Origin: Marinomonas sp. MED121
GTDB lineage: Bacteria; Pseudomonadota; Gammaproteobacteria; Pseudomonadales; Marinomonadaceae
Reading direction: 5' to 3'
DNA: 64,000 nt
Assembly: GCF_000153025.1 (NCBI RefSeq)
Contig: NZ_CH672429.1
Location: 3,822-67,821 of the forward strand
Of the stretch, positions 1 to 64,000 are shown in pieces; the first letter of the stretch is position 1; every line of letters starts with the position of its first letter. A program made the position numbers and the translations under genes. The notes beneath the pieces are model-generated. The model had not been told where the DNA came from, did not search any database, and saw only the letters and a list, made by a program, of their open reading frames with translations.

Positions 1-496
1 AACATCCCAGCCTAATGAAAGCCCAATTCAACTTGTAGCACGTCTTGCAAAAGAGAAAGCCCAAGCAATCATTAATCAAAATACAGATACTCACAACAGT
101 ATCATCATCACTTCAGATCAAGTCGCTTGCTTAAGCGATCAGATACTCGGCAAACCTTTAACACATGATAAGGCAGTGCATCAGCTGAGTTTATTTAGCG
201 GTCAAAAAGTGGAGTTTATTACCAGCCTACATTTGACCGATACCTCTAATGGGCACACATTTTCTTCGATCAGTCATTATTGTGTTTATTTTAGAACACT
301 GAGTGAGGCTGAAATTATTCGTTACATCGAACTTGAGCAACCACTTAATTGTGCAGGTAGCTTTAAATGCGAAGGTTTAGGCGTCGCCTTGTTTGAAAAA
401 ATGGAAGGTGATGACCCGAACGGGTTAATTGGCTTACCTTTAATTTCTCTGTGTAAAGGACTAAGAGAGTTAGGCGTGAATCCACTTAGCGTATAA
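1..496 (+). CDS. maf: Maf/YceF-like nucleotide pyrophosphatase (5' truncated by window edge)
   Basis: The reading frame is open from base 2 and ends at TAA 494-496, giving about 164 visible residues; the start lies outside the window. The visible part carries Maf family signatures: an ESP..LV.RLA..KA segment, then ITSDQVAC.(5)LGKP, then QL..FSGQKVEF..SLHL. Maf proteins hydrolyse non-canonical or modified nucleoside triphosphates; the YceF subgroup prefers m7GTP. The YceF assignment rests on context: in E. coli yceF lies beside rluC and rne, and here rluC and rne follow within 4 kb. The gene ends in front of a strong bidirectional terminator, so it is the last gene of its transcript. The family is clear. 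The exact substrate subgroup is an inference, because the N-terminal active-site portion is missing. Confidence 0.85.
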   Translation, partial: TSQPNESPIQLVARLAKEKAQAIINQNTDTHNSIIITSDQVACLSDQILGKPLTHDKAVHQLSLFSGQKVEFITSLHLTDTSNGHTFSSISHYCVYFRTLSEAEIIRYIELEQPLNCAGSFKCEGLGVALFEKMEGDDPNGLIGLPLISLCKGLRELGVNPLSV

Positions 497-545
497 AAAG
501 GCAGCAACAAGGCAGAATTTGTATCAAAAAACACTCTGACAGATA

Positions 546-584
546 AAAACACTCGGGGCAACAACATAACCCCCGAGCGTTTTT
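546..584. terminator. Bidirectional intrinsic terminator between maf and the S49 peptidase gene
   Basis: The arms 546-559 and 571-584 form a 14-bp stem with one mismatch (CTCGGGG pairs with CCCCGAG) and an 11-nt loop. A-rich and T-rich flanks give a U-tract in both directions. It sits between two convergent genes and can serve both. Confidence 0.8.
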
Positions 585-589
585 CTTTA

Positions 590-1669
590 TTAACGAAGAC
601 GCATTGATTCCAATAAGGTATTTGTTACGCTCACCCCAAAAGATTTTACCACCTCTTCCCAAGGTTGCTTATCTTCTCTGAAATACAGCACATCAAGCCC
701 TTTGTACTCACCATTCACTAATTGATAAAAGCTAGAAAGCCCATCAACCAAACCTAACTCAACCGCCTGAGAACCGGAGAAAACCGCACCAGAGAACAAA
801 TCAGGCGAATCGGTTAAACGCTCACCTCGTCCTTCTTTTACAGCAGAGATAAATTGTTTATGGGTCTCATCCAATACCGCTTGCCACTTTTTAACAGAAG
901 CAGGTGCCATTGGCATAAAAGGATCTAAGAAGGCTTTATTTTCACCTGCCGTAAAGACACGGCGTTCAACCCCAATTTTTTTAAGCAATTCAGTCGCTTC
1001 AAAACCCGCCGAGATAACACCGATAGAACCGACTAAGCTTGCCTTATCAACTAAGATAGTATCGGCAGCAGATGCAATATAATATCCCCCCGATGCTGCT
1101 AGATCTTCAACCACGACATAGGTTGGCACATCTGGATATTGCTGACGCTTTAACTTAATCGCGTCATAAATAATACCAGAATGAACAGGACTCCCACCTG
1201 GACTATTCATTTTTAGCACCAACGCCTGAATACCTGGCTTTGCATAGGCATCATCAATCAGCGGCAAAACCACATTTGCATCGATTGGTTGTCCCGCCCC
1301 AATTTGACCTTCCATCGGAATGACAGCGACATAGTTTGAACTGGTATCCATTTCTGCAATATCAGCATCACTCATCACCAGCGCAATCACACTTATAATG
1401 AGGGCAAAACTGAGCCCTCTAAAGAAAATCTTCCAACGCCTTGCCCGTCGTTTTTCTATTAGGTTTTCTTTTAATGTGGACTCTAACAACCCCCAAAGCT
1501 TTTGACTTTGCTCAGATTCCTCACTTGATACAGGTGAATTTAATCTTTGCTGTTTCTGCTCATCCTGCATTTCACCATTATCTACAGATGTGATAGCGCT
1601 TTGAGCCTGACTTTCAGACTCAACACCCTGAGATTGCGCTTTTTTATCTTCATCTTCTGTCCAAGCCAT
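590..1669 (-). CDS. Membrane-anchored S49 family serine peptidase (SppA/SohB-like)
   Basis: This is a 359-residue protein. It has a polar N-terminal tail (1-80), one hydrophobic segment at about 82-100 that should anchor it in the inner membrane, and an S49 domain facing the periplasm. The SxGG-type nucleophile lies in AASGGYY (Ser193). A lysine exactly 52 residues later (Lys245, in AGENKAF) fits the Ser/Lys dyad of B. subtilis SppA. The substrate-loop motif NSPGG is at 155-159. Family members cut membrane-retained signal peptides or misfolded membrane proteins. A homologous peptidase gene sits between maf and rluC in Pseudomonas as I recall, so the position is conserved. The start at 1669 gives the natural N-terminus; the acidic, Gln-rich tail before the anchor is less conserved in the family. 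Confidence 0.88.
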   Translation of the reverse strand: MAWTEDEDKKAQSQGVESESQAQSAITSVDNGEMQDEQKQQRLNSPVSSEESEQSQKLWGLLESTLKENLIEKRRARRWKIFFRGLSFALIISVIALVMSDADIAEMDTSSNYVAVIPMEGQIGAGQPIDANVVLPLIDDAYAKPGIQALVLKMNSPGGSPVHSGIIYDAIKLKRQQYPDVPTYVVVEDLAASGGYYIASAADTILVDKASLVGSIGVISAGFEATELLKKIGVERRVFTAGENKAFLDPFMPMAPASVKKWQAVLDETHKQFISAVKEGRGERLTDSPDLFSGAVFSGSQAVELGLVDGLSSFYQLVNGEYKGLDVLYFREDKQPWEEVVKSFGVSVTNTLLESMRLR

Positions 1670-1948
1670 GACCTAATGCTACCTTGTTCTAATTTACCGC
1701 AATTTAAAATATCCAATTCATTACTGAATATGCGGTTTAAACTAAAAATATCAAGTTCAAATTGGATACACTCTATTTTAAGCACCTAAGTGCCACAATC
1801 AAAATCCAGATCACCGTTTTCTAAGTTTTTACCAATGGCGAAACAATTAACCGGCTTAAAATATCCACTTACCTCCTTATTTCAGCTAGAATTTCAGGCA
1901 AACATACTACCCTCCCTTTATTAGGGGCATTGTCACCATGGAGCTAAT

Positions 1949-2368
1949 ATGACAAAAGGTTATACTTTAGAAGAGATCACTCTGGGCCAAAGTGTTGAAG
2001 TGACTAAAATTGTTTCAGCAGAAGATGTTCAAGCATTTGCAGATTTAACCGGTGATCATAACCCTGTCCACCTAGACGAAGCTTTTGCTGCCACCACTCA
2101 ATTCGAAAAACCTATCGCACACGGTATGCTAGGTGCTGGCCTGATTTCTGCGGCTATCGCATCTAATCTGCCTGGGCCAGGCAGCATTTATTTAGAGCAA
2201 TCACTTAAGTTTCGCGCCCCCGTTTTTGTCGGCGCAGAAGTGGTAACACGCATCACAGTGCTGGAGAAAGATGAACGCCGCCGCCGTGTCACCCTTAAAA
2301 CAGAATGCTTATGTGATGACAAAGTTGTCATTAAAGGCGAAGCCAGCATTATGATTCCAAAGTCATAA
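1949..2368 (+). CDS. MaoC-like (R)-specific enoyl-CoA hydratase (PhaJ-like)
   Basis: This 139-residue single hot-dog-fold protein carries the hydratase-2 motif GDHNPVHLDE, which supplies the catalytic Asp and His at about residues 35-40, followed by AFAATTQFEKPIAHGML. This block is characteristic of PhaJ-type hydratases, which convert trans-2-enoyl-CoA to (R)-3-hydroxyacyl-CoA and can link beta-oxidation to polyhydroxyalkanoate synthesis. The start is supported by GGAG 7 bases upstream of ATG 1949. The gene stands alone, ends in its own terminator, and no PHA synthase is in the window, so a PHA role is inference. In related genomes I would expect a HAD hydrolase gene between the S49 peptidase and rluC; here this gene takes that place. 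Confidence 0.85.
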   Translation: MTKGYTLEEITLGQSVEVTKIVSAEDVQAFADLTGDHNPVHLDEAFAATTQFEKPIAHGMLGAGLISAAIASNLPGPGSIYLEQSLKFRAPVFVGAEVVTRITVLEKDERRRRVTLKTECLCDDKVVIKGEASIMIPKS

Positions 2369-2382
2369 AGCGACTTACCAAC

Positions 2383-2419
2383 AATAAAGCCGCCACATGT
2401 GATGTGTGGCGGCTTTATT
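2383..2419. terminator. Bidirectional intrinsic terminator between the MaoC gene and rluC
   Basis: A perfect 15-bp stem (2383-2397 with 2405-2419) with a 7-nt loop. The AATAAA/TTTATT ends supply weak U-tracts both ways between two convergent genes. Confidence 0.8.
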
Positions 2420-2442
2420 AATGCTCATTTAATAAGACAAGA

Positions 2443-3411
2443 TCAATAAATACCCGTCAAATTTTGATTCATCGCATTACGCCACTCATCATCAATCGGC
2501 ACCTCAACTAAAATTCGCTGATCATTAAGCATAATATCTAACTTAGCTGCATGCAGACATAAACGTTTAAACCCTAACCCTTTAGCTTCTTTATTTTGCT
2601 CTGATGGAGAATACTTATCATCGCCTACGATTGGGTAACCTGCATGCAAGGTGTGCACTCTTATTTGGTGGGTCCGACCTGTCACAGGTTCACACTCAAC
2701 CAAACTATAACCTTCAAACTGTCGCAAAAGTTTAAAACGAGTCAAACTCTCTTTACCTTCCGTATGCACTTTCACAATACGCTCACCGGATTTAAGTTCA
2801 TTCTTCAATAAAGGAGCATTCACTTGTTGCTTACGCTTAGGCCAAGACCCATAGACTAATGCTTGATATGTTTTTTGTACGCCCTCTTTTTCTCTTAAGG
2901 CAGCATGTAACTGTTTAAGTACAGAGCGTTTTTTTGAAATCATAATTAAACCTGAAGTATCACGATCTAATCGGTGAACAAGTTCAATGCTTTTTTCTTT
3001 GCTTCTTAGCTGACGAACAACTTCAACTAAACCAAAATTTAAACCACTGCCACCATGCACAGCTAAACCAGAAGGTTTGTTCACCACCATCAAACCTGCA
3101 TCTTCATAAACAATTCGAGATTCAATTAATTGCATCAGCTTATGAGGTACAGGTGAGGCTTCTTTTGGTGGCTCAACAACAATCGGCGCAATGCGAACAA
3201 TGTCGCCACTATAGATGCGAGTATCTGGCTTTACGCGCTTTTTATTAACACGTATTTCACCTTTTCTTAACAGGTTGTAGATGCGCCCTTTTGGCACACC
3301 TTTTAATTGCGCCATCAAATAATTATCAATGCGTTGATCGTGATTATTCTCATCGATTGTGTTTATTTTAACCTTAGGGCGGTCATTTTCATTACTCTTC
3401 GTATTCGACAT
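2443..3411 (-). CDS. rluC: Ribosomal large subunit pseudouridine synthase C
   Basis: From ATG 3411 the protein is 322 residues, close to E. coli RluC (319). It has an N-terminal S4 RNA-binding domain (QRIDNYLMAQLKGVPKGRIYNLLRKGEIRVN) followed by the RluA-family catalytic domain. HRLDRDTSG contains the catalytic Asp, and RTHQIRVH plus GDDKY are the other family signatures. RluC makes pseudouridines 955, 2504 and 2580 in 23S rRNA. An in-frame extension to 3534 is possible but would add 41 atypical residues, so I use MSNTKSN as the start; no convincing ribosome site settles it. The gene is divergent from rne, as in E. coli. RluC rather than RluD is inferred from that position. Confidence 0.88.
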   Translation of the reverse strand: MSNTKSNENDRPKVKINTIDENNHDQRIDNYLMAQLKGVPKGRIYNLLRKGEIRVNKKRVKPDTRIYSGDIVRIAPIVVEPPKEASPVPHKLMQLIESRIVYEDAGLMVVNKPSGLAVHGGSGLNFGLVEVVRQLRSKEKSIELVHRLDRDTSGLIMISKKRSVLKQLHAALREKEGVQKTYQALVYGSWPKRKQQVNAPLLKNELKSGERIVKVHTEGKESLTRFKLLRQFEGYSLVECEPVTGRTHQIRVHTLHAGYPIVGDDKYSPSEQNKEAKGLGFKRLCLHAAKLDIMLNDQRILVEVPIDDEWRNAMNQNLTGIY

Positions 3412-3906
3412 AACTGAAGAATGGTTTCCTTTATAATTGAAGCACTTAGTTTTTACTGATATATTCACATGCGCAGAGGGTAAGAGGCAAACAAAACGCC
3501 TCGAAGTTAAAAAAGAACCCCAAAAGAGCCCCAACTGAAGCGAAACTTCAGTTTATATCTTACCTCTGTAAAAGATAAGCTTAAATAATTTAACCACTTG
3601 AATTGGAAATTTCCTTTTTTAAGTGTAGAAACTGTCTATTTTTTACACTTATCAACAGGTCTTGTGCTCAATATGCACAATGAACATTGATAAGTATTGA
3701 TTTTGTTAGTAATGACGGCAATGAATGCACAGAATCGCTCCAGATGAGCCCGTGAATATGTATGCGGTAAATGGACGTAACAAGCACACTCTAAGCGCCT
3801 AATTGAGCAACGAAGAAGATCAACAAAATATGGGTTTTAAAACAACCACGACATAGTACTGCACTTAGAATTGGCTTTCTAACTCAGCAATGCAGAGTTT
3901 TAATAA
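3412..3906 (+). promoter_or_regulatory. Divergent rluC-rne intergenic region; likely long structured rne leader
   Basis: These 495 bases hold no gene. I see three hairpin-capable repeats: AACTGAAG/CTTCAGTT with a 5-nt CGAAA loop at 3533-3553; AAGTGTA/TACACTT at 3621-3627 and 3644-3650; and TTGTGC/GCACAA at 3662-3667 and 3675-3680. E. coli rne has a 361-nt 5' leader whose hairpins let RNase E regulate its own mRNA. The length and position here suggest the same kind of leader, but I do not claim homology of the hairpins. No promoter stands out enough to name. Confidence 0.4.
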
Positions 3907-6900
3907 ATGATAAGAATGCTAATTAACGCAACTCAACAAGAAGAGTTGCGCGTGGCCTTAGTTGATGGCCAACGTCTGTACGATCTTGATATTGAATCCG
4001 GTTCTCGCGAACAAACTAAAGCAAACATCTACAAAGGCCGTATCACTCGTATCGAGCCGAGCTTAGAAGCTGCTTTTGTTGATTACGGTGCTGACCGTCA
4101 CGGTTTCTTACCACTCAAAGAAATCTCAAAAACATACTTCTCTAAAAAACCGAATCATGGTGATGGTCGCATAAACATCAAAGATGTTTTATCAGAAGGC
4201 CAAGAAGTTGTCGTTCAGGTAGACAAAGAAGAACGTGGCAACAAAGGCGCAGCATTAACAACCTTTGTTAGTTTAGCAGGCCGCTACCTTGTTCTTATGC
4301 CTAACAACCCTCGTGCTGGCGGCATTTCTCGTCGCATTGACGGTGACGACAGAACCCAATTAAAAGAAGCAATGTCTGGCCTTAACATGCCTGACAATGG
4401 CGGCTTAATTGTTCGTACTGCAGGTGTTGGCAGAAGCACAGAAGAGCTACAATGGGATTTGGATTACCTCAATACTCTTTGGAACTCAATCACAGGCGCG
4501 GCTTCTGAAAAGCCAGCCCCTTTCCTAATCTACCAAGAAAGTAACATCGTCATTCGCGCCATTCGCGATTACTTACGTGAAGACATTGGTGAAGTGCTGA
4601 TTGATGAGAAGTCTGTTTATCAAGACGCTATGAACTTTGTAATGCAGGTAATGCCGCATTTCAAATCTCGCATCAAACAATATACAGATCAAACACCACT
4701 TTTTAATCGCTTCCAGATTGAAAGCCAAATTGAAACAGCCTTTCAGCGTGAAGTTCGCCTACCTTCAGGTGGCTCAATCGTTATCGATCCGACTGAAGCC
4801 CTTGTTTCTATAGACATTAACTCGGCTCGCGCAACAAAAGGTGGCGACATTGAAGAAACAGCACTTCAAACCAACCTTGAAGCAGCCGATGAAATAGCGC
4901 GCCAACTGCGTTTACGTGATATCGGTGGTTTAGTAGTCATTGACTTTATTGACATGACCCCGGTTCGCAACCAAAAAGAAGTTGAAAATCGCATGAAAGA
5001 TGCCCTAGAGGCAGACCGCGCTCGCGTTCAGCTTGGTCGTATTTCACGCTTTGGCCTTCTTGAAATGTCTCGCCAACGCTTACGTCCTTCTCTTGGCGAA
5101 ACCAGTGGCATTGTGTGCCCTCGCTGTACAGGCCAAGGCTTCATCCGTGACGTTGAATCACTTGCATTATCTGTCCTTCGCTTAATCGAAGAAGAGTGCG
5201 CGAAAGAAAGAACCGCTCAAATTCGTGCTGTCCTACCTGTTTCAGTTGCCACCTTCTTATTAAACGAGAAGCGCACAAACATTGCTAAAATTGAAAAGCG
5301 TAATCATGTTCACATTATCCTAGTGCCAAATCCACACATGGAAACACCGCACTTTGAAGTAGAACGTATTCGTGACGATAGCTCTTCAGTTGTACAAAAC
5401 GAAAACAGTTACACCTTGGTTGAAACACCTGAGCAACCTCCTTACGAGCCACGCCAGACAGACCAAGAAACACGCCAAAAGGCAGCGGTAACAAGCATCG
5501 CTCCAGCAGCACCTGCTCCTGCACCTTCTGACATTAAACCTGTTAGCAAAAAAGCACAGCCTGTTGGTTTCTTCAAACGTATTCTAAATGCCATTTTTGG
5601 TGTTGAAGAAAACAAAGAAGAGAAGCAAACCGAGAACAAACCTAGCACTAAGAAGACTAATCCTCGTAACAACAGAAACACGAAAAATCGCAACACCCGT
5701 GGCAACAACCGTAATGTGAAACAAGTTCATACGGAAGAAGTTGAAAGCAAGGACTCTCGCTCTACACGTAAGTCACGTCGCGAGCAAGCAGAGGCTAAAA
5801 CCAATAACCGTAAGCCTAGCCGCAACCAACAACAGGAAAACAAGAACAACAACGATGAGACGCAAAGCAAGCAACAGCGCCCTCAACGTAAAGAAAAAGT
5901 TATTCCTGAAGTGAAAGAACGCAAACGCGAACGCAACCAAAACAAACGTCGCAATGGCAAACTAAAAGATGAAGCAAACAAAGCGAACGAAGAAGCATTA
6001 GCCGCAAAAGCACAACAACAGGCCTCTGAAGAAGCCGCTGCAGCTGAAAAAGCCAATAAACCAACGCAAGAAAATGGCGAAGCCGTTCGTGAAAAACGCA
6101 ACCCTAGCCGTCGTACCCGTCGTGGCGGCCAGAACCGCAATCGTGACCAAGCCAAAGAAGAAGTGCAAACAACAGAAGCGACCGCCACTGCCGTAACAGA
6201 AGTTAAAGCAGAGCCTAGAGTGGAAGCTAAAGTTGAAACAGAAGCTAAAGTTGAAACGGTAGCAACACCAGAAACTGCTCCTGAAGTGACAGCTGAAGCA
6301 AAAACCGAAGCTTTACCAGATACTGCTCCTGAAGCTAAAGTTGAAGAAGCTGTTTCTGAAGTTAAAGTTGAAGCAACACCTGAAACTAAAGTTGAAGAAG
6401 CCGCTCCTGAAGTTAAAGTTGAAGAAGCCGCTCCTGAAGCTAAAGTTGAAGTTGAAGTTGAAGCAACACCTGAAGCTAAAGTTGAAGAAGCCGCTCCTGA
6501 AGTTAAAGTGGAAGAAGCTCCTGAAGCTAAAGTGGAAGAAGCTCCTGAAGCTAAAGTTGAAGCAGCACCTAAAGCTAAAGTTGAAGCAGCACCTAAAGCT
6601 AAAGTTGAAGCCGCTCCTGAAGCTAAAGTTGAAGAAGCCGCTCCTGAAGCTAAAGCTAAAGCTGAAGAAGCTGAAGCAGTCACAGAAAAAGCGACTCCTG
6701 AAGCTGTAGCAGTTACTGAAGCTGAAGTCGCTGAATCGACAGACACAACATCTGCTAAGAAACGTGCTCCAAGACGCGCTCGCGGTAAGCCAACAATTAA
6801 AGCCGAAGCACCAAAAGCGGCGGTTGAATTACCTCAAGCTGTGATCGACCAGCAAGAAAAACAGAAAGCTGAAAGAGCTAAGCGCAATGCAGAAGCCAAA

Positions 6901-7005
6901 CCACGCCGCTCACGCAGCGAATCTCGTGTAAAAAATGACCCACGAGCAGCTAAGCAAGAATCAGCACCTAGCACAACCGCTGAGACAGCTAACCTTTCAG
7001 AATAG
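3907..7005 (+). CDS. rne: Ribonuclease E
   Basis: A 1032-residue endoribonuclease that starts RNA decay and scaffolds the degradosome. The N-terminal catalytic half aligns almost residue for residue with E. coli: S1 domain from about 35-125, 5'-sensor/RNase H region, catalytic Asp303 (SIDINSAR) and Asp346 (DFIDMTP), and the zinc-link cysteines Cys404 and Cys407 (CPRC). [10 protein letters not shown] (about 555-564) resembles the amphipathic membrane-targeting helix after the catalytic part. Beyond it come arginine-rich, Asn/Gln-rich disordered segments (about 585-740). A long repetitive tract of Ala-Pro-Glu-(Ala/Val)-Lys-Val-Glu units spans about residues 800-920. A basic C-terminal end follows ([14 protein letters not shown]). 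The tail is poorly conserved between species and no helicase or enolase site can be assigned by eye. Confidence 0.97.
6313..6660 (+). repeat. Tandem degenerate heptapeptide-coding repeats in the rne tail
   Basis: About fifteen units coding for variants of [15 protein letters not shown] follow one another, with near-identical codons (GCTCCTGAAGCTAAAGTTGAA and relatives). Units differ by Ala/Val, Thr/Ala and extra Glu-Ala insertions. The near-identity at DNA level points to recent expansion by slippage or unequal recombination inside the gene. Because unit lengths are multiples of three, changes in number keep the frame. Confidence 0.8.
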
Positions 7006-7020
7006 TTTATTCTTAAGGTT

Positions 7021-7049
7021 AAAAGAGCCCGCTTTTTGCGGGCTCTTTT
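7021..7049 (+). terminator. Intrinsic terminator of rne
   Basis: A perfect 12-bp stem AAAAGAGCCCGC/GCGGGCTCTTTT with a 5-nt T loop, 15 bases after the rne stop codon. The CTTTT end gives the U-tract. Confidence 0.9.
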
Positions 7050-7198
7050 GCATTCAAAAAAGAAAAGCGTTAACGTGAACTAAATTAAAAAAACTCCACA
7101 ATTAGGCCCTTTTATTTAATATAAGCGACACTATATATTAGCTATTACATTGTTTTATAATAAAAATTTATACGTTTTAACCTGTTACTGGATTATCT

Positions 7199-8848
7199 AT
7201 GTTTTTTGGTGATTCTCGATTTAAAGATTTTCATTTCGTTGGCGACCTTTTTGGTGGATTAACGACGGCCATTGTCTCCTTACCACTCGCCCTTGCTTTT
7301 GGTGTCGCATCCGGTGCAGGGGCAGAAACAGGCCTTTGGGGCGCAATTTTAGTGGGCTTTTTTGCTTCGATATTTGGCGGCTCCACATCCCTTATTTCTG
7401 AGCCTACTGGCCCTATGACAGTCGTTATGACCGCTGTCCTTACGACTATGATGGCCTCCCACCCAGAACAAGGGCTTGCTATGGCATTTACTGTCGTCAT
7501 GCTAGCTGGCCTTTTTCAGATCACATTGGGCAAATTAAAATTAGGGAAATACATTACTCTAATGCCTTATAGTGTCATTTCAGGCTTTATGTCTGGTATC
7601 GGCATTATATTAATCATATTACAAATAGCCCCCTTTTTAGGGCAAACAAGCCCAGCGGGCGGTGTTCCTGGCACACTTTCAGCACTGCCAGACCTTGTTA
7701 TGAACATGGATTTTGGTGAATTATTTCTAGGGTTAATGACACTGGCGGTTTTATATTACATGCCCAAAGCATGGAAACAGTACATTCCCCCTCAATTACT
7801 TGCCCTTGTCAGTATCACCCTACTTTCTATTATTATTTTTGATCAAGACAGCATTCGACGTATTGGCGAGATCCCATCTGGCCTACCCAGCCTACACTGG
7901 CCAACCTTCACCTTTGATATGATGGGCAATATGTTCATCAATGCCTTAGTACTTGGCACACTAGGCTGTATCGACACCCTTTTAACCGCAGTGATAGCAG
8001 ATAGCTTGACGCGTAAAGAACATGACTCTAATAAAGAACTAGTAGGACAAGGCATCGCCAACCTTATCTCAGGATTTTTAGGTGGGCTGCCCGGTGCAGG
8101 CGCAACCATGGGCACTGTTGTTAACGTGCAATCAGGGGCAAGATCACCCGTATCAGGCATGGTAAGGGCATTTATTCTTTTTCTTGTTGTTATGTGGGCT
8201 GCCAATCTTACTGCACCTATTCCCATGGCAGTCTTAGCTGGTATCGCACTGTATGTGGGCATTAACATTCTAGATTGGAGTTTTTTACAAAGAGCGCACA
8301 AAGTTGCATGGTCACCCACCATAATAATGTATGGGGTAATGTTGCTAACCGTATTCGTCGATTTAATGGTCGCCGTTGGTATCGGCATATTTATCGCCAA
8401 CATCTTAACAATAGAAAAGCTCAGTCGCTTACAATCCGGCAATATCAAAGCCATTAGTGATGCTGATGATGACACCCCTCTAACCGAAGATGAAACCGCA
8501 TTGCTGGATCAAGCAGATGGCAAAATTTTATTCTTCTATTTATCCGGCCCAATGATTTTTGGGGTCAGCAAGACCATCGCAAAACATCACAATACGGTCA
8601 AAGAATATCAAGCCATGGTATTAGATTTAAGCGCAGTCCCCATGATCGACCTAACCGTCGGGCTTGCCCTTGAAAATGCCATTAAAGATGCGGTTGAATC
8701 TGATTGTCAGGTATATATCTTCTGTCCAAATGGCCAAGCAATTGATCGTTTAGAAAAACTAGGTGTACCCTCTTTGTTGCCAAAAGGGGCTTTTGTTGAT
8801 TCACGTAAAGAAGCGCTTGAGAAAGCCCTCGAAAACATCAACAACTAA
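7199..8848 (+). CDS. SulP family anion transporter with C-terminal STAS domain
   Basis: A 549-residue inner-membrane permease. The N-terminal region (about 15-410) is strongly hydrophobic with the SulP hallmarks: GLTTAIVSLPLALAFGVASG near the start, the SEPTGPMTVVM loop in the TM3 region, and a GLPGAGATMGTVVN segment. The C-terminal part (about 440-549) is a STAS domain with the core (V)LDLSAVPMIDLT. SulP proteins carry sulfate, bicarbonate or other anions, usually as proton or sodium symporters. The overall look resembles the BicA-type bicarbonate group, but the substrate cannot be told from sequence alone. It stands alone between rne and the convergent murI. A TATAAT hexamer at 7156-7161, about 40 bases before the start, is a possible -10 box with no good -35. 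Confidence 0.85.
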   Translation: MFFGDSRFKDFHFVGDLFGGLTTAIVSLPLALAFGVASGAGAETGLWGAILVGFFASIFGGSTSLISEPTGPMTVVMTAVLTTMMASHPEQGLAMAFTVVMLAGLFQITLGKLKLGKYITLMPYSVISGFMSGIGIILIILQIAPFLGQTSPAGGVPGTLSALPDLVMNMDFGELFLGLMTLAVLYYMPKAWKQYIPPQLLALVSITLLSIIIFDQDSIRRIGEIPSGLPSLHWPTFTFDMMGNMFINALVLGTLGCIDTLLTAVIADSLTRKEHDSNKELVGQGIANLISGFLGGLPGAGATMGTVVNVQSGARSPVSGMVRAFILFLVVMWAANLTAPIPMAVLAGIALYVGINILDWSFLQRAHKVAWSPTIIMYGVMLLTVFVDLMVAVGIGIFIANILTIEKLSRLQSGNIKAISDADDDTPLTEDETALLDQADGKILFFYLSGPMIFGVSKTIAKHHNTVKEYQAMVLDLSAVPMIDLTVGLALENAIKDAVESDCQVYIFCPNGQAIDRLEKLGVPSLLPKGAFVDSRKEALEKALENINN

Positions 8849-8872
8849 ACCTTCATTTAGACAAACCCATTA

Positions 8873-8916
8873 AGGTAATCATCTTATCCGCAACCTAGCC
8901 AACAAGATGATTACCT
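8873..8916. terminator. Hairpin between convergent sulP and murI
   Basis: A perfect 13-bp stem (8873-8885 with 8904-8916; AGGTAATCATCTT and its complement) around an 18-nt loop. It has no strong U-tract on either side and touches the murI stop codon. It is likely a shared transcription stop or 3'-end stabiliser. Confidence 0.5.
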
Positions 8917-9788
8917 CAATCAAGCGTCAGATGTGACTCACCTGCAAGACTTAGTCTTTGATATAAAGACTCTCCAAGCAATACAGCCAACCAAGTACAC
9001 AAACGACTTTCCATTTGATTGTCACCACTGGAATAAAGACTAACAGACAAGGACTCATGTCCACCTAGATGCATGCTTGGCAAGCAGTCTATTACCCTTC
9101 TAGCAACTGCATCACTGGGCTCTAGAATTTGAACAGGATAGTCAAATAAACCTTCAAACATGGATTTAATTAATGGATAGTGTGTACAAGCCAAAACCAG
9201 TATACGTGAGTCCAGTTCAGCCATAATGGCTCTAATACGCTGCAACTCAAGATCCACACGACTTCCGCTACCAGGCAGTGCATCGATAGCATTTGCTAGC
9301 ACTTCACTAGCGATACAATGATAGCGACTAGATTGAGAAACACGATTTAAAGAGGCATGATTAATTAGCGCCTGAAGGCGGTTGCTTTGGCAAGTTATAG
9401 GGGTTGCCAAAACACATACGACCCCTTGATAATCCAATAGACTTGCTGGCTTGATTGCAGGCTCGATCCCTACGATGAGAATATTTTTTTCAATTACCTT
9501 AGGGCAAGATCTAACAAGATGAATCACTTCAAGGGTGGCAGTATTGCAGGCAATCACTAGGCTAGTGACCCCTTTATCAATTAAGAAGTCACATATAGAC
9601 AGGACTCTTTGCTGTATTTTATCAATCGACAAGCTTCCATAGGGAGCAAAAGCATCATCAGCAAAATAGTAGTAATCATAGGCTTTATTAGATTTTATCA
9701 GCGCAGCTAAAACAGTTAATCCACCCGCACCCGAATCTAAAATGCCTATTTTAGGTCGAACACCACTATCCACTTTAATTTCTGACAT
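8916..9788 (-). CDS. murI: Glutamate racemase
   Basis: A 290-residue cytoplasmic enzyme that converts L- to D-glutamate for peptidoglycan. The family elements are present: GILDSGAGGLTVL (Asp18), first catalytic cysteine Cys81 in VIACNTAT, and second catalytic cysteine Cys201 followed by His203 in LACTHYPL. Length is normal for the family (about 260-290). The ATG at 9788 is one base after the murB stop codon, so it is translated with murB as the last gene of the long minus-strand run from comEC. MurB and MurI serve the same pathway (UDP-MurNAc and D-Glu supply). Confidence 0.94.
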   Translation of the reverse strand: MSEIKVDSGVRPKIGILDSGAGGLTVLAALIKSNKAYDYYYFADDAFAPYGSLSIDKIQQRVLSICDFLIDKGVTSLVIACNTATLEVIHLVRSCPKVIEKNILIVGIEPAIKPASLLDYQGVVCVLATPITCQSNRLQALINHASLNRVSQSSRYHCIASEVLANAIDALPGSGSRVDLELQRIRAIMAELDSRILVLACTHYPLIKSMFEGLFDYPVQILEPSDAVARRVIDCLPSMHLGGHESLSVSLYSSGDNQMESRLCTWLAVLLGESLYQRLSLAGESHLTLD

Positions 9789-9789
9789 A

Positions 9790-10830
9790 CTAAAAGCTTG
9801 GTAAACAGCCCAATTGCACTGGTTCTCGCTCTAGAATCACACCAAATTTTAGTTTGATATCAGATTTTAAATCACGCTCAAGGCGCAGTAAGCACTCGGC
9901 TTGATCTGCACCATGATTGACTAAACATAAAGCCTGCTTTTCATAGACACCAACCCCATCCCGACTAAAACCCTTCCAGCCCGCTTTATCAATTAACCAA
10001 GCTGCCGCTAATTTCCAGTTTGAGTCATCTATTGAAAATGCCACTACATCAGGATGCTCATCTAAAATTTTCTGGTAAAGATTATTGCTGACGATAGGAT
10101 TCTTAAAAAAGCTACCCGCATTTCCTATAACTTTAGGGTCTGGCAATTTCGCAGCACGCACTGCACACACCTCGTCAAACACCTGCTGCAAACTTGGGTC
10201 ATTAGGCAAACCTTTAGCCAAGCCACCATAAGATAACTTCAACTCATGCTGACGAGACAAGGCTAAACAAACCGCTGTAATAAAATAGCGCTCAGACCAA
10301 GCCCCTTTAAAATGACTATCGCGATAGGCAAAACCACAATCTTTTGCCTCAATCCAAGACAAGCTTGCATCTTGTCTATCCATTACCTGAACACTGACTA
10401 GAACATCTTTTACCTCAACACCATAAGCACCAATATTTTGTACAGGTGATGCCCCTACTGAGCCAGGTATTAAGGCTAAATTTTCAATACCAGCAAGGCC
10501 TTTTTCCACTGTAAAAGAGACCAATTGATGCCAATTTTCACCCGCAGACACCTTGAGTTGAACCTGATCACCAACCTCTTCAATTTCAATTCCCTGCAAG
10601 CGATTAATCAGAACCAAACCATCAATATCACCGGTTATCAAAAGGTTGCTACCCTCACCTAACATAGTGATTGAAATATTATTTGAATTCGCCCACTTAA
10701 GTGCTAACTCAAGGCTTTCAAGCCTATCAATAATGGCAAAATAACCAGCAGTTGCTTGAAAGCGAAAACTATTATGAGGTTTAAGAGGCACACTTTCTTG
10801 GATAAAATTAGGCTTTGATAAAGTCAACAT
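9790..10830 (-). CDS. murB: UDP-N-acetylenolpyruvoylglucosamine reductase
   Basis: A 346-residue FAD enzyme that reduces UDP-GlcNAc-enolpyruvate to UDP-MurNAc; E. coli type I MurB has 342. Visible elements: the FAD-binding segment MLGEGSNLL (57-65), IPGSVGASPVQNIGAYGVEVKD (121-142), the YRDS loop with Arg170, and the catalytic serine Ser240 in GNAGSFFKNP. The gene lies 15 bases after the LMW-PTP gene in the same operon. The same murB/LMW-PTP neighbourhood follows rne in Pseudomonas, as I recall. Confidence 0.95.
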   Translation of the reverse strand: MLTLSKPNFIQESVPLKPHNSFRFQATAGYFAIIDRLESLELALKWANSNNISITMLGEGSNLLITGDIDGLVLINRLQGIEIEEVGDQVQLKVSAGENWHQLVSFTVEKGLAGIENLALIPGSVGASPVQNIGAYGVEVKDVLVSVQVMDRQDASLSWIEAKDCGFAYRDSHFKGAWSERYFITAVCLALSRQHELKLSYGGLAKGLPNDPSLQQVFDEVCAVRAAKLPDPKVIGNAGSFFKNPIVSNNLYQKILDEHPDVVAFSIDDSNWKLAAAWLIDKAGWKGFSRDGVGVYEKQALCLVNHGADQAECLLRLERDLKSDIKLKFGVILEREPVQLGCLPSF

Positions 10831-10845
10831 TCTATTAATAAAACC

Positions 10846-11334
10846 TTATAAGCGTTGAGATTCAATATGATCGAGGAAGAATTCAGATAAACTTTTTAGA
10901 TGCTCAAACATTTTATCAAAGCCTTCATCAGCACCATAATAGGGGTCTTTTACATCTTCATCTCCACCGGAGAATTGAGAGAAGAGCACAAGCTTTGACT
11001 GCAAGTTAGATGGACAGATTTTCATTAAATTATTTAAATTTGACTTATCCATAGCCAAAACCCAATCATACTCATCAAAATCCGTTAGCTGTACTTGCCT
11101 CGCTTGCTGCCCACTAATATCAATTTGATGCTTAGATAAAGCAGCAATTGAACGCGGATCAGGAGACTTACCAAGATGGTAAGCGGCCGTACCAGCCGAG
11201 TCTACTTGCATCATTAACGCTCGGCGCCTAGCATCAAACTCAAGAACACCTTGAGCAGCTGGGGAACGACAAATATTCCCCAAACAAACACATAAAACTT
11301 TAATTGATGTGTTTTTGCTATTTTTTGCTGTCAT
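10846..11334 (-). CDS. Low-molecular-weight protein tyrosine phosphatase
   Basis: The active-site P-loop [10 protein letters not shown] (CX5R followed by S) is close to the N-terminus, and the general-acid loop DPYYG is near the C-terminus; both define LMW-PTPs. Such enzymes (Wzb, PtpA) dephosphorylate tyrosine kinases of capsule or exopolysaccharide synthesis, but no such kinase gene is in the window, so the partner is unknown. From ATG 11334 the protein has 162 residues; an alternative ATG at 11349 adds five residues. Either start overlaps the preceding Trm112-like gene (17 or 32 bases), so translation is probably coupled. In Pseudomonas kdsB lies between these two genes as I recall; here it is absent. 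Confidence 0.9.
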
Positions 11335-11512
11335 CAAGACGCTCTTCACTGGTCAAGGTTCGCGCTTCTGTTTCAAGCAATACAGGAATACCATCACGAA
11401 TAGGATACGCCATACCACCCACTTTACTAATCAGTTCAGTACCTTCTTGATTCATGGTTAGAGGCGTTTTGGTAACAGGACAAACTAAGATATCTAATAA
11501 TGCTTTTTTCAT
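11318..11512 (-). CDS. Trm112/YcaR-like small protein
   Basis: A 64-residue protein with the Trm112 family pattern: [14 protein letters not shown] at the start and [16 protein letters not shown] near the end. Only one cysteine of the usual zinc pair is kept (Cys11), as is common in proteobacterial YcaR proteins. E. coli YcaR sits between lpxK and kdsB, and here it follows lpxK after 4 bases. Its biochemical role in bacteria is unclear; the eukaryotic relative is an activating partner of methyltransferases. It overlaps the next gene. Confidence 0.88.
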
Positions 11513-11516
11513 TTAT

Positions 11517-12614
11517 TTATTTTCCTAAGGATTTTTTAACGGCTATTGCCCTTAATTTATTCAGTAGAGATTCAACACAAGACGGCGGAATACTCACCTC
11601 AACAGGCAAGTACCAAACATTCTCATTAACAAGATTAAGGTCTTTACATTTAACCGCATCTTTTTCCGTCATAATCACAGGAAAATGAGAGTGGATATCA
11701 GCCTCTGTAAATTGATGATGATCATTATACCAATGGGTAGAGTAACCTTGCGCTAATCCCGCATCGAGCAAGGTGTTCAAAAAACGCTCTGGATTACCGA
11801 TTCCTGCAACAAGTTGACACGAAACAAAGCTTTTTAGCAAATCTAACGAGCCTTTTTCACCTGTTTTAACGTTAATAAGACCCGTTGCTTGTAGGGGTAA
11901 AGTAATCAGCTTATCTATCACTTTTGAACCATGACTAAAGTCTTTATACCCTTTAAACAATGCCTTTAACCCGTCTTTTTCCTTTAACAGAGCCTGCTCA
12001 TCATTACTGGCAACCACACTGGCAACAAAATCGACTTCTAACAATCTGGACACAGGCTCTCTTAATGGGCCAACAGGCAATAAATATCCATTGCCTAGCC
12101 CCCTTTTTCCATCCAGCATTAAGAATTCAATATCCCTATCCATCCCATAATGCTGCATGCCATCATCGCTAATTATAAGGTCTACCTCTTGATCATTTAC
12201 CAATACCTGAGCTGCAGCCAATCTATCCTGACAAATGACTACTGAGCATGAAGCCCTTTTAGCTAGCATAACGGGTTCATCACCGCATTCACTTGCAGAA
12301 GATGACGCAGTTACCTTAATAGGCACTTTCGCCGATACGCCATAACCGCGAGAGACTATCCCTGGATGATAACCTGCTGTTTTCAAGACCTTGACTAACG
12401 CAATCACCATGGGTGATTTACCCGTACCACCGACACTGATATTACCAACCACAATAACGGGTAAGGCTATTTGTGGTGTGCTACTTTGTTTAGCAAGGTG
12501 GTTTTCTCGTTTTTTATTGACAAGGTATGACACAAGAGGTTGAAGGGGCATGAAAACATGAGTCCATTTACTCTTACCGTACCAAGCACGATTAAAAAGG
12601 GACTCTAAACTCAC
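11517..12614 (-). CDS. lpxK: Tetraacyldisaccharide 4'-kinase (lipid A 4'-kinase)
   Basis: A 365-residue inner-membrane-associated kinase that phosphorylates the 4' position of the lipid A disaccharide, making lipid IVA. The Walker A segment is GNISVGGTGKSP (about 57-68). DDGMQHY, conserved in LpxK, is near residue 155. The hydrophobic N-terminal stretch (VFMPLQPLVSYLV) is typical of the membrane attachment. It is somewhat longer than E. coli LpxK (328). The start overlaps the exbD stop by four bases (ATGA), indicating coupling. E. coli places lpxK after msbA; no msbA is here, as in Pseudomonas, where exbB/exbD-like genes precede lpxK. Confidence 0.93.
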   Translation of the reverse strand: MSLESLFNRAWYGKSKWTHVFMPLQPLVSYLVNKKRENHLAKQSSTPQIALPVIVVGNISVGGTGKSPMVIALVKVLKTAGYHPGIVSRGYGVSAKVPIKVTASSSASECGDEPVMLAKRASCSVVICQDRLAAAQVLVNDQEVDLIISDDGMQHYGMDRDIEFLMLDGKRGLGNGYLLPVGPLREPVSRLLEVDFVASVVASNDEQALLKEKDGLKALFKGYKDFSHGSKVIDKLITLPLQATGLINVKTGEKGSLDLLKSFVSCQLVAGIGNPERFLNTLLDAGLAQGYSTHWYNDHHQFTEADIHSHFPVIMTEKDAVKCKDLNLVNENVWYLPVEVSIPPSCVESLLNKLRAIAVKKSLGK

Positions 12615-13033
12615 TCTTGCGTTTCTCTTGCTGTGGTATGAGCAAGCTTAGCAAACCCAAGCTGAGCAGCCGCATCATAAATTCTCAACACCAATTCGTA
12701 TGAAGCCTTAGCATCCGCAGTAATAATTAGAGGCCTTTCTGTATCCCCTTCAGAAACTTCAAGAATACCCTGCTTTAAAGTATCCGCCTTCTCGTTTATC
12801 AAGGTCCTACCATTGAGACTATATTGCCCATCAGCAGTAATGAGAATTTCAATTTTATTCTTCTCAGAGTCTGATATTTGGGTCGCTTGAGCACTAGGCA
12901 GCTCAATGGTTAACTCATCCGTTTGCTTGAAGGTTGTTGTTACCATAAAAAAGATAAGTAGCAGGAAAACAACGTCAATCAAGGGCGTTAAGTTAATATT
13001 AACCTCATCAATTTTTTGACGTCTGAATTTCAA
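12611..13033 (-). CDS. exbD: ExbD/TolR family biopolymer transport protein
   Basis: A 140-residue protein with a short basic cytoplasmic N-terminus, one transmembrane helix holding the essential aspartate (TPLIDVVFLLLIFFMVTTTF, Asp about 20) and a periplasmic domain. ExbD with ExbB forms the proton-driven stator that energises TonB-type outer-membrane transport. It overlaps exbB and lpxK by four bases on each side. It is distinct from the true TolR at 29.6-30.1 kb. No tonB gene is nearby, so the partner (TonB or another) is unknown; the fixed link to lpxK may hint at an envelope role. Confidence 0.9.
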   Translation of the reverse strand: MKFRRQKIDEVNINLTPLIDVVFLLLIFFMVTTTFKQTDELTIELPSAQATQISDSEKNKIEILITADGQYSLNGRTLINEKADTLKQGILEVSEGDTERPLIITADAKASYELVLRIYDAAAQLGFAKLAHTTARETQE

Positions 13034-13662
13034 CGCTTGCCTCCTGCCGCTACTGCATCACGATCACCATGAATGACTTCAATCAATTTTGTCGATTGCT
13101 GTTCCATCGTCACCACGAGTTCATCTATTCGTCGGGCAAAAAATCGGTGAAATATCAATGCTGGGATGGCGACACCAAGGCCTGCTGCCGTTGTTAGTAG
13201 AGCCTCAGATATGCCACCTGCGAGCAACGCTGTGTCACCAACCCCCTGCTCCATTAATACTGCAAACACCTTAATCATGCCCACTACGGTACCAAGCAAA
13301 CCTAGCAAAGGAGAAATAGCAGCAATAGTACCTAGGGTATTCATAAAACGCTCAAGTTCATGAATCACATGACTTGCAGCTTCTTGAATACTTTCTTTCA
13401 TGATATTGCGACCGTATTTAGAGTTTAAAATACCCGCAGCAAAAATTGACCCCATCCCCATACTTAGCTGAAGTTTGCGAATATTTTCACGGTTAAGCTT
13501 ATCTTCACGCAACATCATAAGAATATTATTCAACATTCCCTGAGGCGTAATTTTTGAACGTCTTAAAGTCCAAAATCGCTCGATAACAATGGCTAGAGTT
13601 AAAATAGAGCAAGCCAATAAAGGCCACATAAAAAAACCACCGGATTGAATAAAATCTAACAC
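13030..13662 (-). CDS. exbB: ExbB/TolQ/MotA family proton channel protein
   Basis: A 210-residue protein with three hydrophobic segments: about 12-30, 112-135 (LGTIAAISPLLGLLGTVVGMIKVF) and 150-175 (EALLTTAAGLGVAIPALIF). These are the classic MotA/TolQ/ExbB topology and the two signature pore helices. It pairs with ExbD in the next, overlapping gene. It starts 11 bases after the comEC stop codon and so probably shares its transcript. Confidence 0.9.
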   Translation of the reverse strand: MLDFIQSGGFFMWPLLACSILTLAIVIERFWTLRRSKITPQGMLNNILMMLREDKLNRENIRKLQLSMGMGSIFAAGILNSKYGRNIMKESIQEAASHVIHELERFMNTLGTIAAISPLLGLLGTVVGMIKVFAVLMEQGVGDTALLAGGISEALLTTAAGLGVAIPALIFHRFFARRIDELVVTMEQQSTKLIEVIHGDRDAVAAGGKR

Positions 13663-13673
13663 AAAGAACTCCC

Positions 13674-15677
13674 TTAAAACTTTGGCGAATAATTTAACAC
13701 ACTCTCCAGCTCGGCAACACGCAAACAGTTATTTTCTTGCTTTGAAATGAAAAAAATCAAACAGTTAGAATGTTTTATAACCCATTGATTTCGCCACCAC
13801 TCAAAGGTCACCCTGCTTTCATCTGGCAACACCAGCCAAGACACTTGCATTGCGCTTAAAAGATCCATTGTACTCTGCTTTGGCGAATGCTTAAAAATCA
13901 ACCAACGCGGTGATAATGAGACCAAAAGACTAGATGTCAGTCCCTTTGCTTTAAAAGGCCATAACAAAATTTTTACTTTGCTAGCATCCTTATTTGAAGC
14001 ATCAAATAAAAAAGAATCAAGCCACATCAAAGATAACTCTGATACATTATTTATCCATAGAGATGAAAGCTGAGGCTCAACACCATTATCAAGCATTAAG
14101 CTCCCTGATTGATGTGCCACCGAAACCACACTTTTATCCTTTTTCACTAAAACATCGATTGGTCCAAATAGAATAATCAAAAGCACTAATATTGGAAAAA
14201 AGACCCAAGAGCGCACCCTATGCCGGTAAATCACCCAAAGCAAAAATACAAGATAGAGTAGCACTTTAAAATAAAGTAAGAGCCCTGATTTCAGCAGTAA
14301 AGAAGGGAATAAATAAACACTCGCTTCCAGCCAACCCAATGCAGCAACGAGCACATAGTCCAACCCGCTCATCAGATAAACAGTATGCAACAAAAGACTC
14401 TCCACACTTGCTAAAATAGCAACGGGAAACCACAAAAATGCAGTAAGCGGCAACACCAATAAATTAATTAAAACACTGCCGCTGGAGATTGAGGCCTGCC
14501 AACCAAGAATTAAAGTCGTAGCGCATAAGGTTAGAATGAACTGCAACTTCATTGTCTGCAGTAGATGAGACGTTTGATACTCAAAAAATACTAATAAAAT
14601 AAGCACTAAAGTGAATGAGAGCCATAAACCAACAGAATCTAACGCACTCTCATCCAATAAGAGAATGCCATACAGGGCAATCAACAACACCTTGTAAGCG
14701 CTAATTTTAAGCCCTAACAAGTTAAAAACTTGCCACAACAAAAGCATCCACACTGCCCGTTGCACTGACTCTCCCCAGCCGGTAATGGCAGCATAAAAAC
14801 AAGCCGTAGGCACGAGTAAGAGCAAGGTTAGCACCGCTTGATGCTGAATCCCCTTCACAATATAAGCAGGCGAAAAGCGCCACACCCATCTCGATAACCA
14901 AAACACGATAAAGTACATAAAACCAATATGCAGGCCAGAAACAACAAACAAATGCATTAACCCTAAACTTTTAATTAACCAAAGGTCCTTCTGGGAAAGT
15001 TGATCTTTATTTCCCAGCACCAAAGAGCGGGTATAGGGCCAAGTTTCAAAACCAGCAAACTGCTTATCTAGTGCATCTTGCACGTATAAACCCATAGGTT
15101 TTGTTGAAGATAATAAGGCGATTTTTTGAGCATTCGTCCAATTGAGTGCGTATAGATAAATTTGCCCCTTTAATCCATATCGATAAAGCTGGCGCTGCTG
15201 AGCATTGCCGTGTTTATTAGCTAATAAAGTCCTTTCCACCTTAACTTGAATTTTCTCAGTCACTGACTTTGCAGAGTAAAAGCCAAGATGCTGAGAATAA
15301 TCCTTTTCATCAAAAACCCAAGTGATTGCAACTTGCCCTTGGCCCAACCAAAATAATTTCCTTAAAAAAGATTCTTTTTGCTTAAAATAGACAAGTTTAA
15401 TGGTATGTTCGAACTCAGAATGAGTTTCAAACTTTGATATCTCTAACTGATATTCTGAACTAGACTCAACATCTAATTTTTCGACTTGATTAGCCCAGCT
15501 AAACATCAGGCTAATAAGCAATATTCCAAGAAAAATCAGATACCTGTACTTTTTAATCAGTAATAAATAGAGACAGAGGATTAAGATATGAGTAAAATAC
15601 GCCAATCTTATTTCAATAGGACAATAAATCCCAAAGATAAGAAGCGTAAGTTGCAATAGCAGCATTAAGACCTCCAT
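13674..15677 (-). CDS. comEC: ComEC/Rec2 family DNA-uptake channel, C-terminal nuclease domain degenerate
   Basis: A 667-residue polytopic membrane protein. The N-terminal part has membrane segments and a periplasmic OB-like region (about 75-200). The Competence domain from about 215 contains the hallmark VVSGLHIGFMY and many helices to about 505. ComEC normally ends in a metallo-beta-lactamase-like nuclease domain with DVGQGD and HxHxDH motifs. The last 150 residues here have neither, though SPRWLIFKHSPKQS resembles the late part of that domain in position. The protein is shorter than the usual 750-800. The gene ends cleanly 11 bases before exbB, so truncation by a recent frameshift is not apparent. 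It may have lost nuclease activity while keeping the channel. Confidence 0.85.
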   Translation of the reverse strand: MEVLMLLLQLTLLIFGIYCPIEIRLAYFTHILILCLYLLLIKKYRYLIFLGILLISLMFSWANQVEKLDVESSSEYQLEISKFETHSEFEHTIKLVYFKQKESFLRKLFWLGQGQVAITWVFDEKDYSQHLGFYSAKSVTEKIQVKVERTLLANKHGNAQQRQLYRYGLKGQIYLYALNWTNAQKIALLSSTKPMGLYVQDALDKQFAGFETWPYTRSLVLGNKDQLSQKDLWLIKSLGLMHLFVVSGLHIGFMYFIVFWLSRWVWRFSPAYIVKGIQHQAVLTLLLLVPTACFYAAITGWGESVQRAVWMLLLWQVFNLLGLKISAYKVLLIALYGILLLDESALDSVGLWLSFTLVLILLVFFEYQTSHLLQTMKLQFILTLCATTLILGWQASISSGSVLINLLVLPLTAFLWFPVAILASVESLLLHTVYLMSGLDYVLVAALGWLEASVYLFPSLLLKSGLLLYFKVLLYLVFLLWVIYRHRVRSWVFFPILVLLIILFGPIDVLVKKDKSVVSVAHQSGSLMLDNGVEPQLSSLWINNVSELSLMWLDSFLFDASNKDASKVKILLWPFKAKGLTSSLLVSLSPRWLIFKHSPKQSTMDLLSAMQVSWLVLPDESRVTFEWWRNQWVIKHSNCLIFFISKQENNCLRVAELESVLNYSPKF

Positions 15678-15707
15678 GTCCTTTTAGCTACTTTAGAAAT
15701 ATAATCT

Positions 15708-16229
15708 ATGCCAAAGCGATATTTTAAACAATTTATACCTCACCCAGATAAGCTAAAAAAGAACCGTGCTTTAGCTTTATTAGGTAATAAAATTTATGAT
15801 CCAGATCTCTGGCATTTACACAGAAAGTCTGTAGCGAAAGCCTTTTTAAATGGCCTATTTTGGGCTGCGCTCCCTATGCCATTACAAATGCTTGCCGCGG
15901 CTGTATTTGCAATTCCTTTAAAAGCAAACATTCCACTATCTATTGCACTTGTTTGGGTATCTAACCCCATCACAATGCCATTTTTATTTTATGTTAACTA
16001 CCTGATCGGAACCTCAATTATTGGCTCAAGCCACGGTTCAGAGTTTCAGCTTTCAATAGAATGGATCTGGAGCCAGTTAGAGCACATTTGGCTACCACTC
16101 TATATTGGCTCATTTATCTCAGGCATTATCATGGGCGTCTCAGGCTATTTATCCATCTTGATCTTATGGCGACATAAAGTGAATAAACGCTGGAATGCAA
16201 GAAAGCTTAGAACAAAAAAGAAGCATTAA
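15708..16229 (+). CDS. DUF2062 family membrane protein
   Basis: A 173-residue protein with the DUF2062 signature: a basic N-terminus, WHLHRKSVAKAFLNGLFWAALPMPLQM, then the highly conserved NIPLSIALVWVSNPITMPFLF and a final helix pair. It is predicted to be an inner-membrane protein of unknown function. It is divergent from comEC with only 30 bases between the start codons, so the two promoters must overlap. The same neighbourhood (comEC, DUF2062, lol genes) is seen in Pseudomonas as I recall. The stop codon lies inside the left arm of its terminator. Confidence 0.85.
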   Translation: MPKRYFKQFIPHPDKLKKNRALALLGNKIYDPDLWHLHRKSVAKAFLNGLFWAALPMPLQMLAAAVFAIPLKANIPLSIALVWVSNPITMPFLFYVNYLIGTSIIGSSHGSEFQLSIEWIWSQLEHIWLPLYIGSFISGIIMGVSGYLSILILWRHKVNKRWNARKLRTKKKH

Positions 16230-16253
16230 CCTCATCGGTTAATGCTTCTTTTT
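16215..16253. terminator. Intrinsic terminator shared by the DUF2062 gene and lolD
   Basis: A perfect 17-bp inverted repeat (16215-16231 with 16237-16253) with a 5-nt loop and A/T ends giving U-tracts both ways. It lies between convergent genes. Confidence 0.9.
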
Positions 16254-16277
16254 AATGATGTGTTTTTAAAAGTAGAG

Positions 16278-16970
16278 TCAGTCAGTTAAAGCCAATCGCT
16301 CAAGCTTACCAAAATGCAAGCGGTAAGCTGAATCCATCCAATCCAACATACCTTCATCATGGGTCACGATTAAAAACGCCATATTTAATTCAACCTTAAG
16401 GGTTTGAATCAAGTTTTGAATTTCGTTACCGGTTTTCTCATCTAGATTCCCTGTTGGCTCATCCATCAAAACACAAGCAGGGTCATTAGCAAGCGCCCTG
16501 GCAATCGCAACACGCTGACGCTCGCCACCTGAAAGTTGTGACGGTCTATGCTTTAAACGCTCACTTAAACCCACCTTTGACAGCAAAGATTCCGCTTTTA
16601 GGGAAGCAGATTTACGTGACTTACCTGCTATCAACATGGGCATCATCACATTCTCTAACGCACTAAATTCAGGCAACAAATGATGAAACTGATAAACAAA
16701 ACCGAGGTTTCTATTACGCATCACCGCTCTTTGCTTGTCCTTCATACTCGACCATGCAATGCCATCAAGTAAAACATCACCACTTGAAGCTAAATCCAAA
16801 CCTGCCAATAAGTTTAATAAGGTAGTTTTACCTGAGCCTGACGCCCCCACAATGGCGGCAGTTTCTCCAGCATTAAGGGCAAGCTGAATCTGCTCAAAGA
16901 CACTCACTTGATGTTTACCATCATCATAATGTTTGGATAAATTTTGACACTCTAGTACTAATTTATTCAT
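16278..16970 (-). CDS. lolD: Lipoprotein-releasing ABC transporter ATP-binding subunit
   Basis: From ATG 16970 the protein has 230 residues, matching E. coli LolD (233). Walker A is GASGSGKTT, the ABC signature LSGGERQRVAIARAL, and Walker B VLMDEPTGNLD. LolD powers extraction of outer-membrane lipoproteins from the inner membrane for handover to LolA. The reading frame extends to 17006, but MNKLVLECQNLSKHY is the usual N-terminus, so I prefer 16970. That start overlaps the permease gene by 8 bases. Confidence 0.93.
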   Translation of the reverse strand: MNKLVLECQNLSKHYDDGKHQVSVFEQIQLALNAGETAAIVGASGSGKTTLLNLLAGLDLASSGDVLLDGIAWSSMKDKQRAVMRNRNLGFVYQFHHLLPEFSALENVMMPMLIAGKSRKSASLKAESLLSKVGLSERLKHRPSQLSGGERQRVAIARALANDPACVLMDEPTGNLDEKTGNEIQNLIQTLKVELNMAFLIVTHDEGMLDWMDSAYRLHFGKLERLALTD

Positions 16971-18207
16971 ATCTAAGAGCCTCAGCAGGTTGCACCTTTG
17001 ATGCACGCCACGCAGGGTAAATTGTCGCTAGAACCGTCATAATAAACGCCGAAATCATGATAACCTTTACATCTTGCCAGTTAAGCTCAGAAGGCAAATA
17101 ACTAATAAAATAGACATCTGCATTCAAAAATTGAACATTCATTACTTTTTCAAACCAGCTAATCACGGCACTAACATTAAGCGCACCAAGCACCCCCAAC
17201 ACCAATCCAATAATGGACCCTAAAGCGCCAATAAATATCCCTTGTACCACAAACACACACATGACCTGGTTCGAGGTCAAGCCCATGGTTCTTAAAATGG
17301 CAATATCTGTTTGCTTGTCTGTCACCACCATCACCAAGGTCGAGACAATATTAAAGGCAGCCACCGCAACAATGAGCAAAAGCAACAAGGCTATCATGGT
17401 TTTTTCCATTTGAATTGCCTGAAATAAATTACCATGGGTTTTAGTCCAATCACTTACTCTATTCTGCCCAGGCACTTTTCTAGCAATATCCCAAATCATG
17501 TTGGGCGCTTTAAATAAGTCATCAAATGATATCCTAACCGCTTCAACCTGGCCTTTAGGTAAGCGCTTCAACTTAGCGGCATCATTGATATGAATATAAG
17601 CCAGACTAGAATCAAGCTCCGCCCCGACTTTAAAGACGCCAACTAAGGTAAATCGCTTCAGCCGCGGCGTTATACCTGCTATCGAAACACTCGCTTCAGG
17701 TAGTATCGCTGTGACTTTATCGCCAACATTTACTCTCAAAATTTTAGCTAACTGCTCACCTAAAATAATACCGAATGACTGCTGATTTAAAGCCTCCAAA
17801 GAGCCTTTTACCATATGTTCATCGATAATAGAGACCTTTGCCTCAAGCTCAGGATCAATACCATTTAAAAGCGCACCCTGTACGCCTTTTTTAGACTGAA
17901 ACATCACTTGTGCCTGAGTATGAGGTGCAACCCCTAAAACACCAGGCATAGTTGCAATAAGCTCTGCATCAGCCTGCCAATTCAGCAAGTTTGGACTCCC
18001 CCAAAGAGTTGCATGGGGAACCATACCTAATATGCGTTGGCGTAACTCGCGATCAAAACCATTCATTACAGAGAGAACTATGATTAAAACAGCCACACCT
18101 AATGCAAGACCTGCAATAGACGAGAAGCTGATAAAAGAAATAAAGTGATTATTTCTCTTTGCACGAGCATATCTAAGCCCTATACGAACTGGCAAAAAAT
18201 TAAGCAA
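16963..18207 (-). CDS. Lipoprotein-releasing system permease LolC/LolE (possibly hybrid LolF)
   Basis: A 414-residue inner-membrane permease with an N-terminal helix at about 23-50 (SFSSIAGLALGVAVLIIVLSVMNG), a large periplasmic domain (50-265) and three C-terminal helices: the MacB/FtsX layout. It is LolC/E family by its start (FIGLRY-like IGLRYARAKRNNHFISFIS) and by the lolD gene that follows. E. coli has lolC, lolD and lolE; here only one permease gene is present, with DUF2062 on the far side of lolD. A single permease would fit the LolF type described for many gammaproteobacteria, which works as a homodimer, but a second permease elsewhere is not excluded. Confidence 0.9.
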   Translation of the reverse strand: MLNFLPVRIGLRYARAKRNNHFISFISFSSIAGLALGVAVLIIVLSVMNGFDRELRQRILGMVPHATLWGSPNLLNWQADAELIATMPGVLGVAPHTQAQVMFQSKKGVQGALLNGIDPELEAKVSIIDEHMVKGSLEALNQQSFGIILGEQLAKILRVNVGDKVTAILPEASVSIAGITPRLKRFTLVGVFKVGAELDSSLAYIHINDAAKLKRLPKGQVEAVRISFDDLFKAPNMIWDIARKVPGQNRVSDWTKTHGNLFQAIQMEKTMIALLLLLIVAVAAFNIVSTLVMVVTDKQTDIAILRTMGLTSNQVMCVFVVQGIFIGALGSIIGLVLGVLGALNVSAVISWFEKVMNVQFLNADVYFISYLPSELNWQDVKVIMISAFIMTVLATIYPAWRASKVQPAEALRYE

Positions 18208-18277
18208 ATGTCATCCTTAAAATCTAAACACTCTTTATTTTTTATATAAAACAAAACACTAAGCAAAGCCCAAAGAT

Positions 18278-18302
18278 AAAAAAAGGGGTTGCCCCCTTTT
18301 TT
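18278..18302 (-). terminator. Intrinsic terminator of the dapA-bamC-purC run
   Basis: AAAAAAAGGGG pairs with CCCCTTTTTT around a 4-nt loop. Read on the minus strand it ends in a run of eight Ts, 36 bases after the purC stop codon. Confidence 0.85.
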
Positions 18303-18338
18303 ATTTCATCAAACTAAATACTTAATTGCCCAAGTTTA

Positions 18339-19055
18339 TTAGGCATCAAAATTAATTCCGATGCGACGACCCACTTCTTCATAGGCCTCAATAACACCAC
18401 CTAAACCTTGACGAAACCTATCTTTATCAAGCTTTTCACGGGTAGCACTATCCCATAGACGACAGCCGTCAGGACTAAACTCATCACCTAGGACCACTTC
18501 TCCATTAAATAGACCAAATTCTAATTTATAATCAACCAATAACATACCGCCTTCAGCGAATAAGGCTTTCAATACATCATTCACTTTATAGGTTAGTGCT
18601 TTCGCTGTCGCTAAGTGTTCAGGCTTAGCCCAACCAAAGACTTCTACATGAGATTCGTTGATCATAGGATCACCAAGATCATCATTCTTCAAAAAGAGTT
18701 CAAAAGTAGGTGGGGTTAATTCAAGCCCTTCTTCAACACCAAGGCGACGACATAGACTACCGGCGGCAATGTTACGCACCACACATTCTACAGGCATCAT
18801 ATCAAGACATTTAACCAAGCACTCTGTATCACTTAACAAGCTCTCAAAGTGCGTAGGAATACCCGCTTCTTGCAACTTAGTCATAATAAAAGCATTGAAC
18901 TTATTGTTCACCATACCTTTACGGTCTAGCTGCTCCATTTTTTTACCATCAAATGCCGACGTATCATCACGAAAGACAAGAACCATCTTATCAGGATCAT
19001 CTGTTTTAAATACAGATTTTGCCTTACCTGCATATAGTTCTTCACGTTTTTGCAT
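18339..19055 (-). CDS. purC: Phosphoribosylaminoimidazole-succinocarboxamide synthase (SAICAR synthetase)
   Basis: A 238-residue enzyme (E. coli 237) of de novo purine synthesis that joins aspartate to CAIR with ATP. Family blocks: YAGKAKSVF at the start, [29 protein letters not shown] and LVDYKLEFG, then [13 protein letters not shown]. The order dapA-bamC-purC is that of E. coli and Pseudomonas. The gap to bamC is 33 bases, and a strong terminator follows. Confidence 0.96.
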
Positions 19056-19088
19056 GGGAGAGTCTCCGCTTATTTCTGCTGTAGGGGG

Positions 19089-20177
19089 TTAATTTTGCAA
19101 TGCAGACATGATTCGATAAGAAACAACATCAGGGAATTCAACTGCTGAAACATCAACTTCAACAAATACCCCTTCGTCCCTTTGAACCAATACCACAGGA
19201 TACGCTCGCTTTTGCCACTCAACACTGTCAAGGTTACGATACTTAAGATTAAACAAAAGCATATCTTCCTCTCCTTCAGTGGATGATGGCAAAGTAATAG
19301 GCCTAATATCACCTACTTTAGTAACTTCCCCAGCTGTTACGAATGCCAATTCTAGCGGGGAGCGAGAAACAAGATGCAAATCACTTTGCTCAATTAGGTT
19401 CGCAACATCTAATTCGGTTGCATTATCACTCAATTTAACAAGATACTGACCGTCAGTTTTCAACCACATTTGATTGGCTTTAGGCAGATCACTTTCAACT
19501 TTATTATCGACCAGCTCCATTGACTCACTAGATAAAGTAGAAAGGAACTGTAGTGCATCAGAATAGCTTTCTTCGGACTCATCTGGACTCAACCATTCGC
19601 CATACTCAAACTCTTGATTTTTGTCCTGACTCACTAAGCGCGACTGCAAACCAATTTTACTGCCGATTGCTGTGCTTTCTAACTTAAATCGATAAGCAGG
19701 ACGATCAGGATAAAGACGGGTGATGCTGTAATAAAATTTCAGTAAGGCTCCCTGGTCTTTATCTCCAATTGGCTCACTGACAATTTCATCATCTGTCATG
19801 CTGGCTATTGAATTTAGATCTCCAGACAAGGCTACAAGATAGCTTTTAATCAGGCCCTTGGCTGTTTTCGTGTCCAACGATGACTCTATCCACATAGTCT
19901 CATCTTGCCAGCTTACCTTCACATTCGCTAAAGGCATGAAGGAAATAGGTCCTTTTAGTCCTTCAACATTCATCTCACCGGTATAATCAGGAATCGAATC
20001 TTCATTTGGAATAACAAGTGTATCCCTTGATGCAACAGATCCTGCTGGTACAACAAGCTCAACATCGTTTGAACGGCTTAACTGATAATTATCTGATTTA
20101 TCAAACATGGAGCAAGCCGTTAATGACAGGGCCAAGGCTGCTGAAATGACTGTTTTATTAAGCAGAAAATGTGGCAT
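19089..20177 (-). CDS. bamC: Outer membrane assembly lipoprotein BamC
   Basis: A 362-residue lipoprotein with signal peptide MPHFLLNKTVISAALALSLTAC and the lipobox LTAC (Cys22), followed by Ser-Met, which allows export to the outer membrane. BamC (NlpB) is an accessory part of the beta-barrel assembly machine. After the lipobox comes a short unstructured piece, then two helix-grip domains. The sequence is weakly conserved across families, so the position between dapA and purC carries much of the assignment. Its ATG overlaps the dapA stop by one base (TAATG), so it is translated together with dapA. E. coli BamC is 344 residues. Confidence 0.88.
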   Translation of the reverse strand: MPHFLLNKTVISAALALSLTACSMFDKSDNYQLSRSNDVELVVPAGSVASRDTLVIPNEDSIPDYTGEMNVEGLKGPISFMPLANVKVSWQDETMWIESSLDTKTAKGLIKSYLVALSGDLNSIASMTDDEIVSEPIGDKDQGALLKFYYSITRLYPDRPAYRFKLESTAIGSKIGLQSRLVSQDKNQEFEYGEWLSPDESEESYSDALQFLSTLSSESMELVDNKVESDLPKANQMWLKTDGQYLVKLSDNATELDVANLIEQSDLHLVSRSPLELAFVTAGEVTKVGDIRPITLPSSTEGEEDMLLFNLKYRNLDSVEWQKRAYPVVLVQRDEGVFVEVDVSAVEFPDVVSYRIMSALQN

Positions 20178-21055
20178 TAAGCGATCACCTCAGCTTGCTT
20201 CATAGCGTCAATCACTTGATTATGAAATGTATTAGCAAACAAGGTTAACGGTAGGCGAATTCCCTCTTCACAAAGCCCTAGTTGCGCACATGCCCATTTT
20301 ACTGGAATCGGATTAGATTCTAAAAATAGATTTTTATGTAAGCCTAGCAAGCTTGCATCAACCGCTTTTGCCTCTGCAGCCTTTCCTTCAAGGGCTAACG
20401 CAGCTGCTTTTGAGGCTTTAGCCGGAGCCACATTTGCAGTCACAGAGATATTGCCTTTGGCTCCTAATAGAATCAGATCAATGGCAGTTGGATCATCTCC
20501 CGAATAAACAGCAAAGTCAGCGGGTGCGGCTTCAATTAAGGCCTTACCACGGGCAAGATCGCCTGTTGCATCTTTAATACCCACAATGTTTTTAATACTT
20601 GCAAGTCTTAAGCTTGTCTCATTAGACATATCACAGGCAGTACGACCAGGCACGTTATATAAAATCTGAGGGATATCTACAGCGTCAGCAATGGCTTTAA
20701 AGTGTTGATATAAACCTTCTTGAGTAGGCTTATTATAATAAGGTGTTACGAGCAAACAGGCATCTGCTCCAGCATCTTTTGCTCTTTTGGTAAGGTCAAT
20801 GGCTTCATGGGTTGAATTTGCACCCGTTCCAGCAATCACAGGCACTCTACCTGCAACACACTCAACCACTTGACGAATAACATTCGCATGCTCTTCATAA
20901 TCAAGTGTCGCAGACTCACCAGTTGTACCAACCGCTACAATGCCATGAGTACCCGCTTGCAAATGAAACTCTATAAGTTCTTGAAGTTTGACAGAATCTA
21001 CATCGCCATTATTTGTCATGGGTGTAATTAGAGCAACTAAGCTGCCAGTAATCAT
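20177..21055 (-). CDS. dapA: 4-hydroxy-tetrahydrodipicolinate synthase
   Basis: A 292-residue TIM barrel, the same length as E. coli DapA. The Schiff-base lysine is Lys161 in VGIKDATG, Tyr133 sits in ILYNVPGRTA, and Tyr107 in VTPYYNKPTQEGLY; GTTGES is the pyruvate-binding loop. It condenses pyruvate with aspartate semialdehyde, the committed step to diaminopimelate and lysine. It heads the dapA-bamC-purC transcript and is divergent from bcp across 180 bases. Confidence 0.96.
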   Translation of the reverse strand: MITGSLVALITPMTNNGDVDSVKLQELIEFHLQAGTHGIVAVGTTGESATLDYEEHANVIRQVVECVAGRVPVIAGTGANSTHEAIDLTKRAKDAGADACLLVTPYYNKPTQEGLYQHFKAIADAVDIPQILYNVPGRTACDMSNETSLRLASIKNIVGIKDATGDLARGKALIEAAPADFAVYSGDDPTAIDLILLGAKGNISVTANVAPAKASKAAALALEGKAAEAKAVDASLLGLHKNLFLESNPIPVKWACAQLGLCEEGIRLPLTLFANTFHNQVIDAMKQAEVIA

Positions 21056-21235
21056 TGCGCGTCTCCAGTAAAATTTTATGCGTGCATATAGTACAGTTGC
21101 ACAAAGTTAAGAACAACAAGACTCTGTCACTAAGACACTTAAATCTTGCTTTTTTTATCGTATTAATAAGGTGTTACCGTATCAGACAAGCTGCTAGACT
21201 TATCTCTTATTCACTTAACAAGATGGAAATAGACT

Positions 21236-21688
21236 ATGACTCTTGAAGTAGGGCAATTAGCGCCTGAGTTTGAAATTGAAAACCAAGACGGCCAGCTCAT
21301 CTCTCTTTCACAATTTAGAGGAAAAAAAGTCGTTTTATACTTCTACCCAAAAGATTCCACACCAGGTTGTACTGCACAAGCTTGCAACCTTAGAGATAAT
21401 TACCAGACCCTCCTACAACAAAATTTTGTTGTACTAGGTATCAGTACAGACACAGAAAAGCGCCATCAAAACTTCATCAAAAAGAATGAACTTCCTTTTC
21501 CACTACTGGCAGATACCGAACGAAAAGTACACGAGCTTTACGACACCTGGCAACTTAAAAAGTTCATGGGGAAAGAGTTCATGGGAACGGTGAGAACTAC
21601 CTTTATCATTGATGAAGAAGGTAAAATTTCAGATATTATTAAAAAAGTGAAAACGAAAGAGCACAGCGCTCAAATTTTACCTGAGTAA
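21236..21688 (+). CDS. bcp: Thioredoxin-dependent peroxiredoxin Bcp/PrxQ
   Basis: A 150-residue peroxiredoxin. The peroxidatic cysteine Cys45 and the resolving Cys50 lie in the YPKDSTPGCTAQACN motif, giving the C-x4-C spacing of the PrxQ/Bcp group. It reduces hydrogen and organic peroxides with electrons from thioredoxin. The divergent position next to dapA is conserved with Pseudomonas as I recall. A strong terminator follows. Confidence 0.94.
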   Translation: MTLEVGQLAPEFEIENQDGQLISLSQFRGKKVVLYFYPKDSTPGCTAQACNLRDNYQTLLQQNFVVLGISTDTEKRHQNFIKKNELPFPLLADTERKVHELYDTWQLKKFMGKEFMGTVRTTFIIDEEGKISDIIKKVKTKEHSAQILPE

Positions 21689-21708
21689 TGTTTATTGAGC
21701 GCACCAAT

Positions 21709-21737
21709 AAAAAAGGAGGCCTAGCGCCTCCTTTTTT
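21709..21737. terminator. Intrinsic terminator between convergent bcp and perM
   Basis: AAAAAAGGAGGC pairs with GCCTCCTTTTTT around a 5-nt loop, with U-tracts both ways. It ends 3 bases before the perM stop codon. Confidence 0.9.
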
Positions 21738-21739
21738 AG

Positions 21740-22804
21740 TTAGTAATTGGGGATTTTTGTATGACTTGGCCATGCATTAAGAATTGCCTTAACCAAGGTT
21801 GCTAATGGGATCGCAAAAAAGACCCCCCAGAACCCCCAGATCCCACCAAAGAATAATACAGCCACAATAATCGCTAATGGATGCAAGTTCACTGCCTCAG
21901 AAAATAACAAGGGTACTAACACATTACCATCTAAGGCCTGCACCACTAAATAGGCAACCAAGACATAAACAAACATGGTGTCAGTGCCATATTGATAAAA
22001 AGCGACCATCACCACAGGCACAGTCACCGCGGCGGCACCTATATAAGGAATCAAAACAGACAAACCCACAAACAAAGCCAGCAATTCAGCATACCTTAAC
22101 CCTAGCACGGCAAAAACAGCATAAGTGGCAATCCCCACTACCAACATTTCAATAAATTTGCCTCGTATATAGTTGGCAATTTGATCATTCATTTCTTGCG
22201 CAATAGAGCGCATCATCCTTCTTTCTGATGGCAGCCATGCAGTAAACCAAACCATGATCTGTTTTTGATCTTTCATTAAAAAGAACATCACCAAAGGCAC
22301 TAATACCATGTAAATCATAAGAGACATAATAGAAGGGATACTAGACAGAGAAAAGGACAACACCCATTGACCAACATTCGCCAACTCGTTTGCCATATTA
22401 CCCAACACATCATCAATAGAGTCTTGCTTCACATACTCTAAATGCTCTACCGCAAATGTTTTTACTACCGCATCAAGGTCAGCAAGCATTTGAGGCGCAT
22501 CATTAAGCAAACGTCCAGCTTGTTTCCAAATAACAGGCACCATAATGCCAATGAAAGCAACACAAGCAGCGCTAAAAGACAAGAAAACCACTAACACAGA
22601 GGACAAATGTGAAAGCCCCATTCTTTCTACTTTATTCACCACACCTTGTAGTAAAAAAGCAAGCACAATAGCAATCAGTACAGGCGCAAGAATATTGCCC
22701 AAAAACACTAATACAGCAATACACGTAATCATTAATAATAAAAACACAACCGCTTCTTCATCAGAAAAGTAGCGCTTTATTAAAGACTCAACAATTTTTA
22801 ACAT
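21740..22804 (-). CDS. PerM / AI-2E family membrane protein
   Basis: A 354-residue inner-membrane protein of the AI-2E transporter (PerM/UPF0118) family. It has two hydrophobic hairpins at the N-terminus (about 18-45 and 64-90), a central soluble stretch, and a conserved C-terminal bundle that includes LIPYIGAAAVTVPVVMVAF and FFGGIWGFWGVFFAIPLATLVKAI. Some family members export autoinducer-2 and others act as sodium-proton antiporters, so the substrate cannot be named. It lies beside the TusA-like gene as in Pseudomonas. Confidence 0.85.
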   Translation of the reverse strand: MLKIVESLIKRYFSDEEAVVFLLLMITCIAVLVFLGNILAPVLIAIVLAFLLQGVVNKVERMGLSHLSSVLVVFLSFSAACVAFIGIMVPVIWKQAGRLLNDAPQMLADLDAVVKTFAVEHLEYVKQDSIDDVLGNMANELANVGQWVLSFSLSSIPSIMSLMIYMVLVPLVMFFLMKDQKQIMVWFTAWLPSERRMMRSIAQEMNDQIANYIRGKFIEMLVVGIATYAVFAVLGLRYAELLALFVGLSVLIPYIGAAAVTVPVVMVAFYQYGTDTMFVYVLVAYLVVQALDGNVLVPLLFSEAVNLHPLAIIVAVLFFGGIWGFWGVFFAIPLATLVKAILNAWPSHTKIPNY

Positions 22805-22832
22805 AGGTTCCTGCTTAGCTTTGCCTTATCGG

Positions 22833-23078
22833 CTAGGGCTTTTGGATTAAAAAACGACACACACTATCAACTTGCTCTTCTAATAACAACGGGATTTGTA
22901 CATGGGATAAATAATATGGAATATCTTTTAGTGAACCTGGATCGGTTGCCAGTACACATAAAACCTGTCCTGTCGACATTTTCGCCAGTGCAAGCTTAGT
23001 CTTTAACAGTGGCATAGGACACTTATCTTCTCTTACATCCAATAATACGTCATACTCATCAGCATCAAATTTAGCCAT
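22833..23078 (-). CDS. TusA/SirA family sulfur-carrier-like protein
   Basis: From ATG 23078 the protein has 81 residues with the family CPxP signature near the N-terminus (REDKCPMPLLKTKLAL) and the second block DPGSLKDIPYYL. TusA proteins carry persulfide sulfur for tRNA thiolation and molybdenum cofactor enzymes. The Pseudomonas relative at this position has been tied to molybdenum homeostasis, as I recall. A longer form from a TTG at 23108 is possible but would collide with the divergent start of the M48 peptidase gene. It is probably cotranscribed with perM. Confidence 0.87.
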   Translation of the reverse strand: MAKFDADEYDVLLDVREDKCPMPLLKTKLALAKMSTGQVLCVLATDPGSLKDIPYYLSHVQIPLLLEEQVDSVCRFLIQKP

Positions 23079-23107
23079 ATTGAATCTTAAATTACCTTTT
23101 AAAAACA

Positions 23108-24520
23108 ATGATTTTATTTAAAGCCTTTAAACTTGGGCTCACTTTATGCTTATGCCTGAATCTAGCCAGTAGCTATGCTGACACAAAGCTCCCAGACCTA
23201 GAAGCAGACCTAGATGAACAAAGTCTATCCAATCCTTCTTATATCGTCGGGCAACATTGGTTTCGCAAACTTCATGGCAGTAAAAGACTCATACATTTTC
23301 CACCGGCTTACGACTACCTAAGAAACGCCCTCGCCAAGCTATTACCTCATACCGAACTCTACCAGAAAAACATTGAAATTGGCCTACTAAACAGCGCCCA
23401 AAATAATGCCTTCGTCCTTCCCGGAAGTCACCTTTTTTTGTATAGCGGCATGTTAAGTCGAATCAAAAATGAGCAAACCTTATTTGCCCTATTAGCTCAC
23501 GAACTTGCCCATCTAGACCTTAAGCATTACGAGAGGCAAAACCAGCAAAACAAGCAAGAACAAAGTAAAGCGCTACTTATGATTGGTGCAGGCATAGCAG
23601 CAGCACTCGCTGGAGCGGATGGTGAGGCTAGCTCTGCACTGCTGCTTTCAGGCATAGCAAATAAGGCTGAAAACAATCTTGCCTATAGTCGCATACAAGA
23701 GCAAGAAGCTGACAGGCAAGCTAGAAAATACTTAATTCAAGCAGACCTTGATCAAAACGCTACAAGCGAATTATTTTTAACATTTTTTCAAGCAAGTATC
23801 GGACGAGAGCCCATTGAATTTCTATCCACTCACCCTATCCCTGAAACAAGGCTATCAGATTCCATCAACACAGAGCCCGCAAAGAGCATTTTAAAACAAG
23901 GGGATCAAACTGACTTCAACCAATTTAGAGCAAGCATGCTTGGCTACAGAGCCAGCCTATTGCTAGAACCCAATAGTTATTTGAATTCGCAAATAACCAA
24001 TGAAAACGAACTTAATTATGCAAAAGCATTGAGTGCCTATCTAAGCAATCAAACGCTAGAGGCTTTAGCATTATCACCCTTGCTTGATGAAACTTTTGTG
24101 AATCAAGCTTATTTGAAAGCACTTATATTAATACGCAACCAAAAACTGGAAGATGCCGCTCAAGTCATCAACAAAAAACTCGAAATAAACGAAGGCCACC
24201 TTGCCTTTATTGAGTTAAGCCCAAGCAAAACGGCCATATCAAAACTCTCTCCCACCAATCCTAAACTGCTTCAATATGAGCAAGATATCATCAACCGCAT
24301 CCACCTTAGTCAAGCTAGAAAACACAAGAACCTTGCACTAACCTGGGCATATGAAGCGCAAATAGCCTTTAGCAATGGCAAAACGAAAGCAGCACTCAAG
24401 TTATTAGATAAAGCCAAGCCAGAAGCAAACAAAGAAGAGTTAAAAGTAATTAAAGAGATAACAACGCAAATCAAACATACAGTGGATCTAGAAAATACAT
24501 ACGACCTAACTCAAAGCTAG
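23108..24520 (+). CDS. Periplasmic M48 metallopeptidase with TPR region (BepA-like)
   Basis: A 470-residue protein with signal peptide MILFKAFKLGLTLCLCLNLASSYA. The M48 domain contains the zinc motif HELAH (LLAHELAHLDLKH), with the third ligand region in the SRIQEQEADRQA segment (Glu of ExxxD). The C-terminal half (about 290-470) is helical and repeat-like, as in the TPR part of BepA (YfgC). BepA degrades stalled LptD and helps outer-membrane assembly. It is divergent from the TusA-like gene with 29 bases between start codons, a neighbourhood conserved with Pseudomonas. I assign BepA type by domain order; LoiP- or YcaL-type are less likely because they lack TPRs. Confidence 0.88.
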   Translation: MILFKAFKLGLTLCLCLNLASSYADTKLPDLEADLDEQSLSNPSYIVGQHWFRKLHGSKRLIHFPPAYDYLRNALAKLLPHTELYQKNIEIGLLNSAQNNAFVLPGSHLFLYSGMLSRIKNEQTLFALLAHELAHLDLKHYERQNQQNKQEQSKALLMIGAGIAAALAGADGEASSALLLSGIANKAENNLAYSRIQEQEADRQARKYLIQADLDQNATSELFLTFFQASIGREPIEFLSTHPIPETRLSDSINTEPAKSILKQGDQTDFNQFRASMLGYRASLLLEPNSYLNSQITNENELNYAKALSAYLSNQTLEALALSPLLDETFVNQAYLKALILIRNQKLEDAAQVINKKLEINEGHLAFIELSPSKTAISKLSPTNPKLLQYEQDIINRIHLSQARKHKNLALTWAYEAQIAFSNGKTKAALKLLDKAKPEANKEELKVIKEITTQIKHTVDLENTYDLTQS

Positions 24521-24523
24521 AAA

Positions 24524-24553
24524 AAGGCGCTCTTCTAATCTAACGAGCGCCTT
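24524..24553. terminator. Hairpin terminator between convergent bepA-like gene and nadA
   Basis: A perfect 9-bp stem AAGGCGCTC/GAGCGCCTT with a 12-nt loop. It lies just after the M48 peptidase stop codon and 8 bases from the nadA stop codon. Confidence 0.65.
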
Positions 24554-24560
24554 GAACCTA

Positions 24561-25610
24561 TTAAGCCTTAATCTGAAAATCCAGCATTTTCTGCAGTGGC
24601 TCTAATGCCTTTACACGAGTCAACTCGTCCACATGAATTTCACCCGTCATGTCTACAAGTGCATTTCTAAGCATTTGCAAACTATTTAACGCCATCCAAG
24701 GGCAATGAGCACAACTACGACACGTCGCACCTGAACCCGCTGTCGGTGCTTCAAGGAATTGCTTATCAGGTGATGCCTGTTTCATTTTGTAGAAAATACC
24801 GCGATCTGTCGCCACAATGAAACTTGTATTCGGCATTTCTTTTGAAGCATTAAGCAACTGAGATGTTGAACCAACCACATCAGCCACATCAACGACAGAG
24901 GAAGGAGACTCAGGATGCACCAATACTGCGGCATCAGGGTAGATATTCTTTAAATCTAAAATTCCCTTTGCCTTAAACTCCTCATGGACAATGCAAGCAC
25001 CATCCCAAAGAATCATGTCAGCACCTGTTTGTTTTTGGATATAATTACCCAAGTGCTGATCTGGCCCCCAAATAATTTTTTCGCCCTGATCAACCAAATG
25101 CTCTACTACTTGCAATGCAATACTTGAGGTAACCACCCAATCAGCACGAGCCTTAACGGCTGCCGACGTATTGGCATAAACAACCACCTTACGGTCAGGG
25201 TGCTGATCACAAAATGCCGAAAATTCATCAATTGGGCAACCTATATCTAGCGAGCAGGTTGCTTCCAAAGTCGGCATAATCACAGTTTTCTCTGGGCTTA
25301 ATATTTTTGAGGTTTCCCCCATAAACTTAACGCCTGCAACAACTAAAGTTGAAGCCTCATGATTAGCTCCAAATCTAGCCATCTCAAGTGAGTCGGCAAT
25401 CACGCCACCCGTTTCTTCAGCTAAAGCCTGAATTTCATCATCGCAATAATAATGCGCCACAAGCACCGCATCTTTAGCTTTTAGAAGAGATTTGATTTCA
25501 TTACGTAAAGCATCATCTTGTTCAGTAGGATGACGTAAAGTTTGCTCAGCAGACGAAAGGTGTTGTTGTACCGTTTCTCTTAATGCTGCTTTATTGAGGA
25601 CGTTTGACAT
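24561..25610 (-). CDS. nadA: Quinolinate synthase A
   Basis: A 349-residue [4Fe-4S] enzyme that condenses iminoaspartate with dihydroxyacetone phosphate to give quinolinate for NAD. The three cluster cysteines match E. coli by position: Cys119 ([11 protein letters not shown]), Cys206 ([11 protein letters not shown]) and Cys303 in the CRSCAHCPW block. The substrate motif [10 protein letters not shown] is at 52-61. It follows the two tRNA-Lys genes, as nadA follows a tRNA cluster in E. coli. Confidence 0.96.
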
Positions 25611-25652
25611 GTCATTACCCCTAATTAAAAATCGGGATTAGATATAGGAAGT

Positions 25653-25728
25653 TGGTGGGTCGTACTGGATTCGAACCAGTGACCAATTGATTAAAAGTCA
25701 ACTGCTCTACCAACTGAGCTAACGACCC
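25653..25728 (-). tRNA. tRNA-Lys (UUU), copy 2
   Basis: A 76-nt cloverleaf with encoded CCA (the TGG at 25653-25655 read in reverse). The acceptor arm pairs GGGTCGT with ACGACCC, the D arm is GCTC/GAGC, and the anticodon stem GTTGA/TCAAT encloses CTTTTAA with anticodon TTT at 25693-25695. The T loop is TTCGAAT. It is identical in sequence to the other copy, 28 bases away, and the two are clearly cotranscribed. Confidence 0.98.
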
Positions 25729-25756
25729 AGACTACTTGAAGTAGATATAAGATTGT

Positions 25757-25832
25757 TGGTGGGTCGTACTGGATTCGAACCAGTGACCAATTGATTAAAA
25801 GTCAACTGCTCTACCAACTGAGCTAACGACCC
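25757..25832 (-). tRNA. tRNA-Lys (UUU), copy 1
   Basis: Same 76-nt sequence as the following copy, with anticodon TTT at positions 34-36 and encoded CCA. It is the promoter-proximal copy of the pair. The place between cpoB and nadA corresponds to the lysT-valT-lysW tRNA cluster of E. coli. Confidence 0.98.
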
Positions 25833-25843
25833 AACGGGCGCGT

Positions 25844-25871
25844 ATAATACAGAACCCATTGGGAAATACAA
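25844..25871 (-). promoter_or_regulatory. Candidate sigma-70 promoter of the tRNA-Lys pair
   Basis: On the minus strand TTGTAT (25871-25866) and TATTAT (25849-25844) are 16 bases apart. A GC-rich discriminator (ACGCGCCCG) follows the -10, as in stable-RNA promoters under stringent control. It begins 2 bases beyond the end of cpoB and 12 bases before the first tRNA. Confidence 0.6.
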
Positions 25872-25872
25872 G

Positions 25873-26661
25873 CTATTTTATATTAGACAAAAGATTTTTT
25901 GCTAATTTAGCCGCCTTACTGTTAGGAAAACGTTCAATTACATCAACTAAATAACCTCTAGCTGATTCTTTATCGTCCACTTTCAAATAAGCAAAGCCTA
26001 AGCGATATAAGGTATCAGTCTCTTTATCATGACTTGGAAAAAGACTAATTACAGACTTAAATTGCTCAATGGCTGACACAGGATCACCTGAATTTAACTT
26101 CAGCAAACCAAGCCAATAATAAGAATTGCCAGACAACTCACTATTCGGGTACTTAGTAATAAAATCCACAAAAGCGACTTCTGCTTTGGCATTTTCATTA
26201 TTTCGAACAAGAGAGTACGCCGCTTTATATTCTGCTAAGGTTTCTGCATTAGCAGGCTCAATCACCCTAGGAACACTCACAACCTCTACTGGCGTAGAGT
26301 TGGCAGTTTGACTTACATCATCAATCACAGGGGTCACTGGCAAGCTAGCACTTGGCACAGTAATAGAGGCAACCGGTGCAGGACGCTCTTGAATCATTTT
26401 CATTAAGCTTGAAATACGCTTATCAAGATCGATATACCTATCCCTTTGACTCGCCTTCATCTTTGAAAGCTCATGTTGTTGCTGTTCAACAGTCCCTCTT
26501 AGAGATTGAACTTCAAGTTGCAAGTTCTCTATCTGATATAAAAGTTCTGCTGCAGCACTCGCTGAAAGGGCGCTATTATTTTCGCCCTCAGCAAACGCCA
26601 ATGGCGCTGTGAAACACAGCGCCATTGCGATAGAGCGAAGATTATGCGTCAAAGCCTTCAT
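25873..26661 (-). CDS. cpoB: Cell division coordinator CpoB (YbgF, Tol-Pal associated)
   Basis: A 262-residue periplasmic protein (E. coli 263). It has signal peptide [24 protein letters not shown], a coiled-coil trimerisation region (about 35-85, LLYQIENLQLEVQSLRGTVEQ and on), a Pro/Val-rich linker, and three TPR repeats from about 145 to the end (AEVAFVDFITKYPNSELSGNSYYWLG and on). CpoB binds TolA and coordinates peptidoglycan synthesis with outer-membrane constriction. Its ATG overlaps the pal stop by one base. Confidence 0.94.
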   Translation of the reverse strand: MKALTHNLRSIAMALCFTAPLAFAEGENNSALSASAAAELLYQIENLQLEVQSLRGTVEQQQHELSKMKASQRDRYIDLDKRISSLMKMIQERPAPVASITVPSASLPVTPVIDDVSQTANSTPVEVVSVPRVIEPANAETLAEYKAAYSLVRNNENAKAEVAFVDFITKYPNSELSGNSYYWLGLLKLNSGDPVSAIEQFKSVISLFPSHDKETDTLYRLGFAYLKVDDKESARGYLVDVIERFPNSKAAKLAKNLLSNIK

Positions 26662-27287
26662 TATTCGTAACGCACTTCAACACGACGGTTAGCCTGCCAA
26701 GCAGCCTTATCATGACCAAACTCAAGCGGCTTTTCTTCACCAAAACTTACAGATTCGATTTGAGCAGCAGCAACACCTTGAATAGTAAGGTAACGGCTTA
26801 CAGCTTTAGCACGACGCTCACCGAGTGCCATGTTGTATTCACGAGTACCACGCTCATCTGCATGACCCTCAAGAACCACACGTGCATCTGGATTAGCTAC
26901 TAAGAATTTAGCATGTTTAGCCAAAGCTTCACGCGCTTCAGGTCTAACAATTGATTTATCAAAATCAAAATAGAAAATATGAGCAACGCCAACTAGCATA
27001 TCTTTCGCATTTGCTGCCGCTTTTTGTGCTGCGGTTGCATTCTCAGCAGAAACAACATTGCCGTTTCCATCAACAATTACGCTAGATAAATCGCCATTGC
27101 CATTTGCACCAAAAGATCCATCACTAGAACCCGTTGAATTAGCTGCACTTGATTGTGCTGCAACTGTATTTCCTTCAGCCTCTGTCACTGAAGAAGAATC
27201 AGTTTCAGTTGCTGTTGTACTACAACCTGCAATCCAAGCTGCAGATAGGCCAATAACAGCCATTTTACCTAGTTTATTAACGCTCAT
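26661..27287 (-). CDS. pal: Peptidoglycan-associated lipoprotein Pal
   Basis: A 208-residue outer-membrane lipoprotein with signal peptide and lipobox IAGC (Cys22), a Ser/Thr/Asn-rich linker (about 25-85) and the OmpA-like peptidoglycan-binding domain. The domain shows [18 protein letters not shown], the [20 protein letters not shown] block with the DAP-binding Asp and Arg, and a closing RRVEVRYE. Pal tethers the outer membrane to the cell wall and interacts with TolB and TolA. The linker is longer than in E. coli Pal (173 residues). Confidence 0.96.
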
Positions 27288-27308
27288 TCTTCACTCCTTA
27301 AGGGTGCT

Positions 27309-28607
27309 CTACTCGAAGAAAGGAGACCATGCTGGCTCCCTTACCTCACCTGCCGCTGATGGTAACCTATATTTCACTAAACCATCAACGGAAACTACTG
27401 CCAAAATACCTTTACCTTTGTATGTTGTTGCATACATCACCATGCTACCGTTTGGCGCTATGCTTGGCGATTCATCTAGGTAGGTTTCTGTTAAAATTTG
27501 TACACGGCCATTTTTCATATCCTGTAAAGCAATATGATAATTACCTTCATTCTTTTGTACTGTTACTAGGTAACGCCCATCAGGTGTCATTCTAGCGCGA
27601 GTATTTAAATCACCTTCAAATGTCACTCGTTCAACTGCTTTAGAGCTAATATCTACGCGATAAATTTGTGGGTTACCTCCTCTATCGGATGTAAACACAA
27701 TTCCTTTACCGTCAGGCTCCCAACTTGGTTCAGTATCAATCGAATAATGATTAGTAATTCGCTGAAGTTTTTGGGTTGCGATATCAAGCACATAAATTTC
27801 AGGGTTGCCATCTTTAGATAGCACTAAAGCTAACTGCTTACCATCTGGTGACCAAGCAGGCGCACCATTTAAGCCTCTATACTGGGCTATTTTTTGTCGC
27901 TTACCAGTAGCCAGCTCTTGCACAAAGATGTTTGGACGCCTGTCTCTAAACATAACATAAGTAATGAAGCGACCATTACGACTCCAAGAAGGCGATAAGA
28001 TAGGCTCTTTCGACTCAACTATCACTTGAGGTCTATGTCCATCAGCATCCGCCACCTGCAATCGGTAAGTTGGCTCAGCCCTATTACCTTCCGCGGTAAC
28101 ATATAAAATACGCGTACTAAATGCGCCTCGAACCCCTGTCAACAAACGGTAAATTTTATCACTAATATAGTGGGCAGCATCTCTTAAACCACTCACCTTA
28201 ACTGCTAATCCCGTATGCTTTTCAACCGTCTTTTGGCTTAAAACATTTATGAGTTCAAAGTTAATCTCAAAGTTATTTGCATCAATCTGCTTTACATCAC
28301 CAATAACGACATAATCACTTTTCAGTAAGCGCCAATCTCGAAAATGCACATCTTCCTTTTTAGAGGGCAAACTCAGCATATTCGTTCTTGGGATAGCTTC
28401 AAATAGGCCACTACGTTTTAAATCATTCTCTATAATCTGAGCCACGTCTTCAGGCAAGCCATCTCGCCCTTCATATGCAAAAGGAACAACAGCTAACGGT
28501 AACAACTGATCTGCCCCACTGGTAATTTCAATCACCAACTGGGCCCTTACTAAGTTCGATAATACAAACAACATCAAACCCAACGTAAAATACTTCAACT
28601 TTCTCAT
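27309..28607 (-). CDS. tolB: Tol-Pal system protein TolB
   Basis: A 432-residue periplasmic protein (E. coli 430). After the signal peptide [22 protein letters not shown] it has an N-terminal alpha/beta domain (about 25-160) and a six-bladed beta-propeller. The propeller shows repeated blade motifs such as [45 protein letters not shown] and REPAWSPF. TolB docks on Pal and, through its N-terminal tail, on TolA. Its ATG overlaps the tolA stop by one base. Confidence 0.96.
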
Positions 28608-29641
28608 TAGCGTCTCAAGTCCTGAGGATTAAAAATTAAGTCAACTTGTCTAAAGTTACGTTCAAAAACAAAAGGATCAAGCTCTGCTAGTTCTTCGATA
28701 CGCCCCATTTTATATACAGCATCAACAGTCCTTTGATCAAATAACGCATCACCACTCGACTTAGTGACATTCACTAAATCAACCTCACCCGTTGGTAAAA
28801 AGAAGATCCTTAACTGGGTCTTCATACCATTAATCGCATTTGGCGGCCTTATCCAACGAGACCTTATTCTTTGGTCAATTAAAGCAGACATAGATTGACG
28901 AGCACTTGCCTCTGCAATTTCTTGCTGCTTCTTTGCCTCTTCTTGTAAAGCGAGTTCAACCGCAAGCGCTTCTTGTCTTGCCGTTTCTTCAGCTAAAGCT
29001 CGTTTAGCCTCTTCTTGTCGCTTTTTCTGCTCTTCTGCAAGTCGCGCAGTTTCTACTCGCTTACGCTCAGCTTCGGCTCGCTGCTGATTGAGCTTTTCTT
29101 GCTCTTTTTTCTTCGCTTCTGCTAATTTTTTTGCCGCTTCCGCTTTTTTAGCGTCTTGCGCTAAACGTTTCTTTGCTGTTTCTTTTTCTTGTTGCGCTTT
29201 TTTCGCTGCCGCCTTCTGCTCTGCCAACTTAGCTGCCTGCCTTTCTTGCAACTTATCAGCCTCGGCTTTTAAAGCCGCCTCTTTAGCCGCTTTCGCTTTT
29301 TTCTCTAGCGCTTGTTTCTGTTTCTTTTGCTGAGCTAATTGTTTCTTTCTATCCTCTAACGCTTTTTCTTGCGCTTTACGCTTTTTTTCGGCTTGGGTTT
29401 TCTGCTTCACCGCGAGGGCTGCAGCTTTCGCCTTCGCCTTATCTTCTTCTATTTTCTTACCAATGATTGTTTGGCTGATATCAACTACTTTAGCTTGCAC
29501 TATAGGTTTGTTATTCGACCTAACATCTTGTTCTTCTTTAAAATCTACTGCGACTAAGCTTACCACAATTAAAATTAAATGAAGACCGATAGCAAGTAGA
29601 GCCGGAAAACCATAACTTTCTTTACTAAAAAAGCCCATCAA
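28607..29641 (-). CDS. tolA: Tol-Pal system protein TolA
   Basis: A 344-residue protein with one N-terminal transmembrane helix ([21 protein letters not shown], about 13-33). A very long Lys/Ala/Glu/Gln-rich helical domain II (about 65-245) should span the periplasm. The C-terminal domain III (about 250-344) contains [26 protein letters not shown]. TolA transmits the proton-motive force of TolQR to the outer membrane. The start overlaps tolR by four bases (ATGA). The low-complexity middle makes database hits noisy, but the operon position is decisive. Confidence 0.94.
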
Positions 29642-30066
29642 GGCGCCTCAGGTTCAGTAACCAATCCAACATTTGGTACACCCGCACCCTGTAACGCGAC
29701 CATAAGACCAATCACTTCCCCATAGGTCACACTACGGTCCCCTCTCACTAACACAGGAAGACTTGGATTTTGTGCGATAACCTTACTCACCTTGTCTTTC
29801 AATTCATCTAATGAGAGAGATTCTTGTTCCCCTCCAATATCGACAAAATATTTACCCTCTGCCGTAATTGAAGCAACTAACACTTCAGATTGAGTGTCTT
29901 CAATAGGCGCCGCATTGCCTGCTGGCAATTCAACATCAACCCCTTGTGTTAACATGGGGGCTGTAATCATAAAGATAACCAAAAGCACCAACATCACATC
30001 AATGTAAGGCACCACATTGATTTCAGCCATTGGCTTACGGCGAGTACGTCGATTAGGACGAGCCAC
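29638..30066 (-). CDS. tolR: Tol-Pal system protein TolR
   Basis: A 142-residue protein: basic N-terminus, a single transmembrane helix with the essential Asp (NVVPYIDVMLVLLVIFMITAPM, Asp about 23) and a periplasmic domain with PVLVRGDRSVTYGEV. It forms the stator with TolQ. The ATG overlaps the tolQ stop by one base. Confidence 0.95.
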   Translation of the reverse strand: MARPNRRTRRKPMAEINVVPYIDVMLVLLVIFMITAPMLTQGVDVELPAGNAAPIEDTQSEVLVASITAEGKYFVDIGGEQESLSLDELKDKVSKVIAQNPSLPVLVRGDRSVTYGEVIGLMVALQGAGVPNVGLVTEPEAP

Positions 30067-30746
30067 TATGCCGCTCCCCCATCTCTACCATGAACCTTAC
30101 GGTGTAAAATACTACTAAACTCATCTGAGAAAGTTTCATAGTTAATCGCTAAAGCATCCGATGTGGCAGAAAAACGGTTATAGCAAATAACGGCAGGAAT
30201 CGCAGCCAGCAAACCGATAGCGGTTGCGATCAGCGCCTCTGCAATACCTGGTGCCACTGTCGCAAGCGTCGCCTGCTGCACCTCCGCCAAACCAATAAAG
30301 GAATGCATAATTCCCCACACAGTACCAAATAAACCAACATAAGGGCTGGTTGAACCCACAGTCGCTAGAAAAGGTAAATGTTGATCAAGTTTTTCTTCTT
30401 CGCGTGCCAATGCCACTCTCATCGAACGCTGCACCCCTTCCATCACAGCATCAGGATCCATATTGGCACTTTGACGTAAACGGGTAAATTCTTTAATTCC
30501 GGCCGTAAAAATATTCTCAATACCCTCTATACGACGACCCTCAGCGGTAATTTGACGATACAACTGACTTAAATCCATACCAGACCAAAACAAATCTTCA
30601 AAAGTACGTCGTACTTTTTTGGCATTTCGCAAAACTCTAATTCGCTGAAAAATAACAACCCACGAGAAAACAGACGCGGATGCCAACAACAACATAACAA
30701 GCTGAACAACTAAACTCGCGCTGGCGATAAGACCCCAAATTGACAT
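30066..30746 (-). CDS. tolQ: Tol-Pal system protein TolQ
   Basis: A 226-residue three-helix inner-membrane protein (E. coli 230) of the MotA/TolQ/ExbB proton channel family. Helices lie at about 10-32, 125-150 (ATVGSTSPYVGLFGTVWGIMHSFIGL) and 160-185 (VAPGIAEALIATAIGLLAAIPAV). It starts 9 bases after ruvB. In E. coli and Pseudomonas the thioesterase gene ybgC precedes tolQ; here it is absent. Confidence 0.95.
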   Translation of the reverse strand: MSIWGLIASASLVVQLVMLLLASASVFSWVVIFQRIRVLRNAKKVRRTFEDLFWSGMDLSQLYRQITAEGRRIEGIENIFTAGIKEFTRLRQSANMDPDAVMEGVQRSMRVALAREEEKLDQHLPFLATVGSTSPYVGLFGTVWGIMHSFIGLAEVQQATLATVAPGIAEALIATAIGLLAAIPAVICYNRFSATSDALAINYETFSDEFSSILHRKVHGRDGGAA

Positions 30747-30755
30747 TTACTACCT

Positions 30756-31784
30756 CTAATTTAAATCGTTTGGCAATTGATAATTAAAATGCTCATATGC
30801 CTTTTTTGTAACTTGTCGTCCTCTAGGGGTACGCATCACAAAACCCTGTTGAATAAGATAAGGTTCAATCACATCTTCAATCGTATCTTTATCTTCTCCA
30901 ACTGCCGCTGAAATACTGTCAATTCCAACCGGCCTACCATCAAACTTCTCTATCATAGTCAATAACATACGTCTGTCTAGATGATCAAAGCCTTGAGTAT
31001 CTACACTTAACATATCTAAGGCTCTTTGGGCAACTTCTTGAACCACAATTTCATGCCCACCCACCTGAGCCACATCCCTAACACGGCGCAATAATCGATT
31101 AGCAATTCGCGGTGTGCCCCGTGCCCTTCTGGCAATTTCAAAACTACCAGAGGGGTCCATATTCAACCCCATTTTCTGTGCAGAGCGAGAGACTATTGTT
31201 GTTAACGACTCAACATCGTAAAACTCAAGCCGCTGCACTATGCCAAATCTATCTCTTAAAGGCGAAGTTAAAAGGCCTGCACGCGTGGTAGCTCCGACCA
31301 AAGTAAAGGCAGGAAGTTCAATCTTAATTGATCTAGCGGCAGGTCCTTCACCTATCATAATGTCAAGCTGATAATCTTCCATTGCAGGATAAAGAACTTC
31401 TTCAATTGCAGGACTTAAGCGGTGTATCTCATCAATAAAGAGCACATCCCCTTCACTTAAGTTGGTAAGTAAAGCAGCAAGATCTCCCGCCCTTTCTAAC
31501 ACAGGACCTGAAGTGGTTTTAATCTCCACCCCCATTTCATTTGCAATAATATTCGCCAACGTCGTTTTACCAAGACCAGGCGGTCCAAATATTAAGCAAT
31601 GATCCAAAGGCTCTTCCCTTTGTCTTGCAGCTTGAATAAAAATATCCATCTGCTCACGCACCACTGGCTGTCCGACATATTCGTCCAACATTTTAGGGCG
31701 AATAGCACGGTCAATATGGGCTTCTGACCCAGTCAATTCAGTGTCATTTGATTCAGCACTGATTATTCTATCGGATTCAATCAT
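30756..31784 (-). CDS. ruvB: Holliday junction branch migration DNA helicase RuvB
   Basis: A 342-residue AAA+ motor (E. coli 336). Walker A is GPPGLGKTT (about 67-75), Walker B DEIHRL, sensor 1 GATTRAG, and the arginine-finger region TSPLRDRFG; the winged-helix C-terminus shows [11 protein letters not shown]. With RuvA it drives branch migration. The order ruvC-ruvA-ruvB-tol is that of Pseudomonas. Gap to ruvA 9 bases. Confidence 0.97.
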
Positions 31785-31793
31785 ATCAAACGT

Positions 31794-32393
31794 CTACTTG
31801 AGCATATTTTTGAGCGCAGATTTTATCACCTGCTCACTACTGTCTGATGACACTGGCACTTTGGCGATAGCCTTTGCAGCTTCTTGCGGCTTATAGCCTA
31901 ATGAGACCAAGGCGGCCTCAGCCTCTTGCCTTGGATCCGCTTGCACTTGCCTCAATACCTCTGGGGTTGCAAACAAGTCTTGCTTCGCTGCCTGGCCCAG
32001 TTTATCGCGCAATTCAATAATTAAGCGTTCCGCTGTCTTTTTACCCACGCCTGGTATTCGCGTTAATGCCGTCACATCAGAGTCTTGCACATTAGCAATC
32101 AACTCATCACTCGACATACTCGATAACACACTCAGGGCCATTTTTGGCCCTACACCATTGACCTTGATAAGAATCCTAAACAAGGCTCTTTCATCTTTTT
32201 GCTTAAAAGCATAAAGACTTTGCGCGTCTTCTTTTACTTGAAAATGAGTATAAAGGGTTACCTTTTCACCAATAGCAGGCAACTCATAAAAGGTCGTCAT
32301 TGATGCCGTTAATTCATAACCTACGCCATTCACATCTAACATTAACTCTGGTGGCACTTTTTCCACCAAGTAACCCACTAAACGACCTATCAC
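31794..32393 (-). CDS. ruvA: Holliday junction binding protein RuvA
   Basis: A 199-residue protein (E. coli 203). It has the N-terminal OB fold ([28 protein letters not shown]), tandem helix-hairpin-helix motifs ([12 protein letters not shown] and [15 protein letters not shown]), and the C-terminal RuvB-contact domain ([18 protein letters not shown]). It binds the four-way junction as a tetramer. It overlaps ruvC by four bases (ATGA). Confidence 0.97.
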
Positions 32394-32941
32394 TTAAGTT
32401 TCCTTATATCTAATTCAGACCAACGTTTACCTGTCCTTGCTGCACGTTTACCCACGCCATACTCAAGACCAGAAGAGGTACGCGTATGAGCATGACACAT
32501 AGCAATAGCAAGCGCATCCGCCGCATCAGCTTGGGGCGCTTTTTCAAGCTTTAGCAAAAGCTGAACCATTTGCTGAACCTGCTCTTTATCCGCACTACCA
32601 CTGCCGACAACCGATTGCTTCACACGTTTCGCCGCATACTCAGCCACTTCTAACCCCGCCATAGCCGCCGCAACAATCGCCGCACCTCGCGCCTGCCCTA
32701 GCTTTAAAGCTGAGTTTGCATTCTTAGCTAAAAACACCTCCTCAATGGCAAACTCATGCGGTTGATAACGGGACAGCAATTCCGTGACATTGGTATAAAT
32801 ATTTTTTAACCGTTCAGCCAACACAGCATCGGGCAAACGAATACAGCCACTATCAACATATTGAATTTGCTGGCCCTGAACATCAATAATACCAAAACCC
32901 GTAATACGCGAACCTGGATCAATTGCTAAAATTCGAGTCAA
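32390..32941 (-). CDS. ruvC: Crossover junction endodeoxyribonuclease RuvC (TTG start)
   Basis: A resolvase that cuts Holliday junctions symmetrically. Catalytic acidic residues are visible in [16 protein letters not shown] (Asp), [23 protein letters not shown] (Glu-Glu), and [19 protein letters not shown] (Asp residues). No ATG lies in front of the conserved start. TTG 32941 gives [11 protein letters not shown], which lines up with E. coli MAIILGIDPGS, and has AAGG 6 bases upstream. TTG 32965 is a longer, less likely option. From 32941 the protein has 183 residues (E. coli 173). A LexA-type box lies just upstream. Confidence 0.93.
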
Positions 32942-32969
32942 AATACACCTTAACGATTCACTCAATTAA

Positions 32970-32985
32970 CTGTATATTTCAACAG
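32970..32985 (-). promoter_or_regulatory. LexA (SOS) box upstream of ruvCAB
   Basis: CTGTATATTTCAACAG matches CTGT-N8-ACAG, the gammaproteobacterial LexA consensus, with the AT-rich centre and TA on one flank. It is 29 bases upstream of the chosen ruvC start. In E. coli ruvAB is SOS-induced while ruvC is separate; here all three would be induced together. Confidence 0.75.
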
Positions 32986-33026
32986 TATGTGAAATAAGAT
33001 TCAACTGCATTTCGCTATTAAATCAA

Positions 33027-33054
33027 AAAAAAGGCCGCATAAGCGGCCTTTTTT
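33027..33054 (-). terminator. Intrinsic terminator of aspS
   Basis: AAAAAAGGCCGC pairs with GCGGCCTTTTTT around a 4-nt loop. On the minus strand it follows the aspS stop codon by 19 bases and ends in a T-run. It separates aspS from the ruvCAB transcript. Confidence 0.88.
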
Positions 33055-33073
33055 CAAAATTCGTCGAAAAACC

Positions 33074-34843
33074 TTATTCTACAACAGGTTTACGCACACG
33101 AATGCTTAACTCTTTTAGCTGTTTCTCACTTACTTCACCTGGCGCTTGAGTCAAAAGACAAGTCGCACTTTGTGTTTTAGGGAAAGCAATAACATCACGG
33201 ATAGATGCGGACCCTGTCATCAACATAACAAGACGATCTAGACCGAAAGCCAAACCACCGTGTGGCGGCGCACCAAATTTAAGCGCATCAAGTAAGAAGC
33301 CAAATTTCTCTTCTTGCTCTGCTTCATCAATATTTAGCAGCTCAAACACAGTTTGCTGCATATCACTTTGGTGAATACGGATAGAACCACCGCCGAGCTC
33401 AGTACCATTTAGTACCATGTCATAAGCTTGAGACAAAGCCGTTAATGGATTGGCTTTAAGTTCTTCTACAGAACATGATGGCGCAGTAAATGGGTGGTGA
33501 ATAGCCGTGATTCCACCGTCAGATGTTTCTTCAAACATTGGGAAGTCGACCACCCATAGAGGCGCCCACTCACAGGTATAAAGTTCAAGATCTTCACCCA
33601 GCTTACAGCGTAAAGCACCTAATGCTTCATTCACTACCTTCTCTGAATCAGAGCCAAAGAAGATTAAATCACCATCTTCAGCACCTAAACGCTCAAGCAA
33701 CTGCTGACGCACTTCAACTGGCAAGAACTTAACAATCGGAGACTGCAAGCCTTCTTCAAGGTTAGATTTGTCGTTAACCTTGATGTAAGCCAAACCTTTA
33801 GCACCATAGATACTAACGTACTTGGTGTAAGCATCAATTTGCTTACGAGTAAGTGCATTACCACCAGGCACTTTAAGTGCCGCAACACGCCCCTTAGGAT
33901 CAACAGCTGGACCTGAGAAGACTTTAAAGTCAACATTTTCCATCAAATCAGACACTGTCACGATTTTTAAAGGGATACGTAAATCTGGCTTATCGCTACC
34001 GTATGTTTCCATCGCTTGTGCATATGGCATAGTAGGGAAAGTACCTAGATCAACATTCAACAGCTGCTTAAACAAGCCAACAATCATGTCTTCTGTCATA
34101 GACATAATTTCTTTTTCACCCATGAAGGATGTTTCTATGTCTACTTGAGTAAATTCAGGCTGACGGTCGGCACGCAAATCTTCATCACGGAAACATTTTG
34201 CGATTTGATAATAACGATCAAAACCAGACACCATAAGAAGTTGTTTAAACAACTGTGGTGATTGTGGCAAAGCAAAGAAGTTACCTTCTTGAGTACGACT
34301 TGGCACAAGATAGTCACGCGCCCCTTCTGGTGTCGCACGTGTCAAAATAGGTGTTTCAATATCTAGGAAGCCATTATCGTCTAAGTAGTTACGTAGTACG
34401 GATGTCACTTTAGAACGAAAACGCATTTTTGCTTGCACTTCAGGGCGACGTAAATCAACAAAGCGGTTCTTAAGACGAATATCTTCACCAACAGACTGAT
34501 GCTCATCTAGTTGGAATGGGGGCGTTTGCGCCGCATTAAGAATCTCTAAGGAGGTACCTAACACTTCAATTTCACCTGTCGCCATATTTGGATTAACAGT
34601 CCCTTCTGGACGTGCACGCACCAAACCGGTTAATTTAACAACATACTCATTTCGAACACTGTCAGCTAGAGCAAAACTATCAGCACGATCAGGATCAAAA
34701 ACAACCTGAGTGAGACCTTCACGGTCACGTACATCTAGAAAGATTACGCCACCATGGTCACGGCGGCGATGAACCCAACCGCAAAGTGTAATTTCTTGAG
34801 AAATGTTTGAAGCATTTAATTCGCCGCAATAATGACTGCGCAT
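33074..34843 (-). CDS. aspS: Aspartyl-tRNA synthetase
   Basis: A 589-residue class II synthetase (E. coli 590). It has the N-terminal OB anticodon-binding domain (about 1-105, [21 protein letters not shown]) and motif 2 [16 protein letters not shown]. The bacterial GAD insertion domain lies at about 290-410, and motif 3 is [15 protein letters not shown] near the end. It charges tRNA-Asp; whether it is discriminating depends on GatCAB elsewhere. In Pseudomonas aspS is followed by yebC and then ruvC; here yebC is missing and ruvC follows after the terminator. Confidence 0.97.
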
Positions 34844-35183
34844 AATTCTAATTCCTAATACTTACTAAGTAAGAGATTCTTCTTCTCCTTGTTGTTTATA
34901 AAACCGTCTTTTTAAGGTCTTTTTAATGATTTATTAGTCAAAAACCAACAACAAGAAGTACTAATATATTTTTAAGGCCCAGCATTATATGCGATCAGCC
35001 CTCGACACTCTAGGTCTTATGAAAAAAACCTAACGAGTTTTATTTTTTGACTCTCGACATGTAAATAACAATCTCTAACAGAATTGAAACAATTTACCTA
35101 TTTCAAACAGATCAACAACACTCAATAATTACGATTAAAACCAAGAACAAAAATCGTTTAAGAAGTACCATCAAGGATGATTA
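34844..35183. other. Intergenic region between aspS and the OmpA-like gene, with candidate aspS promoter
   Basis: These 340 bases have no gene. On the minus strand a perfect TATAAT (34989-34984) is followed by GCTGGGCC, a GC-rich discriminator. It would give aspS a leader of about 130 nt, but the -35 element is poor, so the promoter is only a candidate. A TTGACT on the plus strand at 35047-35052 has no good -10 partner. The rest is AT-rich and I see nothing more in it. Confidence 0.4.
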
Positions 35184-35816
35184 ATGCATAAATGGGCTAT
35201 GGGATAGCGGGCTATACCCGCTCTGTTCACTCAGGCTTTGCCTGCTGAAAAACTTTTTAGTGACCATATCGCCCACCACCTTATTGACGCGGATAAGGAT
35301 GGTGTAATAGCAATAAGAGATAAATGCACCAACACCCCGCTTGGCTCTAAAGTCGATAATGCAGGCTGCCCCGTCACCAAAAATATCAACACACAGACAG
35401 AGTATAAAGTTGAACTCGATGTTCGTTTTCATACCAATAAATTTGAACTTGAGGACAATGAGCTTAAAGGGTTACTCAAACTCGGCAAATTCTTGCAAAA
35501 ACACCAATCTAGCGATGTTTTTATCGAGGGTCATACGGATTCTATGGGGGACGATGAAGATAATTTACGCTTATCTCAAAATCGCGCAAATGCCATAAAA
35601 CAGGCGCTAGTGACAAAATTTCTCATTTCCTCTGATCGTATTATTGCCATTGGCCATGGGGAAAACCAGCCAATCGCAAATAATGAGACAGAGTATGGTA
35701 GAGCAGTGAATAGAAGAGTGACCGCTGAAGTCACTCATATCAACAATAATGAGCTAAAGAAACCAATTCAACGTTGGACTATTTTTAGCATCGACGATAA
35801 TCACCAAAACCTATAA
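35184..35816 (+). pseudogene. OmpA-family peptidoglycan-binding protein, reading frame broken by an amber codon near the start
   Basis: A good start (ATG 35184 with AAGGA 6 bases upstream) reads MHKWAMG, then TAG at 35205-35207. The same frame then continues unbroken for 203 codons to 35816, beginning RAIPALFTQALPAEKLF. The body has a calcium-type TSP3-like repeat (DADKDGV...DKCTNTPLGSKVDNAGCP) and a full OmpA C-terminal domain (VFIEGHTDSMGDDEDNLRLSQNRANAI, closing NRRVTAEV). An internal TTG at 35238 could start a 192-residue form but without an export signal. Such proteins normally anchor the outer membrane to peptidoglycan. I call it a pseudogene. Amber read-through or a very recent mutation are alternatives. 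Confidence 0.65.
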
Positions 35817-35908
35817 TTGTAACTGTCATATATTAAGTTTTTATGACGCCAGCCTCTTTTAGGGATTCTTTCCTATACTAAATTAATCACATAAATGATT
35901 GGTTTAGC

Positions 35909-36676
35909 ATGCATAAACATTTAATTAATATCTCTTTTATCATAAGTTTACTCTCTGCCCCCCCTTCATTTTCTGAGGAACTATTGGTCGCAAAAATTTG
36001 CCCTGTCACCCTTCCTGATAACCAGATACACCAACACCTTGGATTACTCGCCTTTTCAAAAGAGTGGTTTCATAGCAGCCGTAATCAAGCAAGTTACATC
36101 GCCAGAGACAATGCAAATGGCATAGGTATTGAAATCCATTTTTTTGCAGGCTTGAACGGCCAATTACAAGGCCGTAACCGAGCACAATGCGACAAGTACC
36201 GCATACTACAAACGAGAAGTAGCAACATCCAGCTTATTAATGAAAGACAAAATCAACTTGATGCGCCTGCCGAAAATATTGAACCCTTCTATGATTCAGC
36301 AAATTTAGAGTATGGTCATGGCACGCACTTTACCCCTACCGACGATCAAGACAAACCTTGGCAAGGGCAAGTTCAACGCAGCTCCACTGTGGCAATTTAT
36401 GACACGCCGTATATTACTGATGCCTATGGGCTAGAGGGAGAAGACATTAGAATTGAATTTGAGACATGTGTGGTGTGTGAAAGGGATAACCAATTTGATC
36501 AGATACTCTCCTGCGGCCAATGGGGTTATGAAAGAGAGTATATCGGGGGACACACTGGCTGGACCGAACCTGAGTTCATCCCTGTCAGTTGCCTTACAAC
36601 AGCCAGTGATAACTTCAAAAACACCATTAACTTTAATGACTCAATGAGCTATCACTACTGGGTAAATTGGCGCTAA
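35909..36676 (+). CDS. Unrecognised secreted protein
   Basis: A 255-residue protein I do not recognise. It has a Sec signal peptide (MHKHLINISFIISLLSAPPSFS, cleavage likely before EELL), no lipobox and no other hydrophobic stretch, so it should be periplasmic or extracellular. It has six cysteines after the signal, several in close pairs (CVVC; LSCG; VSCL), suggesting disulfides, and many aromatic residues near the C-terminus (YHYWVNW). The ribosome site is weak. It is convergent with vasL, and the two stop codons interlock (CTAA at 36673-36676). Being next to a T6SS it could be a periplasmic immunity protein, but nothing in the sequence shows this and it may be unrelated. Confidence 0.7.
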   Translation: MHKHLINISFIISLLSAPPSFSEELLVAKICPVTLPDNQIHQHLGLLAFSKEWFHSSRNQASYIARDNANGIGIEIHFFAGLNGQLQGRNRAQCDKYRILQTRSSNIQLINERQNQLDAPAENIEPFYDSANLEYGHGTHFTPTDDQDKPWQGQVQRSSTVAIYDTPYITDAYGLEGEDIRIEFETCVVCERDNQFDQILSCGQWGYEREYIGGHTGWTEPEFIPVSCLTTASDNFKNTINFNDSMSYHYWVNWR

Positions 36677-37914
36677 TCTTGGGCAGATTCTTGAACCTTA
36701 TTTTCAAGTAAGGCCACCTTTAAATTTAGGGCTTTAAGGTTATAAAGTAAGGTTTCAATTTCAGCTTTTGAGGCTTTAATTTCCCCCTTCTCAATCAACT
36801 CTTCAATATACATAGCACGCCCATATACGGGGGAAAGACTAATCGCGTAGTCTTCCATTTTTCGTGACAGCTTACGCGCTTGCTCATACCTATCTTTTTC
36901 AATCATAAGATTAATGTTCGCAGCGTTAGTACGGGCTTGGCTAAAACGACGATATTGGTTCTCCACCACATCCAGCATTTCCTGCTGCCACTGAGCCATC
37001 AAAGGTAAGGTTTCTTCTTCTGGATAAAGCGCGCTTAATGTCGAAGTTAAGCCAAGGGCTTGCTGAACATCATCGGTCACCTTTTTAGCAATCAAGTTAG
37101 TCGTTTGACTTGTATATAAGTTTGAAATACTTAATCGATTGGACTCGAAATTACCAAAATCAAGACTTGAAGGGAGCGCCTTTATCTCTTCACCCAAAAT
37201 AACTTTAGGTAAGGTCTTTTCAATGGTCACCATAGATTTTGGTGTATTAATGTGGGGCAACACATACTCAGTGCCTACAAATCCAATTATCGCAATACTG
37301 ACGCCACCAAAATAAGGTAAGAGTTTTTTCCAAAGACTTACCTTAGGAATGACTTCAATAATTTTAGGTTGGGCTATTTCTGCATTTGTTTCAAGTTGGT
37401 CGATATACTCAAAAATAGTAAAGGCCACCATATCTAAATCAGGCACTTGCTCTGGTTGTAAATAATTAAATTGATTATGCAGACTGTGACATGCTCTTTC
37501 ACAACGATACAGCTCTCTTAGCTGCTTGACACTGGGTTTTAACGAACGGATTTCAGGGCCAATCTTCCCTATCATCCAAGCAAATAATTCACTGCGCCTT
37601 ACAGCCGGAAACGCAGAGTTGCTACCAAATTTTTTAATTAAAGCGGTTTGTAACTCTAGGCCTACCGCTAACCCAGTCAAACCTTGAGTTTTCGTAGCCG
37701 CCACCGTGTAATAAATAGCAACCAGTAGATCCACCCCTTCATTTGCACCAATCTGCTCGCATAACACTCTCACCTTATCCCAGTCAGTACCACCAGATAA
37801 GGGCACATTACGGCGATTAATCTCAGACCTAATGTCTTGATAAGTGGATGAATCCCTTAACTGGACTTCATCTGAAACTAAACGAAACTGATGTAAATCG
37901 GAAAAAAACAACAT
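36673..37914 (-). CDS. vasL: T6SS-associated VasL-like protein (ImpA N-terminal family)
   Basis: A 413-residue protein. The N-terminal part (about 1-165) matches the ImpA/TssA N-terminal domain (YQDIRSEINRRN...TDWDKVRVLCEQI, then LLVAIYYTVAATKTQGLTGLAVGLEL). There is a hydrophobic helix at about 198-217 (PYFGGVSIAIIGFVGTEYVL) and a helical C-terminus. It occupies the position of V. cholerae vasL (VCA0121), after tssM and last in the gene row. It is a second TssA-type protein beside the true TssA, possibly acting on sheath assembly at the membrane. A 58-base gap with a hairpin separates it from tssM, unlike the tight spacing elsewhere. Confidence 0.8.
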   Translation of the reverse strand: MLFFSDLHQFRLVSDEVQLRDSSTYQDIRSEINRRNVPLSGGTDWDKVRVLCEQIGANEGVDLLVAIYYTVAATKTQGLTGLAVGLELQTALIKKFGSNSAFPAVRRSELFAWMIGKIGPEIRSLKPSVKQLRELYRCERACHSLHNQFNYLQPEQVPDLDMVAFTIFEYIDQLETNAEIAQPKIIEVIPKVSLWKKLLPYFGGVSIAIIGFVGTEYVLPHINTPKSMVTIEKTLPKVILGEEIKALPSSLDFGNFESNRLSISNLYTSQTTNLIAKKVTDDVQQALGLTSTLSALYPEEETLPLMAQWQQEMLDVVENQYRRFSQARTNAANINLMIEKDRYEQARKLSRKMEDYAISLSPVYGRAMYIEELIEKGEIKASKAEIETLLYNLKALNLKVALLENKVQESAQD

Positions 37915-37937
37915 TCTTACAGATAATCCTTTAAATT

Positions 37938-37962
37938 AGGCGAAGCAATAATTGCTTCGCCT
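37938..37962 (-). other. Hairpin between tssM and vasL
   Basis: AGGCGAAGC pairs with GCTTCGCCT around the 7-nt loop AATAATT. It has no clear T-run on the minus strand. It may act as a partial terminator or protect the upstream mRNA, lowering vasL relative to tssM. Confidence 0.45.
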
Positions 37963-37972
37963 TAAGCTAGAT

Positions 37973-40900
37973 TTAATAAAGCGTTTTAGACAGCTTGAAT
38001 GACTTAAACAAAGAAGCTGTAAAAGGGTTTGAGTCCGCATCAGAATGCAGACGGTAAACCGCATAACCACCATTTAAATTAAATCGATAGTCAACACTGG
38101 TCGCACTGGCGCCCACCACTTCACCTTTCTCTAACAACCTAAAGAAGGCCCAAGCACCTTGAATAGCAATACTTCTAGGTGAAGCATTCACTCGTGTTGG
38201 CACAAAGGTCAGTTTCGAAGAGGTTCCTTCTCTTAAGGTATTTGGCCAGACAAGCTCCACTGTCTTTTTAGGTCCGTGAGAATACCCCACATATTGACCA
38301 TCAACATTGATCACGCTTCGACGCTTATTTGCACTTAATTCAACCGGTTCTAAAGAGAACTTCACATCCAAAATACCTTTATTTTGGAAGAAGGCTTGTT
38401 GAATCTTTCTAGCTTCCGCCAATTGGTCCAAGACATCTTTACGAATCAGTGACTGCTCACCAGAATTAGCAGACAACCCCAAATTCTCATCCATAAACAT
38501 TTTTAACTGATTATCATAGAATTGATTTAAGGTTCCTTCTGGCGCAAAGAAGTCTTCAAAGTCCTGCAATGACACATCTTTTTTAGAAGAAGGATCAAAT
38601 GGATAACGATTGGCGAATTTGTTATCAAACTTAGAATACACATCTTTAAACCAACGCACTTCTAAGTGTTTCACCGCTTCCTGCTTAACCACATACCAAC
38701 TTTCTGTTGCCAATTTACCTATCATGGTATCCAAAGGCTTAGGTAAACCGGACGCAATTCGCTGCACCATATAAATTGGATCGGCATTTTTAAGGGTTAA
38801 TCTATCTTTCGTGGCATCCAAAGCCGCTTTACCCATATCCGGTGCGTTTTGAATCGCTGTTAAGTATGTTTGCAGCTGCACAACCGCCTCCATCACTTCT
38901 TCCATATAAGCAGGCTGACCTTCACGCTCATCTAATAAAGCATTTAGCTCAGAAAACGGACTATGTACCGCTGCTGCAACCTGATATTTAGGGGTTTTCA
39001 TCAACTCAATACGATCCGCATCATTGTCCGGCAATTCTGGGAATAACTGAGTATTATCTTCGATGGCCACCAGCATTCTAGAGAAAGGTTGCATACTACC
39101 GGTTAGGTTATCCAACACTTGTACCGCATCATTAATATCCGAGAAGTATTTAATATCAATCGCATTAATCGCCGCACGCCAAGTATTGGTGTAATCAGAC
39201 ACATACTGATCACGTATTTTTTGTCTCAAGACTTGCTTATCAGCTTGGCTAAACTCAGCCACTTCACTTTGACCCAATACCCAACTATCGATCAATGCCA
39301 AATCAGCAACCGATTCAGATTGAGGTAAGAAGTACTTTTTAAAGCCTTTATCTGTTAATAGCTGAGACACAAAAAGGTTATCTGTATTAAGCACTCGTTC
39401 TTGGAAAACAATATCAAAGACAGGACCAATAGCGTGCTTCACACTTAAAGGCGAACCCAATTCTGTCGATGCATTTTGCTTGAGATTACGATAAACCCTT
39501 TCTTCCACAGGCATAGTGCCCAGGTCAGATTGAATTTTTGAAATAAGTGGCTGATGTTTTTTAAGCACTTTTTCTGCGGCAAAATCACCACCATCTCGCA
39601 ATTCTTCTAAATCAATGTGGCGCATTGCATAATCAAGGTGCTGCAACAGGGTTTCTTGTGTTTCCCTATCACCTGAATACTCTTGCTGCCAACCTTTCGC
39701 AAAATACTCTTCAACGAATCCTTCACGACGGCCGTTTTTATCCGTCATCATTTTATAAACACGTAAAGCAGCCAGCTTATTCACATCATTGCTTGCGTTA
39801 TTTAAATCCTTTGCGACTTGATCCATTAATTCAGGTAAAAAACGATTTTGTAGCAAACTCAAATAAGTTTCTTCTACTTTAGGCCCAAGTAAGTGACCCT
39901 GATACAACCCCATATCTGAAATGAATTTTGGTTTTTCCCTAAAGAAGCCAAACTCCAAGGTCGCATCTCGAATATCGTTCAAAGCCGATAAAATATCTTG
40001 CTCAGAGCGAATCATTGAGTCATTTGAATACTTATCTTTATAGTCATTAACCTTTTTTAGCACGGCGTTGGTTTGCACAATATTCTTTTGATAGAACTGG
40101 TGCCAAGACAAGGCCAATAAACCTGAACTCAAGGAGCAGACTAATAAAGACAACCATAAGACTCGGCGCTTTTGCCTTGCCACCCTAAAGTTATCAGACG
40201 CTAATCCGGCTTCTGGATAAATGATTTTGGTAAAGAGCTTCTGGGTAAAATAGGTCGTTGAGTTAACCGCATTTTGTGCACTGTTAATCGAATGGGACAA
40301 TCCATATCGACGCGAAGCAGCATCAACAAATGCATTACTTGGCACACCTTGCTGGAATACAGAAGTAAAGAAAGTCCCTCGTACCAAAGGTGAGGTAGAA
40401 AATTGGTCGCTACCTAAAGCATCAACAAAAAACTGCTTTAATACATCTTGCAAACCTGCCATTTGACGGGCAAAGCTATAAATTGCAATTTTATCATCAC
40501 CATCAGGTAAGCCCTGCATAATCGGTGACAAAGAATCGTTAATACGCTCAACAAAGCCATGAAACTCTGTTTCAAATTCTTCAATCCAATTATCTAACTG
40601 ACTTACCGAGTCAAGTGAGAAGGTAAAACCTAACACATCTTCACTTTTACTCCGGCTGTACTCCCTAAAGAAGGGTTCAAAACCATGTAATAAGTCTAAC
40701 TTGGTAAAGGTGATATAAACGGGTAGTCGAGTCGATAGTGTTTCCATTAATTCACGTAAACGTGCTCTTAGAAGACTTGCATATGCACGTCTCTCAGAGG
40801 CGGTAGAAGTCGCAATATGGGCAATATCAATTGCTAAAACAACACCATTTAGCGGCCTTCTACTTCGAGTTCTATCTAACCAATGTACAAAATGTTGCCA

Positions 40901-41524
40901 TAATCGACGCTCCATTTCGCCATCATTACCTTCTTCGTCCATACGCTGAGTGAGCAGTTCACCATCAGGGTCAATCAGGACAGAGTCACTGCCAATCCAC
41001 CAATCAAATGAGTAAGGGTTCTCACTCTTTTTACCTGATGCACGCATTACACTTGAAAACACGAACTTTTGACCAGAACGGTTAATTAGACTGGTTTTAC
41101 CGGCATTTTCTAGACCTAAAACAAGGTACCATGGTAGAGCATATAAATAATTTCGCTTATTTAAATTCTCCTTCATATTTAACATTACCTTGTTCAATTC
41201 AGTTTCTTGACGCTCTTCATACAACTGAATTGGATCTTCCTGATAACTTTCTTCGAGGGCTTTTTCTTGATGATAGACCTTCAATCTACGCCACTGAACA
41301 ATCCCCCAAATAGCAAAACAAATCAGGGAGAATATTAAACTGGCAAGACTACGAGACAACACCGAGGCAACAGGATAAGTTTCTTCATACTTAATCCAAG
41401 GCCCCATCCACCATATTGCGACGTTTAACAATATAAAAAGCAAAAACAATAAAATCGGAGCAGCCGACTTTAAGCTTGGGACGATTGCTCCAAAAATTTT
41501 TAATAAGGTTTTAAACATATCCAT
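37973..41524 (-). CDS. tssM: T6SS membrane complex protein TssM (IcmF/VasK)
   Basis: An 1183-residue inner-membrane protein, normal length for the family. It has two N-terminal transmembrane helices (about 15-37 and 52-70), a cytoplasmic domain with a Walker A motif (GLENAGKTSLINRSG, about 131-145), a third helix at about 450-468, and a large periplasmic portion. The C-terminal IcmF domain reads FSLEPVELSANKRRSVINVDGQ...WPNTLREG, then GAWAFFRLLEKG. TssM spans the envelope and binds TssL and the lipoprotein TssJ. The Walker A is intact, so it belongs to the nucleotide-binding TssM group. Confidence 0.95.
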   Translation of the reverse strand: MDMFKTLLKIFGAIVPSLKSAAPILLFLLFILLNVAIWWMGPWIKYEETYPVASVLSRSLASLIFSLICFAIWGIVQWRRLKVYHQEKALEESYQEDPIQLYEERQETELNKVMLNMKENLNKRNYLYALPWYLVLGLENAGKTSLINRSGQKFVFSSVMRASGKKSENPYSFDWWIGSDSVLIDPDGELLTQRMDEEGNDGEMERRLWQHFVHWLDRTRSRRPLNGVVLAIDIAHIATSTASERRAYASLLRARLRELMETLSTRLPVYITFTKLDLLHGFEPFFREYSRSKSEDVLGFTFSLDSVSQLDNWIEEFETEFHGFVERINDSLSPIMQGLPDGDDKIAIYSFARQMAGLQDVLKQFFVDALGSDQFSTSPLVRGTFFTSVFQQGVPSNAFVDAASRRYGLSHSINSAQNAVNSTTYFTQKLFTKIIYPEAGLASDNFRVARQKRRVLWLSLLVCSLSSGLLALSWHQFYQKNIVQTNAVLKKVNDYKDKYSNDSMIRSEQDILSALNDIRDATLEFGFFREKPKFISDMGLYQGHLLGPKVEETYLSLLQNRFLPELMDQVAKDLNNASNDVNKLAALRVYKMMTDKNGRREGFVEEYFAKGWQQEYSGDRETQETLLQHLDYAMRHIDLEELRDGGDFAAEKVLKKHQPLISKIQSDLGTMPVEERVYRNLKQNASTELGSPLSVKHAIGPVFDIVFQERVLNTDNLFVSQLLTDKGFKKYFLPQSESVADLALIDSWVLGQSEVAEFSQADKQVLRQKIRDQYVSDYTNTWRAAINAIDIKYFSDINDAVQVLDNLTGSMQPFSRMLVAIEDNTQLFPELPDNDADRIELMKTPKYQVAAAVHSPFSELNALLDEREGQPAYMEEVMEAVVQLQTYLTAIQNAPDMGKAALDATKDRLTLKNADPIYMVQRIASGLPKPLDTMIGKLATESWYVVKQEAVKHLEVRWFKDVYSKFDNKFANRYPFDPSSKKDVSLQDFEDFFAPEGTLNQFYDNQLKMFMDENLGLSANSGEQSLIRKDVLDQLAEARKIQQAFFQNKGILDVKFSLEPVELSANKRRSVINVDGQYVGYSHGPKKTVELVWPNTLREGTSSKLTFVPTRVNASPRSIAIQGAWAFFRLLEKGEVVGASATSVDYRFNLNGGYAVYRLHSDADSNPFTASLFKSFKLSKTLY

Positions 41525-41536
41525 TTGTTCCTTTAA

Positions 41537-42937
41537 TTATCCCTGTTTTACAACGCGCTCTAGGCGCTGAACGAGAGAAGGTTCCCAGTCAGATACGGAC
41601 ATATCTTGAACCTGAGTAAGTAATGTTTCATATTGCTCAACAGCCATGGCTGCCAACTTATTTTGCTTAAGCGTATCCGCTGAAAGCATGCGCCAATAAA
41701 GGCTATCTCTTGGTTCTTTGGATTGCTTTAACCCTTCATTCAACATACCAAGCGCAACCGATAAGCCACCCTCTTTCGACAAACTAAAAGCCTCTTTTCG
41801 CTTATCATCCCAACCGACTGACATGGCACTTTGATTAGAGGCTTGCTCCTCTACAGAAGACAGCCACTTTTTAGTCTCTTCCCCCGCAAAAGGGATACCA
41901 CTTTTAAAAGAGCAATCTAACAATTTGGGGAGACGCTTCACAAAATTCAAAAGCTCTGACTGAATGGCCTGGGCACCCTCTTCTTTATTAAGTTTGCTGG
42001 CAATGCGATAACTTAAATAATGGCCATCAAACCAAAAAGGAGACACGGTGAGACTTTGCTCTACTTTGCGCCACAAAGCTAAGTCAGCCCCCCTTTGCAA
42101 TTGCTCTTCATATTCACGAATACGATCCGGGGCCACAGGCATTAACTGGGTTTGACCTTTTGCATCCACTTCAGGCAACGCCTTGATAGACTGCCATACG
42201 GCAAAACGGCGTAATCGTAAAACCAAGGCATCAGAATCATCTAATTCAGATAAGAAATCAGACACTTTTAACAAGGTTTGTTTAACCGCCCTATCGCTAC
42301 TGCCATCAATTTCAATCTTGGCAGCGCTTTCACCTTGAGCTTGAGAAGAGCCTTCATTTTTTGCTTTATTAGCTTGAGTGGCGGCTTTCTTTTCCGTTAA
42401 AAACGCAAACTTTCGTTTTAAACTGGCTTCCATCGCCTCAATATGATCAAGCGGTAAAGATAAGGTTTCCGAGGCTGTCTTTAACGCCGCTACCGCCTTA
42501 TCTAACTCCTCTTTTAGTTCAGAATTAAACATGGCAACATCGAGCTTTTCCGCGGCTTGCATACTACGACTTGCGATTTGACTGAAAAACTTCCGTCGAG
42601 GTAACAAACCTCTATCCCCAGGCGCTGGATAACAGGTTTGCCAATAAGCTCCCATAAAGTCGGTCAATATTTGAATTGATAAACTAAAACGCTCTGGTGT
42701 TGTTTTGTGCTGTAAACACTGCAACAAATAAGTCAGTAACTTAAGGTCTTTTGTTTTAGTCTCCAGCAGTTTGACGGTGCTTTTTTCAATCTCGTCCCAT
42801 TGCACTTCTGCATGAGATAAAGAGCCCACCTTCATGATTTGACTTTCAATGAAGTCCAGTAAAGTATCTTCTAATAACTTCTCACCCACCGGATTATCTT
42901 GACTAATAGGCAGCAGTATTTGATCACGATATGACAT
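41537..42937 (-). CDS. tssA: T6SS protein TssA (VasJ)
   Basis: A 466-residue protein with an ImpA N-terminal domain (ISQDNPVGEKLLEDTLLDFIESQIMK...WDEIEKSTVKLLETKTKDLKLLTYLLQCLQ...MGAYWQTCYPAPGDRG). A middle coiled region and a C-terminal VasJ-type domain follow (SPFWFDGHYLSYRIASKL...CSFKSGIPFAGEETKKWL). TssA caps and primes sheath polymerisation at the baseplate and membrane complex. It lies between vasI and tssM as in V. cholerae. Confidence 0.92.
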   Translation of the reverse strand: MSYRDQILLPISQDNPVGEKLLEDTLLDFIESQIMKVGSLSHAEVQWDEIEKSTVKLLETKTKDLKLLTYLLQCLQHKTTPERFSLSIQILTDFMGAYWQTCYPAPGDRGLLPRRKFFSQIASRSMQAAEKLDVAMFNSELKEELDKAVAALKTASETLSLPLDHIEAMEASLKRKFAFLTEKKAATQANKAKNEGSSQAQGESAAKIEIDGSSDRAVKQTLLKVSDFLSELDDSDALVLRLRRFAVWQSIKALPEVDAKGQTQLMPVAPDRIREYEEQLQRGADLALWRKVEQSLTVSPFWFDGHYLSYRIASKLNKEEGAQAIQSELLNFVKRLPKLLDCSFKSGIPFAGEETKKWLSSVEEQASNQSAMSVGWDDKRKEAFSLSKEGGLSVALGMLNEGLKQSKEPRDSLYWRMLSADTLKQNKLAAMAVEQYETLLTQVQDMSVSDWEPSLVQRLERVVKQG

Positions 42938-42951
42938 TCACTCTCTCCCTA

Positions 42952-43683
42952 TTACCAATCACACTTTTCGCGAATGGGCTTCATGTTGCTTGCCAGGTTT
43001 AACGAGTCAAACCTTAAGCCATCGATAACAGGCGAGTTGGACCTTAGAACTAATGATCGAGCCGAAATAATCGCTTTCATTGCTCTGATAGCAGGAACAC
43101 CACGCCCTGTTCTTAACACCAAACCATCTTCATCACTGACCCAAGTTTGTGTATCATTTCTATCGCCAAAGATACTAATTTTCACTCTGGGATCTTGCAG
43201 CTTTTCAGGTAAAACAAGCTCAACTCGACTAATAGATTCCAGACAGCTCAACATCAAAATGGGTGTTTTAATTTTGTTATCTAGCTTTTCAACCTGCTCA
43301 AGATTCACCATGGCAGGCGAGGTCACCCACACGCTGTTAGCGACCTCAGGCGCTGTGCCATAGGTCAATTTAAAGCCCAAATCAGCCTCACGATCTATTT
43401 CTGATTGAATTGCTCTCGCTGTAATAGGCAAAGTGACAACGGCTTGTTTTTCGACATCTAACTTGGTACCAAACACCTCATCAAAACAACTTAGTCGGGT
43501 CAGCCTTGAAGCGACTAGACTGCATTCAATACCCGCAACACCGAGTTTTTGGACAAGTGATAAATCTTTCGTAGATGCTGGCACCTCTGCCTTAGAAGGA
43601 ACCCGCTCCTCGGCTTGGGCTTGAGTAAAAAGAACACTTGAAACAAATGCTAACAAAATAATATAAAGCGGTTTAACCATCAT
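42952..43683 (-). CDS. vasI: T6SS-associated periplasmic protein VasI (TagO)
   Basis: A 243-residue protein from ATG 43683, which overlaps the vasH stop by four bases (ATGA). It begins with a signal peptide ([23 protein letters not shown]). A cysteine pair near the start of the mature part ([18 protein letters not shown]) and [22 protein letters not shown] match the VasI/TagO family. Its function in secretion is not well defined; the signal peptide puts it in the periplasm. An in-frame extension to 43707 exists but would lie inside vasH and in front of the signal peptide. Confidence 0.87.
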
Positions 43684-45230
43684 GCATGAATCTCCAGTTT
43701 TAAGCATTTATGCGCTAAGGTACGTTTTGGTATGCCCAAACTTTCAGCGGCTTTTGCTCTGTCTCCGCCAAATTTAATGAGCCTGCTCCTGATAATCTCA
43801 ATCTCATAACCTGTTAACGCCCGCTTTAAATCACGAATACGTTCAAGGCTAGAATCACTGGAAATATCTTTATCAGCAACCATTGGCGCATCATCAAAAA
43901 CCAATAGATTTTGCACCCTATCTCTTACCACGCTTAAACTGATTTCTTCGTCATTACCGGTTTGGATACAAGCAAATTCCACTAGATGCCTTAGCTCTCG
44001 AACATTGCCAGGCAACTTACATTGGGTAAGTAAATCCAAGGCGGAAAAACTAATCCCTCTGACTGATGTGTGATGCTTTTCATTGAATTGACCAATAAAG
44101 GCAAGCACCAATTCGGCAATATCCGAACGCCTGTCAGCCAATGCTGGCAGCATAAGAGGGTATTGAAACAGGCGATAATATAAATCTTGTCTAAAAGCAC
44201 CAGATTGAACAGACTTCAGCAGATTTACATGAGTCGCAGCCACCAGCCTAAAATCAGATGACATCTCATCTTTGGCACCTAAAGCACGGTATTGACAGGT
44301 CTCCAGCACGCGCAATAATTTTGCCTGCAAAGACGGTGACATATCGCCAATTTCATCTAGGAATAAAGTGCCTCCATTTGCTTGAGCGACGAGACCTAAT
44401 TTTTTAGAATCAGCCCCCGAAAAAGCCCCTTTTTCATAACCAAAAAGTTCGCTCTCCAACAGATTTTCAGGAATCGCAGCACAGTTGATGGCAACAAAAG
44501 GCTTTTTACTACGCTCTGAATAATCATGCACCGCCCTTGCCACTAACTCTTTACCTGTTCCCGTTTCACCTTGAACCAAGACTGTCAGGGTTGATTGTGC
44601 CGCTGTGATGATCTGATGCCTCAGTTTTTGCATCTTTTCACTAGAACCAACCAACCTTGTTGCCAAAGAGATAGAGCTCTCTCTTTGCTCACCTTCTTTT
44701 TTCAGACGCGTTAATGAACCAACAAGATCCACTTTCTGAATCGCCTGTTTACCAATATCTTTAATCAAGCCTAATTGGTTCATAAAAATGGCACTGTATT
44801 GCTGCCACTCAGACAAATCTGAAAGGTTCATGACTTGATCCGCTGGCCCTACCATTAACACCATGGCTTTCACCTTGTCATTACCAGGTGGTAAGGGGTG
44901 AATCACAACCATTTCATCATTTTTAGGCATACCAACTAAGGCACTAAAGCCCGCATCAGAACGCCAATACAAGAGCTTTTTAAGGCTCATAACCATAGGG
45001 GTCGTCGCTTGTAAAACATGGGAAAAAGGGTTGTTAAAATCATTAACTTCCCAATTTATTGACTGCGGATGATCTATTACTTCCAACCGGCTGCCATCAT
45101 GCGAAGGCATGATGACACAGGCAAGGGACAAACCCATTTGTTCCTTTAAGGTGGAGGTATATTGATTAATTAAAGCAGTTTCATCGCGCAGCTCACCTTG
45201 CTCAACAGCTTTCCTTAGCCATAAATTCAT
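43680..45230 (-). CDS. vasH: Sigma-54-dependent transcriptional activator VasH
   Basis: From ATG 45230, 4 bases after clpV, it has 516 residues. An N-terminal GAF-like sensor (about 15-180) precedes the AAA+ domain with Walker A GETGTGKE, the sigma-54 contact loop GAFSGA, Walker [11 protein letters not shown] and the arginine-finger region RQDLYYRL. A Fis-type helix-turn-helix closes it ([21 protein letters not shown]). The loop is GAFTGA in most activators; here Ser replaces Thr. V. cholerae VasH activates hcp operons through sigma-54. The window holds -24/-12 sites in front of hcp and vgrG, its probable targets. The reading frame runs back to 45401 inside clpV, but those residues are not family-like. 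Confidence 0.93.
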
Positions 45231-45234
45231 GGAG

Positions 45235-47919
45235 CTATTCCACCTCTCCGATAAATTCGCCGTCGACCACCGACAAACGAATACGATTAACAGGCTCTCT
45301 GGCTGCAAGTCTATCCAGCAAAGCAAGAGAGATAGGTGGTAACATCTGACCTTCAATAATGGCCTCAAGCATACGCGCCCCATTTTCTGAGCGAGTTGCA
45401 CGGCGCATAATCTCGTGCACTAACTCATCTTCAATGATGACATCAGCCTGATAGCGCTCAACAAAAATAGACTCAAGCCCAGTAAGTTTGGCTCTGACTA
45501 TCTGCTCAATCACATCAGTTGCTAAAGGCAAATAAGGTACTACTTCCATACGCGCTAATAATGCGGGCTTAAAGAAGTCACATAATTCAGGATAAAGACG
45601 TTCTTCGATTTCTTGTGGCGCATCTGCATGATCAACAATGGTTTGATAACCCAGATTTGAGGTTAAGAAGAAAACCACGTTTTTACAGTCGATTACTCGC
45701 CCTTCCCCATCCGCTAACTCGCCTTTATCAAACGCCTGATAAAACAAGTTCAGCACTTCTGGATGCGCTTTTTCCACTTCATCAAGCAAGACAACAGAAT
45801 AAGGCATTTTGCGAATAGCCTCAGTTAACACACCTCCTTCACCGTAACCCACATAACCTGGAGGTGAGCCAATCAAGCGTGACACAGTGTGCTTCTCTTG
45901 AAACTCAGACATATTAATCGTGGTTAAAAACTGTTGGCCACCATATAGCTGATCAGCAAGTTGCACCACGGTTTCGGTTTTACCCACACCACTTGGTCCC
46001 ACCAACAAGAAAGCCCCTTTTGGTCTTCCAGAGCGGCGCAAATCAGCGCGAGCCGTCAATAGGTTTCTATGTACGCGGGCAATGGCAATGTCCTGACCTT
46101 TAATCGCTTTACCAAGAATCTCAGGAAGATGCGTAATTTTACTCAACTCATCTGTGTTCATTTGATTCACTGGCACACCTGTCCAGTCTGCGATTACTTG
46201 AGCGATTTGATCGGCGTCCACCTCTGGGTAAATCAACTTCTGCTCATGGGGGATAGCATCATATTCTTGGTAAAGATCTTCAAGTTTATCAAGTGCAACA
46301 ACCGCATTTTCATCCGTTTGCTCTTCAATCAACTCAGCAGCGATATCTAAGGCATTTGATTCAGCATCATCATTGTCATCTGACTCAAGCTGCTCCTCAA
46401 ACTCTGCTTCTGGCGCTAAAATACGTTGTCTTGCCACGACAATCCTTTCAACTAAAGCCCTTTGATCAAGCCATTGTTGATGAAGATTTTCATACTCAGC
46501 TTGATCTTCTTCTTCATTCGCCAACAAAAGCGCTAAACGGGCTTGATCAATCTCGCGACCCAATTTTAATTGACGATTTAGCATATCAATCTCAAGCTTT
46601 CTTTGAAGACTTTGGCTATCTAAAGCCGCTAAACGTCTTGGTGGCGCAGACAAGTTAATTGCAATACGCGCACAGGCGGTATCTAGCACATCAATGCTTT
46701 TATCAGGTAGTTGACGACCCGACACATAACGAGCTGATAATTCGGCCGACGCTTTTAGTGCAGCATCGGTAATCAAAACCCCATGGGCTTTTTCATAGAC
46801 ACCATGAAGACCACGCATAATATCGCAGGCTTGATCGACACTCGGCTCTTCTAATTTCACCAATTGAAAACGGCGAGTGAGAGCAGGGTCTTTTTCAAAG
46901 TATTTTTTGTATTCTTTCCAAGTTGTAGCAGCCACAGTACATAATTCACCACGAGCAAGTGCAGGCTTAAGTAAGTTAGCAGCATCCCCACCCCCCTCTT
47001 GGTTGCCGGCACCAATTAAGGTATGCGCTTCATCAATAAAGAGAATAATCGGTGTCGGTGAATCTTTGACTTCATCAATAATAGATTTAAGACGCTTCTC
47101 AAATTCTCCCTTTACTGAGGCACCCGCCTGTAATAGGCCTAAATCCAATGACAAAAGCGATACATCTTTTAATGTATCAGGCACCTTACCTTCAACGATT
47201 CGAAGAGCCAAACCTTCAACCACCGCACTTTTACCCACACCTGCGTCACCCACAACAATGGGGTTATTTTTACGACGACGGCAAAGAATATCTATCATCA
47301 GATTGATTTCTTCATCACGACAAAGCACAGGGTCGAGTTGGCCATTACGGGCACGCTCTGTAAAGTCAGAACAGAACTTAGCCAAAGAACTTGCATCCGT
47401 GTTTAAGGCTAGTTTTTTACCTTTTCCAGCATGGTCGTTTTGCACGGTTTCAGCAGAGCCTTGCAAAATCTGACTAAAGTTTTTACGCACTGTTTCACGG
47501 TTAATTGACTGAAATATTTCAATCAAAGAGAAAGGTAAGTATCTGTCTGGGCGCATAATGGCCGCCAAGAAAATAGCACCTGAACGAAGCTCTGTTTCAT
47601 TTAGTTCAGTCGACGACAGCAACCAAGCATCTTGTAACAATTCCACCAACAAAGGAGAAAACGCTGGATAGGTTGCATTACCGACTTCGGTGGTTATCGC
47701 ATCACCGGTTTTATGCTTTACCAACACATGGTCTAAGTTAGCGCTTTTCAACATCACCCTAATATCAGAGAAAGGGTTTTCTAAAATCGCAAACAGCAAG
47801 TGTTCAAACGTCACTTCAGGGTTTTGACGACTAATACAGGCAGACGCAGCCTGCTCCATCACAAGTTTCGTTTGGCTATTTAATTTACTAATTAGGTTGG
47901 ATAATTCAATCTGAATCAC
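45235..47919 (-). CDS. clpV: T6SS sheath-recycling AAA+ ATPase ClpV (TssH)
   Basis: An 894-residue double AAA+ unfoldase. It has an N-terminal Clp-N domain (about 10-150, which binds TssC), a first Walker [12 protein letters not shown] (about 223-233) with [12 protein letters not shown], and a middle coiled-coil region (about 410-540). The second Walker A is [11 protein letters not shown], followed by the [26 protein letters not shown] block. It disassembles the contracted TssBC sheath. A short acidic insert (DDNDDAE) lies in the middle domain. Gap to tssL is 12 bases. Confidence 0.96.
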
Positions 47920-47931
47920 AGGGACATCCTT

Positions 47932-48711
47932 TTACTGCAATATCTGGTTAAGTTGTTCTAAAACGTCGGTCGATTTATTGTGCAAGTTGATATAAAAACC
48001 TGCGAATAAGAGGCTCCAGCCTCCAATAAATCCTGCAAACACAGTCCATACTGGCATTTGTCTTGATAAACGGTATTTGGTTGCTACCACATGATCTTCC
48101 GCATGGGTCATCAGCTCTTGCGGCTCTTTTTCATCCAGTTTTTGTAAAATGGCAAATAGGTTAGCAAGAATCCTTTCGTACTCTTCAAGACCATTATTAA
48201 TCACGCGATAACGGCCCTTAAAACCTAAACACAAACACAAGTAGATAAATTCAAGCTGTTGCTTATAACGTCCTGGGTCACTCTCTAAGCGAGATAATAT
48301 GGTGAAGAACTTCTCTCCCCCCCAGGTTTCATTATGAAAACGAGTCAATAAAGAATGCTCAGCCCAAACACTGTCAGCGCCCCAGTTGGTGTTCATTACC
48401 GCTTCATCAATAAAGCAGCAAAGCACATAGCGATAAGCCAGAATAACCGCATGCTCATAACCCGCTTCAGTCAGTTCCACTTCAATGGACTTTACTTCTT
48501 CAACGGCTTGATCATAAATGCTGTCCACATTGTCACATTGAGAAAGGCGTCTGACTCTCAGCGCCATCCCCATAAGCGGTGTTGCAGCATCAATCAGCTG
48601 ATTAATATTTGAACCACGTAATTTAAACCAATAGTCCTGATCTCCATCGATGTTTTTTACTTCATCGAATAACAGGTTGTCATAGTTTTTTTCGGTATCT
48701 TGATCCATCAC
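47932..48711 (-). CDS. tssL: T6SS membrane complex protein TssL (DotU/IcmH, VasF)
   Basis: A 259-residue inner-membrane protein with a DotU domain (about 30-200: NINQLIDAATPLMGMALRVR...AYRYVLCCFIDEAVMNTNWGADSVWAEHSLL...GGEKFF...FIYLCLCLGFKGRYRV) and one C-terminal transmembrane helix (about 222-245). It has no peptidoglycan-binding extension. A GTG at 48711 has AAGGAG 7 bases upstream, the best spacing, and directly follows the tssK stop; the ATG at 48708 is the alternative. Confidence 0.94.
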   Translation of the reverse strand: MMDQDTEKNYDNLLFDEVKNIDGDQDYWFKLRGSNINQLIDAATPLMGMALRVRRLSQCDNVDSIYDQAVEEVKSIEVELTEAGYEHAVILAYRYVLCCFIDEAVMNTNWGADSVWAEHSLLTRFHNETWGGEKFFTILSRLESDPGRYKQQLEFIYLCLCLGFKGRYRVINNGLEEYERILANLFAILQKLDEKEPQELMTHAEDHVVATKYRLSRQMPVWTVFAGFIGGWSLLFAGFYINLHNKSTDVLEQLNQILQ

Positions 48712-50049
48712 CTATTTACTCCTTACTGCCCAGAACTGAATGTCGATATCTGGGAATTCACCCGCAATATGTAGCGCAAAACCACTTGAGTTTTGCAACA
48801 TGCTCCAAGCCTGGCTGGTCTTATCTAATTGATAGTAGGTATAGCCTGCGTGGTAAGGTAATTGCCTTGGTGCAACGGGCAGCGGCGTCACTGGAATACC
48901 AGGAAGTTGTAACGAAATCAGATCACGAATCTTCTCAACCGAAGCCACTTTGGTTTGCTGAATAAAGAGCTTACGCAATTCATCCAACGGCATTCTGGCT
49001 TTGACGGCGATAATAAAGTCAGCATCTTCCACCAATTCAGGGTCTTGAACGGGCGCCACCATAAGACCAAATTTGCGTTTTTGTAGCTGCAAAGAAACGG
49101 CTCTTGGTTCAAGCACTATGCTCAATGACTGTCTAAGAGATGACATCACAGAGTTAAACGCAGACACAGGCATATCATGGTTATAGCTTTCAAACTCAGG
49201 CGGCAAACGACTCTCATCGGTAAAAGAAGCAAGCTCACCACATAGAGAGGTTAAGCTTTCATATAAGCGCTCAGGGTGAAGGCTTCTTAAAAATGATAGG
49301 TGTTGAAGTTGTGGCTGCATGCGGTTAAGGGCTTGTAGCAACATAAAATCGGAGACATCAGCCACACCACCTTGGCCTGGCGCGCCGATTCTTAACGCGA
49401 TATTTTTCGCCCTTTCACGCATCATGCCTGACATTTCGCTAATAAAGCGATGCAATATAGGCACTGCCGTCACATTTAAATGACAAGGGATAAAGTTAGT
49501 GTCCAACATAACACTGCCGTCAGGTCTTTTTTCTAAGATTCTTGCAATGGCAATAGAGGCGTAAGCACTGCGATCTTCTTTCTCTAACATCAAACGGATT
49601 TTGACAGGACTCACATCAATTGAGGTCATATCCCCTTGCACCGTATGTATGTCTCGCACTTCTTCTTTAGCCGCTTGAAAACGCCCTGCACCTGTACTTT
49701 CAGGCCAAGTAATTTCGGTAATGGAATCACTGCGTAATGGAATCGCAAGATAAACCACTTGCCCCGCCATAGAACCATCTGCAATTTCTAACGCATCTGG
49801 CAATACATCTTCTTGCGGAATCCTAAAGATAGTGCCATCTGGCATAACCCCAACAGCACGCTCAATTGCAATTCTGCCAAAGCTTAAATATTCAGGGTTT
49901 AATGCAATATCTGTCACACCATAAAGGTAGCGACTCATAGAACCGACACGCTCGTCTACCATGTATTCGATATAGCGTAATTGTTGCTGAAAGTGTTGCG
50001 GCTTAATAAACAGCCCCTCATTCCACACCACTCTATTTCTGGAAGACAT
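48712..50049 (-). CDS. tssK: T6SS baseplate protein TssK (VasE)
   Basis: A 445-residue protein of the TssK family. It begins with the typical VVWNEGLFIKPQHFQQQLRYIEYM, and has GRIAIERAVGVMPDGTIFRIP, the central SFLRSLHPERLYESL and the C-terminal ISLQLPGIPVTPLPVAPRQLPYHAGYTYYQLD. TssK trimers link the baseplate wedge (TssEFG) to the membrane complex. Gap to tssJ is 2 bases. Confidence 0.95.
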   Translation of the reverse strand: MSSRNRVVWNEGLFIKPQHFQQQLRYIEYMVDERVGSMSRYLYGVTDIALNPEYLSFGRIAIERAVGVMPDGTIFRIPQEDVLPDALEIADGSMAGQVVYLAIPLRSDSITEITWPESTGAGRFQAAKEEVRDIHTVQGDMTSIDVSPVKIRLMLEKEDRSAYASIAIARILEKRPDGSVMLDTNFIPCHLNVTAVPILHRFISEMSGMMRERAKNIALRIGAPGQGGVADVSDFMLLQALNRMQPQLQHLSFLRSLHPERLYESLTSLCGELASFTDESRLPPEFESYNHDMPVSAFNSVMSSLRQSLSIVLEPRAVSLQLQKRKFGLMVAPVQDPELVEDADFIIAVKARMPLDELRKLFIQQTKVASVEKIRDLISLQLPGIPVTPLPVAPRQLPYHAGYTYYQLDKTSQAWSMLQNSSGFALHIAGEFPDIDIQFWAVRSK

Positions 50050-50051
50050 CT

Positions 50052-50534
50052 TTATTCCACCTTTTCCAAAATCACTTCATTTTCCTTAAAAAGTGTCAGT
50101 AGATGATAATCTCTACCTAACGGCTTAACCTTCACAACCTTCTTCCATTGACTTGTGTCGGGGTCGGAATAACTCACCATAACCCCGATATAATTAGTGT
50201 CTTCATCAATTTCGATGGATTCAATAAACTTGAACTGACTCGGCAAAAGCACATAGTCATAGTTATCGATATAATTGCTACTTAATGCGGCTTTAAAATC
50301 TTCAATAAGCTGTTCGTAATCCGCTGACATGAACATAGAATCGTCTTCCAGCTCAAATACAGTAAACTCAATTGGTGTCGCTTCCCCACTTGAATTTGGG
50401 TTAACTTTTTCATCAGCTAACATACTGATGGTGACACGTGTCGGCTCCTGCGTCGGATCATATTCTGTTGGACTCGATGAACAGCCCGCTAAAAAAACCA
50501 GCATGAGAAAGATCCATACTAGGCGAATATTCAC
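50052..50534 (-). CDS. tssJ: T6SS outer-membrane lipoprotein TssJ (VasD)
   Basis: A 160-residue lipoprotein with signal MNIRLVWIFLMLVFLAGC (lipobox LAGC, Cys18) followed by Ser-Ser-Ser, compatible with outer-membrane targeting. The beta-sandwich segment shows VTISMLADEKVNPNSSGEATPIEFTVFELED, typical of TssJ (N...G.P.P..v.vyqL). It anchors TssM to the outer membrane. It is 2 bases from both neighbours. Confidence 0.92.
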   Translation of the reverse strand: MNIRLVWIFLMLVFLAGCSSSPTEYDPTQEPTRVTISMLADEKVNPNSSGEATPIEFTVFELEDDSMFMSADYEQLIEDFKAALSSNYIDNYDYVLLPSQFKFIESIEIDEDTNYIGVMVSYSDPDTSQWKKVVKVKPLGRDYHLLTLFKENEVILEKVE

Positions 50535-50536
50535 GG

Positions 50537-52054
50537 TTAGTTCTCCCTTTGAATATCACGCAATTTTTTGTCATAAAACTGATCAAAAATTTCCCAGAAT
50601 AGTTTTTCAAAGCCTTGCTGACGATTTGAAGAAAGCTCTTTGAAATAGCTTTCATACATGCCCCAAGCCCACTCTTCTTGGGATTCATTCACAAATTGTC
50701 CGGGACGGCGGTAACTCATGAAGCGACGCATTAAAGTCTCAGGTGAAAACGCATTAAGCACATGAGTCAAGGCTTCAGAAATGGCATTTTCGACTGCTGC
50801 ATTATGGTGTTGTACCAGACGAAGACTTTCATCAATGGCAGCAGGTGCCGATAGATGAACCGGGCTACGGTTAGAATCAAACATGGTTAATACGGTTTGC
50901 TCGTAGGTCATGCCTAAACGTAAAGGGTTATCTTCAATAGGTTGAAGGTTTTTATTCATGCCACCATAACGGCTCGTTTCAACTTGCTTATGGATATCCA
51001 GTACACCAGCAATAGCAGCCTTTAAAGAGGCTCCCATTTCTTCTGATAAAAGCTGTAAATCAGCCGCATTATCGTTATTGGCAGCATTTACCCCAAGCCC
51101 CCTAAAAATAGGCCCAGTTAGCAGGTGATTTCCTTCACCTTCTGGCGCTTCTTGGCTGAAGTCCATACCCATTTCTTTTTCCAATAAATCTAATACTTCT
51201 TCGTCCATCTGACTTTCCTTAGTGGCTAAATTCCAATTGTTATGCGTTTTTTTGGTTAGAGTAGAAATTGTTTTTTTCGAGTTTTGTTTAAAGCTCTCTG
51301 CTTTAGATTTTGCTTTAGAGAACAATCCTTTACTCTCTTCTTTTTCAATAGTGTTGCTTAAGCTAAGCGGTTTTTTTTGCGAACTTGTTTGCAATGCAAT
51401 GGCCGAATCAGAATCCCTTTCAGAATCCGCTTGCACCAATAATTCAGGCCCTTTCCAAACCTGATCTTGAGCCAATAAATATTCTGTCAGTGCCTCTTTG
51501 TCTAACTCTTCTTGATCAGGCTCTGGCTCATTAATAAGATCCTCTTCAACCACATGCTCTTCAAGCTCATCAAGCGCCAGCAAAGGGTCATAAGCAATAT
51601 GGGGTTGAGAGTGTGCTTGTGCTTGATCTTGAACCAAGTCAAAACGATTCAAATTCAGCTCATCTTCATCAACACTGAATAGTCGATCTATGGTTTGTGG
51701 CCCTTGCGACATTTCGTCTGCACTCAACTCAAACGACACCCTGATTTTATAAGGGCCGATATTCAGCACATCTTTTTCGTTTAGGCGAGCCAGCGTTTTA
51801 CGCCCCACTGCCATTAAAGAACCATTGATGTAAGTCGCATTACTCACATCAGACAAACAGAAAAAACCGTCCACATACACAATTCGACAATGGCTTTCTC
51901 TCACGTCACCAGCACCGTCTTTCAAACACCAATCATCTGTTAACCCTGAACCAATAAAACCACCGCTTACAGTAAACACATTGGATGCAGATAGTCCTGC
52001 CTCCAAAATTTGAGGGTTTGTAACAACAAATGAAATTACGCCTTGATCTGACAT
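50537..52054 (-). CDS. T6SS FHA-domain protein (TagH/VasC)
   Basis: A 505-residue protein. An FHA domain at about 25-110 shows the phosphothreonine-binding pattern (GLTDDWCLKD, SHCRIVYVDGFFCLSD, SNATYING, LNEKDVLNIG). A long acidic, low-complexity linker (about 130-290) and a C-terminal T6SS TagH domain follow (LGMTYEQTVLTMFDSNRSPVHLSA...ALTHVLNAFSPE...SYFKELSSNRQQGFEKLFWEIFDQFYDKKL). FHA proteins can link T6SS firing to threonine phosphorylation. No PpkA kinase or PppA phosphatase is in this locus, as in V. cholerae, so regulation is more likely by protein contact. Confidence 0.9.
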   Translation of the reverse strand: MSDQGVISFVVTNPQILEAGLSASNVFTVSGGFIGSGLTDDWCLKDGAGDVRESHCRIVYVDGFFCLSDVSNATYINGSLMAVGRKTLARLNEKDVLNIGPYKIRVSFELSADEMSQGPQTIDRLFSVDEDELNLNRFDLVQDQAQAHSQPHIAYDPLLALDELEEHVVEEDLINEPEPDQEELDKEALTEYLLAQDQVWKGPELLVQADSERDSDSAIALQTSSQKKPLSLSNTIEKEESKGLFSKAKSKAESFKQNSKKTISTLTKKTHNNWNLATKESQMDEEVLDLLEKEMGMDFSQEAPEGEGNHLLTGPIFRGLGVNAANNDNAADLQLLSEEMGASLKAAIAGVLDIHKQVETSRYGGMNKNLQPIEDNPLRLGMTYEQTVLTMFDSNRSPVHLSAPAAIDESLRLVQHHNAAVENAISEALTHVLNAFSPETLMRRFMSYRRPGQFVNESQEEWAWGMYESYFKELSSNRQQGFEKLFWEIFDQFYDKKLRDIQREN

Positions 52055-52063
52055 CTTGCCTGC

Positions 52064-53023
52064 CTAGCCTCTTATTTGTATCCGTACTTTTCGGTTTTGG
52101 TTATTGCTGCCCATGAAAGAAGTCCAACCTAAGGAGAAGCCATCTTTCCCACCTAAACTCAGTGCAGATGCTTCTACATGCTTAAGTTCAAGGTCTAAAT
52201 CAAATGCCATCTGCTCTCGTAAAATAAACTCAATCAAGCGACAAAAAGGTTGATATTCTTTACCCGAAGGCAAAAAGTCTGCGAACCGTTCTTGGGTCAG
52301 GCCTTTTACACAAATCACAAACTTACCCGTACAATCTTTAACTTCATCACCAATAATGGTGTCTTCCCCTAAGCTGCCATTTGCAACCCCAAGGCACATG
52401 GCTTGCTCTACTGGAATGCGAACTTTTCTCACCACCCACTGTTCAATCGAAACATCTTCTAAATCAAAGCAGTGTGCCACTATCCCAGATACCACTTGAG
52501 GAGATCGGCTTCGCCCAGCCAACATGCCAGCGTAAGACAGCATCTTGCACCAGTTAATCGGCGTTTCACCCCGTAGGTTTTTGTCCGCAAGCCCCACCAA
52601 AGCAAATAACTGAGCCGAAAAAACATCACTGGCATCTTCTTTAAAACGCACGTAATAGCGGTATTTTCGCCATACGCGATACACCAAAGAAATCAGCCTA
52701 TGATTAAAAAAATCTAAAAAGGGTCGTCTCACCCCTCCCTCTTCCTCTGACGCAATTTGCTCCAGAAAAAAACCAGGCAAGGGTGACTGAGAGCCAGATA
52801 ACCCCATAAAGGTTGTTTCTAGCTGTAACTGACCGCTCTGATCAGCTAATAGTCCAGTCACATCACTGGCGGGAAACCCCATACTAGGGTTGGCCGTAAA
52901 TAACATACGACAAGCCACTTCCCATTCTTCACTTTCCGGGTCTTCTTCTAGTAGCCTGTGTAACAACTCAACCAACTGATAGAAGTTATAAGTCTCTACA
53001 TTTTTAGGTAAAGTATCTTCCAT
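52064..53023 (-). CDS. tssG: T6SS baseplate protein TssG (VasB)
   Basis: A 319-residue protein with TssG blocks: YNFYQLVELLHRLL near the start, FTANPSMGFPASDV, MGLSGSQSPLPGFFLEQI, FLDFFNHRLISLVYRVWRKYRYYV, and LGEDTIIGDEVKDCTGKFVI. TssG forms the baseplate wedge with TssE and TssF. It follows tssF after 11 bases. Confidence 0.94.
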   Translation of the reverse strand: MEDTLPKNVETYNFYQLVELLHRLLEEDPESEEWEVACRMLFTANPSMGFPASDVTGLLADQSGQLQLETTFMGLSGSQSPLPGFFLEQIASEEEGGVRRPFLDFFNHRLISLVYRVWRKYRYYVRFKEDASDVFSAQLFALVGLADKNLRGETPINWCKMLSYAGMLAGRSRSPQVVSGIVAHCFDLEDVSIEQWVVRKVRIPVEQAMCLGVANGSLGEDTIIGDEVKDCTGKFVICVKGLTQERFADFLPSGKEYQPFCRLIEFILREQMAFDLDLELKHVEASALSLGGKDGFSLGWTSFMGSNNQNRKVRIQIRG

Positions 53024-53034
53024 AAAACAATCAC

Positions 53035-54801
53035 CTAAATTAATGGCTGCACACCAATTTTTGCGCCCCAGGTATAACGTTCGTTATTCACTGAATTAAT
53101 CACAACAAGCTCATGAAAAGAGTTAATACTGGCGTACAAGGTAAAAAAGCGGCTCAACACAGTACCAAATAAATATAAGTCTCCCTCTGAACCAAAAGCA
53201 GATTGATCCAGGGTGATCTCAGACTGCAGCCCTCGTACAGGTAGGCCTCTCATAATTTTCTCAATGGGCTTAGAAGTAATTTTGCTTATTCCTTGCAAGC
53301 GTTGCTGAGCAACAATTTCGGCCTGTCGATCTACCAAGGCTCTAAAGTCATAAGCACGCAATACAGCACTCAATGCATCTTTAGAAAGCAGCGATAAATA
53401 GTTAAGTGATAAATTAGAAATTAAGGTCCATAACAAACTGCCATCTAAAACAGGACGAAGCGCCTGTGTTGGCTCAGTAATGTTTTCAAATTTAGCAAAG
53501 GTTGGAGAACTGCTCGTAGGCACACAGATATCGCCACGACCCAACTCCATTGGCAACTGTCGATTACTACAGGTAATCGCTAGGGACACCGCTTCGCTAA
53601 TTCCCACCGCAGCGGTCTCATCACTTCTGACAAAAGAAATAAAGTGGTCAAAACCATCACTACGAATACTGTCTTTTACACGGACACGATAATAAAGCGC
53701 CTTTCTATGACGAGTACGCTCTATCTCATGTTGAAAACTTTCAAATGGGGTATAAAGCCTTGGTCTTCCTCGTTCCCGACCATTTTGGGTATCCTGCCAG
53801 CCTTCCACTTTATCAACGCTAAAAATTTCATAGTTAGCGGGATAACGACTTGAAGGCGTAATGCGATATTCACTGCTTTTACCGTTTAAATCGATGGGAT
53901 CTGCATCATGTTCAAACAAATTAATAGCAGGTGTACAGTAAAGCTGAAAACACTCTTCCCTTACCCTAACATCCGCTGGAATCATCTTAGAAAAGCGGAA
54001 CTGAATGGTAAGATCCCCTGTCATATCTGGGGTAATAAAACGACCGATTGCCTTAAGGTCAAAAAACAAAAACGCCTCTTGAAAGCTCAAGTACTCTTGC
54101 AGAATACGGTAACCTTCATAAACATTTTTAGGGTAACTTAACAGAGCATCTTCACTATCAAAGCCGGCTAATTGAAAGCAGCTTTTAGGCAGAGAAATAA
54201 CCTTGCCATTACTAACAATGTCTATCCCTGTTAAATAATGGCTAAGCCATAGATAAAGCATTTGAGCACTGTAAGATTGACCACCAATATAAAAACGTAA
54301 ATCAGACAAGTTAATGTCGATCAAACGCTGATCACCCAGAACATTCAGGTTCAAGTTAATCTCGGATGAATCTCGAAAGTTAGTGGTTTCAACAGACTGG
54401 CACTCAAGTGGATAAACATCCAGATCACGACAAGTACGAAACTGACAAACGGTATCCAATACAGGCTTACTGTCTAGATAAGTCCCTTTTTTTACCTTCT
54501 GACCAGAGCTGATCGACTTTTCCGCTGGGAAAAATTTCACAATCGTCATACTTGGCACAGGCCTTAAATAATTAGGCCACAACATACCGATAATAGAATG
54601 TGTTAGCTCAGGGAACTCATCTTCAACTTTGGCACGTAAACGCCCTGTTAAAAATGCAAACCCTTCTAATAATCGCTCAACATCTGGATCCGTTGCTCCG
54701 CCATTTAAAAAGCGTGATAACTGAGGATGTACCTGCGTAAACTCTGCGCCTTGCTCTTTTAAAAAGGCAAGTTCTTCCCTGAAATATTTATCCTGCGACA
54801 C
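53035..54801 (-). CDS. tssF: T6SS baseplate protein TssF (VasA)
   Basis: A 588-residue protein. It starts YFREELAFLKEQGAEFTQVHPQLSRFL and DPDVERLLEGFAFLTGRLRAKVEDEFPELTHSIIGMLWPNYLRPVPSM, the strongest TssF signature. It ends SAFGSEGDLYLFGTVLSRFFTLYASINSFHEL. It is a wedge component present in two copies per TssG. The gap to tssE is 2 bases. Confidence 0.96.
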   Translation of the reverse strand: MSQDKYFREELAFLKEQGAEFTQVHPQLSRFLNGGATDPDVERLLEGFAFLTGRLRAKVEDEFPELTHSIIGMLWPNYLRPVPSMTIVKFFPAEKSISSGQKVKKGTYLDSKPVLDTVCQFRTCRDLDVYPLECQSVETTNFRDSSEINLNLNVLGDQRLIDINLSDLRFYIGGQSYSAQMLYLWLSHYLTGIDIVSNGKVISLPKSCFQLAGFDSEDALLSYPKNVYEGYRILQEYLSFQEAFLFFDLKAIGRFITPDMTGDLTIQFRFSKMIPADVRVREECFQLYCTPAINLFEHDADPIDLNGKSSEYRITPSSRYPANYEIFSVDKVEGWQDTQNGRERGRPRLYTPFESFQHEIERTRHRKALYYRVRVKDSIRSDGFDHFISFVRSDETAAVGISEAVSLAITCSNRQLPMELGRGDICVPTSSSPTFAKFENITEPTQALRPVLDGSLLWTLISNLSLNYLSLLSKDALSAVLRAYDFRALVDRQAEIVAQQRLQGISKITSKPIEKIMRGLPVRGLQSEITLDQSAFGSEGDLYLFGTVLSRFFTLYASINSFHELVVINSVNNERYTWGAKIGVQPLI

Positions 54802-54803
54802 AA

Positions 54804-55241
54804 CTAAAATACTCTGTATTTTCTACTATTATCCAGCAACAACTGAATCTGAACGCTTTCATGTAAAGCTTTACTACTTATCTTCGCCTCGATCTGAAAC
54901 CTTAAGTTCAAAGGACTATTAAGGTCAGATACAACACGAATTTCCATACAGCTTAAGCGCGGCTCATATTTTTCAAGACAGTGGCGTATGGCAAACTTAA
55001 TCTGTACAGCAAGATCATTGCTGCCTAAGGTTGCATCGTTAAAATCTATTAACCCCAGACCAGGTGCGCTTTGGGCCTCACCTAATCGGGTATTTAATAA
55101 ATTACTTACGTTGCGCTTAATCGATTCAAGTACATCACTAGGGTCTGGCCCTTGGGTTACAGACCTTAGTGATGCGCCAACTTCTAAACGTTCAAAAAAG
55201 CTGACGCCATACGCACTTTCTTCAAGTGCGACATACGACAT
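54804..55241 (-). CDS. tssE: T6SS baseplate protein TssE (gp25-like)
   Basis: A 145-residue protein of the phage gp25-like family: FFERLEVGASL, the block SIKRNVSNLLNTRLGEAQSAPGLGLIDF, and the conserved acidic motif KYEPRLSCMEIRV. It starts sheath assembly at the baseplate. It is 3 bases after tssC. Confidence 0.93.
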   Translation of the reverse strand: MSYVALEESAYGVSFFERLEVGASLRSVTQGPDPSDVLESIKRNVSNLLNTRLGEAQSAPGLGLIDFNDATLGSNDLAVQIKFAIRHCLEKYEPRLSCMEIRVVSDLNSPLNLRFQIEAKISSKALHESVQIQLLLDNSRKYRVF

Positions 55242-55244
55242 AGA

Positions 55245-56717
55245 TTACTGATCCAAACGCCCAACAAGTGACAATTCGAAATTAGCACCCATGTATTTGA
55301 AGTGAGGGCGAACAGCCAAAGACACCTGGTACCAACCTGGATCGCCTTCAACATCATGCACTTCAATTTTTGCAGCACGAAGAGGACGACGACTACGAAC
55401 ATCTGCTGGTGGGTTTTCTTGGTCAGCAACATATTGCTTAATCCAACCATTCAGCTCACGCTCAAGATCTTGTCTTTCTTTCCAAGAACCTATTTGTTCA
55501 CGCTGTAACACTTTGATGTAATGCGCTAGACGGTTAATAATCATCATATAAGGTAGTTGTGTACCTAGTTTGTAATTAGTTTCCGCCTCTTTCCCTTCTT
55601 TAGTATTTGGGAAAATTTTAGGCTTTTGAATAGAGTTCGCCGCAAAGAAAGCAGCATTATCACTACCCTTACGCATGGTAAGACCAATAAAGCCTTCTTC
55701 AGAAAGCTCGAAATCTTTACGATCAGTGATCAGTACTTCAGTTGGAATTTTAGAATGCAAAGCACCCATAGATTCAAAAACATGTACTGGTAGATCTTCA
55801 ACGGCACCACCACTTTGAGGACCAATCACATTTGGACACCAGCGGTATTTTGCAAAACTGTCAGTCAGACGGGTTGCAAAAGCAAAGGCCGTATTACCCC
55901 ACAAATAGCTTTCATGGGAATCACTAACACTTTCTGTGTAGTTGAATTCTTTGATCGGATTTTCAACAGGGTCATAAGGAACCCTTAATAAAAAGCGCGG
56001 CGCGGTAAGGCCAATATAGCGAGCATCTTCAGTCTCTCTCAATGAACGCCATTTTGTGTATTTAGGGCTTTCAAAGGTAGACTTAAGGTCTTTAATATTG
56101 GAAATTTCTTCAAAGGAATCAACCCCGAAGAACTCTGGTGCCACACCAGAAATAAAAGGTGCATGTGCCATAGCACCCACACTACCAACATATTGCAAAA
56201 GCTTCATATCAGGTGTTGATGGCGTAAAGGCATAATGACCGATAATCGCACCAACAGGCTCACCACCAAACTGGCCGTAACCGGCAGAATACACATGCTT
56301 ATACAGACCTGATTGCGTTGTTTCTGGTGCAAATTCAAAATCTTCTAGCAACTCATCCTTGGTCGCATGCAAGAGTTCAATTTTAATATTCTCTTTAAAG
56401 TCAGTACGATCAATCAGCAACTTAAGTCCACGCCAAGCAGATTCCATCTGCTGCACAGACTCATTGTGCAAAATCGCATCAACCTGCGTACCAATCTTTT
56501 TATCTAGCTCAACAAGCATTTGGTCAACTAATGACTTATTGACGATATCAATCGTTTGGCCAGAACCTAAAAGGTTCTCGATAAAGGCAGTCACCCCTTT
56601 TTTAGCAACGCCGTAACCTTCTTCATCAGGCGCCATTTTCGTTTGCGCCATGATCTCATCTAGCAAACCGATTTGAGATTGACCCTGTTGTTCTACTACC
56701 TGTTCTTGTTCAGACAT
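55245..56717 (-). CDS. tssC: T6SS contractile sheath large subunit TssC (VipB)
   Basis: A 490-residue sheath protein with the family blocks VQQMESAWRGLKLLIDRTDF, PVGAIIGHYAF, LQYVGSVGAMAHAPFISGVAPEFFG, KWRSLRETEDARYIGLTAPRFLLRVPY, YLWGNTAFAFATRL and the C-terminal handle region. With TssB it forms the sheath whose contraction propels the Hcp tube. The gap from tssB is 42 bases. Confidence 0.97.
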   Translation of the reverse strand: MSEQEQVVEQQGQSQIGLLDEIMAQTKMAPDEEGYGVAKKGVTAFIENLLGSGQTIDIVNKSLVDQMLVELDKKIGTQVDAILHNESVQQMESAWRGLKLLIDRTDFKENIKIELLHATKDELLEDFEFAPETTQSGLYKHVYSAGYGQFGGEPVGAIIGHYAFTPSTPDMKLLQYVGSVGAMAHAPFISGVAPEFFGVDSFEEISNIKDLKSTFESPKYTKWRSLRETEDARYIGLTAPRFLLRVPYDPVENPIKEFNYTESVSDSHESYLWGNTAFAFATRLTDSFAKYRWCPNVIGPQSGGAVEDLPVHVFESMGALHSKIPTEVLITDRKDFELSEEGFIGLTMRKGSDNAAFFAANSIQKPKIFPNTKEGKEAETNYKLGTQLPYMMIINRLAHYIKVLQREQIGSWKERQDLERELNGWIKQYVADQENPPADVRSRRPLRAAKIEVHDVEGDPGWYQVSLAVRPHFKYMGANFELSLVGRLDQ

Positions 56718-56759
56718 ATCACTTTACCTTCAACATTCCTTATTAAAACACTCTAACCT

Positions 56760-57272
56760 TTACTCAGTTACTTCAGGCTCTTCAGCACTGCTTAGAAGCT
56801 CAAGTTCGGCTAGCAGTTTTTCACGTGACTCATCCGATGTAAGCAAGTCTTGCATACGAGAACGAAAAGCAGGCACATTACCAAGAGGACCTTTTAGAGC
56901 GACTAACGCTTCTCTTAACTCGATCAATTTATTTAGCTCTGGTACTTGCTTAACAATTGAATCAGGCGAGAAATCAGCTAAAGATTTAAATTCAAGATTT
57001 ACCGCTAAATCCTGACCTTCTTCATCAACCAATTTATTTGGAACAGAAGCACTGACAGACAATTCACTTTCACGCATAACAGATGTGAAATTATTCTTAT
57101 CAATTGAAATCGCTTCCCTATCTTCAATAGGTGCTTCTTCTGGGTGACCTTTAAAATCACCAATAACCAATGTTTTTAATGGCAATTCAATTTCTGACTG
57201 AACATCACCAGTATTTGGAACATACTTAATATTAATACGTTCTTTTGGGGCAACACTTTGTTCCTTTGACAT
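56760..57272 (-). CDS. tssB: T6SS contractile sheath small subunit TssB (VipA)
   Basis: A 170-residue protein with the TssB signatures KERINIKYVP, ELPLKTLVIGDFKG and LAVNLEFKSLADFSPDSIVKQVPEL, and a C-terminal segment LGNVPAFRSRMQDLL. It is the first gene of the long structural row, which runs without strong terminators to vasL. Its upstream region has no sigma-54 site that I can find. Confidence 0.96.
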   Translation of the reverse strand: MSKEQSVAPKERINIKYVPNTGDVQSEIELPLKTLVIGDFKGHPEEAPIEDREAISIDKNNFTSVMRESELSVSASVPNKLVDEEGQDLAVNLEFKSLADFSPDSIVKQVPELNKLIELREALVALKGPLGNVPAFRSRMQDLLTSDESREKLLAELELLSSAEEPEVTE

Positions 57273-57786
57273 ACCTTCCCTTTAACTCCAATTTGTTTAA
57301 ATGTAATTTCATTTACATAAAATCACACTGAATTCCATTTAATAAATCCGCTAAGCACTTTTTAAATGCGATGCAGAGGTTATCAACAAATATTTTGTTT
57401 TCAATAGCCAATTTCCTACAAAAATACAAAAAACACACAAAGCGAAGAAATAAGATTCGCTACACATTTATCACGATTTTTACATAGAAATATGCTTTTT
57501 ATTTATAAAAACTCATATTTTTCATCGATTTATTGTGAATATTAGCTTTATCGAAATTAGATAACATTCAAAAAAGAACTTATCAGCAATAAAATATTAC
57601 TAGAAAAAAAATAAAAATTTACTCAACTTTAGTGCTAGTTATTTATAAAAAATAACACTTTATAACTTTTGTTATATTAAAAATTTCGTATTTTTATTAA
57701 CTAAAAATTACATTAAAAATGAATTTTGCTCACCACCTTATAAACTGCACCATTTCTACACATTTCAAATAATTAAAAACCAAAAA
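57273..57786. promoter_or_regulatory. AT-rich regulatory region upstream of tssB
   Basis: More than 500 bases, very AT-rich with many A- and T-runs, and without a gene. It must hold the promoter of the tssB-vasL row. I scanned it for GG-N10-GC on the minus strand and found no -24/-12 match. An inverted repeat ATGTAA-N6-TTACAT at 57301-57318 lies about 30 bases in front of the tssB start and could be an operator. DNA this AT-rich is a typical target for H-NS-like silencing proteins, which is an inference. Confidence 0.5.
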
Positions 57787-57817
57787 AAACCACATGCCGA
57801 TTAAGGTCATGTGGTTT
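57787..57817 (-). terminator. Intrinsic terminator of hcp
   Basis: AAACCACATG pairs with CATGTGGTTT around an 11-nt loop. On the minus strand it is followed by eight Ts, about 60 bases after the hcp stop codon. It separates hcp from the tssB row, so tssB needs its own promoter. Confidence 0.85.
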
Positions 57818-57874
57818 CTTTTAAATAAGATTAAATTATATTATTTAATCTTAAGCATAATTTATAATAATAAC

Positions 57875-58393
57875 TTATGCTTCTACAGGCGCTCTCCAGT
57901 CATCAGAACCAGATGTTCCTGCAACTGTGTGTTCCCAATCAACTTTACGGTATGCTAAAGATACTTCGACTAGCTGAGTGAACTCAGACTTAGCAGTGTC
58001 TTGGCAATGAGGCATTTTACAATCAATATTAACAATGGTTGCATCCGTTAATTTTGTTGAGAAGAAATGCTCTTGCTTACCTTCAACTGACGTGCGGTAC
58101 CACTTCAATTCAACAGTAGGAAGCGCTTCACCAGATGCCAATGCGTTATACATTAGAGGTACTGATTTGTTTAGTGCTACTGTAAATTTGAAAGGCTTAT
58201 GTACACGTTGACCAGCTGGTTGACCAGACTGAGGGTCTGTAGGAACAGTTACGATGTGATCGAACTGCTGAACTAGCATCTCATCTTCGTGACCTTCTAC
58301 ATAAATATTACCGACAGAATCTGCAGTGAATGAACCTGCTGTGATGTTACCTTGTGTGTTACCTTCAATCGCAATGTAGCATGGAGTTGGCAT
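57875..58393 (-). CDS. hcp: T6SS tube protein Hcp (TssD)
   Basis: A 172-residue protein strikingly similar to V. cholerae Hcp as I remember it: MPTPCYIAIEGNTQG, EGHEDEMLVQQFDH, TVPTDPQSGQPAGQRVHKPF, VELKWYRTS and GTSGSDDWR. Hcp hexamers stack into the inner tube expelled by sheath contraction and also carry effectors. It is a single-gene transcript: sigma-54 promoter about 75 bases upstream, terminator downstream. Confidence 0.97.
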   Translation of the reverse strand: MPTPCYIAIEGNTQGNITAGSFTADSVGNIYVEGHEDEMLVQQFDHIVTVPTDPQSGQPAGQRVHKPFKFTVALNKSVPLMYNALASGEALPTVELKWYRTSVEGKQEHFFSTKLTDATIVNIDCKMPHCQDTAKSEFTQLVEVSLAYRKVDWEHTVAGTSGSDDWRAPVEA

Positions 58394-58466
58394 AATATAA
58401 TCCTTATAAATGTGAACCGCAGTTCCTTAAAAAATGACGTCTTACTCATGTAGACACCCCTATAAA

Positions 58467-58481
58467 GCAACCCACATGCCA
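58467..58481 (-). promoter_or_regulatory. Sigma-54 (-24/-12) promoter of hcp
   Basis: The minus strand reads TGGCATGTGGGTTGC: GG and GC exactly 10 bases apart, against the consensus TGGCACG-N4-TTGC (one mismatch). Transcription should start near 58455, giving an hcp leader of about 60 nt. The activator is probably VasH. Confidence 0.85.
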
Positions 58482-58600
58482 AAAAATAAAAACAAACAAA
58501 ACATATTTATAAGCCATTGATTTTAAATGATTATATTTTTTATTTTTTTAAATTTTTAAATTTCTCTACACTCTTTTTAACTTTTATTAAGCAACTAATT

Positions 58601-58615
58601 GCTTGGCCCACAAGC
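58601..58615. promoter_or_regulatory. Candidate upstream activator site for hcp
   Basis: GCTTG-GCCCA-CAAGC is a 5+5 bp inverted repeat about 150 bases upstream of the predicted hcp start, the usual distance for a sigma-54 enhancer site. The word AAGCCATTG, which overlaps its right arm, occurs again at 58511-58519. No VasH consensus is available to me, so this is tentative. Confidence 0.3.
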
Positions 58616-58704
58616 CATTGTTTGCTTAAGAGTAATATCTTGCTTCTAATCCAAAGACAAACACACGAGATGAGAGGCTCTCTTTAATATTTTATAGCTG
58701 ACGG

Positions 58705-58847
58705 AATGCTGAAATGCTGAAATGCTGAAATGCTGAAATGCTGAAATGCTGAAATGCTGAAATGCTGAAATGCTGAAATGCTGAAATGCTGAAATGCTGA
58801 AATGCTGAAATGCTGAAATGCTGAAATGCTGAAATGCTGAAATGCTG
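58705..58847. repeat. Octanucleotide tandem repeat (AAATGCTG)x17
   Basis: Seventeen perfect consecutive copies of AAATGCTG occupy 58712-58847, preceded by one imperfect copy (58705-58711). There are no interruptions. The complementary unit is CAGCATTT. The array lies between the PAAR gene and the hcp promoter, outside any credible gene. It is a simple-sequence repeat, not CRISPR (no spacers). Confidence 0.97.
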
Positions 58848-58852
58848 AAAAT

Positions 58853-58879
58853 TTGACCTCTCTTAGTATAAGAGGTCAA
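58853..58879 (-). terminator. Hairpin after the PAAR gene, likely terminator of vgrG-PAAR
   Basis: TTGACCTCT pairs with AGAGGTCAA around a 9-nt loop, and ATTTT follows on the minus strand. It starts 22 bases after the PAAR stop codon and abuts the octanucleotide array. Confidence 0.55.
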
Positions 58880-58901
58880 GACTTTCGTTAACCAGAATGC
58901 T

Positions 58902-59186
58902 TCAACCTACATTCACCGTGCCGCCACCTGTTAACGCGCCACCACACCCCACCGGATCACCACTTCTTGCCACAGGTTTGCCATCTGCAAATACACTTCC
59001 AGATCCCCCTGCAATAGCACGCCCATGGGGTGGATGCTTAGGCTTTGAATGTTGCTCAAGTGGGTCTCCTAACCTTGCAATCGCAGCACCATCTGCTTTC
59101 ACCGTACCTGACCCTGCTGTAATTGCTGTGGGTGGAAAACCATCATGATCCAAACCCTGATCCCCAACCTTTGCGGCATTACCCAT
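58902..59186 (-). CDS. T6SS PAAR-domain spike tip protein
   Basis: A 94-residue stand-alone PAAR protein: three repeats of the beta-cone pattern (ITAGSGTVKADGAAIARLGDP, IAGGSGSVFADGKPVARSGDP, LTGGGTVNVG), with His and Cys residues for the tip metal. PAAR sharpens the VgrG spike and may carry effectors; this one has no extension, so it is structural or recruits a separate effector. It is 28 bases after vgrG. Confidence 0.92.
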   Translation of the reverse strand: MGNAAKVGDQGLDHDGFPPTAITAGSGTVKADGAAIARLGDPLEQHSKPKHPPHGRAIAGGSGSVFADGKPVARSGDPVGCGGALTGGGTVNVG

Positions 59187-59214
59187 AAGTTAAATCCTTT
59201 TAAAATTTTAGACA

Positions 59215-61059
59215 CTAATTAAGATTAATGGCAGCGCCAGAAACATGCACCCCAGCCGCATCCACTTTAACAAAGCTTCCTCCCGCAGACAGGGTGATTT
59301 CATTACCGGCATCAATGACGACATTTGAAGCCCCGGTTAATGCGATATCAAGACCCGCATCCAGCAATAAGGCCTTGGCTTGCTTACGCTGCAAGTTTGC
59401 AGCAACATCACTCTCCTTATTACCTTTAACTTTCACTCTTTGCTCCGCTTCCACTTTGAGGTGATGATTGGCATTTACCGTTTGACTGCGATTATTTTCA
59501 ATCGCCAAATGCACATCATGATCGACCGTATCAATACGATCATTCAAAACGGTCAAATTTAAATCCTTTTGCGCAATAACAGAAATCAGCTCTTGCTCAG
59601 CTTGATCTTCAAATGCAATTTCATTATATCCCTCACCTTGATGACTCTGGGTACGCAAGACCGTTTTGCTCATATGTTCAGGCAGTGCATAAGGCGGTAA
59701 ACTCATCGCATTAAAAGCGCGCCCTGTAATAATAGGCTGATCAGGATCACCCTCAAGATATTCAACAACAACCTCATGACCAATGCGCGGCATACTCACA
59801 ACACCGTACATGGACCCAGCCCAAAGACTTGAAACTCTGACCCAACAACTAGCAAGGTCATCACCATTAGCATACCTATCCCAAGGAAATTGTACTTTAA
59901 CTCGCCCAAACTCATCACAGTAAATCTCTTCACCTTCAGGCCCAACCACAATTGCAATTTGGGCACCGTCAATTCTGGGTTTACCATTAATATCAGCCCG
60001 CCAGCTCATCTCACTAGGAATAACTTCCACCTTATTTCGGTAATAAGTCAGACCTTCTCCCCCCATTTCTTCCAATGCTTGGGGCTGCTCGCCTTTATGG
60101 ACAACGCGAGTCAGTAACCAATCTTGATTACAATCATCATCAGGATGGCGCTCAAGTAGCATTTTTGCGCCAGCAGTAAGACTTGCAATATTAGATTGAG
60201 CCAAGGCAATTGCTGAGTGCTTTCGTAAAGATTGAAGTCGATACAAGGTAAAAGCTTTGCCTGATTCATCTTCTTTGAAGCGTCCAGGTGCATCAAAAAA
60301 CTCATAATAATGACTTAAGGCATCGGTATTAGCCGTTTGTAAAAAAGAATAATCTGGCTGTTTGAAGCTGTAATCCTTTAAGGTCACATTAGATGGCGCA
60401 ATCTGATCTAAACGTTTAAAGGCTTGAACAAAAGGTGCCCCTTTTCCACCTGCCGCATTGGCATTATAAGCGCAGGTTTCACTGATATTAGGTAAAGCCT
60501 GATTATTATCACTAAATATTAAGGTGTGTTTTTCTGCCACATGACTAAAGAAGAAAAACAAGCCTTCTTCGGCGGCAATTCGCTGAATAAAATCTAAGTC
60601 AGTTTCACGGTACTGGGCACAAAACTCACGCGGCTCACACTCTCTAAGCATTGAAAAAGCATAATCATCAATCCCCATTTCTTGGAGCAGAATTGAAATA
60701 ATCTCAGGCACAGTTTGCAGCTGGAAAATCCGGCTGTTTTGACGCAAACCAGAGCGACTTAAAGAAGGCACCATGATAAGCTGATAAAAAGTATGATGAT
60801 GACCTGTATCCCCTTGAGAGAACTGCTTAACAACCCCATGCCAGGTTTGCTGCTCTTCACCATCATTGAATACAGATAAACTGACACCCTTATCTAAAAT
60901 ATCCAACGGGCTATGATTTTCCACTCGGCTAGCTAGTTCCACCACAAACTCAAAAGGTTGAGAAAGTGATTCCACACCTTCAAACCCTCTAACCACAAAG
61001 GTATTTTCATCCATTCCTTCAATTTGAAGTGTAAAACGCAGTCCAGATTGCAATTCCAT
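59215..61059 (-). CDS. vgrG: T6SS spike protein VgrG (TssI)
   Basis: A 614-residue protein with gp27-like N-terminal domains ([18 protein letters not shown]...[40 protein letters not shown]-type block), the gp5 OB fold ([22 protein letters not shown]...[41 protein letters not shown]), and a C-terminal beta-needle ending [21 protein letters not shown]. There is no domain after the needle, so it is not an evolved VgrG. It starts a short vgrG-PAAR transcript with its own sigma-54 promoter. Confidence 0.96.
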   Translation of the reverse strand: [614 protein letters not shown]

Positions 61060-61376
61060 CTAACTAATCCATTCTAGTGATAACAATTTTTTTGCTAGTT
61101 GATCCCAAAGCAATTTCTTAGCCAATTATATAAAACGCTGTTCTCACTCAATTTTTTATAATGAACAAGGCATACAGAGCAAGATATTGCCCAGCGCGAG
61201 CCAGTTATTACCCAAAGTTAACAAAAACTCATCACCTAAAGATAAGCACAATTATTTCTACTTATTGGGGTTGGGGCTGTATGAATTTTTTTGATGTATT
61301 TTGTGAGCCGACAGCGTAAAGTTGCGCACTCGGTTTATATCTAATGACCTAAGTTATCAGCTAAAAAAGGATTTTT
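61060..61376. other. Divergent intergenic region between vgrG and the lipid cluster
   Basis: 317 bases without a gene. The vgrG sigma-54 promoter is at 61110-61124. On the other side AAGGA precedes the CDP-alcohol phosphotransferase start at 61377. I see no clear sigma-70 promoter for the latter and no other structure. Confidence 0.6.
61110..61124 (-). promoter_or_regulatory. Sigma-54 (-24/-12) promoter of vgrG
   Basis: The minus strand reads TGGCTAAGAAATTGC: GG and GC exactly 10 bases apart, with TGGC and TTGC both perfect. The predicted transcription start near 61098 leaves a leader of about 40 nt to the vgrG ATG. It shares architecture with the hcp promoter. Confidence 0.75.
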
Positions 61377-61973
61377 ATGTTAACCATTTATCAATTAAAA
61401 CCTAAGTTCCAAAACCTATTAAGACCCCTAGTGCAAAGCATGGCAAACTTAGGTATCAGCGCCAATCAAGTGACCTGGTTCGCCCTATTTCTATCCGCCT
61501 TTTTAGGGGCCGCTATCTATGTGACTAACGGCGCGTTTTGGGCCTTAATGCTACTACCTGTGGGCTTATTTATCAGAATGGCGCTTAATGCCATTGATGG
61601 CATGCTGGCACGTGAGCATAAGATGCAATCAAAAAAAGGCTCCATGCTAAATGAAATGACAGATGTTTTTTCTGACACTGTGATTTATTTGCCTTTTGCC
61701 TGGCTCCCTAACGCCCCAAGTAAGCTGATTATTGTCTTTGTTATTCTAAGTATTTTGGTCGAAATGTCTGGTGTCGTTGCCCAAACCATTAGCCAGACTA
61801 GACGTTATGATGGCCCAATGGGAAAAAGTGATAGAAGCTTTATTATGGGATTATTTTCTATGTTATTGGCATACGAAATGCTTACCGAGACCCTAGCAAC
61901 TTATTATTTCATTGTGGCCCTCATACTTAGCCTTTGTACTTTGTATAAACGCATGAGCAAAGGAATAAAATAA
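61377..61973 (+). CDS. CDP-alcohol phosphotransferase family membrane protein with altered active-site motif
   Basis: A 198-residue inner-membrane protein with about five to six hydrophobic helices. The family motif D-x2-DG-x2-AR-x8-G-x3-D-x3-D is recognisable at 71-96, but the first and third aspartates are Asn (Asn71, Asn92), while Asp74, Gly75, Ala78, Arg79, Gly88 and Asp96 are kept. Family members move a phosphoryl-alcohol group from a CDP-activated donor, making phosphatidylglycerol, phosphatidylserine, phosphatidylinositol and similar lipids. Its product is unknown. The genes behind it (hydrolase-methyltransferase, PAP2-like) point to a lipid-modifying pathway. The start is supported by AAGGA 5-6 bases upstream. 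Confidence 0.8.
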   Translation: MLTIYQLKPKFQNLLRPLVQSMANLGISANQVTWFALFLSAFLGAAIYVTNGAFWALMLLPVGLFIRMALNAIDGMLAREHKMQSKKGSMLNEMTDVFSDTVIYLPFAWLPNAPSKLIIVFVILSILVEMSGVVAQTISQTRRYDGPMGKSDRSFIMGLFSMLLAYEMLTETLATYYFIVALILSLCTLYKRMSKGIK

Positions 61974-62036
61974 ACCACAAAAATTAATCATTGATTCCAA
62001 TATTGGACAGAAAAACCTTAGATCAGGATGATAACT

Positions 62037-63757
62037 ATGGACATGCAGACAGGGACTTTTACTAGCTTTGATGGGCAATCGCTTTTTTACCGCAGTTGGC
62101 ACCCAAAAGAGGCGAATGGCAAGCTACTTTTATTACTTCACCGAGGCCACGAGCACTCAGAACGGCTAGATGAGATTGCACGACACAAAGCATTTGAAGG
62201 TTATTGTATCTATTCATTTGATAACCGAGGGCATGGCCAATCAAGCGCAGAAGCAAGCTATGAGTTTATGCATTTGGTGAGAGATTTAGACAGTTTGTCA
62301 CTTTTGTCTGCGATCTAAAAAAGAAACAAACTCAAGATCTTTTCATCATTGCCAATTCAGTTTCGGGTGTCGTTGCCTCTACGTGGGTTCATGATTATGC
62401 CCCCGCGATTAAAGGTATGGCTCTGGTAGCACCCGCCTTTAAAATCAAACTCTATTTTCCCTTTGCAAAACCACTACTCAAGCTGGCTTTAAGCTTTAAG
62501 CCTAAGCTCAATATTACCTCCTATGTGAAATCACGTTTTTTAACTCACAACATCGCCGAGCAAGAAAAGTACGATCAAGATTCACTTATTACACCAAACA
62601 TCCCAGCCAGCCAACTAACCAGCCTGCTAGATACAGGAGAGCGTATCGTAAAAGATGCGGGCATGATTACTGTCCCCACTTTAGTTTTGTCTGCCAGCAA
62701 AGACTATGTGGTTGATTCAAAGGTACAAGGGGATTTTTATGCCAACTTATCCTCACCATATAAGCGTTTTATCTCTCTTGAAGGGTTTTATCATGGGGTT
62801 TTATATGAAAACAATGCGGATTTAGCGATTCATGAAATTGCTCAATTTGCACAAGAAGCCTTCGCTATCAAACCAGAGGACATCAGTGATAAGTTAATCA
62901 ATCTTGCTGAACAAGAGTGCGATAAAATCAGCTTTGGCTCTTTGCCTTTTTACCTAAGAGCAAATTTCGCCTGCCAGCGACTTGCTATGCGACATTTAGG
63001 TTTCATGAGTAAAGGGATGAAAATCGGCCTTAAATATGGTTTTGATTCAGGCGTTACGCTAGATCATATCTATAAAAACCAACCAGAAGGCGTCACTAAA
63101 GCAGGTAAGCTCATTGATAAGGGCTATTTAAACAGCATAGGTTGGAAAGGCATACGACAGCGTAAAGCTCACAGTATAGAAGCTATCAGGGAAAAGATTC
63201 TCGCCTTAAAGGCACAAGATAAAGACATTAAAATTTTGGATATAGCAGGCGGTCCTGCACGCTATCTGATTGAAATTGCAAAAGAGTTCCCCGAGGCTCA
63301 GATTCAAGTCAGGGATTATCAAATTCAGAACATAGAACAAGGGCAACAACTTGCCCAGGCACTCAATTTAGACAACATTCACTACTCTCAAAGTGATGCC
63401 TTCGACCTCAATAATTATCAAGAGAATGACTTTAAACCCAATATTGTCATCATTTCAGGAGTCTTCGAGCTTTTCCCCAGTAATGACATCATCATCAACG
63501 CGATCAAGGGTGTTTCATCCATCATTGAGGAGGAAGGCTATCTTATTTACACAGGCCAGCCTTGGCACCCTCAACTCACTCAGATTGCCCATGTTTTAGG
63601 CAATCATCAAAATAGCAAATGGGTGATGCGCAGGCGCAGCCAGTATGAGCTTGATAAACTTTTTTCTTCTCACGGCTTTGAAAAAGACAAGATGCAAATT
63701 GATAATTGGGGCATTTTTACTGTTTCCACTGCACTTTTTAGGGGGGGACAATGTTAA
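62037..63757 (+). pseudogene. Alpha/beta hydrolase - SAM methyltransferase fusion gene with a one-base frameshift
   Basis: The first part (ATG 62037, AGGA 8 bases upstream) codes for the start of a lysophospholipase-like hydrolase (LLLLLHRGHEHSERLDEI, IYSFDNRGHGQSS). It stops at 62316-62318. The other frame continues from about 62295: FVTFVCDLKKKQTQDLFIIANSVSG, with the likely nucleophile serine, then VLSASKDYVVD and the late His (GFYHGVLYE). After about 62900 a class I methyltransferase follows with the SAM-binding LDIAGGPARYLIEIAKEFP. One missing T in GACAGTTTGTC (62291-62300) explains the shift. Joined, the protein would have about 573 residues. A sequencing error is possible. The methyltransferase part overlaps the next gene by 7 bases. 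Confidence 0.75.
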
Positions 63758-64000
63758 CTTTCGAACCCTCAATGCAAGCAAATGCCAGCTTAAAAGAAAG
63801 AGTTATCTGGGTCCTTTTCATGGGCACGGTTTTCTTTTTACTCTATGGTGCTGCTAATGAAATGGCGAGCCTAACAGGGCCACATCCTTCCTTTTATTTT
63901 GAATGGGAAAAAAGCATCGACTTTATTCCCATCTTTATCATTCCTTATATGTCTTCAGATTTGGTTTTTGTGATCGCATTTTTGCTGCCACAAACTCGAA
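63751..64000 (+). CDS. PAP2-family-like membrane protein, N-terminal fragment (cut by window edge)
   Basis: The frame opens at ATG 63751, overlapping the methyltransferase stop, and runs off the window after 83 codons. The visible part (RVIWVLFMGTVFFLLYGAANEMASLTG, then FEWEKSIDFIPIFIIPYMSSDLVFVIAFLLP) has two transmembrane helices. The WE..IDFIP..I.PY.S pattern resembles the start of PAP2 phosphatases joined to dual-specificity phosphatases, and of inositolphosphorylceramide synthases. The catalytic region is outside the window. It is probably part of the same operon and lipid pathway. Confidence 0.55.
   Translation, partial: MLTFEPSMQANASLKERVIWVLFMGTVFFLLYGAANEMASLTGPHPSFYFEWEKSIDFIPIFIIPYMSSDLVFVIAFLLPQTR

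Follow-up and report, generated by a model that had tools for sequence, protein, structure and literature searches.

The perfect octanucleotide array located between the PAAR protein gene and hcp in the T6SS locus of Marinomonas sp. MED121 is best explained, with reasonable though not high confidence, as a slippage-grown microsatellite that occupies the spacer separating the PAAR gene from the control region of hcp and whose length alleles would mostly affect hcp little or not at all. The array was analysed within a 64,000-nucleotide stretch of contig NZ_CH672429.1, hereafter the window. Seventeen exact AAATGCTG units lie head-to-tail at 58712-58847, recovered as 15 overlapping exact 24-mers in a whole-genome pattern search, an organization that is that of a simple sequence repeat or VNTR, in which short near-identical units follow one another. 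Tandem Repeats Finder returned a period of 8, 18.2 copies, 100% matches and 0 indels over 58705-58850, so that both methods confirmed the seventeen perfect 8-bp copies reported in the first-pass annotation. The start at 58705 given in that annotation includes a 7-base partial copy (AATGCTG, 58705-58711), and the other edge carries AAA at 58848-58850. The array as a whole (58705-58850) is assigned to neither strand; read along the flanking genes, the unit is CAGCATTT. The whole-genome pattern search revealed no second site for the three-copy pattern in the 5.15-Mb assembly (97% complete), which consists of 13 contigs and in which the copy number of a perfect array of 146 bp may be inexact.

The array is far from chance and unusual against the sampled genus background. 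Perfect arrays with a unit of 4-12 and at least five copies were represented in 1.664 Mb from seven Marinomonas genomes only by the window array and by an array of the same octamer in a second genome (G023), both of which had been put into the sample on purpose. Folding with DNA parameters gave a minimum free energy of 0 on both strands and the array beat none of 200 shuffles; secondary structure of the array was consequently rejected, neither strand forming a single stable fold. Other repeats in the window include long imperfect repeats at 6325-6662, within the C-terminal portion of an ORF resembling RNase E by eye, and two tandem 104-bp copies at 25639-25833 (TRF, 96% match) that look by eye like a duplicated tRNA gene.

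On the minus strand, the order of features is vgrG (59215-61059; PF05954, PF04717), the PAAR protein gene (58902-59186; PF05488), a hairpin followed by ATTTT, the array, two dyads, a -24/-12 element and hcp (57875-58393; PF05638). The PAAR gene is the last gene upstream of the array, which sits past the PAAR stop codon and upstream of the hcp promoter; genes beyond hcp resemble further T6SS components by eye. The terminator-like hairpin that follows the PAAR gene (58853-58879, minus strand) is comprised of TTGACCTCT, a 9-base loop and AGAGGTCAA, after which ATTTT leads into the first repeat unit. Its z value was -3.51, with 1 of 200 shuffles folding equally well (DNA parameters). The hairpin was not returned by a consensus terminator scan because the loop limit of the scan is 8 and the loop is 9. 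A sigma-54 activator gene is located in the cluster on the minus strand (43680-45401, the longest ORF, with an uncertain start codon; PF00158), which we take to be VasH-like, and its product is the candidate binder of the dyads. The gene context and the sigma-54 promoter of hcp proposed from the first inspection were therefore upheld, as were the placement of the array between a PAAR-side hairpin (58853-58879) and an enhancer-like region (58588-58628) and its character as a perfect repeat of a slippage-prone type.

The -24/-12 element of hcp (58466-58481, minus strand) has the sequence TGGCATGTGGGTTGCT, an exact match to TGGCAN6TTGCT, as expected of a sigma-54-dependent promoter. Upstream are a proximal enhancer-like dyad (58588-58605, minus strand; CAAGCAATTAGTTGCTTA) and a distal one (58611-58628, minus strand; TAAGCAAACAATGGCTTG), with one and two mismatches, respectively, to TAAGCAAN4TTGCTTA. 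An exact match to the IHF consensus (AATCAATGGCTTA, 58510-58522, minus strand) lies between the dyads and the promoter. Counted from the hcp ATG, the start of the array is at position -312, with the dyads at -235 and -212, the IHF match at -129 and the -24/-12 element at -88. A spacing of ~77 bp separates the upstream array from the distal dyad, and the distance from the array edge to the -24 element (58478-58481), annotated as about 230 bp, was ~225 bp when measured.

In order to compare control regions, 14 hcp promoters were collected: that of the window, that of Marinomonas sp. SBI8L, and those of 12 loci from six other Marinomonas genomes, several of which share one genome and are not independent. 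The 12 loci derive from a search that found 16 hcp places, of which L009 is the window itself, L016 and L017 were left out with an Hcp only 28% identical, and L024 was left out as a 26-residue fragment at a contig end. TGGCAN6TTGCT, with at most one mismatch, preceded hcp in 14 of 14 at -74 to -88 from the ATG. The dyad TAAGCAAN4TTGCTTA, with at most three mismatches, was present in the last 300 bp of 11 of the 14, whereas mononucleotide shuffles of the same stretches averaged 0.33 promoters and never exceeded 3; the promoters missing it were L013, L018 and L019. Exact IHF matches were found in two of the 14 stretches, located between dyads and promoter only in the window, and no IHF consensus match was detected in the SBI8L hcp stretch. 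Across the entire window neither pattern was enriched (dyad, at most three mismatches, 8 found against 7.86 expected; sigma-54, at most one mismatch, 11 found against 7.86 expected), and support for both therefore comes from position and recurrence. One other exact TGGCAN6TTGCT match is present in the window, at 21032-21047. A sigma-70-like site at 58559-58530 (minus strand), between the dyads and the -24 element, and a terminator-like site at 58601-58615 (plus strand), over the dyads, were set aside since neither class was commoner than in shuffles. A sigma-54-like site with one mismatch (TGGCTAAGAAATTGCT, 61109-61124) lies just upstream of vgrG. The sequence suggests that vgrG-PAAR and hcp may be driven separately by sigma-54.

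It had been proposed that gain or loss of 8-bp units changes the geometry of the enhancer loop and makes T6SS firing phase-variable. Such a switch requires an activator bound in or beyond the array, and is unsupported since the best candidate enhancer, the mapped double dyad, sits on the promoter side; with both dyads and the sigma-54 promoter on the hcp side of the array, the loop between the mapped enhancer and the promoter would be unaffected by repeat number. The recurring dyads on the promoter side of the array led us to abandon loop geometry as the leading reading, and the same architecture is found without the array in SBI8L. The second proposal, that CAGCATTT is itself a multimerised activator site, was likewise rejected: the best match of the octamer to a dyad half-site was 5 of 7, a level attained or surpassed by ~26% of composition-weighted octamers and hence no better than chance. 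Phase-variable loci carry the repeat in a reading frame or between or within promoter elements, a placement not found here, the array being outside the hcp and PAAR frames and farther upstream than either dyad or the -24/-12 element. An effect by way of a distal site beyond the array or a protein that binds the repeats is possible.

A contingency locus, in which array length tunes hcp output to yield cells differing in T6SS activity, would operate through such a repeat-binding protein adjoining the enhancer or through local DNA mechanics. The closeness of the array to the distal dyad of an important T6SS promoter is in its favor, as are the precedents of hmwA octanucleotides (PMC3309571), hmw1A 7-bp repeats (PMC8262952) and nadA operator spacing (PMC2791445), although in the sections available of these papers the repeats sit in the promoter region or between operators. 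The placement of the dyads between array and promoter, their retention in SBI8L without the array, the half-site match at chance level and the lack of a perfect array in all 13 other hcp loci examined argue against it, and we consider a contingency locus unlikely. If array length did control hcp, the result would be an SSR-driven T6SS switch. Among the matches listed in literature searches combining T6SS with phase variation, tandem repeats or simple sequence repeats, and to the extent that their text was available, no SSR-controlled hcp appeared. The mapped architecture makes an SSR-driven T6SS switch unlikely.

The closest named record by PAAR protein is that of Marinomonas sp. SBI8L (94% identity), where the order is PAAR, dyads, promoter and hcp and where the spacer between PAAR and hcp has no tandem array. 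Aligned with the window, SBI8L shows a gap at the array and keeps both dyads, the -24/-12 element and the 5' leader. The gap also spans the hairpin and ~20 bases past the array, and the adjacent spacer is poorly conserved; given the wide gap, the poorly conserved spacer and only two sequences, gain of the array in the window and its loss in SBI8L are both possible. Perfect arrays with a unit of 5-12, at least three copies and at least 20 bases were found in 0 of 13 other hcp loci examined. Different arrays were observed in two other records. In an uncultured Shewanella (L040, 3291-3356), ACTTGGTTT is repeated 7.3 times from a few bases past the stop codon of a PAAR gene, with a large ORF, Rhs-like by eye, lying downstream. 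In Vibrio sp. MEBiC08052 (L026, 1287-1379), (CACGAC) is repeated 15.5 times in an ORF resembling a cation transporter by eye, where it encodes a His-Asp repeat.

For the microsatellite, it is envisaged that replication slippage would have grown the octamer in the PAAR-hcp spacer, ahead of the hcp control region, and that units would be gained and lost by the same process, as judged from the perfection of the repeat in one genome. Loops of 8 bases generally escape mismatch repair. The 17 perfect copies with one edge partial suggest an array that is either young or constantly homogenised. Most length alleles would be expected to leave hcp little changed or unchanged, since the spacing of the mapped dyads and promoter, the hcp frame and the PAAR frame are all constant whatever the repeat number; the array is probably near-neutral for hcp. 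An alternative is that transcription from vgrG-PAAR reads through into the array, which then functions as RNA or as a short reading frame. Although CAGCATTT, taken on the strand that the flanking genes use, is stop-free in all frames and a 77-aa ORF extends from a TTG over 58646-58879, the hairpin and T-run stand directly before the array, the array is without a single stable fold (DNA parameters) and the ORF terminates 59 bases past the array, results which render a transcribed function very improbable. A finding that is awkward for a purely accidental origin of the microsatellite is the identical octamer at an unrelated locus of a second Marinomonas species.

A 24-base pattern with at most one mismatch was found in 2 of 48 Marinomonas genomes, that of the window (G000) and G023. 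The G023 array has 11 copies of AAATGCTG (L066, 1499-1591; L113, 10614-10706) and is located downstream of tRNA-Asp, between the tRNA and a gene encoding an 865-residue methyltransferase-kinase (APH)-cupin protein, ~90 bp before the ATG. The array edge is ~10 bp from the -35-like TTACAA of that gene, which is separated by 16 bp from TACACT. No Hcp match was obtained in G023, indicating that the octamer is not tied to T6SS. At the orthologous locus of G003 (54% identity) the tRNA is present and the array absent, and the -35/-10 promoter stretch looks conserved by eye. In both genomes CAGCATTT has the same orientation as the flanking genes and begins right after a hairpin and T-run; the G023 hairpins had a z of -3.26, with 1 of 200 shuffles equal. 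The flanks of the two arrays showed no similarity beyond chance, a result on which a mobile element carrying the array was rejected, and the four-copy pattern was absent from the viral contigs searched.

The exact three-copy pattern was found outside the genus in 0 of 372 genomes of the order and in 0 of 364 further genomes of the class (736 sampled). The order sample comprised 390 genomes, of which 18 were Marinomonas, and the class sample 369, of which 5 had been searched previously; G000 was the only match within both samples. Of 47 Marinomonas genomes, 45 lacked even the 16-base pattern of two copies. With zero other arrays taken as the observation, the 95% upper bound on array density is 1.8 per Mb, and the chance expectation for the other 47 genomes, at 4 Mb each, is at most ~0.1 arrays of the octamer class. 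The octamer in two species hints at a shared cause, and the recurrence is suggestive and unproven because the chance expectation may be as high as ~0.1 arrays.

One such cause would be an element of the genus, recurrent or copied, that arises at or is transferred to intergenic sites after terminator-like hairpins in the direction of transcription. The same octamer in 11 copies at the tRNA-Asp locus, the matching orientation directly after a hairpin and T-run in each case (z -3.5 and -3.3), the failure to find the pattern in the 736 sampled genomes of other genera and the rarity of other long perfect arrays in the genus sample are consistent with this explanation. Set against these are flanks with no similarity beyond chance, a distribution of only 2 of 48 genus genomes with the two-copy pattern lacking in most, the compatibility of coincidence with an expectation of up to ~0.1 arrays, and an RVT_1 reverse transcriptase in 0 of 2 genomes; overall a genus element seems quite unlikely. 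Templating by a reverse transcriptase or telomerase-like enzyme was rejected, PF00078 being found in neither G000 nor G023 versus 3 of 14 controls in a search that covered the PF00078 (RVT_1) model only. Outside the array, the 12-base rotation TTTCAGCATTTC was found in two places in G000, both of which look coding by eye, and in none in G023, this being the rotation searched. There is a slim chance that a sequence-specific process that generates or spreads repeats plants or regenerates long perfect arrays of a genus-specific octamer (AAATGCTG) immediately after terminator-like hairpins at unrelated loci. Such a process would create variable tracts adjacent to promoters, in the window next to the enhancer region of the T6SS hcp gene and in G023 next to the -35-like element of the methyltransferase-kinase-cupin gene. 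The recurrence asks whether long microsatellites in repeat-poor genomes are random or seeded by terminator-like hairpins, and recurrence across species beside hairpins is a more open point than control of hcp.

The window resembles the RpoN/Sfa2-controlled H2-T6SS of Pseudomonas aeruginosa, as described in the portion available of PMC8855297, in having a sigma-54 element before hcp and an activator gene in the cluster, and differs from RpoN-controlled hcp promoters in the array, which is an extra in the window and is found at none of the 13 further hcp loci examined. No activator binding motif for comparison with the dyads was found in that portion. The hmwA promoter regions of Haemophilus carry octanucleotide repeats, including GCATCATC in H. 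influenzae biogroup aegyptius (PMC3309571), and hmw1A shows graded expression in which more 7-bp units lower expression (PMC8262952), according to the parts available. According to the same sources, ~12 to 24 heptamer or octamer units are arrayed ahead of hmw1A and hmw2A, an upstream position shared with the window, whereas the Haemophilus array is in the promoter region and the window array is upstream of the mapped dyads of the sigma-54 promoter. In Neisseria meningitidis, NadR operators flank the nadA repeat tract and tract length sets operator spacing, as stated in the available text of PMC2791445. The tract likewise precedes a promoter, within a stretch that may form a loop, but the NadR operators are on both sides of it while the window dyads are both on one side of the array. 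On the content available from these papers, hmwA, hmw1A and nadA are the nearest parallels found, with the repeat located inside the control region in those systems and outside the mapped region in Marinomonas sp. MED121.
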